From: a virus
DNA: 36,700 nt
Reading direction: 5' to 3' (one strand)
Virus record (IMG/VR): IMGVR_UViG_3300009181_000178
Coordinates: 1-36,700 of that record
This document shows, in pieces, positions 1-36,700 of the stretch (its first letter is position 1; each line of letters opens with the position of its first letter). The notes beneath the pieces are model-generated. The model was not told the origin of the DNA, made no database searches, and saw only the letters and a program-made list of their open reading frames with translations. The position numbers were made by a program, and so were the translations under genes.

Positions 1-2094
1 AATCAGCTTAATGATACAAAAAAAACTACCTGGAAAGAAGTTGTAGCGAAGTTTCCTGTACTAGCTCAGTATGAAAATTTATTTGTAAATAAGCCGTTAG
101 CAGATAAAGAAAAGGCAAACATAAAATTTTTAAGAGATTTTGAACATAAACCTTCTTTAGAAAAGTTTTTAGCTGCTGAAAGAGATTTGCAGTTACTTGT
201 ATTAAAAACAGGCGAAACTATTACAGATGAAATATTTACCTATTTAACAAACAAAAATTTATGGAATTACATAAATGAATACGTTTCTGTGGGCCCTAAT
301 CTTACTCCTCTTCAAGCTGATGCTATTGAAGCTAAAGGAGGCGCGATACTAAAGCAGTATTTAAAAACAAGAGAGATTGCTATACCACAGCTAGAGCAGC
401 AGAATTTGCAAATTAATAAATTAGACAAAACTATACAATATGTACAACAAAGAATAAAAACGGATTATAAAAAAGCATGGGATATGGTTGCGGCTGGTAA
501 ATACATGTTAGATGAATTTAAATTTTTAGACAGATTGCCAGACAATATACCGGAAAATATAACAGGAGATTTTAGTTGTTTTGATAATAATAATTTAACT
601 TCTTTAAAAGGGGCACCGAAAAGTGTCGGAAGAGATTTTATGTGTGCTAATAATAATTGTTTAACTTCTTTAGAAGGGGCACCAGAAAGCGTAGGAAGAG
701 ATTGCTATTGTCATGGTAATCAATTAACTTCTTTAAAAGGCGCACCGCGAAATATTAAAGGAAGTTTTAATTGTTATAAGAATCAATTAACTTCCTTAGA
801 AGGAGCACCAGAAAGTGTTGGCGGAGATTTTTATTGTGTTGCTAATCAATTAACTTCCTTAGAAGGAGCACCGAAAAGTGTCGGAAGAGATTTTAATTGT
901 GATAATAATCAATTAACTTCCTTAGAAGGAGCACCAGAAAGTGTTGACGGAGATTTTTATTGCAATAAAAATCAGTTAATATCTTTAAAAGGAGCACCGA
1001 AAAGTGTTAGAGGACATTTTAATTGTGATAATAATCCAGTTAAATTTACCAGCGAAGATATAAAAGCAGCTAGGGCAGAAAGTAAACGTAAATTAGAAGG
1101 TAATACTATATCTAAAGAAAGCTTTGATAGTGTTGTACGTGAAATATTAAATGAAGGTAAGAGAGAAAGCGACGCCGTAATAACAGATCAATTTAACGAA
1201 GGTATTAAAGAAGTATTAGCGACGATTTTAGGTATAGGGGCACTAGGCGCTGGATATATATCCGGAGCTAAAACTCTAGAAAGGGAAATAGCGAAAAGAC
1301 CAGAATCAAATGAAGTAAAAATTACAGCGCTCAGGTCCGCGGACAAGCAAATTAATTCACCACAATTTCATCAAGCTGCTAATAAAGTAATTGATAAACT
1401 TAAAGTAGATGAGACTTCCAAAGATACTCTTACAAAAAAAACTGCTGCAGATCCTATTATCAAGGCAAAACCCGAAGGCGATTCAGTTGTTAAGTTAGCT
1501 TCAGAGTTCATCCTCCCGAGTGAAATTATAGGAGGTGACATCCATAATAAAGCGAACGATAAGTTCATGAAACCTTATCTAGATGATGTAGGAAAGTGGA
1601 CTATTGGAGTAGGACATCTTATAGGTAAAGGTACTCTCAAAGATAAGCAAGACTTCGAAAAAGGGAGAAACGCAGCAGGTCTTTCATCGACTTTATCGAG
1701 AGAAGAAGCTCTGGAACTATTTAAGAAAGACGTAAGCACTCGAGTACCTGCAGTTCAAGCCAAGTTCAAAGAGCAATGGCCGAAGATGAGTAATAAGTTA
1801 AAAGCAGCTCTAGTAGATATCAAGTTCCGTGGAGACTTAGACAATCCAAGCGGAGGAGACTTCGGCTGGGTTAAGCTAATTAAAGCAGGTTACTACAAAA
1901 AAGCCGCACAGGCGTATCTCAATCATAAAGAATATAAGGCGAGAATGCAAAAGAAAGGATCGCGTGGTGATGGTGTAGTTCTTCGGATGAATAGAAACTC
2001 TAAGATTATTGCTGCAGAACCAGGAGGTAAATCTACTTCGAAGTCAAAACAATTAGTAGAGGTACCTAATAAGCTTACAAAGGTAAAGGCTTAA
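1..2094 (+). CDS. LRR-lysozyme fusion protein (5' partial)
   Basis: The frame is open from base 1, so the true start lies to the left; 697 codons are visible. At about 560-1035 there are eight leucine-rich-type repeats of about 20 residues (pattern NQLTSLEGAPESVGGDFYC). At about 1206-1275 is a glycine-rich hydrophobic stretch that could be a membrane segment. The C-terminal part (about 1500-2000) is a T4-lysozyme-like GH24 domain: PYLDDVGKWTIGVGHL (TIGVGHL at 1600-1620) matches the active-site region, followed by the EEALELFKKDV helix. Role (inferred): peptidoglycan cleavage, probably virion-associated, with the LRR part binding a protein or surface partner. The catalytic Glu is not certain because the spacing to the Asp is longer than in T4 lysozyme. 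It is one of only two plus-strand genes and ends at a bidirectional terminator. Confidence 0.8.
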   Translation, partial: NQLNDTKKTTWKEVVAKFPVLAQYENLFVNKPLADKEKANIKFLRDFEHKPSLEKFLAAERDLQLLVLKTGETITDEIFTYLTNKNLWNYINEYVSVGPNLTPLQADAIEAKGGAILKQYLKTREIAIPQLEQQNLQINKLDKTIQYVQQRIKTDYKKAWDMVAAGKYMLDEFKFLDRLPDNIPENITGDFSCFDNNNLTSLKGAPKSVGRDFMCANNNCLTSLEGAPESVGRDCYCHGNQLTSLKGAPRNIKGSFNCYKNQLTSLEGAPESVGGDFYCVANQLTSLEGAPKSVGRDFNCDNNQLTSLEGAPESVDGDFYCNKNQLISLKGAPKSVRGHFNCDNNPVKFTSEDIKAARAESKRKLEGNTISKESFDSVVREILNEGKRESDAVITDQFNEGIKEVLATILGIGALGAGYISGAKTLEREIAKRPESNEVKITALRSADKQINSPQFHQAANKVIDKLKVDETSKDTLTKKTAADPIIKAKPEGDSVVKLASEFILPSEIIGGDIHNKANDKFMKPYLDDVGKWTIGVGHLIGKGTLKDKQDFEKGRNAAGLSSTLSREEALELFKKDVSTRVPAVQAKFKEQWPKMSNKLKAALVDIKFRGDLDNPSGGDFGWVKLIKAGYYKKAAQAYLNHKEYKARMQKKGSRGDGVVLRMNRNSKIIAAEPGGKSTSKSKQLVEVPNKLTKVKA

Positions 2095-2095
2095 C

Positions 2096-2134
2096 AAAAA
2101 AAAAGCGATCGGCTTAACACCGATCGCTTTTTTT
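2096..2134. terminator. bidirectional intrinsic terminator
   Basis: AGCGATCGG / CCGATCGCT stem with a 7-nt loop, flanked by an A tract on one side and a T tract on the other. It lies between the convergent lysozyme gene and the gene at 2140 and can stop both transcripts. Confidence 0.93.
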
Positions 2135-2139
2135 AGAGG

Positions 2140-2583
2140 TTACGTATCATTTAAGTATACAGAGCCATGACCCTCAATCTCAATATCTAATGGGAAATCA
2201 GGAAAATCTTGTTGTACTTTATGCACAGCATGTTTCAGAGATCGTTTCCAGTCCTTATAAGGGGGCGCGTCTTTAACTGGATGCATGCCGTACATGACAC
2301 TAAAGAGATTCCAAAATCTTTCGAGAGTAATAACATTCTTAGCAAACATGTCTTCAACTAATCGGGTATAAGCTGCTGCAGCTTTAGGATTACTCTCATC
2401 GTATACAGCATTTTTATAGGGACTATTATCATAATCGAAATGGTCATTATAAGGACCAATATCTTTATCAGCACTGGAGCGACTGCTTGATGAATCATCG
2501 CCTTCGGCTGAGTCGGGATCACTATAGCTATTATTCATAAACTCGTAAATTACTCCGAGTTGATCGATATCTTTTTTCTTCAT
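2140..2583 (-). CDS. hypothetical protein, paralog of the disrupted gene next to it
   Basis: 147 aa, not recognised. It starts MKKKDIDQLG, has a Ser/Asp-rich acidic linker at residues 20-45, and ends in a domain with W-x-x-L...HKVQQDFP...GHGSVYL. The upstream broken gene has the same start (MKKKDIEQLG) and a similar tail (KMSKDF...RGGSLYML), so the two are tandem paralogs. A TATTAAATA late-type promoter motif ends 5 nt before the ATG. Inference: expressed late, perhaps linked to virion or lysis functions like the lysozyme next door. Confidence 0.8.
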   Translation of the reverse strand: MKKKDIDQLGVIYEFMNNSYSDPDSAEGDDSSSSRSSADKDIGPYNDHFDYDNSPYKNAVYDESNPKAAAAYTRLVEDMFAKNVITLERFWNLFSVMYGMHPVKDAPPYKDWKRSLKHAVHKVQQDFPDFPLDIEIEGHGSVYLNDT

Positions 2584-2588
2584 ACTAT

Positions 2589-2597
2589 TATTTAATA
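2589..2597 (-). promoter_or_regulatory. late-type promoter (TATTAAATA)
   Basis: Minus-strand TATTAAATA resembles the T4 late consensus TATAAATA. It ends 5 nt before the ATG at 2583, implying a leaderless transcript. Confidence 0.55.
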
Positions 2598-2609
2598 TTT
2601 AGCACTAAC

Positions 2610-3335
2610 CTAATCATTAGAAATAGGAGGGTTGGTAGGTCTACCAAGCATATATAGACTTCCTCCTCTATCGAAATCAGCTTTAAGTTTTATCTTAAAG
2701 TCTTTTGACATCTTGTTAACAGCTGCTAAACAATTATCATAATTCCAGTTGCCTTGTTTATACCACTCGTAATTATCAACTCCATATATTGTTTCAAAGT
2801 CACGGAAAAATTTAGTAAGTAATACCCTATCACCTGACATGAGCTTAGAACGTAAGCTAAGAAAGGTCTCAAAGCTAGCAGGGTCAGTTTCATCAACAGT
2901 TAGATATTCAGCATAATCTGCCATTGGGTCTACCTCTTTATCTTCAGGTTCAGGTCTATCATCTACTACAATAGTACCCCCGGCCTTACCTCCTAATTCA
3001 TGAGTAAGTTCAATATCATTAAGATCACCAAACATTTCTATTGCCCAGCTTACATGTGTTAAATTAGGCTCATTAAATAGTATGCTACAGGCTTGTAAGA
3101 ATTCTTGGACAGGCACTCCCTTTGCTGAATCCATAAGCTGAGATACTATTTTATCATTTAGCTCTTGATTAAAAGGTTCTATGGAATCAAAATCTTCTTC
3201 ATTCGCTTCTTTTAACTTTATAACTTTAGCAAATAATCTAGCTTTTTCTGTAAGATTCTCATAGAGTAAGCCAAGCTGTTCGAACAGCTTGGCTTACTCG
3301 AGTAAGCCAAGCTGTTCGATATCTTTTTTCTTCAT
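2610..3335 (-). pseudogene. paralog of the 2140-2583 gene, interrupted by an in-frame stop
   Basis: From the ATG at 3335 the frame reads MKKKDIEQLGLLE, then TAA (3294-3296), then AKLFEQLGLLYENLTEKARL... and continues without another stop to 2610. The stop lies in a 36-nt inverted duplication (3264-3299) that keeps the frame. Removing those 36 nt restores one continuous protein starting MKKKDIEQLGLLYENL, matching the paralog. As it stands, a 174-aa product could be made from the internal Met at 3134 (MDSAKGV). The rest is acidic, with a C-terminal domain like the neighbour's. Function unknown. Confidence 0.8.
3264..3317. repeat. triple inverted 18-bp repeat (two overlapping 36-bp palindromes)
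   Basis: Three perfect 18-bp copies in alternating orientation: gagtaagccaagctgttc at 3264-3281, its reverse complement at 3282-3299, and the direct copy at 3300-3317. Both 3264-3299 and 3282-3317 are perfect palindromes. It sits inside the 5' end of the 2610-3335 gene and supplies the in-frame TAA. Confidence 0.98.
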
Positions 3336-3340
3336 ATTAT

Positions 3341-3348
3341 TATTTATA
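3341..3348 (-). promoter_or_regulatory. late-type promoter (TATAAATA)
   Basis: Exact match to the T4 late promoter octamer on the minus strand, 5 nt upstream of the start of the disrupted gene. Confidence 0.55.
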
Positions 3349-3576
3349 TTCTTTTAGAATTATAAACCGCCTTTCATCCGTAATTTAGAATCAACGCAGG
3401 AGAGTATCTACAGCACGGCTATTAGGATATCTCCGAGATTTTTAGAAAAAAAAATTAGAGATTAGGAGATTAAGAGGAGGTAGGGGCTATTAGGAGAATC
3501 GGAGATTTTTTAGAAAAAAATTTGGCGCCATGCCTTCTCCCATTTTTTTTCCTCGCGCTATACTATAGACAATTCG

Positions 3577-3610
3577 GAGCGCTGGCACCTCTAGAGCACC
3601 GCCAGCGCTC
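3577..3610. terminator. strong hairpin downstream of the 3627 gene
   Basis: Perfect 10-bp stem gagcgctggc / gccagcgctc with a 14-nt loop. A second hairpin (gcctct...agaggc, 3623-3642) overlaps the stop codon of the gene at 3627. No clear U tract, so the terminator role is uncertain. Confidence 0.5.
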
Positions 3611-3626
3611 GCACCACTGCTAGCCT

Positions 3627-3878
3627 CTAGGCCGCCAGAGGCTCAATCAGCATCATCTCATTCACCTCATACCAGTGATCGTCACTTGGGGCGGACATTT
3701 TAGTAATCTGTTTCAAAGCAACGTAAGCTGCTGCCCCATCTTTCGTTTCAAAGATGACAACGCCCGGGCGACCATCTGCATGAGCTCTGACGACCTTATG
3801 AACAACTCTGACCAGGCCAGCAGCCTTGGCTTGATCAAAGGTAAGAGATTCGATAGCGGGAGTATTAGTATTAGACAT
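3627..3878 (-). CDS. hypothetical small protein
   Basis: 83 aa, not recognised. Mixed alpha/beta composition (VRVVHKVVRAHADGRPGVVIFETKDGAAAYVALKQI) that could form a small compact domain. It has its own promoter at 3921-3938. The leader carries an AGGAAAG Shine-Dalgarno-like sequence and A-rich spacer before the ATG. Confidence 0.7.
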   Translation of the reverse strand: MSNTNTPAIESLTFDQAKAAGLVRVVHKVVRAHADGRPGVVIFETKDGAAAYVALKQITKMSAPSDDHWYEVNEMMLIEPLAA

Positions 3879-3920
3879 TAGAGCGAATATTTGATTTGAT
3901 TTAATTCTTTCCTACAACCA

Positions 3921-3938
3921 ATTATATCGGAGTTCGTT
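3921..3938 (-). promoter_or_regulatory. GAACT-TATAAT promoter
   Basis: Minus strand AAACGAACTCCGATATAAT upstream of the gene starting at 3878. An AGGAAAG ribosome-binding sequence follows the -10, so this transcript has a leader. Confidence 0.65.
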
Positions 3939-3944
3939 TGAAAT

Positions 3945-4019
3945 TGGTTGCAGAGGTTGGGTTTGAACCAACGACCTTCAGGTTATGAGCCTGCTGAGCT
4001 ACCACTGCTCCACTCTGCA
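3945..4019 (-). tRNA. tRNA-fMet-like (CAU), initiator type
   Basis: 75 nt with encoded CCA. Acceptor TGCAGAG/CTCTGCA, D arm GGAGCAGTGGTAGCTC, anticodon loop CTCATAA, T arm GTTGGTTCAAACCCAAC. The phrases TGGAGCAG, GGTAGCTC, CTCATAACC, GAAGGTCGT and GCAACCA are those of bacterial initiator tRNA-fMet (compared from memory), not elongator tRNA-Met. Differences: the usual C1-A72 mismatch is T1-A72, and one of the three G-C pairs in the anticodon stem is A-T. It is co-oriented with the gene at 4061 upstream. Confidence 0.85.
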
Positions 4020-4027
4020 AAAATTAA

Positions 4028-4052
4028 AGCAGTTTACTGACTTGCTCAGGTC
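4028..4052 (-). repeat. GACCTGAGCA...TGCT intergenic element, copy 1
   Basis: One of three related elements (others near 6350-6376 and 7816-7865). On the minus strand it reads GACCTGAGCAAGTC...AAACTGCT followed by TTTAATTTTT: a weak GAGCA/TGCTC stem plus U-rich tail downstream of the 4061 gene, so a possible terminator. Confidence 0.5.
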
Positions 4053-4060
4053 CCTCGCTG

Positions 4061-4465
4061 CTACTCAGCGATCGCAAGCTCTTCCACCTCAGCCTCAGCG
4101 GACCACTCTCCTTCAGGTTCGACCGCTTCGACTACCTCTACCACTTTAGCTTTGCGAGCCTTCTTAACCTTTACTGCCACTACAGGCACCTCTGCAGCTT
4201 CTTCCTTCTGCAGCATCTCTTTGACCAACTCTTTCGCGCGAACCTTTGCTGCGGCTTTGAGCTCTTTCGAACGTTCACGATATCCGCGAGTGAACTCTTG
4301 CTGATCTTTCACCAATTGTTCTAACTCTTCGCGATGCTTGCTTGCGAGATTAAACATTGCAGTCATCAGCTCCTTATCCGAGCTCTTCAGCTCTTCGCGC
4401 AGCGCAGTAAAGTCAGCACGCACTTCGGAGGTTGCAACGATGGTTTGGAAGGTATACTTAGTCAT
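4061..4465 (-). CDS. hypothetical coiled-coil protein
   Basis: 134 aa. Long charged helix (residues 15-95; Lys/Glu/Leu/Ala rich, e.g. EELEQLVKDQQEFTRGYRERSK), then a basic KVKKARKAK patch at about 103-112 and an acidic Val/Glu/Ala tail. This could be a coiled coil with a nucleic-acid-binding basic patch (inference). Family not recognised. Between Shine-Dalgarno and ATG lies an unusually long pentanucleotide repeat (4467-4513). Confidence 0.75.
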   Translation of the reverse strand: MTKYTFQTIVATSEVRADFTALREELKSSDKELMTAMFNLASKHREELEQLVKDQQEFTRGYRERSKELKAAAKVRAKELVKEMLQKEEAAEVPVVAVKVKKARKAKVVEVVEAVEPEGEWSAEAEVEELAIAE

Positions 4466-4466
4466 T

Positions 4467-4513
4467 TTGATTTGAGTTTTGATTTGATTTGATTTGATTT
4501 GATTTGATTTGAT
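4467..4513. repeat. (CAAAT)n pentanucleotide repeat between ribosome-binding site and ATG
   Basis: Plus strand shows six uninterrupted GATTT units at 4481-4510, plus imperfect units to the start codon; the mRNA carries (CAAAT)n. AGGAAAG lies about 50 nt from the ATG, against 12-25 nt in neighbouring genes, which carry only one or two CAAAT units. Confidence 0.9.
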
Positions 4514-4528
4514 CTTTCCTACACTATT

Positions 4529-4546
4529 ATTATATCGGAGTTCGTT
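4529..4546 (-). promoter_or_regulatory. GAACT-TATAAT promoter
   Basis: AACGAACTCCGATATAAT on the minus strand, serving the 4061-4465 gene; followed by AGGAAAG and the CAAAT repeat. Confidence 0.65.
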
Positions 4547-4557
4547 TTGCTGATCGC

Positions 4558-4764
4558 TCAGCCAATTTCAACGCCATATGGATCTTGAGTATAATCATCT
4601 ATTCCAAATTGCACTAGGCCGCCTTCCACCTTATACGGCCATTCTGGCGTAACTGAGTTCACAGGCTCAGATCCACCTTCAGCAAGATCTTTATAATATA
4701 CCGTTAGATTGCCGTGATCGGCTTTAATTTTTTCCAGCTTTTCGATGAGTTCGGTGATAAACAT
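4558..4764 (-). CDS. hypothetical small protein
   Basis: 68 aa. N-terminal helix TELIEKLEKIKADHGNLTVYY resembles small phage proteins that begin with a LIEKLKKL-type helix and a short beta segment. The rest (EPVNSVTPEWPYKVEGGLVQF) is acidic and beta-like. Function unknown. Own promoter at 4791-4808. Confidence 0.75.
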   Translation of the reverse strand: MFITELIEKLEKIKADHGNLTVYYKDLAEGGSEPVNSVTPEWPYKVEGGLVQFGIDDYTQDPYGVEIG

Positions 4765-4790
4765 TTTGATTTAATTCTTTCCTACAACTA

Positions 4791-4808
4791 ATTATATCGG
4801 AGTTCATT
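4791..4808 (-). promoter_or_regulatory. GAACT-TATAAT promoter
   Basis: AATGAACTCCGATATAAT upstream of the gene starting at 4764. It overlaps the stop codon of the gene at 4804. Confidence 0.65.
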
Positions 4809-5019
4809 CTGCAGGAGGAGCTTCTGGGAGCGGCATCCAGTGAGTTGCGGTGCCGTCTATCTCGTCTCCGCTGGTTGCGATCCATTCCTGATATTGTTTG
4901 CAGAATTGAGCAGTCAGCACTTGAGTGAAGACGCGAGACTTAACAGAACGGTACTTTACAGTTAGAAGAATTTCAGTACCCTCTTTTGGAGCTGTTTCAA
5001 TTGGTTGCCAGTTTGTCAT
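4804..5019 (-). CDS. DUF551-domain protein
   Basis: 71 aa. Starts WQPIETAPKEGTEILL and ends THWMPLPEAPPAE, the two signature blocks of DUF551, a short domain common in phages and prophages of Gram-negative bacteria. Its biochemical role is unknown. The stop overlaps the next promoter (4791-4808), and its own promoter is at 5056-5075. Confidence 0.88.
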   Translation of the reverse strand: MTNWQPIETAPKEGTEILLTVKYRSVKSRVFTQVLTAQFCKQYQEWIATSGDEIDGTATHWMPLPEAPPAE

Positions 5020-5055
5020 TTTGATTTGATTTAATTTAATTCTTTCCTACAACTA

Positions 5056-5075
5056 ATTATATCGGAGTTCGTTTT
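5056..5075 (-). promoter_or_regulatory. GAACT-TATAAT promoter
   Basis: AACGAACTCCGATATAAT upstream of the DUF551 gene; leader with AGGAAAG. Confidence 0.65.
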
Positions 5076-5076
5076 G

Positions 5077-5358
5077 CTAGCTGTTGAAAGATCGATCACG
5101 GGGCATGCTGAAGAGCATACCTGCTGCAGTTTTCAGCCTCTTCTCAGCAGGATTTATGTCCCCATAAGAGTCCATCTCGCATGCTGCGTAATCCGCGCGC
5201 GCGTTTTCATACGCGGCAATACTTGCATGCCGCCGTTCTAACTCTACATTGAGTCGATAAATTTCTTCTTTGAGGCCTTCATAGGCGCTGCGATAATTGT
5301 AATACAGTTCATCAGCGTCGGCGAGAGTAAGCTCATTAGAGTTGTCTTCTGGATACAT
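5077..5358 (-). CDS. hypothetical helical protein
   Basis: 93 aa, not recognised. Predominantly helical and charged (residues 14-50), with a coiled-coil-like stretch YEGLKEEIYRLNVELERRHA. Own promoter (5389-5408) with AGGAAAG and two CAAAT units before the ATG. Confidence 0.75.
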   Translation of the reverse strand: MYPEDNSNELTLADADELYYNYRSAYEGLKEEIYRLNVELERRHASIAAYENARADYAACEMDSYGDINPAEKRLKTAAGMLFSMPRDRSFNS

Positions 5359-5385
5359 TTTGATTTGATTTGATCTTTCCTACAA

Positions 5386-5676
5386 CTAATTATATCGGAG
5401 TTCGTTTTGCTCATCGATCATCGCATTCCATTCTTCAACGGTGACAGCTTTGCCATCTGTCATATTACCAGACACCAGCTCATCGAGATAGCAGCTCGTG
5501 TAGAGTTCAGCCTCTTGATCCGATGCTCGATCTATCTCACGCTTGCTTTGAATCGTCCGATTATTCTCACAGTAAGAACAAGACCCATGATTGCGGCAAG
5601 TATGATCCACGCGCTTGCTCCCTCGATAAGGCTTGCGTTTCTCTTTCCGATATTCGATTGCTTTTTCTAGACTCAT
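5386..5676 (-). CDS. small zinc-finger-type phage protein
   Basis: 96 aa. EKAIEYRKEKRKPYRGSKRVDHTCRNHGSCSYCENNRTI is a block I recognise from many unrelated phages: a basic start, then C-x5-C-x2-C, probably binding a metal. Function unknown. The last six residues, NELRYN, come from the embedded downstream promoter and are probably not part of the fold. Own promoter at 5702-5720. Confidence 0.85.
   Translation of the reverse strand: MSLEKAIEYRKEKRKPYRGSKRVDHTCRNHGSCSYCENNRTIQSKREIDRASDQEAELYTSCYLDELVSGNMTDGKAVTVEEWNAMIDEQNELRYN
5389..5408 (-). promoter_or_regulatory. GAACT-TATAAT promoter inside the upstream coding sequence
   Basis: The motif lies within the last codons of the 5386-5676 gene and is translated there as NELRYN before the stop. 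It serves the gene starting at 5358. Confidence 0.65.
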
Positions 5677-5701
5677 TTGATTAGATTCTTTCTACACTAT
5701 A

Positions 5702-5720
5702 ATTATATCGGAGTTCGTTT
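5702..5720 (-). promoter_or_regulatory. GAACT-TATAAT promoter
   Basis: AAACGAACTCCGATATAAT upstream of the gene starting at 5676. Confidence 0.65.
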
Positions 5721-5740
5721 GAGAGAGTCAAGTCTCGATA

Positions 5741-6226
5741 CTATTCGTGTTTTTGTAGCACGTTATTCAGCCACCAAGACTTCTCACCGCCGCAGCCTTC
5801 AATTGCAGGACCATCAAGTCGATGACGCTTACCATGCTTGTACCAAGCTTTATAGCCTGTCGAATATTCCATCGCAGGACCATCCTCACGATGCAACCTT
5901 CCTTCTAGATACCACTCGCCGTACTCTTTACCATCATCACCTAGAGGCCATAGTACTGCAGGTCCATCTACACGATGCAAGTTACCATCGATCCACCACT
6001 CTTTATAACCTGTAGAATATTCAACCGCTGGACCATTCTCGCGATGGAGTCTGCCATTCACCCACCACTGACTATCGCCATTAGTAAACTCAATCGCAGG
6101 ACCATCTTCTCGATGCAGCTTGCCATCTTCTCTGAGCCATTGCTTATCGCCCCAACGATTAACTTTAACAGTTGCCGTATTTTTGACAGTACTATTAACT
6201 TGAGGAGTTTCTTGAATCGAGTCCAT
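5741..6226 (-). CDS. LHREDGPA-repeat protein
   Basis: 161 aa with about five repeats of 22-27 residues, each of the type W..G.LHREDGPA.E...G (residues 30-150). This resembles the MORN-like / antitoxin-like repeats of large phages and giant viruses and should form a beta-rich repeat fold (inference). No catalytic motif. A single related unit (THCDGGPAIAYDG) occurs in the DUF6745-like protein at 14117. Own promoter at 6261-6280. Confidence 0.8.
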   Translation of the reverse strand: MDSIQETPQVNSTVKNTATVKVNRWGDKQWLREDGKLHREDGPAIEFTNGDSQWWVNGRLHRENGPAVEYSTGYKEWWIDGNLHRVDGPAVLWPLGDDGKEYGEWYLEGRLHREDGPAMEYSTGYKAWYKHGKRHRLDGPAIEGCGGEKSWWLNNVLQKHE

Positions 6227-6260
6227 TTGATTATTGATTAGTTATTATTGCCGACATCTA

Positions 6261-6280
6261 ATTATATCGGAGTTCGTTTT
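6261..6280 (-). promoter_or_regulatory. GAACT-TATAAT promoter
   Basis: AAACGAACTCCGATATAAT upstream of the LHREDGPA-repeat gene. Confidence 0.65.
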
Positions 6281-6288
6281 GAAAAGTA

Positions 6289-6345
6289 ATATCACTTCAG
6301 CCAAGCTCTCAGACGCAGGAGCCTCTGGCTCGACTGAAGCGATAT
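6289..6345. other. long intergenic hairpin with a side hairpin
   Basis: Outer stem atatcacttcag / ctgaagcgatat (12 bp, one G-T); inside it gagcc-tct-ggctc forms a second stem. It lies between the genes at 6389 and 6226. It could be a processed structured RNA or a terminator; no U tract. Confidence 0.55.
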
Positions 6346-6349
6346 ACTT

Positions 6350-6376
6350 GAGTAGTTTAATGACATACTCAGGTCA
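6350..6376 (-). repeat. GACCTGAGTA...TACTC intergenic element, copy 2
   Basis: Same layout as the 4028-4052 element with compensating changes: GAGTA...TACTC replaces GAGCA...TGCTC, so the stem is conserved while the sequence drifts. Directly downstream of the 6389 gene. Confidence 0.5.
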
Positions 6377-6388
6377 TTTTATATTTAA

Positions 6389-6634
6389 CTAATTCCAAAT
6401 AAGTTCATGATCGACATAAGACAAATTAAGTTCGTATCGAAGATTTACGTACTCAATAATATTCTCTATGTCTTTCAAACTCAAATCACAAACGTCATCT
6501 TCTCGCAAATTTCCCGCTTTGAAGAGATCATCAATATCGGACTTCTCTGCGATAAACTTTTCCATCAAATCGTCGTCATCGAACATCAAATCGATTCCCT
6601 CAAGACTATCGCAAATTTCTTTTAACGTTTTCAT
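6389..6634 (-). CDS. hypothetical acidic protein
   Basis: 81 aa, strongly acidic (DLMFDDDDLMEKFIAEKSDIDDLF), mostly helical. Family not recognised. The acidity would allow DNA mimicry or binding of a basic host protein, but nothing shows this. Own promoter at 6671-6690. Confidence 0.75.
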   Translation of the reverse strand: MKTLKEICDSLEGIDLMFDDDDLMEKFIAEKSDIDDLFKAGNLREDDVCDLSLKDIENIIEYVNLRYELNLSYVDHELIWN

Positions 6635-6670
6635 TTTAATTATTTGGTTTATTATTCTTTCCTACAACTA

Positions 6671-6690
6671 ATTATATCGGAGTTCGTTTT
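6671..6690 (-). promoter_or_regulatory. GAACT-TATAAT promoter
   Basis: AAACGAACTCCGATATAAT with AGGAAAG leader, upstream of the gene starting at 6634. Confidence 0.65.
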
Positions 6691-6699
6691 GAGATTAAT

Positions 6700-6770
6700 C
6701 GCAGAGGTTGGATTCGAACCAACTTATCAGAAGCTTGAGCCTCTGGGAGCTACCATCGCCCCGCTCTGCC
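6700..6770 (-). tRNA. tRNA-like gene, diverged copy of the fMet-like tRNA
   Basis: Acceptor GCAGAG/CTCTGC (6 bp), D arm with GGTAGCTC, T arm GTTGGTTCGAATCCAAC. It aligns along its length with the fMet-like tRNA at 3945, but the anticodon stem AGAGG/CTTCT closes a 6-nt loop (CTCAAG) instead of CTCATAA, and the 3' end is GCGA without CCA. The anticodon is not assignable (CAA if read in register). It is either a pseudogene or a non-decoding tRNA-like RNA. A promoter lies directly upstream at 6775. Confidence 0.6.
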
Positions 6771-6774
6771 TTAT

Positions 6775-6794
6775 TATTATAGCGGAGTTCGTTT
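6775..6794 (-). promoter_or_regulatory. GAACT-TATAAT promoter for the tRNA-like gene
   Basis: AACGAACTCCGCTATAAT with the -10 ending only 4 nt before the tRNA-like 5' end; it overlaps the stop of the 6777 gene. A dedicated promoter argues that the tRNA-like RNA is made. Confidence 0.6.
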
Positions 6795-7211
6795 CGATTC
6801 TCTCTGAGAGAGGATTGACATTTCGTTCCTATCTTTAATAATCGCGTTGACTTTTTCGAGGCATCGGCGCAAGGCAAGATCTCTGCCGTGCTTTTTAACG
6901 AACTGATCTTTGATACTGCACTCAGCGACTCCGATTGTCTCTTCCCAGCTGCCGGGCCAGCCTAGAGTGATTTCGACTTTGCCTCCTCGAGCTGTAGGCT
7001 GCTCTCGAAAGGTTCGGCGCTTAGTTGAGGCAACCATCGTATCGCCATCGTTAGATAACGGCCGACGCTTACGAGCAGCAGACCATTTCATATCGTAAGT
7101 AGATCTGAGACCGCAAGGAAAGTCTGAGCTGTAGCGGTAGTAGTGACAACGAACGGACCAGCCGTCTAGACGGAGTTGGTGAATAGTAGAGTTAAGTGGT
7201 AGTGTATTCAT
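6777..7211 (-). CDS. hypothetical basic protein
   Basis: 144 aa, basic, not recognised. N-terminal part RLDGWSVRCHYYRYSSDFPCGL, an Arg-rich middle (ARKRRPLSND, TKRRTFREQ), then GGKVEITLGWPGSWEETIGVAECSIKDQF, which looks like a compact alpha/beta element. The final residues overlap the promoter at 6775. No motif at the usual place upstream; it may be co-transcribed with the small membrane protein gene at 7225. Confidence 0.65.
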   Translation of the reverse strand: MNTLPLNSTIHQLRLDGWSVRCHYYRYSSDFPCGLRSTYDMKWSAARKRRPLSNDGDTMVASTKRRTFREQPTARGGKVEITLGWPGSWEETIGVAECSIKDQFVKKHGRDLALRRCLEKVNAIIKDRNEMSILSQRESKRTPL

Positions 7212-7224
7212 TAGATAGTATAGT

Positions 7225-7359
7225 TTAGAGGCCTCGTGGAAACATTATCATCAAGTTCATTAAGACAGTAGCAATAAAAACGACCCAGCCTATGATACCA
7301 GCTACAATCAGTACTAACGTGATTAGCGAGTTCGGTATTTTCTTGTTACAAATGCGCAT
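7225..7359 (-). CDS. small single-pass membrane protein
   Basis: 44 aa: a basic start (MRICNKKIPNS), then one hydrophobic segment at residues 12-39 with Gly-Trp in the middle. No Shine-Dalgarno; the ATG follows the tandem GAACT repeats directly. Small inner-membrane peptides of this type are common in phages; target unknown. Confidence 0.5.
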   Translation of the reverse strand: MRICNKKIPNSLITLVLIVAGIIGWVVFIATVLMNLMIMFPRGL

Positions 7360-7360
7360 A

Positions 7361-7421
7361 TGAGTTCGTTTATATTATGAGTTCGTTTATATTATGAGTT
7401 CGTTTGTAGCGGCAGTTCGTT
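7361..7421 (-). repeat. tandem array of promoter-like GAACT elements
   Basis: agttcgttt occurs four times in about 60 bp, twice separated by the 8-nt spacer atattatg. On the minus strand this gives AAACGAACTCATAATAT repeats: stacked, imperfect versions of the common promoter. Confidence 0.7.
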
Positions 7422-7682
7422 TGAAATGAAATTATTGTACGTTTCAAACGCCTGTTCGTATGCTTCGAGCGCTTCTTGGTATAGAGTTCGTTCCGTTTCA
7501 ACTTTCTTTTCGATATCCGATAGCTTAACGAGCAGTTCCTTTTGAGTAGTTCCATCGGCTGCAGCAAGTTCGGTCTGAATCGTAACGGCTTTACTCTGGA
7601 TATCTACAAAAGTTCGTAAATAATACATCTTGATTTCGGCGAGATGAAGCATGATCTGAGTAAGAATAGTAATTTTGTCCAT
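7392..7682 (-). CDS. hypothetical coiled-coil protein
   Basis: 96 aa; continuous heptad-like helix from residue 8 to 85 (KLSDIEKKVETERTLYQEALEAYEQAFETY). Family not recognised. The C-terminal end runs into the tandem promoter elements at 7392-7421. Own promoter at 7695-7714. Confidence 0.7.
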   Translation of the reverse strand: MDKITILTQIMLHLAEIKMYYLRTFVDIQSKAVTIQTELAAADGTTQKELLVKLSDIEKKVETERTLYQEALEAYEQAFETYNNFISNELPLQTNS

Positions 7683-7694
7683 TGTTTATAAGTA

Positions 7695-7714
7695 TATTAT
7701 ATTAGAGTTCGTTT
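7695..7714 (-). promoter_or_regulatory. GAACT-TATAAT promoter
   Basis: AACGAACTCTAATATAAT upstream of the gene starting at 7682. Confidence 0.65.
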
Positions 7715-7721
7715 TAAAAAG

Positions 7722-7793
7722 TAGATCCACTTGGAATCGAACCAAGATAAAAAGCTTAGAAGGCTCTTGTCTTATCCATTAGACGATAGATCT
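7722..7793 (-). tRNA. tRNA-Arg(UCU)
   Basis: 72 nt, CCA not encoded. Acceptor AGATCTA/TGGATCT, D arm GTC...GAC, anticodon arm AGAGC-CTTCTAA-GCTTT (anticodon TCT), T arm CTTGGTTCGATTCCAAG. Reads AGA, a codon favoured by AT-rich phages. Confidence 0.92.
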
Positions 7794-7815
7794 GTGAGAA
7801 GTTTATTAAATTATT

Positions 7816-7865
7816 GAGCAGTTTAGTTCCTCGTCAATGGACAAGGTTATCGACTTGCTCAGGTC
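7816..7865 (-). repeat. GACCTGAGCA...TGCTC intergenic element, copy 3
   Basis: Minus strand GACCTGAGCAAGTC...AACTGCTCAATAATTT with a longer insert in the loop than the copies at 4028 and 6350. Confidence 0.45.
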
Positions 7866-7901
7866 GGCAGCGGGCATGCCCGAAATTTTCTGTTGATGTT
7901 T

Positions 7902-7980
7902 GTCTCCCGGGGCAAAAAGTTGGGAGTTTTTGCCCGTGGGGAGACTCTTAGGGACTTAACGAGTTATAGACTTTGGTTAC
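7902..7980. repeat. hairpin repeat unit, copy A (orphan)
   Basis: Inverted repeat gtctccc-gggcaaaaa ... tttttgccc-ggggagac (7902-7945) followed by tcttagggacttaacgagtt and a tail ending ggttac. The same unit recurs at 8011 and 8399, each at the 3' end of a gene; this copy has no gene attached, possibly the scar of a lost paralog. Confidence 0.85.
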
Positions 7981-8010
7981 GATTTAGATTGAAAAAAGGG
8001 AGACTCGGTT

Positions 8011-8089
8011 GTCTCCCCGGGCAAAAAACCTTAACTTCTTGCCTGTGGGGAGACTCTTAGGGACTTAACGAGTTATAGACTTTGGTTAC
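8011..8089. repeat. hairpin repeat unit, copy B
   Basis: Stem gtctcccc / ggggagac with aggc-type extension at 8011-8054. The tail overlaps the last codons and stop of the 8073 gene. On the minus strand the hairpin lies just past the stop, as expected for a terminator. Confidence 0.85.
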
Positions 8090-8315
8090 TCGAGTCAGTA
8101 TCGAGAGGTGGTTTGAAGTAGTAATATTCGACAAGTCCGCGCACTTCACTAATCAGCTCTTCATCAGTCGCAGATTGGCCATCCTCACCGAAAACCAGTT
8201 CACGTAGGGTCGCGAGGGTCAGTCCTCTTGACTCATTAAGAGCTAGATTGGCAATAGTTAGCCCTTTTTCAGCAGCGAGGGCTTCATAATCTGATTCAGT
8301 AAGTGTGTCTTTCAT
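8073..8315 (-). CDS. hypothetical protein, paralog of the 8475 gene
   Basis: 80 aa. Shares the pattern Y..LAAekGLT...L.E.V.G....DEELI..V..L with the product of 8475-8819; the two are tandem duplicates. Acidic and helical; function unknown. The -10 hexamer ends 6 nt before the ATG with no Shine-Dalgarno, so the mRNA is probably leaderless. Confidence 0.75.
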   Translation of the reverse strand: MKDTLTESDYEALAAEKGLTIANLALNESRGLTLATLRELVFGEDGQSATDEELISEVRGLVEYYYFKPPLDTDSSNQSL

Positions 8316-8321
8316 ATTATT

Positions 8322-8340
8322 ATTATATCGGAGTTCGTTT
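8322..8340 (-). promoter_or_regulatory. GAACT-TATAAT promoter, leaderless type
   Basis: AAACGAACTCCGATATAAT, TATAAT at 8322-8327, six bases from the ATG at 8315. A conserved 27-nt element sits directly upstream (8341-8367). Confidence 0.7.
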
Positions 8341-8367
8341 AAAAGCAGAATCTCTGTAGGCGTTGCA
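8341..8367 (-). promoter_or_regulatory. conserved upstream element, copy 1
   Basis: Plus strand aaaagcagaatctctgtagg then cgttgca, abutting the promoter of the 8073 gene. The same element abuts the promoter of its paralog (8845-8871) and occurs twice more at 8919 and 9053. Possible operator or activator site. Confidence 0.55.
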
Positions 8368-8398
8368 GTTGTTGAGTTGACTTATTCTGTTGATGTTT

Positions 8399-8478
8399 GT
8401 CTCCCCAGGCAAAAAACTCTTAACTTTTTGCCTGTGGGGAGACTCTTAGGGACTTAACGAGTTAGAGGATCTGGTTAC
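8399..8478. repeat. hairpin repeat unit, copy C
   Basis: Stem gtctccccaggcaaaaa / tttttgcctgtggggagac at 8399-8443, followed by tcttagggacttaacgagtt; adjacent to the stop codon of the 8475 gene. Confidence 0.85.
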
Positions 8479-8819
8479 AGTTCATCACTGCGAATATCGC
8501 GGCAGAGGTCGCAATGGCATTGCTCTTCATTAGCATCGTTCCAGGGCTGACCCAGCTCCGGGTTCCACTTACCGATCTCCTCGATCACTTGAACGGCCAA
8601 GTTGTCGAACTTCTGTTTCGCTTCCTCCGCTTTGGTAAGGTCAACCCTCTTCGGCGCCTTAGGCAGAGGAGGTACTTGATTGAGGAGAAGCCGGCTAACT
8701 CCTCGAATAAGCGCTTCATCACTCCAGTAAGCACCGGCCCCGAGCACCATCTCTGAGAGAGTTACTAAGGTCAACCCTTGAGAAGCAGCGAGTCTTTTGT
8801 ATTGTGTATTGGTTAGCAT
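8475..8819 (-). CDS. hypothetical protein with Cys/His motif, paralog of the 8073 gene
   Basis: 114 aa from the ATG at 8819. That start is preferred to the longer frame because the extra N-terminus would translate the promoter (NELRYN). N-terminal half matches the 80-aa paralog (Y..LAASQGLTLVTLSEMV, DEALI). Downstream are an LTKAEEAKQKF helix and a C-terminal EEQCHCDLCRD that may bind metal. The -10 ends six bases before the ATG (leaderless). Confidence 0.75.
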   Translation of the reverse strand: MLTNTQYKRLAASQGLTLVTLSEMVLGAGAYWSDEALIRGVSRLLLNQVPPLPKAPKRVDLTKAEEAKQKFDNLAVQVIEEIGKWNPELGQPWNDANEEQCHCDLCRDIRSDEL

Positions 8820-8824
8820 ATTAA

Positions 8825-8844
8825 TATTATATCTTAGTTCGTTT
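8825..8844 (-). promoter_or_regulatory. GAACT-TATAAT promoter, leaderless type
   Basis: AAACGAACTAAGATATAAT; TATAAT at 8826-8831, six bases before the ATG at 8819. Confidence 0.68.
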
Positions 8845-8872
8845 AAAAGCAGAATCTCTGTAGGCGTTGCAG
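8845..8872 (-). promoter_or_regulatory. conserved upstream element, copy 2
   Basis: Same element as 8341-8367, again directly upstream of a GAACT promoter. Confidence 0.55.
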
Positions 8873-8880
8873 TTGGTCTA

Positions 8881-9095
8881 GGACGCGTCTCCTTAGGCAA
8901 ACCTAATTATTTTGAGACAAAAGCAGAATCTCCGTAGGCGTTGCATCTTTTTCTAGAGTAATAGTAGTGTTTTATTCAGGATACCAGCCTGTGTCCCATT
9001 GAGATACCACTTGATCCTATCAGCTGTATGTCTGATAGAGTCTGTGCGTAAAAAAGCAGAATCTCCGTAGGCGTTGCATCTTTAGAGCTTCAATT
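8881..9095. other. gene-free stretch with two further upstream elements
   Basis: Holds a decayed gtctcc...gagac hairpin (8887-8918) and copies 3 (8919-8945) and 4 (9053-9078) of the agcagaatctccgtaggcg element, here without an adjacent promoter. No ORF that I can support; possibly remnants of further paralogs. Confidence 0.5.
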
Positions 9096-9488
9096 TCAGG
9101 ACTTAATAAGGTTGTCGATGATCTTCGTAGCTACATCATGAAGACTCGGGTAGCTGATGTAGTTAAACTCACTGCCATGCTTGTCCATGAAGGCTTCCCA
9201 ATCGACAAGAGCTTCAGGAGAATGACCGTCTCTAGGTGCTGCAGCACCAGCAGCTTGAATGATATCCATCAGCTGATCTGCCTTATCAAGAGCAGCTGCT
9301 GTAATCTCAGCATTATTAGGATGGACGATCGCTCGAATGGTCTTACTAGTAGGAGAGACTTTAACCAGCCACCACCCATTACTCAGACCTTCATAGGCGT
9401 ATGGATCGGTAATCTGAACGTAACGATTGCCTACCTTCTTATATCTGATACTATCTTCTTTACAACTGATTCGATTATTTGCGTTCAT
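9096..9488 (-). CDS. hypothetical phage protein
   Basis: 130 aa. The stretch YVQITDPYAYEGLSNGWWLVKVSPTSKTIRAIVHPNNAEI is of a type seen in many phage hypothetical proteins with a GWWLV core. A helical C-terminal half follows (DKADQLMDIIQAAGAAA, LHDVATKIIDNLIKS). Function unknown. Own promoter at 9514-9533. Confidence 0.75.
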   Translation of the reverse strand: MNANNRISCKEDSIRYKKVGNRYVQITDPYAYEGLSNGWWLVKVSPTSKTIRAIVHPNNAEITAAALDKADQLMDIIQAAGAAAPRDGHSPEALVDWEAFMDKHGSEFNYISYPSLHDVATKIIDNLIKS

Positions 9489-9513
9489 TGAGGATTTTAT
9501 CTTTCTACTTAGT

Positions 9514-9533
9514 TATTATATCGGAGTTCGTTT
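9514..9533 (-). promoter_or_regulatory. GAACT-TATAAT promoter
   Basis: AAACGAACTCCGATATAAT upstream of the gene starting at 9488. Confidence 0.65.
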
Positions 9534-9547
9534 AACAGAGATTAACG

Positions 9548-9632
9548 CTAAGCGCTAAGAAGCTGTCTACTACAGTGAGAATATACTAATCAGTATTCAA
9601 CAAGGAAAGACCCAGCGCTTCTCAGCGCATTC
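9548..9632. other. inverted repeat downstream of the 9636 gene
   Basis: gcgctaagaagc (from about 9552) and gcttctcagcgc (about 9618) are inverted copies with one mismatch, about 55 nt apart. The second also folds on itself (gcgct-tctc-agcgc). Possible terminator of the 9636 gene. Confidence 0.45.
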
Positions 9633-9635
9633 ATA

Positions 9636-10049
9636 CTATTCTTCATCTCCGCAAGACCATTCTGCATCTGGAGGAGCGATGTCGGTGATTTTGATGCTCC
9701 ATTGAGGGGTCGCTTTAGGAGTCTCCGCGACCTTAGGAGCCTTCGTGACCTTAGGAGTCTTAGCTGGATTCTTAGTGCGTGCAGCAGCTCGGAGTTGCCG
9801 ACCATTGGCGAGAAATGCTTGATACTTCTCTTTGCGGGTCATATCGGCGATTTCCTTGGCAATTTGTGCCTCGGCGTTCATATCTTCCAGAAAGGCGGCG
9901 ATAAAATCGGCGTTCTTAAAGGTCTCCGTAATAAAGAAGTGCATCATTGTCGCTTCGGTCATTCCTGGAATCTTGCTACGCAGTTCATTTAGAAGGACTT
10001 TGCTTTCAGGAGAAGTCAGAACGCCGCAGTATTTAGGTTTTTCAGTCAT
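9636..10049 (-). CDS. hypothetical protein with Pro/Lys-rich linker
   Basis: 137 aa. Residues 1-90 are helical (MTEATMMHFFITETFKNADF). Residues 92-117 are a low-complexity linker of KTPKVTKAPKVAETPKA type encoded by short DNA repeats (9710-9765), and the acidic end carries one Cys. Function unknown. Own promoter at 10082. Confidence 0.75.
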   Translation of the reverse strand: MTEKPKYCGVLTSPESKVLLNELRSKIPGMTEATMMHFFITETFKNADFIAAFLEDMNAEAQIAKEIADMTRKEKYQAFLANGRQLRAAARTKNPAKTPKVTKAPKVAETPKATPQWSIKITDIAPPDAEWSCGDEE

Positions 10050-10081
10050 TGTTTTGAGTATTGGTTGGTTATTACCCCATC

Positions 10082-10098
10082 ATTATATCGGAGTTCGT
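10082..10098 (-). promoter_or_regulatory. GAACT-TATAAT promoter
   Basis: TACGAACTCCGATATAAT upstream of the gene starting at 10049. Confidence 0.6.
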
Positions 10099-10346
10099 AA
10101 AGCTGAGCGGAAATGGGGTTTGCGGTAATGGGTAATGGGGTTTCTCCTTTTTCTGATTAGGATTGGTTTTCTCCTTTTTCTAATTTTTCTGATTAGGCTC
10201 ATATTTTCTCCTAAATCTTTTGTTTCTGCTCAATTCTTTTATTTCTGCTCATTAGTAAGAACTGTATTTTTCAGCAGAAATTCACCACTCTCTTATATTT
10301 CTCATATTTCAACCGCAAACCCCTTTTTTGTCTCAATATTTTAGTA
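10099..10346. other. pyrimidine-rich gene-free stretch
   Basis: Repeats of gtaatggg/ggggttt near 10110-10140, then T/C-rich phrases (tttctcctttttctgatta, tttctgctcatt) repeated irregularly to 10340. No convincing gene on either strand. Confidence 0.5.
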
Positions 10347-10364
10347 TTTCCTTCAAGAAGGAAA
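10347..10364 (-). terminator. hairpin downstream of the small genes
   Basis: tttccttc-aa-gaaggaaa, a perfect 8-bp stem at the end of the 23-aa ORF, with an AT-rich sequence beyond it on the minus strand. Terminator likely but no clean U tract. Confidence 0.5.
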
Positions 10365-10424
10365 CCATTTCCTTATTGCAGCCTTTCTGTCTTCCTCTTG
10401 TATTTTACGCTCGTTGGCGTTCAT
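10353..10424 (-). CDS. possible 23-aa peptide
   Basis: MNANERKIQEEDRKAAIRKW plus three residues. The ATG begins directly after the stop codon of the upstream small membrane protein, so it could be translated by reinitiation. Highly charged. Low confidence because of its size. Confidence 0.3.
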   Translation of the reverse strand: MNANERKIQEEDRKAAIRKWFPS

Positions 10425-10553
10425 TTAGAAGAGGTTAAGATACATTAGCGATTTTGCCAAGTTACACGCTAGCCAAATGATAATCCAACAGATCACAATA
10501 GCTATCAGGATAACTTTATCTAATCCTCCATTACCTTCTGGCTTCATCATCAT
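10425..10553 (-). CDS. small single-pass membrane protein
   Basis: 42 aa: MMMKPEGNGG, then a hydrophobic segment at about residues 13-32 (KVILIAIVICWIIIWLA). Its ATG overlaps the TGA of the upstream 84-aa gene (ATGA), so translation is probably coupled. In the duplicated copy of this locus at 12438, an SV-repeat gene takes the same overlapping position. Confidence 0.6.
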   Translation of the reverse strand: MMMKPEGNGGLDKVILIAIVICWIIIWLACNLAKSLMYLNLF

Positions 10554-10804
10554 GATTCATTCTCTTCATCTTGTTCGTCGTTCTTGATTGCTTCGATAAA
10601 GGCATTATTGTATACATAATCGAACAAGATATCGTAATTGTATACTCGTTCTTCATCGCTATCACTAGCAACAATGTTTAATGCTTTTGCTAGATTTTCG
10701 AACATTTCGTCTTGTTTCTTTTGCATTGCTTGGATATCTTCTCGCACTGCGTCAATTAGAATTTGTTCTTCGTCGGTTACTTCTCGTTTTGTTAGTTCAA
10801 TCAT
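10550..10804 (-). CDS. acidic helical protein, paralog of the 12435 gene
   Basis: 84 aa. Shares MI.L..+E.T.E....I..AR..IQA.Q.KQD..F.NL..ALN and YDyLFDYV.NN.F plus the ENES end with the 81-aa product at 12435-12680. Helical N-terminal half (coiled-coil-like), acidic C-terminus. Each copy lies next to SV-repeat genes, so it belongs to that cluster. Function unknown. Confidence 0.75.
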   Translation of the reverse strand: MIELTKREVTDEEQILIDAVREDIQAMQKKQDEMFENLAKALNIVASDSDEERVYNYDILFDYVYNNAFIEAIKNDEQDEENES

Positions 10805-10836
10805 ATTATTAGGTTGTTATTATTTTGAGGTGATTA

Positions 10837-11070
10837 TTATTTTGAGATCATTTTATTTCGAAAGTAATCTTTTACAGAAGACCCTACAGAAGACCCTACA
10901 GAATCCCATACAGAATACCTTACAGAAGACCCTACAGAATCCCATACAGAATACCTTACAGAATACCTTACAGAAACCCTTACAGAATACCTTACAGAAA
11001 CCCATACAGAATACCTTACAGAAGACCCTACAGAATCCCATACAGCTTTATAAACGGTAGAGTTGTTCAT
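10837..11070 (-). CDS. SV-repeat protein a
   Basis: 77 aa: leader MNNSTVYKAV, about fourteen consecutive tetrapeptides of the form xxSV (WDSV, GSSV, RYSV, VSV-type variants), then the family ending SVKDYFRNK. The coding DNA is a 12-bp tandem repeat (tacagaatccca type). The -10 hexamer TAAAAT (11077-11082) ends six bases before the ATG, so probably leaderless. First (3'-most) member of a twelve-gene array. The fold and function are unknown; a repetitive rod or helix with a Ser/Val face and variable Trp/Asp/Arg positions is an inference. Confidence 0.8.
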   Translation of the reverse strand: MNNSTVYKAVWDSVGSSVRYSVWVSVRYSVRVSVRYSVRYSVWDSVGSSVRYSVWDSVGSSVGSSVKDYFRNKMISK

Positions 11071-11076
11071 TGCTTT

Positions 11077-11095
11077 ATTTTATCGGAGTTCATTT
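11077..11095 (-). promoter_or_regulatory. GAACT promoter, leaderless type
   Basis: AAATGAACTCCGATAAAAT, six bases before the ATG at 11070; it also encodes the C-terminus (NELR) of SV-repeat protein b. Confidence 0.65.
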
Positions 11096-11271
11096 GAAAA
11101 GTAATCTTTTGCAGAAGACTCTACAGAACGCCATACAGAAACCACTACAGAAACCCTTACAGAATCCCATACAGAATACCTTACAGAAGACCCTACAGAA
11201 TCCCATACAGAATCCGCTACAGAACTCCTTACAGAATCCCTTACAGTCCTACGAATGATAGTATTATTCAT
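11080..11271 (-). CDS. SV-repeat protein b
   Basis: 63 aa: MNNTIIRRTV, ten or eleven xxSV units (RDSV, ADSV, WDSV, GSSV, RYSV), ending SSAKDYF. The last residues SNELR are read from the promoter of gene a. Its own -10 ends six bases before the ATG. Confidence 0.8.
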   Translation of the reverse strand: MNNTIIRRTVRDSVRSSVADSVWDSVGSSVRYSVWDSVRVSVVVSVWRSVESSAKDYFSNELR

Positions 11272-11275
11272 TGCT

Positions 11276-11485
11276 TTATTTTATCGGAGTTCGTGTTGTA
11301 AAGTAATCTCTTACGGAACTCCGTATAGAATCCTCTACAAAATCCGCTACAGAATCCCCTACAGAATCCCATACAGAATTCCACACAGGAACACTTACAG
11401 AAGCCCCTACAGAACCCTCTATAGAAGCCCATACAGAATCCCATACAGAATCCCATACAGAATCATTAATGTTAAAGTTGGTCAT
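11276..11485 (-). CDS. SV-repeat protein c
   Basis: 69 aa: leader MTNFNIND shared exactly with member d and closely with h, about twelve xxSV/xxSI units, ending SVRDYFTTR. Its ATG overlaps the TGA of member d (ATGA), and its own promoter lies within the last codons of d. Confidence 0.8.
   Translation of the reverse strand: MTNFNINDSVWDSVWDSVWASIEGSVGASVSVPVWNSVWDSVGDSVADFVEDSIRSSVRDYFTTRTPIK
11278..11295 (-). promoter_or_regulatory. GAACT promoter, leaderless type
   Basis: CACGAACTCCGATAAAAT, six bases before the ATG at 11271; overlaps the 3' end of member c (tail RTPIK). Confidence 0.65.
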
Positions 11486-11736
11486 TGCTTTATTTTAGTG
11501 GAGTTCGTTTTGTTGAAGTAATTTTTTGCAGAATCGCTTACAGAATCTACTACAGTAACACTTACAGAACGAGCTACAGAACTCCATGCAGAACCCCTTA
11601 CAGACCCCCTTACAGAATCCTCTACAGAACTCCATACAGAACCCGCTACAGAATCCCTTACAAAATCCTCTACAGAATCCCCTACAGAATCCGCTACAGC
11701 CCACCATACAGAATCATTAATGTTAAAGTTGGTCAT
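11482..11736 (-). CDS. SV-repeat protein d
   Basis: 84 aa: MTNFNIND leader, about fifteen xxSV units including GDSV, EDFV, RDSV, AGSV, RGSA, then SDSAKNYFNK. The tail TNSTKIKQ is encoded by the promoter of member c. Start overlaps the stop of member e. Confidence 0.8.
   Translation of the reverse strand: MTNFNINDSVWWAVADSVGDSVEDFVRDSVAGSVWSSVEDSVRGSVRGSAWSSVARSVSVTVVDSVSDSAKNYFNKTNSTKIKQ
11492..11510 (-). promoter_or_regulatory. GAACT promoter, leaderless type
   Basis: AAACGAACTCCACTAAAAT, six bases before the ATG at 11485, inside the 3' end of member d. Confidence 0.65.
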
Positions 11737-11975
11737 TGCTTTATTTTAGTGGAGTTCGTTTTGTTGAAGTAATCTTCTACAGAATCCCTTACGGAACTCC
11801 ATACAGAATCCCATACAGAATCCGATACAGAAATCCATACAGAATATCTTACAGAACTCCATACAGAACCCCATACAGCGTCCCATACAGAACCCGCTAC
11901 AGAATCCCTTACAAAATCCTCTATAGAATCCCTTGCAGAATAATATACAGCTTCGCGAATATTAGTGTTGGTCAT
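11733..11975 (-). CDS. SV-repeat protein e
   Basis: 80 aa from the ATG at 11975 (MTNTNIREAV). A longer open frame upstream belongs to the Cys-rich alternative frame of the DNA repeat and is rejected. About thirteen xxSV units (RDSI, EDFV, RDSV, WGSV, WSSV), ending SVEDYFNK; tail TNSTKIKQ read from the next promoter. No promoter of its own is visible; probably in an operon with f and g. Confidence 0.78.
   Translation of the reverse strand: MTNTNIREAVYYSARDSIEDFVRDSVAGSVWDAVWGSVWSSVRYSVWISVSDSVWDSVWSSVRDSVEDYFNKTNSTKIKQ
11743..11761 (-). promoter_or_regulatory. GAACT promoter, leaderless type
   Basis: AAACGAACTCCACTAAAAT, six bases before the ATG at 11736, within the 3' end of member e. Confidence 0.65.
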
Positions 11976-11992
11976 TGCTTTATTATTCATTT

Positions 11993-12226
11993 TTATTGGA
12001 AGTAATCTCTTACAGAATCTTCTACAGAACTTCTTATAGAATCCGTTACAGAACTTCTTACAGAAGACCCTACAGAATCCCATACAGAATTCGCTACAGA
12101 GTCCCATACAGAGTCCCATACAGAAGTTCCTACATAATACCATACGCAATCCTCTACAGAGTCCCATACAGAATCCCATATATAATCCCATACAGAAGTT
12201 TTTACAAAGTTGTCAATTTTATTCAT
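11993..12226 (-). CDS. SV-repeat protein f
   Basis: 77 aa from MNKIDNFVKTSV (ATG at 12226; the longer frame upstream is a shadow). Units WDYI, WDSV, EDCV, WYYV, GTSV, ANSV, RSSV and TDSI; ends SVRDYFQ. It starts a few bases after the stop of member g, with no Shine-Dalgarno. Confidence 0.78.
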   Translation of the reverse strand: MNKIDNFVKTSVWDYIWDSVWDSVEDCVWYYVGTSVWDSVWDSVANSVWDSVGSSVRSSVTDSIRSSVEDSVRDYFQ

Positions 12227-12228
12227 AA

Positions 12229-12438
12229 TTATTTTTGTTTGAAGTAATCTTTTATAGAAGCGAATACAAAAGGCGATATGGAGCCTATTGCAGAAGATCT
12301 TACAGAAGCCCTTACAGAAAATCTTATAGAATCCGCTACAAAAATCCATACAATACCTCTTACAGAATTATATATAGAAACTGTTACAGCACCGTTAATT
12401 TTATATAAACTAGCATTGCCTTCTAGTTTCATTCTCAT
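12229..12438 (-). CDS. SV-repeat protein g (diverged)
   Basis: 69 aa. Leader MRMKLEGNASLYKINGAVTVSI, irregular units (ADSI, RFSV, RASV, GSIS, FASI) and the conserved end SIKDYFKQK. The repeat periodicity is decayed while leader and tail persist. ATG overlaps the TGA of the 12435 gene (ATGA). Confidence 0.75.
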   Translation of the reverse strand: MRMKLEGNASLYKINGAVTVSIYNSVRGIVWIFVADSIRFSVRASVRSSAIGSISPFVFASIKDYFKQK

Positions 12439-12680
12439 GATTCATTCTCTTCTATTGCTGTTACAACTGGTTCGAAGAAGATATTATTATGCACATAATC
12501 GAACAGATAATCATAGTCTGGCGCTCGATCGTCTTCAGGTCCTATTTTTAGATTGAGAGCTTGCAAGAGATTATGAAACACCACGTCTTGTTTTTGTTGC
12601 AAAGCTTGAATAGTATCTCTTGCTTCATGAATTAGTTTATTATCTTCTGTGGTTATTTCTTTGCTTTTTAGTTTAATCAT
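12435..12680 (-). CDS. acidic helical protein, paralog of the 10550 gene
   Basis: 81 aa; see the gene at 10550 for the shared pattern. First gene of a probable operon 12680 to g to f to e, driven by the promoter at 12723-12741. The pairing with an SV-repeat gene through an ATGA overlap suggests the two products act together. Confidence 0.75.
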   Translation of the reverse strand: MIKLKSKEITTEDNKLIHEARDTIQALQQKQDVVFHNLLQALNLKIGPEDDRAPDYDYLFDYVHNNIFFEPVVTAIEENES

Positions 12681-12715
12681 ATTGTTATTATTTTGAGGTT
12701 ATTATTATTTTGAGT

Positions 12716-12940
12716 TCATTTTATTTTATCGGAGTTCGTTTGAAAGTAATCTCTTGCAGAATCCCATGCAGAAACCCTTACAGTATCCGCTACAGAATTC
12801 CCTACAGAAATCCCTACAGAATCCCATACAGAATATCTTACAGAATTCCATACAGAATCTCCTACAGAACCCCATACAGAATTCTCTACAGAATTCTCTA
12901 CAGAACTCCATACAGCTTTATGAATGTTAAAATTGGTCAT
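12716..12940 (-). CDS. SV-repeat protein h
   Basis: 74 aa from MTNFNIHKAV (ATG at 12940). About fourteen units (WSSV, ENSV, WGSV, GDSV, WNSV, RYSV, GISV, ADTV), ending SARDYF. The tail QTNSDKIK comes from the promoter of the 12435 gene. Lies in a run j-i-h behind the promoter at 13307. Confidence 0.8.
   Translation of the reverse strand: MTNFNIHKAVWSSVENSVENSVWGSVGDSVWNSVRYSVWDSVGISVGNSVADTVRVSAWDSARDYFQTNSDKIK
12723..12741 (-). promoter_or_regulatory. GAACT promoter
   Basis: AAACGAACTCCGATAAAAT inside the 3' end of member h; serves the 12680 gene and members g, f, e. Confidence 0.6.
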
Positions 12941-12942
12941 AA

Positions 12943-13080
12943 TCATTTTTGTTTGAAGTAATCTCTTACAGAACCCTTTGTAGAAATACCTACAGAAAGC
13001 CATACAGAAGTCCTTACAGAATTCAATACAGAATTCCATACAGATAATTCTGTAGCATCGTTAATTTTTTTAATATTCAT
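12943..13080 (-). CDS. SV-repeat protein i (short)
   Basis: 45 aa: MNIKKINDATELSV, then units WNSV, LNSV, RTSV, WLSV, GIST, KGSV and the end RDYFKQK. The shortest member, probably by repeat contraction. Its start overlaps the end of member j (NKNEY stop). Confidence 0.7.
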   Translation of the reverse strand: MNIKKINDATELSVWNSVLNSVRTSVWLSVGISTKGSVRDYFKQK

Positions 13081-13300
13081 TTTTGTTAAAATAATATTTT
13101 ACAGCATCTGCTACAGAAGACCTTACGTTCCACCATACTGCATAAGTATTTTCTTTTGAAGGCGGCCATTTAGAATATTTTACTGTACCAGTTATTCTAT
13201 GACATACTGTGTTACCTATAGAGGAATTTACTGTACAATGTACATTTTTCCATACAGCTTCATTTATCCATAGAGCTTCACGAACGGTGTAGTCACTCAT
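13070..13300 (-). CDS. SV-repeat protein j (diverged)
   Basis: 76 aa: MSDYTVREALWINEAVWKNV, a non-repetitive middle with several Cys/His, then WWNVRSSVADAVKYYFNK. Ancestral units are recognisable only at the ends. Own leaderless-type promoter at 13307-13325; heads the j-i-h run. Confidence 0.7.
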   Translation of the reverse strand: MSDYTVREALWINEAVWKNVHCTVNSSIGNTVCHRITGTVKYSKWPPSKENTYAVWWNVRSSVADAVKYYFNKNEY

Positions 13301-13304
13301 TGCT

Positions 13305-13496
13305 TTATTTTAGCGAAGTTCGTTTTGCGAAGTAATCTTCTACAGAACGCTCTACAGAATCACATACAGAATATCCTACAGATTCCTTTGCAGAATTCCA
13401 TACAGAATCCCATACAGAATCATCTACAGAATTCCATACAAAATCTTCTACAGAATCTTCTACAGAATATCTTATAGCATCGTTAATTTTATTCAT
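13305..13496 (-). CDS. SV-repeat protein k
   Basis: 63 aa: MNKINDAIRYSV, about twelve units (EDSV, EDFV, WNSV, DDSV, WDSV, GYSV, CDSV, ERSV), ending SVEDYFAKR; tail RTSLK read from the promoter of member j. Begins directly after the stop of member l. Confidence 0.8.
   Translation of the reverse strand: MNKINDAIRYSVEDSVEDFVWNSVDDSVWDSVWNSAKESVGYSVCDSVERSVEDYFAKRTSLK
13307..13325 (-). promoter_or_regulatory. GAACT promoter, leaderless type
   Basis: AAACGAACTTCGCTAAAAT, six bases before the ATG at 13300, in the 3' end of member k. Confidence 0.65.
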
Positions 13497-13498
13497 AA

Positions 13499-13684
13499 TT
13501 ATTTTTGTTTGAAGTAACCTCTTACAGAGTCATCTACAGGATTTTTTATAATGATACGTTTAAAATTAAAAGAATCATTATACCATAGAGCATAATCTGT
13601 CAACATCCATATTTTAAATCCTACATTATTCCAAACTCCAAGGTTAGAAGACTTTAAAGATTTTGTCACATTGTCGTTATTCAT
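13499..13684 (-). CDS. SV-repeat protein l (diverged, array end)
   Basis: 61 aa: MNNDNVTKSLKSSNLGVWNNV, non-repetitive middle, and the family end PVDDSVRGYFKQK. Twelfth and 5'-most member. No GAACT motif upstream; a TATAAT lies only 3 bases before the ATG, next to the terminator at 13697. Confidence 0.65.
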   Translation of the reverse strand: MNNDNVTKSLKSSNLGVWNNVGFKIWMLTDYALWYNDSFNFKRIIIKNPVDDSVRGYFKQK

Positions 13685-13696
13685 TTTATTATAATA

Positions 13697-13736
13697 AAAA
13701 AGCCCTCTGAAGTTTGATGTCTTCAGAGGGCTACTG
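13697..13736 (-). terminator. intrinsic terminator
   Basis: AGCCCTCTGAAG / CTTCAGAGGGCT stem followed on the minus strand by TTTTTTATTATAAT. Ends the transcript of the 13746 gene and insulates the SV array. Confidence 0.92.
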
Positions 13737-13745
13737 TTTCAGATG

Positions 13746-14084
13746 TTAATCTGCTACATTTCGTTTTGCCTGAGCGATGTAGTCATACTCTTGCTGAATT
13801 CCAATCATATAAGTTCCAGGAACAATATCAATCGTAGTATGACGTTCAGCCATCACGCAACTGATATCAGTCGGCACCGTACTATTCATATAACGCTTAC
13901 CAGTAGTCTTGGAGTTATAAAAAGTAACTCCAGGCTTATTAGCGATAACGTGATGGTTTCCCGTCACTTCACTATTAGCAACGATAACTGATTTAGTAGT
14001 ATGAGTCTCAGCAATAGCGTCTGCAGGCAGGCTTGCGCACTGAGCTACGATACATTCACCGTGAAGGATAATTTTATTTTTCAT
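13746..14084 (-). CDS. conserved phage protein, partner of the DUF6745-like gene
   Basis: 112 aa. Contains HGECIVAQCASLP, IVANSEVTGNHHVI, CVMAERHTTIDIVPGTYMI and QQEYDY near the end, a beta-rich His-containing protein type seen in phages and bacteria next to DUF6745-like genes (recalled, not checked). Function unknown. It lies 32 bases downstream of the DUF6745-like gene in the same direction, with a strong terminator after it. Confidence 0.75.
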   Translation of the reverse strand: MKNKIILHGECIVAQCASLPADAIAETHTTKSVIVANSEVTGNHHVIANKPGVTFYNSKTTGKRYMNSTVPTDISCVMAERHTTIDIVPGTYMIGIQQEYDYIAQAKRNVAD

Positions 14085-14116
14085 ATATTTATTTTTTTTA
14101 TTTATTTTTATTTAAA

Positions 14117-15076
14117 TTAAGCGATACCAACAATTTCATGATCAGTCAAATCAATGTCACCAAGTCGTTCAGCAATTGCTTGCTTAAGATTCTTACACTC
14201 AGGAGATACACTCTCAACGTGCCAGACGCCAACGGTCTGATTCAACATCTTCAAGTGAGGAGCGTAAGTAATGTTAGGGAAAAGAGCAGCCATATCCCAG
14301 AGTTCATACTCACTCTTCGTCCACCATTCTTCGTTAGGATAGTTTTCGTAAGAGTCAATCTTCTTACCAAAAGAAAGCATACGCTCTACCCCAAACTTTC
14401 GAACAAACTCCATCTTATGATCAGCATTATCAAGATCGTTATACTGCTCGAGCGTCAGTTGGTTACTCGGAGTAACTGCAAGCCATTTCGGGACTCGAGT
14501 CCCGTTGAGGATAAAGATCTCATTCAAGCCATGACCATCGTATGCAATCGCAGGACCGCCATCACAATGGGTAACGTTATCTTCATTAAGATGAATCACA
14601 GTAGGCTTCTGACTCACGACTACTGCAGTAGGCATCGGATAGATCTGACCGAGCTTATGAGTCGCATGCCAGATGGCATAATTCTCGCTCGCATCTTTAA
14701 AGTCAATACCTACTTCGTCTTTGAAAAAGTCATAGAAGCTCCAAACGTTTGCATCGAACGAACCATTAAGGTAAGGAGTCGTATAAGTTTCAATTTCCAT
14801 TTTAAGTCCTTTGACAAAGTATTCTTCAACTTTCGCAGGAACATCTTTCACTTCAACACCAGCTTTAAGGAAGTGACAAGCAACCCAAGCTTCTACAGGG
14901 TTATTGACAATAATCACTGGAGTAGTCTCAGTCTTAAGCAGATGAGTCTGCACCTTATGGATGATTTCGACAGTCTCGTCGTAATCAAGGCGATCAGTAT
15001 TAATACCGATATTGAGCCACTTCTTGGTATACTCAGGCATTTTAGCGGTTTGTTCAGGAGTAAGGGATTCGATCAT
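14117..15076 (-). CDS. DUF6745-like protein
   Basis: 319 aa. Starts LTPEQTAKMPEYTKKWLNIG-INTDRLD, has NGSFDANVWSFYDFFKDEVG at about 104-123, a QKPTVIHLNEDNVTHCDGGPAIAYD block at 156-180 and a C-terminal E..W......HVES segment. This order matches my recollection of DUF6745 proteins of bacteria and phages; role unknown. Notably, VWSFYDFFKDE resembles the SV-repeat family ending SVRDYFKQK, and in bacterial relatives I recall SVxDSV repeats in front of this domain. The twelve-gene array lies just downstream. Promoter at 15125. Confidence 0.75.
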   Translation of the reverse strand: MIESLTPEQTAKMPEYTKKWLNIGINTDRLDYDETVEIIHKVQTHLLKTETTPVIIVNNPVEAWVACHFLKAGVEVKDVPAKVEEYFVKGLKMEIETYTTPYLNGSFDANVWSFYDFFKDEVGIDFKDASENYAIWHATHKLGQIYPMPTAVVVSQKPTVIHLNEDNVTHCDGGPAIAYDGHGLNEIFILNGTRVPKWLAVTPSNQLTLEQYNDLDNADHKMEFVRKFGVERMLSFGKKIDSYENYPNEEWWTKSEYELWDMAALFPNITYAPHLKMLNQTVGVWHVESVSPECKNLKQAIAERLGDIDLTDHEIVGIA

Positions 15077-15124
15077 TTGATTTAGTTTGTTATTAGTTTG
15101 TTATTAGTATTTCTACTGTACGTT

Positions 15125-15142
15125 AATTATATCTGAGTTCAT
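15125..15142 (-). promoter_or_regulatory. GAACT-TATAAT promoter
   Basis: AATGAACTCAGATATAAT upstream of the DUF6745-like gene. Confidence 0.62.
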
Positions 15143-15152
15143 TATTGATTTT

Positions 15153-15848
15153 TTAGTCGTTATAATAGCCATTAAAATATTCATCACGGAATTTTTCCGA
15201 CTCATTCACACATTTAATAGCTCTATCTACATACTGTTGTAGTTTAGCTTTATAAAACGCTGTCGCGTTTTTATTAGCATCTTTTGACGTGTAATGAGGT
15301 TGTTTACGTAATGCATTTGTATACTTTAGCGCTTCTTGTACGGCTACTTCTGCTACTTCTGCTAGATTAGCATTTATACGAGCTACTTCAGCAGCTTTTA
15401 CAATAGATAGATGCATGTCTGTGGGTATGTTAAAAAGCTCGTCATCAGTAATATCAGTAATATCAGTAAGTGAATCATTGTTAAGACTGGCTGTATTTGC
15501 TGTAGAATAAATCTCATCGAGTTTTTTCTTTAATTCTGCGAGTGCAATTTTATTTTTTGACTGATAGCGATAACCATAATTATTATTAGAATTATCAGGA
15601 TCATTATAAGATTCTAAGATAGTATTAATTTGAGGAACCAAATCTAGGATACTATCGTCATTAATTTGATAATTACAATTAGCGACAGTATCTAAAGTAT
15701 CACTCAAGGCTTGAAGCTCGTCATAAGCGCGTAAATTATGAGTATACTCTACATAATTTCTAATTAATGCATCTTCATATACAGCAAGAGCATCATTGCT
15801 AAGTTCACGTTGTTTTGATGTTATGTTGTCGTTGTGTTTATTATTCAT
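15153..15848 (-). CDS. hypothetical helical protein
   Basis: 231 aa, not recognised. Helical throughout, Asn/Asp-rich (DPDNSNNNYGYRYQ at 83-96), with the short repeat DITDITDDE at 128-136 encoded by atcagtaat DNA repeats and an Ala/Val-rich helix EVARINANLAEVAEVAVQEA. No membrane segment. No promoter motif seen directly upstream. Confidence 0.75.
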   Translation of the reverse strand: MNNKHNDNITSKQRELSNDALAVYEDALIRNYVEYTHNLRAYDELQALSDTLDTVANCNYQINDDSILDLVPQINTILESYNDPDNSNNNYGYRYQSKNKIALAELKKKLDEIYSTANTASLNNDSLTDITDITDDELFNIPTDMHLSIVKAAEVARINANLAEVAEVAVQEALKYTNALRKQPHYTSKDANKNATAFYKAKLQQYVDRAIKCVNESEKFRDEYFNGYYND

Positions 15849-15873
15849 AAGCTGTTTTCTTTATTATATAAAA

Positions 15874-16125
15874 TTAAATTGAATTTGCAATATATTTTCT
15901 TACTCTATTAGATGCTACTTCATTATCATACTGCACGATATGATTCATAGTGTATCTAATATCTTGTGCATCAAATTCAGTGCAGGTACTCATTCGATGC
16001 AAAATAATATTAGCATAAGTTTTAGCATCGTTATCTGTTGATACATTAGTCAGGTTGTAGTTTTGAAAAACTTTAAAAATCTCTTCAGCGATTTTATCAA
16101 ACGTTTTAGTATTAATATTCAGCAT
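15874..16125 (-). CDS. hypothetical protein
   Basis: 83 aa, not recognised; helical, ordinary composition (FDKIAEEIFKVFQNYNLTNV). Between a tRNA and the 15153 gene, same direction. May share the transcript started at the promoter 16244. Confidence 0.65.
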   Translation of the reverse strand: MLNINTKTFDKIAEEIFKVFQNYNLTNVSTDNDAKTYANIILHRMSTCTEFDAQDIRYTMNHIVQYDNEVASNRVRKYIANSI

Positions 16126-16150
16126 TGGATGTTAGTTGATTATAAGAAAT

Positions 16151-16225
16151 TGGTTCTCCCACAGAGAATTGAACTCTGATCATTGGCTTATGAGGCCAAG
16201 GCTTTAACCATTAAGCGATAGGAGA
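16151..16225 (-). tRNA. tRNA with CAU anticodon (Met elongator or Ile2)
   Basis: 75 nt with encoded CCA. Acceptor TCTCCTA/TGGGAGA, D arm GCTTAATGGTTAAAGC, anticodon arm TTGGC-CTCATAA-GCCAA, T arm CAGAGTTCAATTCTCTG. Lacks initiator features. Because a TilS gene is in the window, this or the CAU tRNA at 20306 is likely tRNA-Ile2, whose C34 becomes lysidine. Confidence 0.92.
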
Positions 16226-16243
16226 ATATCTTTTCTATACTAC

Positions 16244-16262
16244 TATTATATCAGAGTTCGTT
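16244..16262 (-). promoter_or_regulatory. GAACT-TATAAT promoter
   Basis: AACGAACTCTGATATAAT, about 20 bases upstream of the tRNA 5' end; overlaps the stop of the 16251 gene. Confidence 0.62.
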
Positions 16263-16727
16263 ATTACCTTGGATAGCTTGCAAGAGTGCGCGTGCTACAA
16301 CTCGATCCTTTTCCTTCTCATCATCTGGCAATTGACTGTATCCAATATTCATTAACTTTTCTCGCTGCGCTAGCTTTGCATCAAATTTACCATTGTCGCG
16401 TAGCTTCTGAGTATCATCAAATTGATCAGGGTCTTGTACAAATCGTTTAGCGGTTTCATTCCAGCCTTTATGAATAGCGTCACTAATGCGTTCAATATCA
16501 GTAATTCCTCTCGCTATAGCATCTGCGGCAAACTCAGCGCTCTTAAGATTTGCCTGCCATCCAAAGGTATTACTAGGCGTGCTTCTACCATATTGATATG
16601 CATTATCAAGCGCTTCATCGCTGATAGTAGCAAGCTGTTCGATTGTTTTATTTGAAGCTGTGTCAGTATCTTCTAAGATATTGTCGTATGCGGTGGCGAT
16701 TAGTTCTGCGTCTTTTTTATGTTTCAT
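16251..16727 (-). CDS. RyR-domain-like protein
   Basis: 158 aa. The C-terminal half has the arrangement of the RyR domain of phage and bacterial proteins: AIHKGWNETAKRFV (84-97), then GYSQLPDDEKEKDRVVARALLQAI (129-152), matching the Y..L...EK..DR...L signature. Such proteins are thought to bind nucleotide-like ligands; the role in phages is unknown. The N-terminal half carries an acidic helix and YQYGRSTPSNTFGW. Promoter at 16741. Confidence 0.7.
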   Translation of the reverse strand: MKHKKDAELIATAYDNILEDTDTASNKTIEQLATISDEALDNAYQYGRSTPSNTFGWQANLKSAEFAADAIARGITDIERISDAIHKGWNETAKRFVQDPDQFDDTQKLRDNGKFDAKLAQREKLMNIGYSQLPDDEKEKDRVVARALLQAIQGNNEL

Positions 16728-16740
16728 AGTTTATAATAAT

Positions 16741-16759
16741 ATTATATCAGAGTTCGTTT
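16741..16759 (-). promoter_or_regulatory. GAACT-TATAAT promoter
   Basis: AAACGAACTCTGATATAAT upstream of the RyR-like gene (ATG at 16727). Confidence 0.62.
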
Positions 16760-16764
16760 AAATA

Positions 16765-17256
16765 TTATTTTTTGCGTTCATATTTTTCCGCATACGTCTT
16801 GAACACCGCGGCGCTATACAACTGTACAAATTTATCAGCAAACGCTCTTGCTTCAACCTCCCATGGGAAATCAAGATATTTTAAATGAGATTGAGTATTG
16901 GTAAAGTCTTTCTTTTTCCAGTACCAGATATCTTGATCGTATACTAGACTACCAGAGAGGAATTGCTTGATATGTCCAAGCTCATGAAAGACTGTCTTGA
17001 TAACATCATCAATACTTTCTCTAGGATCTACTTCAATGATATATAGCTTCTGCAATTTGTTGCCGAAAGCGCGACCACGTAAGTTTTTAGGCAACACTTT
17101 AACGTTTACTTGTAACGGTACAGGAAGTTTATCAAAGATATTTTTTAACTTGCTCCAACGCTCAATATTTTTTAAGAATAAAATTAAGCTATCTATAGTC
17201 GAGGCATATTTCTGGTAGTTTTTATTCTTAAACGTTTTTGAGATTGTAATTTGCAT
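16765..17256 (-). CDS. putative zinc metallopeptidase (HELGH)
   Basis: 163 aa. Zincin motif FHELGH at residues 90-95, preceded by IIEVDPRESIDDVIKTV and followed by LDFPWEVEARAFADKF (about 138-153), where the E of WEVEA is a good candidate third zinc ligand. Same layout as the paralog at 24892 (CHELVH, FNFPWEIEACD). SprT/M78-type minimal metallopeptidase is the likely class; target unknown. Six 17-bp repeats lie directly upstream. Confidence 0.78.
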   Translation of the reverse strand: MQITISKTFKNKNYQKYASTIDSLILFLKNIERWSKLKNIFDKLPVPLQVNVKVLPKNLRGRAFGNKLQKLYIIEVDPRESIDDVIKTVFHELGHIKQFLSGSLVYDQDIWYWKKKDFTNTQSHLKYLDFPWEVEARAFADKFVQLYSAAVFKTYAEKYERKK

Positions 17257-17260
17257 TATT

Positions 17261-17352
17261 ATGAGGTAATAATTATTATGAGGTAATAATTATTATGAGG
17301 TAATAATTATTATGAGGTAATAATTATTATGAGGTAATAATTATTATGAGGT
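17261..17352. repeat. six tandem 17-bp repeats
   Basis: Unit atgaggtaataattatt starting at 17261, 17278, 17295, 17312, 17329 and 17346, the copies virtually identical. Each contains the palindrome aataattatt. Lies between tRNA-Tyr and the start of the metallopeptidase gene. Confidence 0.97.
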
Positions 17353-17358
17353 AAAAAA

Positions 17359-17440
17359 TAGGTAATGTAGGATTCGAACCTACTCATCCAAGGAAACAGA
17401 TTTACAGTCTGTCGCAACTCTCCAACTTTGCCGATTACCT
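17359..17440 (-). tRNA. tRNA-Tyr(GUA)
   Basis: 82 nt, class II with a variable arm, CCA not encoded. Acceptor AGGTAAT/ATTACCT, anticodon arm ACAGA-CTGTAAA-TCTGT, T arm GTAGGTTCGAATCCTAC. Confidence 0.95.
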
Positions 17441-17449
17441 GTATTAAAT

Positions 17450-17524
17450 TGGCTCCTAGTCTTGGCACCGCCCCAAGCTCACACGGCGTAACAGGCCGGC
17501 CGCACGCTATGTGCGTTACTAGGA
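17450..17524 (-). tRNA. tRNA-Asn(GUU)-like with non-canonical D and T loops
   Basis: 75 nt with encoded CCA. Acceptor TCCTAGT/ACTAGGA (7 perfect pairs), discriminator G, D arm GCAC-ATAGC-GTGC, anticodon arm CCGGC-CTGTTAC-GCCGT (anticodon GTT, one outer mismatch), variable GTGAG, T arm CTTGG-GGCGGTG-CCAAG. All four arms have standard size, but the D loop lacks GG and the T loop lacks TTC, so the normal elbow contact cannot form. It is markedly GC-rich against AT-rich surroundings. Automatic tRNA finders may miss it. It could be a true tRNA-Asn with an altered elbow or a tRNA mimic. Promoter at 17546. Confidence 0.75.
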
Positions 17525-17545
17525 ATATTATTATTGTCTATACTA

Positions 17546-17563
17546 TATTTTATACTAGTTCGT
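17546..17563 (-). promoter_or_regulatory. GAACT promoter for the tRNA-Asn/tRNA-Tyr pair
   Basis: AACGAACTAGTATAAAAT about 20 bases upstream of the 17524 tRNA 5' end. Confidence 0.6.
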
Positions 17564-17590
17564 TAAAAAATCTACTAGTATTGTTTCTTT

Positions 17591-17848
17591 TTAATCAGTT
17601 AACACCGCACTTTTTAGGTATTTACAAATATCGGTATACGACATCTGATTATAATCACCTGGTAGTGCAATATTGACGAGGTTAAGAACTTTGCAGTTAC
17701 CGTTTCTATCTTTGTACAAAGTTCCTGAACAATTATTGGTCGAAAAATCTAAAAGATGTGCAACGTAACCTTCACTAAGTTTTGATTCTGAGACGGTGGT
17801 ACCATTACGTCTCAACCATTCACTCATATACTTAATATTATTAATCAT
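17591..17848 (-). CDS. hypothetical protein
   Basis: 85 aa, not recognised; mixed alpha/beta (YVAHLLDFSTNNCSGTLYKD, VNIALPGDYNQMSYTDICKY). Two bases after the stop of the 17851 gene, so in its operon. Confidence 0.7.
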   Translation of the reverse strand: MINNIKYMSEWLRRNGTTVSESKLSEGYVAHLLDFSTNNCSGTLYKDRNGNCKVLNLVNIALPGDYNQMSYTDICKYLKSAVLTD

Positions 17849-17850
17849 AG

Positions 17851-18093
17851 TTAAAGATATTCAGACATAGCATATACTTCACCATCGTCTTTATATGATG
17901 AAGTAAAAATATTTTCATAAAACTTGCTAGCTGTTTTTTTGCTATATAAAAGTGAGCCATCTAAGTATAGATAAGAAACGCGGTTGGTGTATTCATCAGA
18001 TGAGTTACCACTAATAGTTTCTATATCATTAGCAGCTTCATTAAAAAATGAAACAGGTTCAAAAATCTCAGCGTTGGTAGTAATAGTCTGCAT
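17851..18093 (-). CDS. hypothetical protein
   Basis: 80 aa, acidic, not recognised (YLYLDGSLLYSKKTASKFYE). Directly upstream of, and probably co-translated with, the 17591 gene. Confidence 0.68.
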   Translation of the reverse strand: MQTITTNAEIFEPVSFFNEAANDIETISGNSSDEYTNRVSYLYLDGSLLYSKKTASKFYENIFTSSYKDDGEVYAMSEYL

Positions 18094-18142
18094 TGTATTA
18101 ATTATATTAGGTGTGATTGGTAGATTGATATGTATTTGGTTA

Positions 18143-18517
18143 TTATGCGCAGCAAATATTAGAAATTTGATGTATTAATGTATTCTCATCTCGCTCAATT
18201 ACGTGTAGCTCATTGTAAAGCTTAACGAGATCGCTTTCATAAGGGCACAAATCTTCATGATATCCTATATCATAGCAACGGTGCATTTCTTCTTCAAGCT
18301 TTTCAATATTAGCAAGTATTGTATCTTTTCGCTTCATATGTTCTGTTGGAATTAAGGTAAATAATCGGCCGAAAGTATGTCGTACTATTTTTTTACCGCA
18401 AGTAGTATTAGTTTCAATATTGCCGGTTGTATTGTAATCAGCTGATGGTTTCCAGCCTAGACCAGACAAGTTTAAAACCTTTTTGATATCTGTAATTGTT
18501 TTGAATTTAAATTCCAT
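18143..18517 (-). CDS. hypothetical protein
   Basis: 124 aa, not recognised. N-terminal TITDIKKVLNLSGLGWKPS, a central KRKDTILANIEKLEEEMHRC coiled-coil-like helix, five Cys in total. Promoter at 18529 with the -10 nine bases from the ATG. Confidence 0.7.
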   Translation of the reverse strand: MEFKFKTITDIKKVLNLSGLGWKPSADYNTTGNIETNTTCGKKIVRHTFGRLFTLIPTEHMKRKDTILANIEKLEEEMHRCYDIGYHEDLCPYESDLVKLYNELHVIERDENTLIHQISNICCA

Positions 18518-18528
18518 CTTTATATTAT

Positions 18529-18545
18529 TATATTAGAGTTCGTTA
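18529..18545 (-). promoter_or_regulatory. GAACT-TATAAT promoter
   Basis: AACGAACTCTAATATAAT upstream of the ATG at 18517; overlaps the stop of the 18543 gene. Confidence 0.6.
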
Positions 18546-18626
18546 TTCATCATCTTCTGTAAGCTCATCAGGCTCAATTTCAATCACTTCATCTGTATCG
18601 TCTTCAATTTCATAAGTAATAGACAT
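18543..18626 (-). CDS. 27-aa acidic peptide
   Basis: MSITYEIEDDTDEVIEIEPD and seven more residues, ending DDE. More than a third Asp/Glu. It has a GAACT promoter at 18665 and is flanked by promoters on both sides, which argues for a real gene despite its size. No Shine-Dalgarno seen. Confidence 0.45.
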   Translation of the reverse strand: MSITYEIEDDTDEVIEIEPDELTEDDE

Positions 18627-18664
18627 GCTAGGTAATATATTAATTAAAGTATCTTCTATATTTA

Positions 18665-18683
18665 TATTATATCTTAGTTCGTT
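18665..18683 (-). promoter_or_regulatory. GAACT-TATAAT promoter
   Basis: AACGAACTAAGATATAAT upstream of the 27-aa gene, touching the stop of tilS. Confidence 0.6.
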
Positions 18684-19309
18684 TAAATTTTGTTGTAGAA
18701 TTTTTTGCGGACGATTTTTGTTAAACCAAATTGCGAAAATTGAGGTACAATATCATGTCGGATCCAATTTCGACGATATGATGTATCTACATTAGTTTCA
18801 TCCTCTACAATATATTCCTGAAGATTATTATTTTCTGCGTATTCAACCAAATCAGCTTTTGTGGTGCGAATAAATGGTCTAATGATTGCGTACAAATCTA
18901 GCTGAGTAATGACAGGAATAGGCATATACTCAGGACAACCTCTAAGCATATTCATAACATAACTCTCTACAGCATCATTAATATGATGACAGCAAATAAT
19001 ATTAGCGTTCAAAGTCTTAAAGAAGTTTAATCTATCAATTCGCAGACTATTTTCAATGCTACCTGTAATAGGCTTATCCTCTCTAATAGCTGATGAATAG
19101 TTAGCGTAGTTATGATCGCAAAATTGCTTAACTTTAGCCTCCATTAGATCATTTTGCGGTCGAAGATTATGATTATAATGACATACACTTACCTTATCAG
19201 GTCCGTACAGACGAATTAATAAATGAGCTGCTGCGATGCTATCAATGCCACCTGATACTGCTACCGTAAATTTATCTTTAGGTAAGATGTTTCTCGCAAC
19301 ATTAATCAT
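18683..19309 (-). CDS. tilS: TilS-like tRNA(Ile)-lysidine synthase
   Basis: 208 aa. PP-loop ATP-pyrophosphatase motif SGGIDS (19-24), CHYNHNLRPQND (TilS H-NH-LR motif), CCHHINDAVESYVMNMLRGC (H-ND-ES...RG) and RPFIRTTKADLVEYAENN...D.TN.D..YRRN.IR...VP, all characteristic of the TilS N-terminal catalytic domain. It lacks the C-terminal domains of the E. coli enzyme, like short TilS forms. The reaction joins lysine to C34 of tRNA-Ile2(CAU) using ATP, so it reads AUA. Fits an AT-rich phage carrying CAU tRNAs. TATAAT lies 5 bases before the ATG (leaderless). Confidence 0.88.
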   Translation of the reverse strand: MINVARNILPKDKFTVAVSGGIDSIAAAHLLIRLYGPDKVSVCHYNHNLRPQNDLMEAKVKQFCDHNYANYSSAIREDKPITGSIENSLRIDRLNFFKTLNANIICCHHINDAVESYVMNMLRGCPEYMPIPVITQLDLYAIIRPFIRTTKADLVEYAENNNLQEYIVEDETNVDTSYRRNWIRHDIVPQFSQFGLTKIVRKKFYNKI

Positions 19310-19313
19310 ACTT

Positions 19314-19330
19314 AATTATATTATAGTTCA
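19314..19330 (-). promoter_or_regulatory. GAACT-TATAAT promoter, leaderless type
   Basis: ATGAACTATAATATAAT with the -10 at 19315-19320, five bases before the tilS ATG. Confidence 0.65.
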
Positions 19331-19333
19331 TAA

Positions 19334-19366
19334 TGAACCCTCAGACTTGAATCTGAGGGTTCATTT
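19334..19366. terminator. intrinsic terminator
   Basis: TGAACCCTCAGA / TCTGAGGGTTCA stem with a 6-nt loop. Separates the tRNA-Gln transcript from the tilS promoter. Confidence 0.8.
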
Positions 19367-19436
19367 TATTACCTGCTGCTAACAACTCTATATGTTGGTA
19401 GCGTATATTGGACTTGTTGACCTACTCGTAGTTGTG

Positions 19437-19507
19437 TTGTTTTGCAAGGATTCGAACCTCGACTAAGAGAATCAAAACCTCCTGTGCTACCATTACACCA
19501 CAAAACA
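19437..19507 (-). tRNA. tRNA-Gln(UUG)
   Basis: 71 nt, CCA not encoded. Acceptor TGTTTTG/CAAAACA, D arm GTGTAATGGTAGCAC, anticodon arm GGAGG-TTTTGAT-TCTCT, T arm CGAGGTTCGAATCCTTG. Confidence 0.93.
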
Positions 19508-19534
19508 AGAGTAACGACAATCAAATTAAGCATA

Positions 19535-20257
19535 TTAGAACTTAAAAGAAGCCTTAACACCAGCAGCAAAACCAGCATCTGTATTATGTACACCTTCATG
19601 TCCAAAGCTGTACGATACAAAAGGTGAAGCAGTAACTCCAGAAGAGAATCGATAATTATAACTCAAGTCCGTGGTTGTATGAGCAAACTCGCCAGCTTCA
19701 ATAAGAAAGCCTTCAGTAACGGTCCCGATAAGATATTGCGATTCATTTAGGACAAAGTTCTTGCTCAGAGCAAATTCACTATATCCATCATTATCTCCTT
19801 CAATAGAGATAAAGTACTTCAACGTTGACTTAATGTCAAAAGGCAAGACATATTCAACTCCAAGAGCAAGCTCTTGAGTATCCGCTCCAGCAACAGCGTT
19901 GTAATTATAATAAGTATACTCAGCCGTGCCAGTAACTGGACCGAAGTCATGAACAACTCCAGCAGTAAAGTCAACTTCTGTACGATCAAAGTCTTCAGCA
20001 CCAGCACCATAAGCGCCAATAACAATAGCAGTATTCTCTTCAAGACTTACACCAAATTGAAGACTACCTTCAAAAAGATTTTTACCACTCTTAACACCGC
20101 GCCAGATATAGTCTGTAGCATATCCAGCAGTTACTTGAGTACTTACTTCGTTAAGAGGACTTACTTGAGTAGGTACAGGTTCTTTTGGGCCGGCCCATGC
20201 AGGAGTACTGAATGATAGGATTAGTGATGCGATTGTGGTTTTTAGTTTATGTTTCAT
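19535..20257 (-). CDS. TorF-like outer-membrane beta-barrel protein
   Basis: 240 aa. Signal peptide at 1-22 (basic start, hydrophobic core, cut after TPAWA). The mature part has alternating beta-strands with QVTAGYATDYIWRGVKSG, GAYGAGAEDFDRTEVDFTAG, TAEYTYYNYN and a terminal Phe (GVKASFKF), as in TorF-family putative porins of Gram-negative bacteria. It should insert in the host outer membrane. Unusual cargo for a phage; possible roles are altering uptake or blocking superinfection (inference). May be host-derived. Transcribed before tRNA-Gln. Confidence 0.8.
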   Translation of the reverse strand: MKHKLKTTIASLILSFSTPAWAGPKEPVPTQVSPLNEVSTQVTAGYATDYIWRGVKSGKNLFEGSLQFGVSLEENTAIVIGAYGAGAEDFDRTEVDFTAGVVHDFGPVTGTAEYTYYNYNAVAGADTQELALGVEYVLPFDIKSTLKYFISIEGDNDGYSEFALSKNFVLNESQYLIGTVTEGFLIEAGEFAHTTTDLSYNYRFSSGVTASPFVSYSFGHEGVHNTDAGFAAGVKASFKF

Positions 20258-20305
20258 AATTTATTATTTTATACGGTTTGTTTTAAATATCTACTATTTA
20301 AATTT

Positions 20306-20381
20306 TGGTCCTCCAGGTTGGGGTTGAACCAACTGCCCAAAACTTATGAAGTTTTCGCTCTGACCGATGAGCTACTGGAGG
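20306..20381 (-). tRNA. tRNA with CAU anticodon (Met elongator or Ile2)
   Basis: 76 nt with encoded CCA. Acceptor CCTCCAG/CTGGAGG, D arm GCTCATCGGTCAGAGC, anticodon arm AAAAC-TTCATAA-GTTTT, T arm GTTGGTTCAACCCCAAC. Together with 16151, one is probably elongator Met and one the TilS substrate Ile2. Confidence 0.93.
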
Positions 20382-20391
20382 AAAATTATAT

Positions 20392-20571
20392 TTAAGCTTT
20401 TGTTTGCATTGTTGCAATTAGATCTTCATACATTTTAATTAAATGTACTCGATCCTTATCAGTAGGCCATAACCGACTGCCTTTTCTATGTCGAGTTGGT
20501 TTTTGTAATTCAATAATTCTAGCTTGATGAGAGGCGATATCTACTTGAAGAGATGAGGTAGTTTTTTTCAT
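20392..20571 (-). CDS. small hypothetical protein
   Basis: 59 aa: MKKTTSSLQVDIASHQARII, then ELQKPTRHRKGSRLWPTDKD and a final helix LIKMYEDLIATMQTKA. Basic middle, helical ends. Its ATG overlaps the TGA of the upstream 20568 gene, so translation is coupled. Function unknown. Confidence 0.65.
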   Translation of the reverse strand: MKKTTSSLQVDIASHQARIIELQKPTRHRKGSRLWPTDKDRVHLIKMYEDLIATMQTKA

Positions 20572-20822
20572 TTGTTGCTGTAATAAACTTCGAGAGGGTG
20601 AAGATTAAGTTTAGTATTAGTTACTTTAGTTTTACGTAGGCCTTCATATTTGCCTCGAATACGCTCACCTTTAGCATTATAGAATCGAGCGAGGCTATAA
20701 TTGTTACCATCAGTGATGATTTGTTGAATAAATTTAGATCTGTTTTGTTTTACCTTTTTAAGCTCATTATACTCAGAAGCTTTAAAAGTCAAAAATTGAA
20801 TAATTGATTTAATAATTAACAT
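20568..20822 (-). CDS. hypothetical basic protein
   Basis: 84 aa, basic, not recognised (ELKKVKQNRSKFIQQIITDG, RFYNAKGERIRGKYEGLRKT). Could bind nucleic acid. First gene of a two-gene operon; promoter at 20836. Confidence 0.68.
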   Translation of the reverse strand: MLIIKSIIQFLTFKASEYNELKKVKQNRSKFIQQIITDGNNYSLARFYNAKGERIRGKYEGLRKTKVTNTKLNLHPLEVYYSNK

Positions 20823-20835
20823 CGTATTGTTCTTA

Positions 20836-20852
20836 TATTATATGATAGTTCA
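20836..20852 (-). promoter_or_regulatory. GAACT-TATAAT promoter
   Basis: AATGAACTATCATATAAT upstream of the gene starting at 20822. Confidence 0.6.
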
Positions 20853-20880
20853 TTTTAATCCAGAGACTAATCTAGTTTTT

Positions 20881-20889
20881 TATTAAATA
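20881..20889 (+). promoter_or_regulatory. late-type promoter (TATTAAATA)
   Basis: Five bases before the ATG of the structural gene at 20895; the stretch around it matches the one upstream of the neck-region gene at 36334 (TTTATTAAATA). Confidence 0.55.
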
Positions 20890-20894
20890 GTATT

Positions 20895-22325
20895 ATGTCT
20901 ATTAATTCTGACGTACGAGCACCGCTACCAACGATTGAGTACAACAAGTACGTCGAAATTGTTAACGACACTAATTTTCCAAAGCTGAGTACTACTCGAC
21001 AGACTCCGTACGGCGGTGTTGAAACGTTAGCATTTCCTAAGTATGCCATGCTAACGTATGATATTACAGCTGATCAGACAAATGGTTTACCGTTTGGAGA
21101 CAATGCAGCATTAGATGGTTTTGGTAAATTACGAGTCACATCTCCAAAGACTCTTTTTGATGCTAAGCAATTAACGGGTAAACTTCCTAATATCTTTGAT
21201 GAAGTTATTAATGGTACCGCTACAAGTGTCTGGCAGAAAGGTGATAGCTTAACTAAGATGACTACAGCCGCTAGTGGGGATTATGTCATACGACAAACAT
21301 CAGCTCGATTTAATTATCAGCCCGGTAAATCAATGCTTGCTTATTTTACAGGAGTATTTGCTCCACAAGTTAATGTAACAAAACGGATTGGATTATTTCA
21401 TGGCTTATCTTCCGCTCCGTATAATCCAGTTGATGGCATCTTTATTGAGTCAACGGATGGTCTGACAGGATATGTTGCATTTAGAGTATTAAAAGCAGAA
21501 GGTACATACTCTGCTTTATCAGCTGCTCAACCTGCGTGGAATTTAGATAGATTAGATGGTACAGGTCCTTCTGGATTAACCATCAATTTTAATTTTGCGC
21601 AGCTGTTAGTCATTGATTATGAATGGCTAGGTGTTGGGAGAATTAGATGCGGTTTTAATATAGCAGGTAAAACTATATATGCTCATGAATTTACCCATAC
21701 GGCAGGATTAACGGTACCTTATATGACATCTGGTAATCAACCAGTACGTTATGAAATAAGACAGACTGGAGCAGGATCTGGTACAATGAGCCATATTTGT
21801 ACTAGTGTTATGTCTGAGGGAGGTGAGGAGTATATTGGTTCTCCTATTACAGCAGAACTTTCAGCAACTCCTGGTGCGGCGATGGTTGGTGTAACAACAA
21901 ATGATCTAACATTTAAACCAATTATTGCAGTAAGATTAAATCCAACAGCTAGTGATCTTAGCCTTGTAGCTAAAAGCGTTCATATCTTTAATTCAGGTGC
22001 TAATAGCGTTATATATAGAATTGTTCAGAATCCTACTATAACAGGAGGCTCACTTGTGTATAATAATTTATTAGATACAGATTTAGTTCAGCTTGCGAAC
22101 GGTAGCGCATCACTCGGATTATCTGGCGGTACTAACTTAATGTCAGGCTTTGTAGATAATGGTAGATCTTCTGCTGCCGGAACTGGCGGAGGTGACCTAT
22201 TAGGTGAGCTAGCTATACTCGGAACTCGTATTAACGGAACTCCTGATACTTTTGTTATAGCTGCTAAATCTATTACAGGTGCATCTACAGTTTTTGCTGC
22301 AATAGATATGATATTAAGAAGTTAA
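20895..22325 (+). CDS. phage structural protein (tail or head fibre/decoration type)
   Basis: 476 aa. N-terminal ALDGFGKLRVTSPKTLFDAKQ is a motif I recognise from many phage virion proteins. A beta-rich region with GVGRIRCGFNIAGKTIYAHEF follows (about 252-272), and the C-terminal third is Gly/Ser/Thr-rich (SGGTNLMSGFVDNGRSSAAG). No enzyme motif. Probably an external virion protein; whether tail fibre or capsid decoration cannot be decided here. Plus strand, unlike its neighbours, with its own late-type promoter. Its stop abuts the 3' end of the convergent tRNA-Ser. Confidence 0.7.
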   Translation: MSINSDVRAPLPTIEYNKYVEIVNDTNFPKLSTTRQTPYGGVETLAFPKYAMLTYDITADQTNGLPFGDNAALDGFGKLRVTSPKTLFDAKQLTGKLPNIFDEVINGTATSVWQKGDSLTKMTTAASGDYVIRQTSARFNYQPGKSMLAYFTGVFAPQVNVTKRIGLFHGLSSAPYNPVDGIFIESTDGLTGYVAFRVLKAEGTYSALSAAQPAWNLDRLDGTGPSGLTINFNFAQLLVIDYEWLGVGRIRCGFNIAGKTIYAHEFTHTAGLTVPYMTSGNQPVRYEIRQTGAGSGTMSHICTSVMSEGGEEYIGSPITAELSATPGAAMVGVTTNDLTFKPIIAVRLNPTASDLSLVAKSVHIFNSGANSVIYRIVQNPTITGGSLVYNNLLDTDLVQLANGSASLGLSGGTNLMSGFVDNGRSSAAGTGGGDLLGELAILGTRINGTPDTFVIAAKSITGASTVFAAIDMILRS

Positions 22326-22412
22326 TGGCAGAAGGTAAAAGAATCGAACTCTTATCCATTTTCCAGATAGCCAGGATTTCAAGTCCTGTTTGCTGCCTCA
22401 GCGCCACCTTCC
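22326..22412 (-). tRNA. tRNA-Ser(UGA)
   Basis: 87 nt, class II, encoded CCA. Acceptor GGAAGGT/ACCTTCT, discriminator G, anticodon arm CAGGA-CTTGAAA-TCCTG, long variable arm, T arm AAGAGTTCGATTCTTTT. The CCA end touches the stop of the convergent structural gene and the 5' part overlaps the end of the 22379 gene. Confidence 0.95.
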
Positions 22413-22603
22413 GGTTTTCTATTTAATGTAAAGTTGGATTGCAGCCGTATATCTGCGTTAGGGAAAGTCCAACACTCTCCTGTTTCATCAAGGAACACGA
22501 CCCATAATAGATCGTGTTCCTGAGAATAGTCAATTACAAAATGAGCAAAGCCTTTACCTTTTGGTGTTAGTAGAGGTATGGTTGGTTGTAATTGAGTGAG
22601 CAT
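22379..22603 (-). CDS. hypothetical phage protein, 3' end overlapping tRNA-Ser
   Basis: 74 aa. AHFVIDYSQEHDLLWVVFLD-ETGECWTFPN followed by IRLQSNFTLNRK is a phage protein type I have seen as unannotated. The last twelve residues (KPEGGAEAANRT) are encoded by the 5' half of tRNA-Ser, so this tail is likely accidental. Function unknown. Confidence 0.75.
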   Translation of the reverse strand: MLTQLQPTIPLLTPKGKGFAHFVIDYSQEHDLLWVVFLDETGECWTFPNADIRLQSNFTLNRKPEGGAEAANRT

Positions 22604-22612
22604 TTTAATTAC

Positions 22613-22849
22613 TTAAACTGCTTCTACGGCTTCTACGGCTGGTTGACGAGCATTCTTCTCTGCAGTAATCTCTCCACGGCGCTGCTTAGCAAGCTTAATA
22701 ATCTCTTGAAGAAAATTACGAGCTCGAGTGCTGGCAGATTTATTACCTTCAGTAAATTTAATGTCGTTCATCATAGCAGCATCGAGATGACCTTGAAGCT
22801 CGCTATAGGTTTTGTGTACGTCGGGTTGTTCTGTGTTTTGTGTTTCCAT
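22613..22849 (-). CDS. histone H1-like protein
   Basis: 78 aa. FTEGNKSASTRARNFLQEIIKLAKQRRGEITAEK matches the Hc1/histone H1-like pattern (F..GNK.A.TR.RK.LQE.K.LA...R.EI) of phages and bacteria, here without the usual long Lys/Ala tail. Likely a small DNA-binding protein. Confidence 0.72.
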   Translation of the reverse strand: METQNTEQPDVHKTYSELQGHLDAAMMNDIKFTEGNKSASTRARNFLQEIIKLAKQRRGEITAEKNARQPAVEAVEAV

Positions 22850-22876
22850 ATTGGTTTTATTTGTTGTTGAGTTAAG

Positions 22877-22947
22877 TAGACGCTACTAGATTTTAACTAG
22901 TACTGGAGTAGAATTAGCTCTACTGCCTCTATTTGGGCTAAGCGTCT
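22877..22947 (-). tRNA. tRNA-like gene with 6-nt anticodon loop
   Basis: 71 nt. Acceptor AGACGCT/AGCGTCT (7 perfect pairs) and discriminator A, D arm GCC-CAAATAGA-GGC, T arm ACTAG-TTAAAAT-CTAGT; CCA not encoded. The middle folds as GTAGA-GCTAAT-TCTAC: a perfect stem with a six-base loop, no standard U33 and no assignable anticodon. It lies 6 bases downstream of tRNA-Leu and is surely co-transcribed. Either a decayed tRNA or a non-decoding tRNA-like RNA. Confidence 0.6.
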
Positions 22948-22953
22948 GTAAAT

Positions 22954-23245
22954 TGGTGCGGATGAGAGGACTCGAACCTCCAAATCAATTGATGACAGAT
23001 TTTCTTACCACTATAGCTTTCGCTACCATATCTGTTTGTGGTCTGGACTATACCTTAATCTTAGTATTACTACCTTAGATTCTCGCCGTCTAGTCTCTAC
23101 ACCTTCAAAGATATTTCTATCTTAGCTTGGCTCGGTATTGGCATTTTAAAGCGTTCACCGAATTTGACGAGTTCTACTCCTGTCGTTTCCAACAAGGCAC
23201 TCAATTTCTACAAGTCTGTTGTGTTTACCATTTCACCACATCCGC
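22954..23245 (-). tRNA. tRNA-Leu(UAA) interrupted by a group I intron
   Basis: Exon 1 is 23212-23245, exon 2 is 22954-23003 with encoded CCA. Spliced product 84 nt: acceptor GCGGATG/CATCCGC, D arm GTG-AAATGGTAAA-CAC, anticodon arm ACAGA-CTTAAAA-TCTGT (anticodon TAA), 13-nt variable region, T arm GGAGGTTCGAGTCCTCT. The gene only makes a normal tRNA when 23004-23211 is removed. The intron sits between U34 and A35, the site of the tRNA-Leu intron of cyanobacteria and plastids. Confidence 0.92.
23004..23211 (-). mobile_element. group I intron (IC3-like) in tRNA-Leu
   Basis: 208 nt, no ORF. P1: exon ACUU pairs with intron GAGU, U-G at the splice site. Core blocks in order: AATTGAGTGCCTTG (P), AATACCGAGCCAAGC (Q), GGTGTAGAGACTAGACGG (R), AAGGTATAGTCC (S), a P9 hairpin GTAGCGAAAGCTAT with GCGAAAGC tetraloop, and terminal G. 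These match, block by block, the cyanobacterial tRNA-Leu(UAA) intron as I recall it (GAGCCAAGC, GGTGCAGAGACT, GTAGCGAAAGCTG). Mobility would need a homing nuclease in trans; the HNH gene 9 bases upstream of the tRNA is the candidate. Confidence 0.9.
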
Positions 23246-23254
23246 ATTTAAATA

Positions 23255-23890
23255 TTATTTTTGCATATTATGTTTTGTTAAAAGTTTAGTTGCTCTTGAA
23301 TAATTGCCGCCCTTAGGAGAGAGATTGACATGTATTAGTGCTTGTCTTATATTAGACTCCTTTATTAGAGATGCAAGTAAGATTTCATCAGAAACTTTGG
23401 TTTTACCTGTATTTTTATTTTTACCACAATAAGTGTCGGTTAAAGAATGACAATTTGGACAAAGTAATCTTAGATTAGATAAAGTATTATTAAAATTATT
23501 TCCGTCAATATGATCCAATTCTAAATTAAGCTTTTGTCCTCTCCATTCACTAAGGTTACAAATTACACATTTATCGTCTATAAAATATTCTCTTAATAGT
23601 AATTTTTTAATTGCATGATTAGATAGAGTATTAGATTCACCGTTTATAAAGCGGCTAACTTGGTTTTGTTGTTTCGTTATAATAGATTTTTCTCTTGCTT
23701 CATCATTAAAACCTCCATTTCGTTGATTCATATTATAACAATGCTTTAATCCAGTTGAGTTTTTAGATCTATTCGCTGGACACGAGTTCCAAGATTTATT
23801 ACAGATATTTTTACCTTGCTTAGTTATAAACTTTGCTTCATTATTACAGCCATATTCACATTTCATATAAGTATTTAATATGGCATACAT
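23255..23890 (-). CDS. HNH homing-type endonuclease
   Basis: 211 aa (an internal Met at residue 9 is an alternative start). N-terminal zinc-ribbon-like CEYGCNNEAKF...CNKSWNSCP; HNH core CVICNLSEW...NLELDHIDGNNFNNTLSNLRLLCPNCHSL at about 108-150 with D126-H127, N and the CxxC pairs that hold zinc; C-terminal DNA-binding-like helices. Phage HNH proteins of this build are free-standing homing endonucleases. It ends 9 bases before the 5' end of tRNA-Leu, so it may cut intronless tRNA-Leu alleles. Confidence 0.88.
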   Translation of the reverse strand: MYAILNTYMKCEYGCNNEAKFITKQGKNICNKSWNSCPANRSKNSTGLKHCYNMNQRNGGFNDEAREKSIITKQQNQVSRFINGESNTLSNHAIKKLLLREYFIDDKCVICNLSEWRGQKLNLELDHIDGNNFNNTLSNLRLLCPNCHSLTDTYCGKNKNTGKTKVSDEILLASLIKESNIRQALIHVNLSPKGGNYSRATKLLTKHNMQK

Positions 23891-23953
23891 TGTTTTAATT
23901 AAAATATTGATCTTTTATTAATTATATACTCCTTTTCTTGTTAATCTACTTTT

Positions 23954-24346
23954 TTAACAGATATATTCAGCTCCATTATAATACCAGATTTTTTTGTATC
24001 CTATGCTATTAAGCAAAGCTTGACAATTATCGCAAGGCTTTGATACAGCTACTTTATTTTGATTGTCAATACGAATATTAACGAATGTCAAATGCGCGCA
24101 ATCTTCAAGTCCCATCTTAATAATAGCAGAGCATTCAGAATGGATACCTGCAATGTAGTTACCAGTATTGACTTTAGCTTTGTAATGACCAAATTTATGA
24201 TAACGGTGTTGTTTAGAGTAATCATTATTTGCGATACAAACTAGCTTTTTTTTATTGAAGACAAACGTAGTATGAAAAGAACGACCGGTCTGATGGGTAG
24301 GCTTAAGAGCTTTCGTAATATTCTCAAGCTTGCGAAAATTAATCAT
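23954..24346 (-). CDS. cytidine/dCMP deaminase-like protein
   Basis: 130 aa. Zinc deaminase motifs H69-S-E71 (AGIHSECSAI) and PC-x2-C (C105, C108; SKPCDNCQALL) in the right order, followed by IGYKKIWYYNG. The likely reaction is deamination of a cytosine nucleoside or nucleotide in phage nucleotide metabolism; a tRNA or nucleic-acid substrate cannot be excluded given the tRNA-rich context. Confidence 0.82.
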   Translation of the reverse strand: MINFRKLENITKALKPTHQTGRSFHTTFVFNKKKLVCIANNDYSKQHRYHKFGHYKAKVNTGNYIAGIHSECSAIIKMGLEDCAHLTFVNIRIDNQNKVAVSKPCDNCQALLNSIGYKKIWYYNGAEYIC

Positions 24347-24356
24347 TTTTTAAAAG

Positions 24357-24431
24357 TGGTGCACGTAATAAGATTCGAACTTATGACCCCCTCTTTATCA
24401 ATGAGGCGCTCTACCACTGAGCTATACGTGC
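24357..24431 (-). tRNA. tRNA-Ile(GAU)
   Basis: 75 nt with encoded CCA. Acceptor GCACGTA/TACGTGC, D arm GCTCAGTGGTAGAGC, anticodon arm CCTCA-TTGATAA-AGAGG (inner A-A mismatch), T arm ATAAGTTCGAATCTTAT. Confidence 0.93.
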
Positions 24432-24441
24432 AATTAAAGAG

Positions 24442-24513
24442 AGGCTCGTGAGTGACTTGAACACTCCTCGTCGGATTACAAAACCGATGCATCGTCATCT
24501 ATGCTTACGAGCC
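24442..24513 (-). tRNA. tRNA-Thr(UGU)
   Basis: 72 nt, CCA not encoded. Acceptor GGCTCGT/ACGAGCC, D arm GCAT...ATGC, anticodon arm TCGGT-TTTGTAA-TCCGA, T arm GAGTGTTCAAGTCACTC. Confidence 0.92.
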
Positions 24514-24518
24514 AAATT

Positions 24519-24551
24519 TATATGCTATATAATCATTTTATATAGCATATG
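24519..24551. terminator. AT-rich hairpin downstream of the 24562 gene
   Basis: atatgctatataa / ttatatagcatat, a perfect 13-bp stem with a 5-nt loop. Between the 24562 gene and tRNA-Thr; terminator or processing signal. Confidence 0.55.
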
Positions 24552-24561
24552 CAACCGAACC

Positions 24562-24801
24562 TTAAGCAAACTTAAGGCCTTGCTTATTAACCAATCGACC
24601 CAATGCGCGAGTATTAACTCGTTCCCACTCAGGCGTATCCAAGTTAGACATGTCTACAGTACCTTTAGTGCGATTAAGCATCCGAGTCATATTACCAAGT
24701 AGATGAAATTCACCTTTGCTATCACGCTCAAGATAGACGTTAAAGAGCTTAGGATTTTTAGTTGCATTGCGATTTTTGAACCAGGCGGAGTTACGTTTCA
24801 T
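24562..24801 (-). CDS. hypothetical basic protein
   Basis: 79 aa, basic, not recognised (WFKNRNATKNPKLFNVYLER, GNMTRMLNRTKGTVDMSNLD). Could bind nucleic acid. Promoter at 24866. Confidence 0.7.
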   Translation of the reverse strand: MKRNSAWFKNRNATKNPKLFNVYLERDSKGEFHLLGNMTRMLNRTKGTVDMSNLDTPEWERVNTRALGRLVNKQGLKFA

Positions 24802-24865
24802 ATGTTTGTTTTTGTTTTTTGTTTTTGTGTTGTTAGCAGAATTGCTAAAAGTTTCGTTATAATAA

Positions 24866-24885
24866 TATTATATAGTAGTTCGTTT
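24866..24885 (-). promoter_or_regulatory. GAACT-TATAAT promoter
   Basis: AAACGAACTACTATATAAT upstream of the 24562 gene. Confidence 0.6.
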
Positions 24886-24891
24886 TAACAT

Positions 24892-25356
24892 CTATTTGAT
24901 ATTTTTCTTAGTTAAAAATGATTCTTTAAAAGCAGCATCGTACAGAGTATATTGACGGTCGCAAGCTTCAATCTCCCAGGGAAAGTTAAAATAAATATCA
25001 TTACTGAGAGTATATCTATGCTTTTCTCCTCCCCAATAAAAAAACTTATGATCACTTGTTAAGCGATTTTCATGATATTGTTCTGCATGCACTAACTCAT
25101 GACATACTGTTGACAGAAGTTCATCTATTTTTCCTTTACGAGGATCTATTTCCACAGTATGAGTAGTAGAAACATATTGACCGATTAATGCGACATTGCG
25201 AATAGGTCTAAAATGTATCTTAATATCTTCAGGTATATTAACTAGTTCATATAACGTTTTAATATTAGGCTCGATAATTTTATTCAGTTTTTTTACTTTA
25301 TTGAATAGACATTTATATTTACCATGACGTATAGAGGTTGCAGCAGTTATAATCAT
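24892..25356 (-). CDS. putative zinc metallopeptidase (HELVH)
   Basis: 154 aa. VCHELVHAEQY with H86-E87-H90, preceded by VEIDPRKGKIDELLST and followed by FYWGGEKHRYT...FNFPWEIEACDRQYTLY. Paralog of the protein at 16765 (same EVDPR, HExxH, FPWE order); the WEIEA glutamate may be the third ligand. Target unknown. Promoter at 25369. Confidence 0.8.
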   Translation of the reverse strand: MIITAATSIRHGKYKCLFNKVKKLNKIIEPNIKTLYELVNIPEDIKIHFRPIRNVALIGQYVSTTHTVEIDPRKGKIDELLSTVCHELVHAEQYHENRLTSDHKFFYWGGEKHRYTLSNDIYFNFPWEIEACDRQYTLYDAAFKESFLTKKNIK

Positions 25357-25368
25357 TTAGTATATATT

Positions 25369-25385
25369 TATTATAGTCTAGTTCA
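25369..25385 (-). promoter_or_regulatory. GAACT-TATAAT promoter
   Basis: AATGAACTAGACTATAAT upstream of the metallopeptidase gene (ATG at 25356). Confidence 0.6.
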
Positions 25386-25400
25386 TTCTGGTTTGCAAAG

Positions 25401-26720
25401 TTAAATAGTGTGTTCTAATTCTTCCGCATCATCCGATTCCAAATCGACGATTCCATTATCTAGCGCTTCTGATTCTTTAAGATTAAACGCAAACGACTTA
25501 AGCTTAAGCGCTCTGAGTCCTTTGGTTTCATTTCGCAAACAAATACCTTCAGCAGGAACGCCAGTGTTACACTCTTTGCAGATTTTCTCCATATTAAACG
25601 AAGTTTTCAAGCATTTAAGAAATTCATCATGCCAATGAGATTCAAGCTGTAGATGAGGAAACAAATCCTTCGCTTGACCTTGGTAAAAGATAGGAACATG
25701 CTCTAGCTTATTATCCTTGCAGAACTGAATGACCTCCTGCATTGAATACTCTGTTACTACGTTACTAGGAGACGTATGAGTCACTCGATAAACGACTACT
25801 TTAAATTTTCCAGGCTTGCAGCCATAAGTCCACTTACCCTGAATCTTACTTCCAGATGGAGTATAACCTACGATTTCCGCATAGATTTGAATTCCATCTG
25901 TCAGAGCATGCTCAATCGTTTTAAAGCCTCCGTGCCAAACATCTTCCTTGTAGTAATGATTGCTTTGCGCAATGAGAGATTTAATCACCGCACGACTAGC
26001 ATAAACATTTTCGTATTCAGCTAATTGAACATTCAATCCGCAAAAATTCTTAATTTTCTCCCACCAGGATAAATTTCGCTTTAGTAAAACGCGACCACAG
26101 TTGAGACTAGTACCGTGAAATTTATCGGAGATCACAATATAATCATCAGGATCAATCAAATGAATGTTATCAGCCAGCTTAGAGGTATCGTAGTGGAGAT
26201 GATATTGACCTTCAATCAAACGACTTGGCAGTTTTTTTATTTTTTTACCTGCAATGCCTGGGATTTGCTTTTCGCGGATCAGATATTTCCTACACAATTC
26301 TTCACCATCGATGGTATCAAAGGCGTGGTTATCAGCAACATTATCCCATTCGGAAACTTTAATTCCGCGCCAAGCCTCAAAATATTCTAGAGGACAAAAC
26401 AATCCTTCACTTGGAACTTTCATGAATTTGATACACCGAACTCGTCGCTTATCGCCAAAGTATCCCTTCTTGGTCTGATCAACATTCAACATTTGGTCAG
26501 AATGAAGATTATTTTTCGCTGCAAAGGATCCGGCTAGTTGACTCTCTACTGGAAAAAATACACCCTTATCACCTACTTTAGAGTCTTTTGAAACAATGAC
26601 AAGATTACCGTTGATAACAGCATGCTGGATATTATTTGCACCCGGAATCGCCAGCAGCGTTTTCAAAGTAACGTAATGTGCAGCGTAATTTTCGCTGTTT
26701 TCGATAGTCAGTTTATTCAT
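25401..26720 (-). CDS. RNA ligase (Rnl5/DRB0094-like)
   Basis: 439 aa. Residues 1-170 form an N-terminal OB-fold-type module (GDKGVFFPVESQL...RRVRCIKFMKVPSEGLFCP). The nucleotidyltransferase domain has motif I K200-FHGTS, motif III-type IYAEIVG (279-285), motif IV EGICLR (391-396) and motif V KLKSF (406-410). Lys200 should carry AMP. Phage RNA ligases seal tRNAs nicked by host anticodon nucleases, which fits the tRNA-rich context. A CKECNTGVPAEG stretch (381-392) precedes motif IV. Acidic C-terminal tail. Promoter at 26748. Confidence 0.88.
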   Translation of the reverse strand: MNKLTIENSENYAAHYVTLKTLLAIPGANNIQHAVINGNLVIVSKDSKVGDKGVFFPVESQLAGSFAAKNNLHSDQMLNVDQTKKGYFGDKRRVRCIKFMKVPSEGLFCPLEYFEAWRGIKVSEWDNVADNHAFDTIDGEELCRKYLIREKQIPGIAGKKIKKLPSRLIEGQYHLHYDTSKLADNIHLIDPDDYIVISDKFHGTSLNCGRVLLKRNLSWWEKIKNFCGLNVQLAEYENVYASRAVIKSLIAQSNHYYKEDVWHGGFKTIEHALTDGIQIYAEIVGYTPSGSKIQGKWTYGCKPGKFKVVVYRVTHTSPSNVVTEYSMQEVIQFCKDNKLEHVPIFYQGQAKDLFPHLQLESHWHDEFLKCLKTSFNMEKICKECNTGVPAEGICLRNETKGLRALKLKSFAFNLKESEALDNGIVDLESDDAEELEHTI

Positions 26721-26747
26721 TTTTAATTAAAGTTTTTATTATAACTT

Positions 26748-26765
26748 ATTATATACTAGTTCATT
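26748..26765 (-). promoter_or_regulatory. GAACT-TATAAT promoter
   Basis: AATGAACTAGTATATAAT upstream of the RNA ligase gene. Confidence 0.6.
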
Positions 26766-27189
26766 ATGGTTTTGCAAAGTATACATCCATATATTCAGGT
26801 AAATTTGTATAAAATTTAAGAGATTTAGTACTGGCAAGATAGATATCAACGACGTACGCTTTACCTTTTGAAGCTTTCTTTTTTGTTACAGCGCTGCCTC
26901 TATCTTGTACAATGAAAAGTCCATCATCTAAGATTCCTTTTAGTCTCGGAATAGATACCTTTGTGCCAAATTTAAAGTCAGGATGAGCAGCGACAGTCAC
27001 TCCTTGAGTGGCTATCTTAACGCCTGGTGCAGACACTTGAGTGCCCCATTTTTTATCAGGAGTATAATAAGTTACACGACAAATAAGTTTTTTATATTGT
27101 GCCGTCCGTACTGCAGTATAAGTGTTATGTTGAATGCTCTGGCAGGACGCAATCAGAGTAGCTAAGCAAAGGCTAATTCGAGTTTTCAT
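26764..27189 (-). CDS. 3D-domain lipoprotein (MltA/RlpA-like)
   Basis: 141 aa. Signal peptide with lipobox LIASC, cysteine 16 to be lipidated. The mature part is a 3D domain: CRVTYYTPDKKWGTQ, VTVAAHPDFKFGTKVSIPRL, FIVQDRGSAVT and YVVDIYL, with the conserved aspartates. 3D domains occur in MltA-type and other wall enzymes. A periplasm-facing lipoprotein could act in lysis or alter peptidoglycan (inference). 3 bases downstream of the RadA C-terminal gene. Confidence 0.8.
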   Translation of the reverse strand: MKTRISLCLATLIASCQSIQHNTYTAVRTAQYKKLICRVTYYTPDKKWGTQVSAPGVKIATQGVTVAAHPDFKFGTKVSIPRLKGILDDGLFIVQDRGSAVTKKKASKGKAYVVDIYLASTKSLKFYTNLPEYMDVYFAKP

Positions 27190-27192
27190 AGG

Positions 27193-28308
27193 TTAGATAG
27201 TTTTCTTCCAGACGCTACTCTCACCGCGCCCAATTTTAACAAGTTTATTTGCATCAACAAGCTCCTTGAGAGTAAGGTAGGCTTGAGAAGGAGTAAGCTT
27301 AAATTTTTCAATAATCAGATTTTTAGTAATAAGAGGAGGATCAAGCTCAAGAATTTCTTTCTCAATATCTTGCTTACGAGTCTTTTTAGATTTACCCATA
27401 TCACCTTCACGTTTACCGGTGAATTGAAATCCGTTATAACCAAGAGTTGCAGAATAATCGTTCGTAGGACCGAACCGATTCTTATAGACTGAGAAGATTC
27501 GACCACTACTATCTCCCTCTGTATCAGGCATAATTTGAATATTGACATCGACTGAGTGAGGTACCAGCGAGGATCCTTTCAGCTTACCGTCTTTAGTAAG
27601 GTGCATGATAAAGAATACAGCACACTCGTTCTCTTTTGCAGCTTTAATCAAAGCGCTTACAGCATAACGCTCAAGCTCAGCTTGATTGAGCTTATTCTTA
27701 GTAGTCAATGCTTGAAAGGAATCGATGACCAATACATCAAAAATTTTAGTCGCCTCAACCAACTCATCAATATCTTGAATATTAGCGATTTGAATATTTT
27801 TCACGTTCAAACGGTTGCATGTAAAGGCGATCTGATATTGATTCTCTTCGCCAGAAGCATATCCAGTATTGTAACCGTTATTTGAGAGAGCTTCCATCAA
27901 CTGCAAGAGGTAGGAAGTGTTATGATGAATAACACCATTCGGTGTTATATAGACATGAGGTGCATCAATTGATATATCATAAACTTCCGCATTTGTATTA
28001 ACAGTTTGAATTGAAGAAATTTTAGATGAACCATAAATCGTATCAACTGTTTGACAGTCTTTTACAAATTTACACTCACCTTCTTCAAAGACTAAATGCC
28101 GAGATGAAACATTAAATTCATCTCCGTTTTCAAGCTTAACATTTACAATCTCATGTTCCGTTTTTTTAATATATCCTCTAATAGGTACTACTTCCTTTGT
28201 TGGTGTTAAGACATAAAGTTGAGTATCTGTAAACTCGATATTATTAATATCATCACCAATGTTAAGGAATTCGAATAGATCTTTAAATGTTACCGTTAAT
28301 GATTTCAT
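27193..28308 (-). CDS. C-intein + C-terminal part of RadA-like ATPase
   Basis: 371 aa. Residues 1-130 are the C-terminal intein fragment: block B-like NVSSRHLVF (66-74) and ending VYDISIDAPHVY...GVIHHN, with the penultimate His and terminal Asn of block G. Splicing joins Thr131 onward (TSYLLQLMEAL) to the N-part. The extein has ASGEE (151-155), Walker B DVLVIDS (191-197), HLTKDGKLKGSSLVPHSVD (236-254) and the RadA signature KNRFG (276-280), then a C-terminal winged-helix-like tail. Spliced RadA would be 298 aa. Own double promoter at 28338, inside the endonuclease gene. Confidence 0.92.
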   Translation of the reverse strand: MKSLTVTFKDLFEFLNIGDDINNIEFTDTQLYVLTPTKEVVPIRGYIKKTEHEIVNVKLENGDEFNVSSRHLVFEEGECKFVKDCQTVDTIYGSSKISSIQTVNTNAEVYDISIDAPHVYITPNGVIHHNTSYLLQLMEALSNNGYNTGYASGEENQYQIAFTCNRLNVKNIQIANIQDIDELVEATKIFDVLVIDSFQALTTKNKLNQAELERYAVSALIKAAKENECAVFFIMHLTKDGKLKGSSLVPHSVDVNIQIMPDTEGDSSGRIFSVYKNRFGPTNDYSATLGYNGFQFTGKREGDMGKSKKTRKQDIEKEILELDPPLITKNLIIEKFKLTPSQAYLTLKELVDANKLVKIGRGESSVWKKTI

Positions 28309-29302
28309 ATAGTTTATTTTGTATTGCTTTATTATTATATCGGAGTTCGTTATATCGGAGTTCGTTATAGTTTTTTTCCCAAAAAGTTACAACTTTGTAA
28401 CCTAATAATTCAGCTATAATTTTTTTTTCTTTATCATGTTTCCATATTTCTTTTGCTGTTTTTTTTGTTATAGGGTTAATCCAATTTTCAGAGTATAATT
28501 CTGGATTAGCGTGCCATATATCACCATTAAATTCTAATATAATTTTAGCTGCATGATTAATAAAATCATATATAAAAAATTTGTTACCTGTATTTATATA
28601 CCACTGAGATTGCCAATTATCTGACAGTAAATTCCGTATATTTTTTTCTGGTTTAGAAATTGAAGCATTTAATCGAGATGCAATAATATCGCAAGCTTTT
28701 GTATATCCATACTGTTCTATTAACTGATGTCTGTTTCTTCCCTTACGAGGATTAATAGAAGGGTCACATTCTATAGCTAGCTGCATAGATGTTTGCCATT
28801 GATTATTTCTCTTATTTATTATAGCATCAACTTCACTATATGAGAAGCCTTTATTAAGGTAAAAATTGCGACCTCTAGCCTGTTGTTTTGCTGTATATAA
28901 GTTATTATCTTGTTTTGTTTTTACTGATTTTTTTACACGCTGTAACTTATTTGTATTTGAACGAGTAGTTTGGTGTTCTTTTATTATAAAATCTGATTCT
29001 TGCTTAGTATAGCCACGTAAAATATAATAATTTGACTGTAGGATTCCTGTTGCCTTCAGGTTATTGACAGTTTTCCATTTATTAAATTGAATCTCTAAAT
29101 CCCATGCAGACATAGACTCTTTTGTTAAACAGCTATCGAAAAAACTCTTAACATGATTATAGTTTTTAAATGGTAAAAAGTTTAACCCCCTTTTTAAAGA
29201 TATATCAATTAAAAAATCTTCTATATCTTTATAAGATATGCAATGTTTTATGACTGTTACATAGGCCTTTTTATTTTTTCGTATACGTTGAGTTATATTC
29301 AT
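28283..29302 (-). CDS. Vsr-like (EDxHD) homing endonuclease
   Basis: 339 aa. The C-terminal third is a Vsr/EDxHD fold: SKPEKNIRNLL (E219), FIYDFINH (D246), IILEFNGDIWHANP (E257, H264) and KEIWKHDKEKKIIAELLGYKVVTFWE. The N-terminal part has repeated KGFSYSEVDAIINKR / RGYTKQESDFIIKEH DNA-binding-type motifs. This is the nuclease family found in fractured genes. A CATAAATA late-type promoter lies 5 bases before the ATG. The C-terminal NELRYNELRY is the double promoter of the RadA C-part. Overlaps that gene by 26 bases. Confidence 0.9.
   Translation of the reverse strand: MNITQRIRKNKKAYVTVIKHCISYKDIEDFLIDISLKRGLNFLPFKNYNHVKSFFDSCLTKESMSAWDLEIQFNKWKTVNNLKATGILQSNYYILRGYTKQESDFIIKEHQTTRSNTNKLQRVKKSVKTKQDNNLYTAKQQARGRNFYLNKGFSYSEVDAIINKRNNQWQTSMQLAIECDPSINPRKGRNRHQLIEQYGYTKACDIIASRLNASISKPEKNIRNLLSDNWQSQWYINTGNKFFIYDFINHAAKIILEFNGDIWHANPELYSENWINPITKKTAKEIWKHDKEKKIIAELLGYKVVTFWEKNYNELRYNELRYNNKAIQNKLYEIINGNI
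28338..28366 (-). promoter_or_regulatory. double GAACT-TATAAT promoter
   Basis: Two head-to-tail copies (AACGAACTCCGATATAACGA, then GAACTCCGATATAAT) within the endonuclease coding end. They give the RadA C-part its own transcript, independent of the N-part. Confidence 0.65.
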
Positions 29303-29307
29303 ATAAC

Positions 29308-29315
29308 TATTTATG
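29308..29315 (-). promoter_or_regulatory. late-type promoter (CATAAATA)
   Basis: Five bases before the start of the Vsr-like endonuclease gene; one mismatch to TATAAATA. Confidence 0.45.
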
Positions 29316-29325
29316 CCTGCGTGAG

Positions 29326-29589
29326 CTATTTGCCCGCTTTAGCGGCCAACCACGTTTGGAATTTATTAATAATATCGTCCGATCCAAAAATTTCAATAAT
29401 CTCATTAGGACCGTGACACTTACCGCATCCAGCTTGAGCCGTAAGGGTGGTAGCACTTCCAGGAAGAATACCTTCGCCGTACATTTCATCCATCTCTGCG
29501 ATTCCCGTCTTGATACGATTGTAAAAGATACTAGGAATAGTAACATCAGAAACTTTTGTAAAGTTAGAAGAATGATTTAAGAGATTCAT
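29326..29589 (-). CDS. N-terminal part of RadA-like ATPase + N-intein
   Basis: 87 aa. Extein residues 1-57: RIKTGIAEMDEMYGEGILPG then LTAQAGCGK, the RadA approach to Walker A, ending at its Lys. Residue 58 is Cys1 of a 30-aa N-intein (CHGPNEIIEIFGSDDIINKF and ten more), then stop. The Walker A loop GCGK-TS is complete only after trans-splicing with the product of 27193. Lacks the zinc finger of bacterial RadA. Promoter at 29618. Confidence 0.9.
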   Translation of the reverse strand: MNLLNHSSNFTKVSDVTIPSIFYNRIKTGIAEMDEMYGEGILPGSATTLTAQAGCGKCHGPNEIIEIFGSDDIINKFQTWLAAKAGK

Positions 29590-29617
29590 TTTGATATATT
29601 GGGTTAATTACTTTCTT

Positions 29618-29636
29618 AATTATATCGGAGTTCATT
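29618..29636 (-). promoter_or_regulatory. GAACT-TATAAT promoter
   Basis: AATGAACTCCGATATAAT upstream of the RadA N-part; overlaps the stop region of the phosphoesterase gene. Confidence 0.65.
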
Positions 29637-30345
29637 ACGATAGAGATTCTTTTTGATGCTCTTTCAATTCCAACTCTGCAAGAATTCTGCCTCGACACCA
29701 ACGATCATCGCCGTATCCATTATAGTAGAACGCAATACTCTCATGAAAATGTCCTGTATAAATATGAGAAGCTTTACACTGTCTAAGCAGACTGTCAATA
29801 TTATTTTTTTCTTCTACACAATCTGTATATAAATTAACGTCTTGTTTAGGAATATATTGAGGTGGTAGTGGAGACGGAAACAGCCACAAAGGAGCGCTAT
29901 GCGTAACAAGTACATCACATTCTTGAATTAATTCTGGCTTTAATACAAAAGCTTCATCAGGCCACCAACCTCCTCCTTCAGTCTGTCGACTATACCGATC
30001 GATAGAGTGAGCACCGCCTGCAAATAAAAATCGTTCATCGTTAATAACTTTTAACGTATAATCAGGAATTAATTCAAAGTTTGATAGTTTAAAGTTGTCG
30101 TTAAAAGGTTTAGGATCGTCGTGGTTACCTCGAATAGACAAGAAGGATATATTTCGTTTTTTAAAAAAACTATTTAACCATTTAATATTTTTACTTTCTT
30201 GCTCCGGAATGTCAAATCCAATGCCTAAATCACCGACGCAAATGAGATAACAATCGCGTAAATTAGCATTAATAATTTTTGATGTGAGATATGTAAATCT
30301 ACCATGTACGTCTCCAAGTAAGCAAATTAAATTTTTAGATTTCAT
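29635..30345 (-). CDS. metallophosphoesterase (calcineurin-like)
   Basis: 236 aa. Full motif set: GDVHG (11-15), VGDLG, GNHDDPKPF, VTHSAPLW and YTGHFHES, for a two-metal active site. Similar to short phosphoesterases acting on nucleotides or RNA ends; substrate not known. It could work with the RNA ligase in RNA end healing (inference). TATAAT ends 7 bases before the ATG (leaderless). Confidence 0.9.
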   Translation of the reverse strand: MKSKNLICLLGDVHGRFTYLTSKIINANLRDCYLICVGDLGIGFDIPEQESKNIKWLNSFFKKRNISFLSIRGNHDDPKPFNDNFKLSNFELIPDYTLKVINDERFLFAGGAHSIDRYSRQTEGGGWWPDEAFVLKPELIQECDVLVTHSAPLWLFPSPLPPQYIPKQDVNLYTDCVEEKNNIDSLLRQCKASHIYTGHFHESIAFYYNGYGDDRWCRGRILAELELKEHQKESLS

Positions 30346-30352
30346 TAATCTA

Positions 30353-30370
30353 ATTATATTGTAGTTCGTT
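30353..30370 (-). promoter_or_regulatory. GAACT-TATAAT promoter, leaderless type
   Basis: AACGAACTACAATATAAT; the -10 ends 7 bases before the phosphoesterase ATG. Confidence 0.65.
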
Positions 30371-30929
30371 AACTCTTTACAATTTCTTTAGATATAGTTG
30401 TAGATTTAACCATATATTGCGCTAGGCTAATTATGCCGCGTATGAAGTTATCACCTCCATTAAAAGCAATTACTAATTTTTCATCAATATTACTGATTTT
30501 TTTTATCTTAAATTCAATGCGCTTAGTATAATCTTCATGAAAAGAGTAACCATTAAAAAATTTAAAAGCTAATTTATTAAAAAGAGAAAGAAGTTTAAAA
30601 GAAATCGTATTAGTAATCCGATGCTTATCAAATATAGGAGCTATACATAATTTATTATTATGTCTTATATAATAATTACGCTCAGGGTTAAGAATTTTAA
30701 ATACACTAGCTCTTAGTTTAGGCCAGTATTTGATATAAAACTTGTAGCGATATTTTAAATTAGGCTTAACTACCATAATATTTGTCGTATTAAAGTATGT
30801 ATTAATAGAGCTGCACATATGATCTACAATATTCAGCCACTCTGTCGGAAAACAGGTATCAGTCTCGTCTGAGTGTGGCGTAAAAATATTAGGATATTTT
30901 GTGTGTAAAAAAGAATGATCAGTATTCAT
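30369..30929 (-). CDS. hypothetical basic protein
   Basis: 186 aa, not recognised. Rich in Lys, Tyr, Phe and Asn, with LKYRYKFYIKYWPKLRASVF and FKLLSLFNKLAFKFFNGYSF. The last part, KLVIAFNGGDNFIRGIISLAQYM, may be amphipathic. Below 25% GC in places. Follows the 30944 gene. Confidence 0.7.
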   Translation of the reverse strand: MNTDHSFLHTKYPNIFTPHSDETDTCFPTEWLNIVDHMCSSINTYFNTTNIMVVKPNLKYRYKFYIKYWPKLRASVFKILNPERNYYIRHNNKLCIAPIFDKHRITNTISFKLLSLFNKLAFKFFNGYSFHEDYTKRIEFKIKKISNIDEKLVIAFNGGDNFIRGIISLAQYMVKSTTISKEIVKS

Positions 30930-30943
30930 AAGATATTAAAAGT

Positions 30944-31180
30944 TTAAGAAGTTAATAGTTTATAAAAAATATAAACTACAGCATATAGGCAAAAGCTCAG
31001 TGAAATTGAAACTATACATCCATAAAAGAATGCGAGCTCGTTTTCAGTTGGTTCTTTTTTTTTATCTTCAGGCGCAGGAATATCCTTTTTGAATATCCTA
31101 TCATATGCGTCATCATATGTTTTTTTATTAACCTTACGAGGGATCGAACCCTTACCACCAGACCATGCACCGTTATTCAT
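30944..31180 (-). CDS. small membrane protein with C-terminal anchor
   Basis: 78 aa: a basic soluble part (GGKGSIPRKVNKKTYDDAYD), an acidic/Lys-rich linker, then one membrane segment at about 49-75 (AFFYGCIVSISLSFCLYAVVY). The start of the coding sequence contains a T-arm-like phrase (AGGGTTCGATCCCT). Function unknown. Three bases after the 31184 gene. Confidence 0.68.
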   Translation of the reverse strand: MNNGAWSGGKGSIPRKVNKKTYDDAYDRIFKKDIPAPEDKKKEPTENELAFFYGCIVSISLSFCLYAVVYIFYKLLTS

Positions 31181-31183
31181 ATA

Positions 31184-31429
31184 TTAAGAGCAGGAGTTTC
31201 TAGAGAAGTTTTTTACCGCAGAGCGAGCGCCATTAGGAGTAAAGTATTTTTTATTATCATTCCAGCTTGTACTAGAATGAACTTCAATAACAGGTGTGCA
31301 CTTATCAAGATATACCATACGGCCGCGCACACGATCAGTACTAGGTACCCGATTAGCACAAGACTTACAAATAGTAAGCCCAAGACTGACTCGACCGAAT
31401 TCAACAATTTTTCCACATTCACAGTTCAT
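31184..31429 (-). CDS. small zinc-binding phage protein
   Basis: 81 aa. CECG...CKSC near the N-terminus (two CxxC-like pairs), then TDRVRGRMVYLDKCTPVIEVHSSTSWNDNKKYFTPNGARSAVKNF. I recognise this as a conserved unannotated phage protein. Role unknown. The -10 ends 6 bases before the ATG (leaderless). Confidence 0.78.
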   Translation of the reverse strand: MNCECGKIVEFGRVSLGLTICKSCANRVPSTDRVRGRMVYLDKCTPVIEVHSSTSWNDNKKYFTPNGARSAVKNFSRNSCS

Positions 31430-31436
31430 TTATATA

Positions 31437-31453
31437 TTATATTATAGTTCGTT
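31437..31453 (-). promoter_or_regulatory. GAACT-TATAAT promoter, leaderless type
   Basis: AACGAACTATAATATAAT; TATAAT at 31436-31441, six bases before the ATG at 31429. Confidence 0.65.
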
Positions 31454-31644
31454 TACAGAGCTTGTTGTTCTTTTTTAATACGTCTTTTAATTGCAATTAA
31501 TCTTTTGATTGCAAGTTGAGTTTCTAATTTTTGCGTTATAATTTTTAATTGTATTTTTTGTTTACGTCTAACTTTTTGCTGTGCTTTAGCTTTAAAACAG
31601 CAAAAAATAATAATTATTTTATATATTATGTTATGGATATACAC
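31453..31644 (-). CDS. small membrane-anchored basic protein
   Basis: 63 aa: hydrophobic N-terminus (IIYKIIIIFCCF), then a strongly basic helix (QQKVRRKQKIQLKIITQKLE, KRLIAIKRRIKKEQ). This resembles an inner-membrane anchored spanin component or antiholin, but no diagnostic motif. It follows the holin-like gene, which supports a lysis role (inference). Confidence 0.55.
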   Translation of the reverse strand: MYIHNIIYKIIIIFCCFKAKAQQKVRRKQKIQLKIITQKLETQLAIKRLIAIKRRIKKEQQAL

Positions 31645-31663
31645 CGAGATTTAAATGGTATTT

Positions 31664-31984
31664 TTATTTTTTTTCAATAAACTTAGTCGGATTTTTTTCA
31701 AACCGCTTACCTAATTTAACTATTCCATTTATAAGCTCTGGTGAAACTACACCAATTATACCGTATGTAATTGCTTTAGTTAAACTACCGATATCTGTCT
31801 GCTCTAATACAAACCACGATATACCTGAAGCAAGAGCAGCAGTAAATATTCTTTTTACTTGCTCTACAACAGGTATAGGGTTAGGTGCTGATAATAAACG
31901 AGCTAACATTGCTAATGCACCTACTACCGGTACTATCCAACCGCCGCTTATAAACTCTTTAACTAACGATTTTTCAGTATCCAT
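31664..31984 (-). CDS. holin-like protein
   Basis: 106 aa with three hydrophobic segments: GGWIVPVVGALAMLARLL (14-31), IFTAALASGISWFVLEQ (47-63), AITYGIIGVVSPELINGIV (71-89); acidic start and basic KFIEKK end. Size and topology fit LydA-type holins that permeabilise the inner membrane to release the lysozyme. Late-type promoter (CATAAATA) 7 bases before the ATG. Confidence 0.75.
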   Translation of the reverse strand: MDTEKSLVKEFISGGWIVPVVGALAMLARLLSAPNPIPVVEQVKRIFTAALASGISWFVLEQTDIGSLTKAITYGIIGVVSPELINGIVKLGKRFEKNPTKFIEKK

Positions 31985-31991
31985 GTCATAT

Positions 31992-31999
31992 TATTTATG
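31992..31999 (-). promoter_or_regulatory. late-type promoter (CATAAATA)
   Basis: One mismatch to TATAAATA, 7 bases before the holin-like gene's ATG. Confidence 0.5.
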
Positions 32000-32025
32000 G
32001 ATATTTGATGATAATCTTAGTTTTA

Positions 32026-32202
32026 TCAATAGCCTTTTTGCATAGACCAAGTCATAATTTCGTAATGAAACTCTTTCTCAGTTAAATTTGTTTCAACTGA
32101 GATGTAAGAAACAGGGTCGATGTCTCCTGATACATATATGTTAATTCTATTACTATTTTTTTCATATTCAAAACGTTTGTCACCAATTTTTTCTTCAAAC
32201 AT
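32026..32202 (-). CDS. small hypothetical protein
   Basis: 58 aa: MFEEKIGDKRFEYEKNSNRI, then NIYVSGDIDPVSYISVETNL and TEKEFHYEIMTWSMQKGY. Acidic, beta-strand-like. Function unknown. Between the 32214 gene and the holin-like gene, same direction; it fills an otherwise empty 230-bp gap. Confidence 0.65.
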   Translation of the reverse strand: MFEEKIGDKRFEYEKNSNRINIYVSGDIDPVSYISVETNLTEKEFHYEIMTWSMQKGY

Positions 32203-32213
32203 ATGTCTTTTTT

Positions 32214-32468
32214 TTATTCGGGTAATATTGTTTTTAACTCTTTAACTAATATTTGACTCATTGTATTTGCATAGTCTACTTTAAGTTCTTCACTAAATAA
32301 AAACTGCTTATCTACAATTTCTGTTATTATGCCATTATCGTCTTTTTTATTTATAATAGGGTAAACAAAAATATCGTGTATATTTAAAATATTTTCTGTA
32401 AAAGAGTGAATAATATCTACAAGACACTTATTACCTTGCTCTGTAGTTAAGTATCTTATAATATTCAT
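32214..32468 (-). CDS. hypothetical protein
   Basis: 84 aa, not recognised. Acidic helical (CLVDIIHSFTENILNIHDIF, EELKVDYANTMSQILVKELK). Starts three bases after the stop of the DUF932 gene, so co-transcribed. Confidence 0.68.
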   Translation of the reverse strand: MNIIRYLTTEQGNKCLVDIIHSFTENILNIHDIFVYPIINKKDDNGIITEIVDKQFLFSEELKVDYANTMSQILVKELKTILPE

Positions 32469-32471
32469 TAA

Positions 32472-33335
32472 TTAGTTATTATTTAAGATAAACAATGCAC
32501 GGTTAGATAGATTGTTTGATGTAAGGTTTCGCAAAAGTTTAGCAGCAGTAAATTTCTGCTTAGATTCAAACTCTGTGAACGCATTTAGAGCATCCCAGCG
32601 AGACTTACCTTCATTACCAGTACCATTAGTAAAGAGATTAACAATAGTTTCGCGCTTTTTAATTAGCTGAGGCGTTTCATTCTTCTCTGACGGAATTAGC
32701 TGCTGGGTTAGTTGCAGCATTTTATCAGTATCGAAAGAAGCATTTCGAAGACGTTCAGCAGTACTAGCAAAATTAGCCAACATATTCATATTATTAGCGA
32801 TATTATTAGCAAAAGCATGAACCTTCTGATCAAAGGTAAAAGAATGCCTAATATTTTGACCGTTTGTATTTCGTCGTGATTTACTATCATTATTATTACG
32901 CCTAGCCTCAGCATAAAGCAAATTCATCTGATTATCACACACTAAGCGCAATGAAGAAGGAATCGTTTTATTAGCAGATTTACCAGTATTATCAATAATG
33001 GTATAAAAATGACCTATCATTTTATCATTAGAAAGACCTTCTACTTCAGGCATAATAGAGCGAATCATTACACGTTGACCATCTTTAAGAAGAGTATATC
33101 CATCGTGAGTAATACCACCGATAGTATCGCAGGCAGTCTTAACTACATCGAGCATTTCATCAATTTGAATGGGTCGGTAGTCTGCTTTACAAATTCCAAG
33201 ATGGCTTCGGGAATCTTCTCGCATAAGAGAAAAGGTTGATGGGATACGAGCACCTCTCGAATCAAAGACTTCTTCCTTAACAATGTTAAAGGTTGGAATA
33301 TCTTCGAGAGCGTTAATACTAGTTAGAATAGGCAT
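32472..33335 (-). CDS. DUF932 (phage/plasmid-like) protein
   Basis: 287 aa. Pattern EEVFDSRGARIPSTFSLMREDSRSHLGICKADYRPIQ...LLKDGQRVMIRSIMPE...RLVCDNQMN and a C-terminal GNEGKSRWDALNAFTEF match DUF932, common on phages, plasmids and mobile elements; its role is unknown. Promoter at 33368. Confidence 0.88.
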   Translation of the reverse strand: MPILTSINALEDIPTFNIVKEEVFDSRGARIPSTFSLMREDSRSHLGICKADYRPIQIDEMLDVVKTACDTIGGITHDGYTLLKDGQRVMIRSIMPEVEGLSNDKMIGHFYTIIDNTGKSANKTIPSSLRLVCDNQMNLLYAEARRNNNDSKSRRNTNGQNIRHSFTFDQKVHAFANNIANNMNMLANFASTAERLRNASFDTDKMLQLTQQLIPSEKNETPQLIKKRETIVNLFTNGTGNEGKSRWDALNAFTEFESKQKFTAAKLLRNLTSNNLSNRALFILNNN

Positions 33336-33367
33336 TTGATTTAGTTATTGTTGTTATATCGTAATTA

Positions 33368-33385
33368 TATCGTAGTTCATTTTAA
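33368..33385 (-). promoter_or_regulatory. GAACT-TATAAT promoter
   Basis: AATGAACTACGATATAAT upstream of the DUF932 gene; a second partial copy (ACGATATAAC) follows. Confidence 0.62.
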
Positions 33386-33390
33386 AATAA

Positions 33391-34242
33391 TTACCAATTT
33401 TTTATTGCTTCAATAATAGCGTCTTTTTCGTCCTGTAATTTAAATTCAGGAAAAAGTAGACTTAATTTGTCTGTAGATAAAACACAGTTAGAGCGCGGCG
33501 CGGCTAATGCTAATTTGCTAATATCAGTATAAATCCAATACTTATTATTAAGATTATGTTTTGTTAATATTTTAACTATGTCTTCTATGTACAATGCTGC
33601 AGGATTAACAAAATTTAAAAGTCCTACATCATTAGTTTTAAGCTTAGAGCTTTTAATAAAAAAGTTTAAAAACTTTACCAAATCATTAATATATGTTTTA
33701 GAATTTTTTAGATTACAAATATTATTAAAGCCTATAATTTTGCTTAAGAAATTTTTATTACACTTTGTATCACAGTATGGCATTCGAATACGAATATTCA
33801 TTCCATACTCACTCACTAATTCATACGCATGCTTACTCTTACTATAAAAAGAACTAGTATCAAACATACCAAAGTTTGGTACATCTTCTTCAGTAAAGTC
33901 TTTACTGTATCCTGTATAAATACAACCGGTAGATATATTAATGAATTCAATATTATGCAGGGAACATATTTTGCTAATATTGTATGGTACCGTTACATTA
34001 TATTTCCAGCATTCTGCTTTATTTGCTTCAGCTTGATCTATATTAGGGATACCGGTATATCCAGAGCAATTTATAATATAATCATATGTATCAGCTAATG
34101 ATAAGAATGTTGTGAGTGTGTCATTATTAGTGTAGTCTATATCTTGCTTGCTAATAATTTGAACATGAAAATTATTTTGAGATAAACTATTAAACAATAT
34201 ATTGCCGATATATCCCTTACCGATTATTAGTATTTTTTTCAT
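33391..34242 (-). CDS. RmlD-like NAD(P)-dependent sugar-nucleotide reductase
   Basis: 283 aa, extended SDR fold. Rossmann motif GKGYIG (8-13), INCSGYTGIPNIDQAEAN (57-74; the RmlD-type N-A-T/VD-AE block), INISTGCIY (101-109) and catalytic Y133-SKS-K137. It likely reduces a dTDP-4-keto-sugar or a related substrate, perhaps for surface polysaccharide change or virion glycosylation (inference). Its ATG shares one base with the stop of the upstream gene. Confidence 0.82.
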   Translation of the reverse strand: MKKILIIGKGYIGNILFNSLSQNNFHVQIISKQDIDYTNNDTLTTFLSLADTYDYIINCSGYTGIPNIDQAEANKAECWKYNVTVPYNISKICSLHNIEFINISTGCIYTGYSKDFTEEDVPNFGMFDTSSFYSKSKHAYELVSEYGMNIRIRMPYCDTKCNKNFLSKIIGFNNICNLKNSKTYINDLVKFLNFFIKSSKLKTNDVGLLNFVNPAALYIEDIVKILTKHNLNNKYWIYTDISKLALAAPRSNCVLSTDKLSLLFPEFKLQDEKDAIIEAIKNW

Positions 34243-34457
34243 TAATAATTATTATTAATATATTCTACTATATCGTTGTAATTACAATCTTCATTCTCAC
34301 TAATTGCTTCTTCAATAATTTTTTTAAATTGTTCAGATAAAAGACATAGTTCATCATCTTCTAGATCTAATTCAAGTAGTGTTGAAATATTATCTAGATT
34401 TTCGAAGATATTATCTACATACTGACTTAGCTTTTTAAGTATAGCAGTTTTTTTCAT
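34242..34457 (-). CDS. small acidic protein
   Basis: 71 aa, very acidic (ELDLEDDELCLLSEQFKKII, EAISENEDCNYNDIVEYI), helical. Function unknown. TAATG stop/start overlap with the RmlD-like gene implies coupled translation. Confidence 0.65.
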   Translation of the reverse strand: MKKTAILKKLSQYVDNIFENLDNISTLLELDLEDDELCLLSEQFKKIIEEAISENEDCNYNDIVEYINNNY

Positions 34458-34491
34458 ATTATATAAATATATAATACAAAAAAGAAACTTT

Positions 34492-35175
34492 TTATATATT
34501 TTTATAGTGTTTAAGTAAATTAATTATATCACTCTTTAAATAGTTACAGTGTATAGGAATGAATTTATACTTGTCTAAATAAAATATAACAATCTTACGA
34601 CATTGTTTCCCTGAGTATTTTTCATACATAAATGCATAAAGTGATAGTTGTAGAGCGTAACTATTAAATTCGCAATAATTAAGATGACTTAAAGGTTCAT
34701 TAAAATATTCATTATACTTGCTTGAAAAATTAAACTTTTTATTAGTTTTAAAATCTCCAATTGTAAAATATTTATCATGTTCATAAATTAAGTCAGCTGT
34801 ACCTGCAACTTTATATTCATCGTTGTATAATAATTTTTCACTAAGAACTTCTTTATATTCATCAATATTATTATAAACAACATCGTCATAACTCTTGCAT
34901 ATGTCGCTATGTTTATTACAAGTAGTTTCAACTTTTGTAATGTAATCTTCTAAAGCTTTATGAATTTCGGTTCCTTTATCTGTAGCAGTTTTAGTAATAT
35001 CTTCCCATAATTGTAACACAAACTCTTTTGTTACACCTTCTCTTTGAGCTACTCTTGTTGCGTGTTTTTCTGTATCAAATTTATTTTTATATTTTGATAA
35101 TAAAGTTGTTACAGAGATATAGTTTTCACCCTCTGCGTTAGTGTAAGAGTGTTGCTCTTCATTAAAGAATACCAT
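34492..35175 (-). CDS. PD-(D/E)XK nuclease (RecB-like)
   Basis: 227 aa. GTEIH (68-72), SEKLLYNDEYKVAGTADLI (E113, D128), IGDFKTNK (D141, K143) and YALQLSLYAFMYE give the full RecB-family nuclease core. Similar single-domain exonucleases are typical of T4-like phages of marine bacteria (recalled). Likely processes DNA ends in replication/recombination with the RadA protein. The -10 ends 6 bases before the ATG (leaderless). Confidence 0.88.
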   Translation of the reverse strand: MVFFNEEQHSYTNAEGENYISVTTLLSKYKNKFDTEKHATRVAQREGVTKEFVLQLWEDITKTATDKGTEIHKALEDYITKVETTCNKHSDICKSYDDVVYNNIDEYKEVLSEKLLYNDEYKVAGTADLIYEHDKYFTIGDFKTNKKFNFSSKYNEYFNEPLSHLNYCEFNSYALQLSLYAFMYEKYSGKQCRKIVIFYLDKYKFIPIHCNYLKSDIINLLKHYKNI

Positions 35176-35182
35176 ATAATGA

Positions 35183-35198
35183 TTATATGGGAGTTCAT
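35183..35198 (-). promoter_or_regulatory. GAACT-TATAAT promoter, leaderless type
   Basis: AATGAACTCCCATATAAT; TATAAT at 35182-35187, six bases before the nuclease ATG. Confidence 0.65.
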
Positions 35199-35216
35199 TA
35201 TTATATCAAGCTAATA

Positions 35217-35993
35217 TTAATAATAGCTACCATATATATCAGTCTTATTAGCATCCATATCCAAAACAACTTCTTTAGATGTAATATCAATATCTGTGTT
35301 ATATAACTTAGCTTGAGAAGATAATTGCCCAACAAGACTAGAAGACACAATACCAGAGAAAGAATTATCAAACACTTGATCATTAACAGGTTCGCCGGTT
35401 AATCCTGGCTCGAATGAATGCTCGTAACGTTTCGCTTTTAATCTATAAACATAATGACCTAGCAAAGGATTAAGTGAAGATACATCTTGATCAACTCTTT
35501 CAGTAATTTCAAAGATTTTAGAACCTCTACCATTAGGTCTATCGCATCCAAGAGCTGTCATCTCTATTAAATCACCTGATTTAGGTTCAATAGATTGGTT
35601 ATATAAAGCGTAATTAACTTGCGGAGATAACGTGGTTGTAAAGGTATTAATGTGAAGATAACCAACTAGGTCGTCCCCCGCGGCATACCCAAATTTTGAA
35701 AGGTTAATCGATGCCTCAGTAAGCTCAACAAACATTTGCATAACAAAAGGTCCTAAAAATTTACTTGTTGGTTCCTCTCCGTATATAAAGTCTGCAGTAT
35801 TAAAGTTAAAAGTATTAACATAATAATTAATAGGTACTCCCAAACTGTTAATTAAATCGCTATATGCATTATTATATATTAATTGCTCAGCTTGAAAAGT
35901 ATGTGGACTAAATATCTGACCACATTGAGGTATTGCATTGGCAGCAAAAATATTTAAAGGGTCACAATTTACGGTATTAGTATTACAACTCAT
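35217..35993 (-). CDS. T4 gp14-like neck protein
   Basis: 258 aa. YYVNTFNFNTADFIYGEEPTSKF aligns with the gp14 segment [22 protein letters not shown] as I recall it. Also shared: the following SKFGY...D region and PKSGDLIEM...FEI against the gp14 PKEGDLI...FEI. The neck protein closes the head-tail connector. Two bases downstream of the 35996 gene, so in one late operon. Supports a contractile-tail T4-like virion. Confidence 0.78.
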   Translation of the reverse strand: MSCNTNTVNCDPLNIFAANAIPQCGQIFSPHTFQAEQLIYNNAYSDLINSLGVPINYYVNTFNFNTADFIYGEEPTSKFLGPFVMQMFVELTEASINLSKFGYAAGDDLVGYLHINTFTTTLSPQVNYALYNQSIEPKSGDLIEMTALGCDRPNGRGSKIFEITERVDQDVSSLNPLLGHYVYRLKAKRYEHSFEPGLTGEPVNDQVFDNSFSGIVSSSLVGQLSSQAKLYNTDIDITSKEVVLDMDANKTDIYGSYY

Positions 35994-35995
35994 AA

Positions 35996-36334
35996 TTATC
36001 TTTTTCTACAAATACCTTGTTGAATACCGCCGCGACTAACTCTCATAGTAATAGAAACATTAGAATTTCCTATTACCTTAGTTTTTCCAGGTGCAAACTT
36101 CATATTATATAATTTTAATAAATGATTAAGCTTTGATCCTCCAATAGTTATATTATTTGCCTTACCTCTACTTATTTTATCTACAACAGGGTCTTTATGT
36201 TCATAGTCTATTGGTGCAGTGTTGACATGTTTACGTTGATGTGCTCTATTAATATTTTTACCATTACTCATGTTAACATTTAAAATAGAGTTACCTTTAT
36301 AGTATTCTAAAATGTATTTCCGAAAAGATGTCAT
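35996..36334 (-). CDS. hypothetical protein, probably virion-related
   Basis: 112 aa, basic, Asn/Lys-rich: FRKYILEYYKGNSILNVNMS, DKISRGKANNITIGGSKLNH, VSITMRVSRGGIQQGICRKR. Shares the feel of the 36404 product (short GKNN/GKTN phrases). Directly upstream of the neck gene with a TATTAAATA late-type promoter. Confidence 0.65.
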   Translation of the reverse strand: MTSFRKYILEYYKGNSILNVNMSNGKNINRAHQRKHVNTAPIDYEHKDPVVDKISRGKANNITIGGSKLNHLLKLYNMKFAPGKTKVIGNSNVSITMRVSRGGIQQGICRKR

Positions 36335-36340
36335 TATTAT

Positions 36341-36349
36341 TATTTAATA
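36341..36349 (-). promoter_or_regulatory. late-type promoter (TATTAAATA)
   Basis: Six bases before the ATG at 36334; matches the element upstream of the structural gene at 20895. Confidence 0.55.
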
Positions 36350-36350
36350 A

Positions 36351-36384
36351 AAAACCCAAAGGACATAACATCCTTTGGGTTCTC
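36351..36384 (-). terminator. intrinsic terminator
   Basis: AACCCAAAGGA / TCCTTTGGGTT stem, 7-nt loop, followed on the minus strand by TTTTTTATT. Ends the transcript of the 36404 gene. Confidence 0.93.
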
Positions 36385-36403
36385 TTTTTTATATATTATT
36401 ATG

Positions 36404-36700
36404 TTACAGCTCGAACATATTCTTACCAACTTCAGACCTGGTATCAGATTGTACTTTGTTAGTCTTACCGTCAGCATATTTTGCATTAACTAAAGCATGA
36501 CCATAATCACCGACATGTCCTACAGTATCAGTATACTTTGAATGTACCTGTTCTTTTGGAGCTTTTAAATTACCAACTTTGTTATTCTTACCGTTGTTAT
36601 ATTTGATATTCATTGGCTTAGCATGACTAGTTGTAGAGCTAGGACTAACAGCTGTTTGTTCATCTTCCTCATGCATATCATTTTCGTCTCCCATACCATC
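36404..36700 (-). CDS. hypothetical virion-region protein (possibly 5' partial)
   Basis: At least 96 aa from the Met at 36694, but the frame is open to the window edge, so the start may lie outside. Acidic N-terminus (MGDENDMHEEDEQ). Repeated phrase: NIKYNNGKNNKVGNLKAPKE and NAKYADGKTNKVQSDTRSEV, an internal duplication of about 40 residues. Function unknown; lies in the neck gene cluster. Confidence 0.65.
   Translation of the reverse strand, partial: DGMGDENDMHEEDEQTAVSPSSTTSHAKPMNIKYNNGKNNKVGNLKAPKEQVHSKYTDTVGHVGDYGHALVNAKYADGKTNKVQSDTRSEVGKNMFEL

What the first reader, a model, noticed from the sequence alone, without database searches (positions are those of the whole stretch)
27193..29589. 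Fractured radA: atypically split intein in the P-loop with a Vsr-like endonuclease gene between the halves
Seen: the RadA-like ATPase is encoded as two separate proteins. The first ends ...GCGK then a Cys-started 30-aa intein piece; the second begins with a 130-aa intein piece ending HHN, then TSYLL. Together they restore a Walker A loop. A 339-aa EDxHD (Vsr-like) nuclease gene lies between. Known: fractured genes with split inteins and Vsr-like nucleases were described from marine metagenomes, and short-N atypical split inteins are known. New here: the host gene appears to be RadA-type (KNRFG), combined with a 30/130 split and separate promoters for each half.
Basis: partly seen in the sequence, partly recalled or inferred. 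Interest (0 to 1): 0.9.

Follow-up and report, generated by a model that had tools for sequence, protein, structure and literature searches.

The report
Phage RadA gene broken by split intein
A phage gene for a DNA-repair ATPase is cut in two by a mobile element that carries a DNA-cutting enzyme and a two-part protein-splicing unit predicted to glue the protein back together; related phages still have the gene in one piece, which shows exactly what was inserted.

Summary
Confirmed and extended. On the minus strand, a RadA/Sms-like ATPase is encoded as two proteins: 57 aa of RadA + 30-aa IntN, and 130-aa IntC + 241 aa of RadA. A 339-aa Vsr/EDxHD-fold nuclease gene lies between. All class 1 intein catalytic residues are present. 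A close relative (L003) has the gene uninterrupted at exactly the predicted 298 aa; all 79 uninterrupted-candidate phage RadA relatives checked are intact. The insert is exactly 1,500 bp. A second phage carries it 99.5% identical although flanking genes differ by up to 20%, so it moved recently.

The intein belongs to a phage family of short-N inteins at the same Walker A point (GK|T) in RadA, clamp-loader, UvsX and DnaB-type helicase genes. Relatives include copies with intact nuclease, decayed nuclease, and copies re-fused into one cis-splicing ORF. The second half has promoter-like repeats of its own, in frame within the nuclease gene.

The general arrangement (fractured gene, split intein, Vsr-like nuclease) has been known since 2009. 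New are the RadA host, the short-N split at the nuclease site, the empty/filled allele set and the re-fusion series. Splicing and cleavage are predicted, not shown.

The parts
29419..29589 (-). N-extein: RadA residues 1-57, ending in Walker A ...AGCGK
29326..29418 (-). IntN: 30-aa intein N fragment CHGPNEIIEIFGSDDIINKFQTWLAAKAGK plus stop; Cys1
   Evidence: G-K-C invariant in 24 relatives
28283..29302 (-). 339-aa homing endonuclease, EDxHD/Vsr type; E219, D246, E257, H264, D290; helical DNA-binding-like repeats N-terminal
28335..28363 (-). two tandem copies of the phage's promoter-like motif GAACTCCGATATAA, in frame inside the nuclease 3' end (NELRYNELRYN), 27 and 42 nt before the start of the second half
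27919..28308 (-). IntC: 130-aa intein C fragment with block B SSRH (H71), VYD (D111), H118, HHN (H129, N130)
27193..27918 (-). C-extein: RadA residues 58-298 starting with Thr+1 (TSYLL), with KNRFG motif
29620..29633 (-). promoter-like motif upstream of the first half; present at the same place in the empty allele (L003:5786)

Best explanation
This is a mobile 'fractured gene' element inserted between the Lys and Thr codons of the Walker A motif of a phage RadA/Sms-like ATPase. Shown by sequence: the gene is interrupted by a 1,500-bp insert; the insert encodes a 30-aa IntN fused to the first RadA part, an EDxHD/Vsr-type nuclease, and a 130-aa IntC fused to the rest; close relatives have the gene intact. 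Inferred: the two separately translated proteins associate, the intein excises itself by class 1 trans-splicing (Cys1, then Thr+1, then Asn130 cyclisation) and a 298-aa RadA with a complete P-loop results. Inferred: the nuclease cuts intact radA alleles near the P-loop during mixed infection, and repair from the filled allele copies the element (homing). Interrupting the ATP-binding loop makes any imprecise loss disabling, which keeps the element in place. The second half probably has its own transcription start from two phage-type promoter repeats carried in the nuclease coding sequence.
For: Contiguous coverage of the RadA profile across the split; empty allele of exactly 298 aa with the same neighbours; 79 of 79 checked phage RadA relatives uninterrupted. 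Insert 8/1500 differences between two phages, against 84/726 in the C-extein and about 20% in the upstream gene (Fisher p about 2e-33, insert vs C-extein). Intein catalytic residues invariant or nearly so over 26 relatives. AF2 model of a natural cis relative (pLDDT 89.8, pTM 0.85) matches inteins, including the atypically split VidaL. Nuclease model: best three PDB matches are Vsr, Vsr and I-Bth0305I, with a Vsr alignment over DF...GxFWH...D..K. RadA identity: phmmer 5.5e-22 to 5lkm, KNRFG/KNRYG in 78 of 79. Same arrangement in Vibrio phage vB_VmeM-32 gp41 and in RadA of L007 and L008.
Against: No splicing, cleavage or homing has been measured. IntN alone is too short for a profile hit; it rests on alignment with relatives and on position. 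The nuclease model has modest overall confidence (pTM 0.42, though most of the nuclease domain is above 80), and no Foldseek match passes E 0.001 (best 1.9e-3, probability 1.00). The high identity of the insert would also follow from ordinary recombination between phages without cleavage.
Confidence: 0.88

Rival explanations
1. The two halves do not splice; they assemble non-covalently into a two-chain RadA, as reported for split phage genes such as nrdA of Aeh1 and gene 43 of Aeromonas phage 25, and the intein pieces are relics.
For: Split phage genes with free-standing nucleases that work as two chains exist (PMC2988022).
Against: The break lies inside the Walker A loop and both junctions carry complete intein sequence; catalytic residues are conserved over 26 relatives in four host genes, which relics would not keep; cis versions keep the same residues.
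Confidence: 0.05
2. A pseudogene: the phage's radA was destroyed by the insertion and is dispensable.
For: Whether this phage needs its RadA-like ATPase is unknown.
Against: Both halves and the nuclease are full open frames in two phages; the C-extein differs at 84 of 726 bases between them while the 371-aa proteins are 96% identical, so it is under purifying selection.
Confidence: 0.04
3. The intein works, but the element spreads only by ordinary homologous recombination between related phages, the nuclease being inactive. (This disputes only the homing step and can be true together with the splicing part of the main explanation.)
For: The downstream gene is also similar between the two carriers (4.9% differences), so a longer tract may have been exchanged.
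Against: Identity peaks sharply in the insert (0.5%) and drops at once in the C-extein (11.6%); the nuclease frame is intact with all catalytic residues, whereas other family members show decayed nucleases.
Confidence: 0.15

Closest known systems
Fractured genes with split inteins and Vsr-like (EDxHD) homing endonucleases (Dassa et al. 2009, as cited in PMC12350094 and PMC10448857; the paper itself is not held)
   Same: Host gene broken into two ORFs by a split intein with a free-standing Vsr-like nuclease gene between the halves.
   Different: Host gene is RadA/Sms-like; the split leaves a 30-aa IntN instead of the usual about 100 aa (typical split described in PMC11923092), so the nuclease sits at a different point of the intein; second half has its own promoter-like repeats. 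That the 2009 cases were split at the usual place is from memory.
Atypically split inteins with short IntN: VidaL (6vgv), AceL-TerL, PolB16 OarG (PMC10189870)
   Same: Short N fragment and long C fragment, Hint fold; VidaL is the third-ranked match of the modelled cis relative, TM-score 0.73-0.78.
   Different: Sequence similarity to VidaL is weak (profile E 0.027); published IntN are about 15-25 aa; here 30 aa, with Cys1 and Thr+1.
Vibrio phage vB_VmeM-32 gene 41 helicase (KU160494)
   Same: Short IntN (27 aa) at the P-loop, EDxHD-like nuclease (378 aa) overlapping the start of IntC, HHN|T.
   Different: Host gene is the DnaB-type helicase; insertion a few residues earlier in Walker A (AGVN|TGKS); not annotated as an intein at this place in the record.
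Pho RadA intein (4e2t/4e2u)
   Same: Best single-sequence PDB hit of the IntC (2.4e-4).
   Different: Host is archaeal RadA, a RecA/Rad51-type recombinase, not bacterial RadA/Sms; cis-splicing. The shared name is a coincidence.
I-Bth0305I and Vsr endonucleases
   Same: Nuclease-domain fold and motif order.
   Different: Here the nuclease goes with a split intein rather than a group I intron or mismatch repair.

Membership tests
Fractured gene with split intein and intervening nuclease (Dassa type) | One conserved gene broken into two ORFs that is intact in relatives | tested here: met
Fractured gene with split intein and intervening nuclease (Dassa type) | Complementary intein halves fused to the two host parts | tested here: met
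Fractured gene with split intein and intervening nuclease (Dassa type) | Free-standing homing endonuclease ORF between the halves | tested here: met
Fractured gene with split intein and intervening nuclease (Dassa type) | Trans-splicing restores the host protein | not testable with these tools
   Needs expression; only residues and the predicted ligated length could be checked
Class 1 intein, atypically split | Nucleophile at 1, block B His, F-block Asp/His, penultimate His, terminal Asn, +1 nucleophile | tested here: met
   C1, H71, D111, H118, H129, N130, T+1
Class 1 intein, atypically split | Hint fold | tested here: met
   Modelled on natural cis relative L033, not on the window pair; the listed PDB matches are inteins or intein-like domains
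Class 1 intein, atypically split | Short IntN (about 15-25 aa in published cases) | tested here: met
   30 aa here; 12-33 aa in relatives; slightly outside the published range
EDxHD / Vsr-like homing endonuclease | Conserved E-D-x-H-D residues and Vsr-like fold | tested here: met
   D246, E257, H264, D290 invariant in 8 rows, E219 by eye; fold matches Vsr and I-Bth0305I first; sequence-profile match to Vsr weak (E 0.058)
EDxHD / Vsr-like homing endonuclease | Cuts the uninterrupted allele | not testable with these tools
   Indirect only: empty and filled alleles, insert identity
RadA/Sms | RecA-like ATPase core with Walker A and KNRFG | tested here: met
   (5.5e-22 to 5lkm)
RadA/Sms | Full-length bacterial RadA: zinc finger and Lon-like C-terminal domain, score above the TIGR00416 cut-off | tested here: not met
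   105 bits against a cut-off of 403; only the core ATPase (profile 73-267) is covered. So it is a RadA-like ATPase, not a full RadA

The most novel reading that the evidence does not exclude
A phage-borne family of parasites specialised on the Walker A loop: fractured elements (IntN, nuclease, IntC) occupy the GK|T point of at least four kinds of P-loop ATPase genes; different nuclease types have used the same split point; and when the nuclease is lost the halves fuse again into an ordinary cis-splicing mini-intein. That would be a natural route from split to cis inteins, the reverse of the usually assumed direction, and a nuclease tolerant of P-loop-coding DNA would explain rare jumps between non-allelic ATPase genes.
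Probability: 0.45. Interest if true: 0.7.

Novelty: new variant of a known kind. Interest (0 to 1): 0.55.

Why it matters
The set holds, for one host gene, an empty allele and two filled alleles with a nearly identical element, which is the clean material needed to test homing of a fractured gene. Across the family it offers naturally split, nuclease-free split, and re-fused versions of the same intein, so the origin and reversal of intein splitting can be tested directly. The short IntN peptides (30 aa here, 12-33 aa in relatives) can be made by peptide synthesis and could be of use for protein labelling.

Tried and rejected
Group I intron instead of intein: Rfam finds none in the insert (the only intron is at 23024-23221), and only 23 nt separate the N half from the nuclease. 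T4-type late promoter for the nuclease: TATAAATA is not enriched (7 found, 7.5 expected). Sigma-70 promoters around the operon: not above chance (15 against 13.5). Cellular carriers: a scan of bacterial and archaeal genomes found no relative, so the family looks confined to viruses as far as that scan reaches. Frequent jumping between host genes: the IntC tree needs only 4 label changes (least possible 3) and RadA inteins form one clade (100/99), so spread is mainly within one gene type. Pfam and NCBIfam did not name the nuclease; only fold comparison did. The 2009 fractured-gene paper and the paper by Bachmann and Mootz (2015) are not in the held library. No held paper was found that reports a fractured RadA/Sms gene, which is weak evidence because most subscription papers are missing.

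Full report
OBSERVATION. All three ORFs lie on the minus strand exactly as described. The first (29589..29326) is 57 aa of RadA-like ATPase ending AQAGCGK, followed by CHGPNEIIEIFGSDDIINKFQTWLAAKAGK. The second (29302..28283) is the 339-aa nuclease. The third (28308..27193) is a 130-aa intein piece ending VIHHN, followed by TSYLL and the rest of the ATPase. The nuclease starts 23 nt after the first half and its end overlaps the start of the third ORF by 26 nt. The window is a whole IMG/VR record of 36,700 bp.

HOST GENE. The NCBIfam RadA/Sms profile aligns to positions 73-108 in the first protein and 109-266 in the second, so nothing is missing or doubled. The intact version in L003 matches the solved RadA of 5lkm at 5.5e-22 and carries KNRFG, as do nearly all relatives (KNRFG or KNRYG in 78 of 79). 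It lacks the zinc finger and the C-terminal domain of full bacterial RadA and scores far below that model's cut-off, so 'RadA-like ATPase core' is the safe name.

EMPTY SITE. L003 (IMGVR_UViG_3300046000_012271) has the same upstream phosphoesterase and downstream lipoprotein-like gene, and one uninterrupted 298-aa RadA with ...AGCGKTSYLL. A wider scan found 135 phage relatives; of the 80 returned, one (L063) is the second carrier itself and all 79 others encode the protein in one piece with a Walker A motif at this point. Uninterrupted is therefore most likely the ancestral state.

SECOND FILLED ALLELE AND MOVEMENT. L002/L004 (IMGVR_UViG_3300027969_004705) carries the same 1,500-bp insert at the same base, differing at 8 positions (0.5%). 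The C-extein differs by 11.6%, the upstream gene by 20.1%, the N-extein by 2.9% and the downstream gene by 4.9%. The sharp peak of identity at the insert, with some carry-over on the N side, fits recent homing with co-conversion; plain recombination over a longer tract is not excluded.

INTEIN. Block B His71, the VYD/H118 block, His129-Asn130 and Thr+1 are in or next to IntC, Cys1 in IntN. Over 24 N fragments G-K-C is invariant; over 26 C fragments the block B His, VYD, PH and HN|T are invariant. IntC hits the Pfam and NCBIfam intein models and solved inteins. A model of a natural unsplit relative (L033; pLDDT 89.8, pTM 0.85) matches solved inteins, VidaL third.

NUCLEASE. Family libraries name nothing useful, but the model's three best PDB matches are Vsr, Vsr and I-Bth0305I, and the profile aligns with Vsr over DF...G.FWH...D..K. 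E219, D246, E257, H264 and D290 fit the EDxHD pattern. The N-terminal two thirds is helical with repeated Y(W/Y)I..GY(T/S)..E modules that resemble nuclease-associated DNA-binding repeats (inference).

FAMILY. Two alignment-driven scans of viral contigs gave about 35 distinct relatives. Most of those read in detail interrupt Walker A after GK: in RadA (L007, L008; IntC 53-58% identical), clamp loader (L010, L011, L013-L017, L049, L050, L053, L058, L061), UvsX (L018-L030, L033, L034) and DnaB-type helicase (L009). For L012, L047 and L056 the N half lies off the contig. Slightly different points occur in L031 (HFK|C) and in gp41 of the isolated Vibrio phage vB_VmeM-32. In the IntC tree RadA inteins are one clade (100/99) and host type changes only about four times, so spread is mostly allelic with rare switches. 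A scan of bacterial and archaeal genomes found none.

LIFE CYCLE. The relatives form a series: intact nuclease (window, L002, L007, L008, L016, L017, L031), decayed nuclease, and fused. L014 keeps an open nuclease tail (LEKLGYNVLSLWG...INLCKDFINEN) in its 118-bp gap. L050, its nearest relative in the tree, has lost the gap and reads through as one cis intein; L033/L034, L018 and L061 are further single-ORF versions. The L053 and L058 gaps contain HNH-like remnants and the UvsX group has another nuclease type (judged by eye). L050 and L033 nest within split forms in the tree, so re-fusion after nuclease loss is the simplest reading; the number of independent fusions was not tested formally.

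EXPRESSION. The motif AACGAACTCCGATATAAT occurs 29 times on the coding strand (30 matches on both strands, 0.45 expected by chance at two mismatches), mostly between genes and usually 8-67 nt before a gene start. One copy precedes radA in both filled and empty alleles. Two tandem copies lie in the nuclease's 3' end as the in-frame peptide NELRYNELRYN, absent from the L007 nuclease, 27 and 42 nt before the IntC start. In the L002 contig the exact motif occurs only inside the insert, which suggests the element came from a phage like the window's. This supports, at motif level, a separate promoter for the second half.

CONCLUSION. A fractured gene in the sense of Dassa et al. 2009, with an atypically short IntN, a new host gene and natural empty, filled and (in relatives) re-fused states. 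Splicing, cleavage and promoter activity remain to be shown.

Noticed in passing
L013, L014, L047, L058 (clamp loader); L026, L028, L031, L056 (UvsX): The C-extein is broken again by a second intein N fragment, in clamp loaders at the Walker B region (VLDE|CL...), in UvsX further down; genes apparently fractured twice.
   Followed up: no
window 23024-23890 (-): A group I intron core (RF00028, 58 bits) next to an HNH endonuclease gene; host gene of the intron not determined.
   Followed up: no
window, 29 sites on the minus strand from 3935 to 35196: A phage-specific promoter-like motif AACGAACTCCGATATAAT without an evident -35 box.
   Followed up: partly
window 18683-19309 (-) and tRNA genes at 3945, 16151, 20306: A TilS-type tRNA-Ile lysidine synthetase domain together with three CAT-anticodon tRNAs; one may be a tRNA-Ile that the phage modifies itself.
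   Followed up: no
window 10837-13496 (-): A run of small genes made of VWDSV/SSVRYSV-type repeats; function unknown.
   Followed up: no
L005 1-1700 (Vibrio phage vB_VmeM-32): UvsX is also fractured in this phage, with a more usual split and a SegG-like nuclease between the halves.
   Followed up: partly
L053 4874-4994 and L058 4622-4826: Gaps between split intein halves hold HNH-like nuclease remnants (HHIDYDKRNDSRENLIFSCHSYHSKTA in L058), so more than one nuclease family has used this split point.
   Followed up: partly
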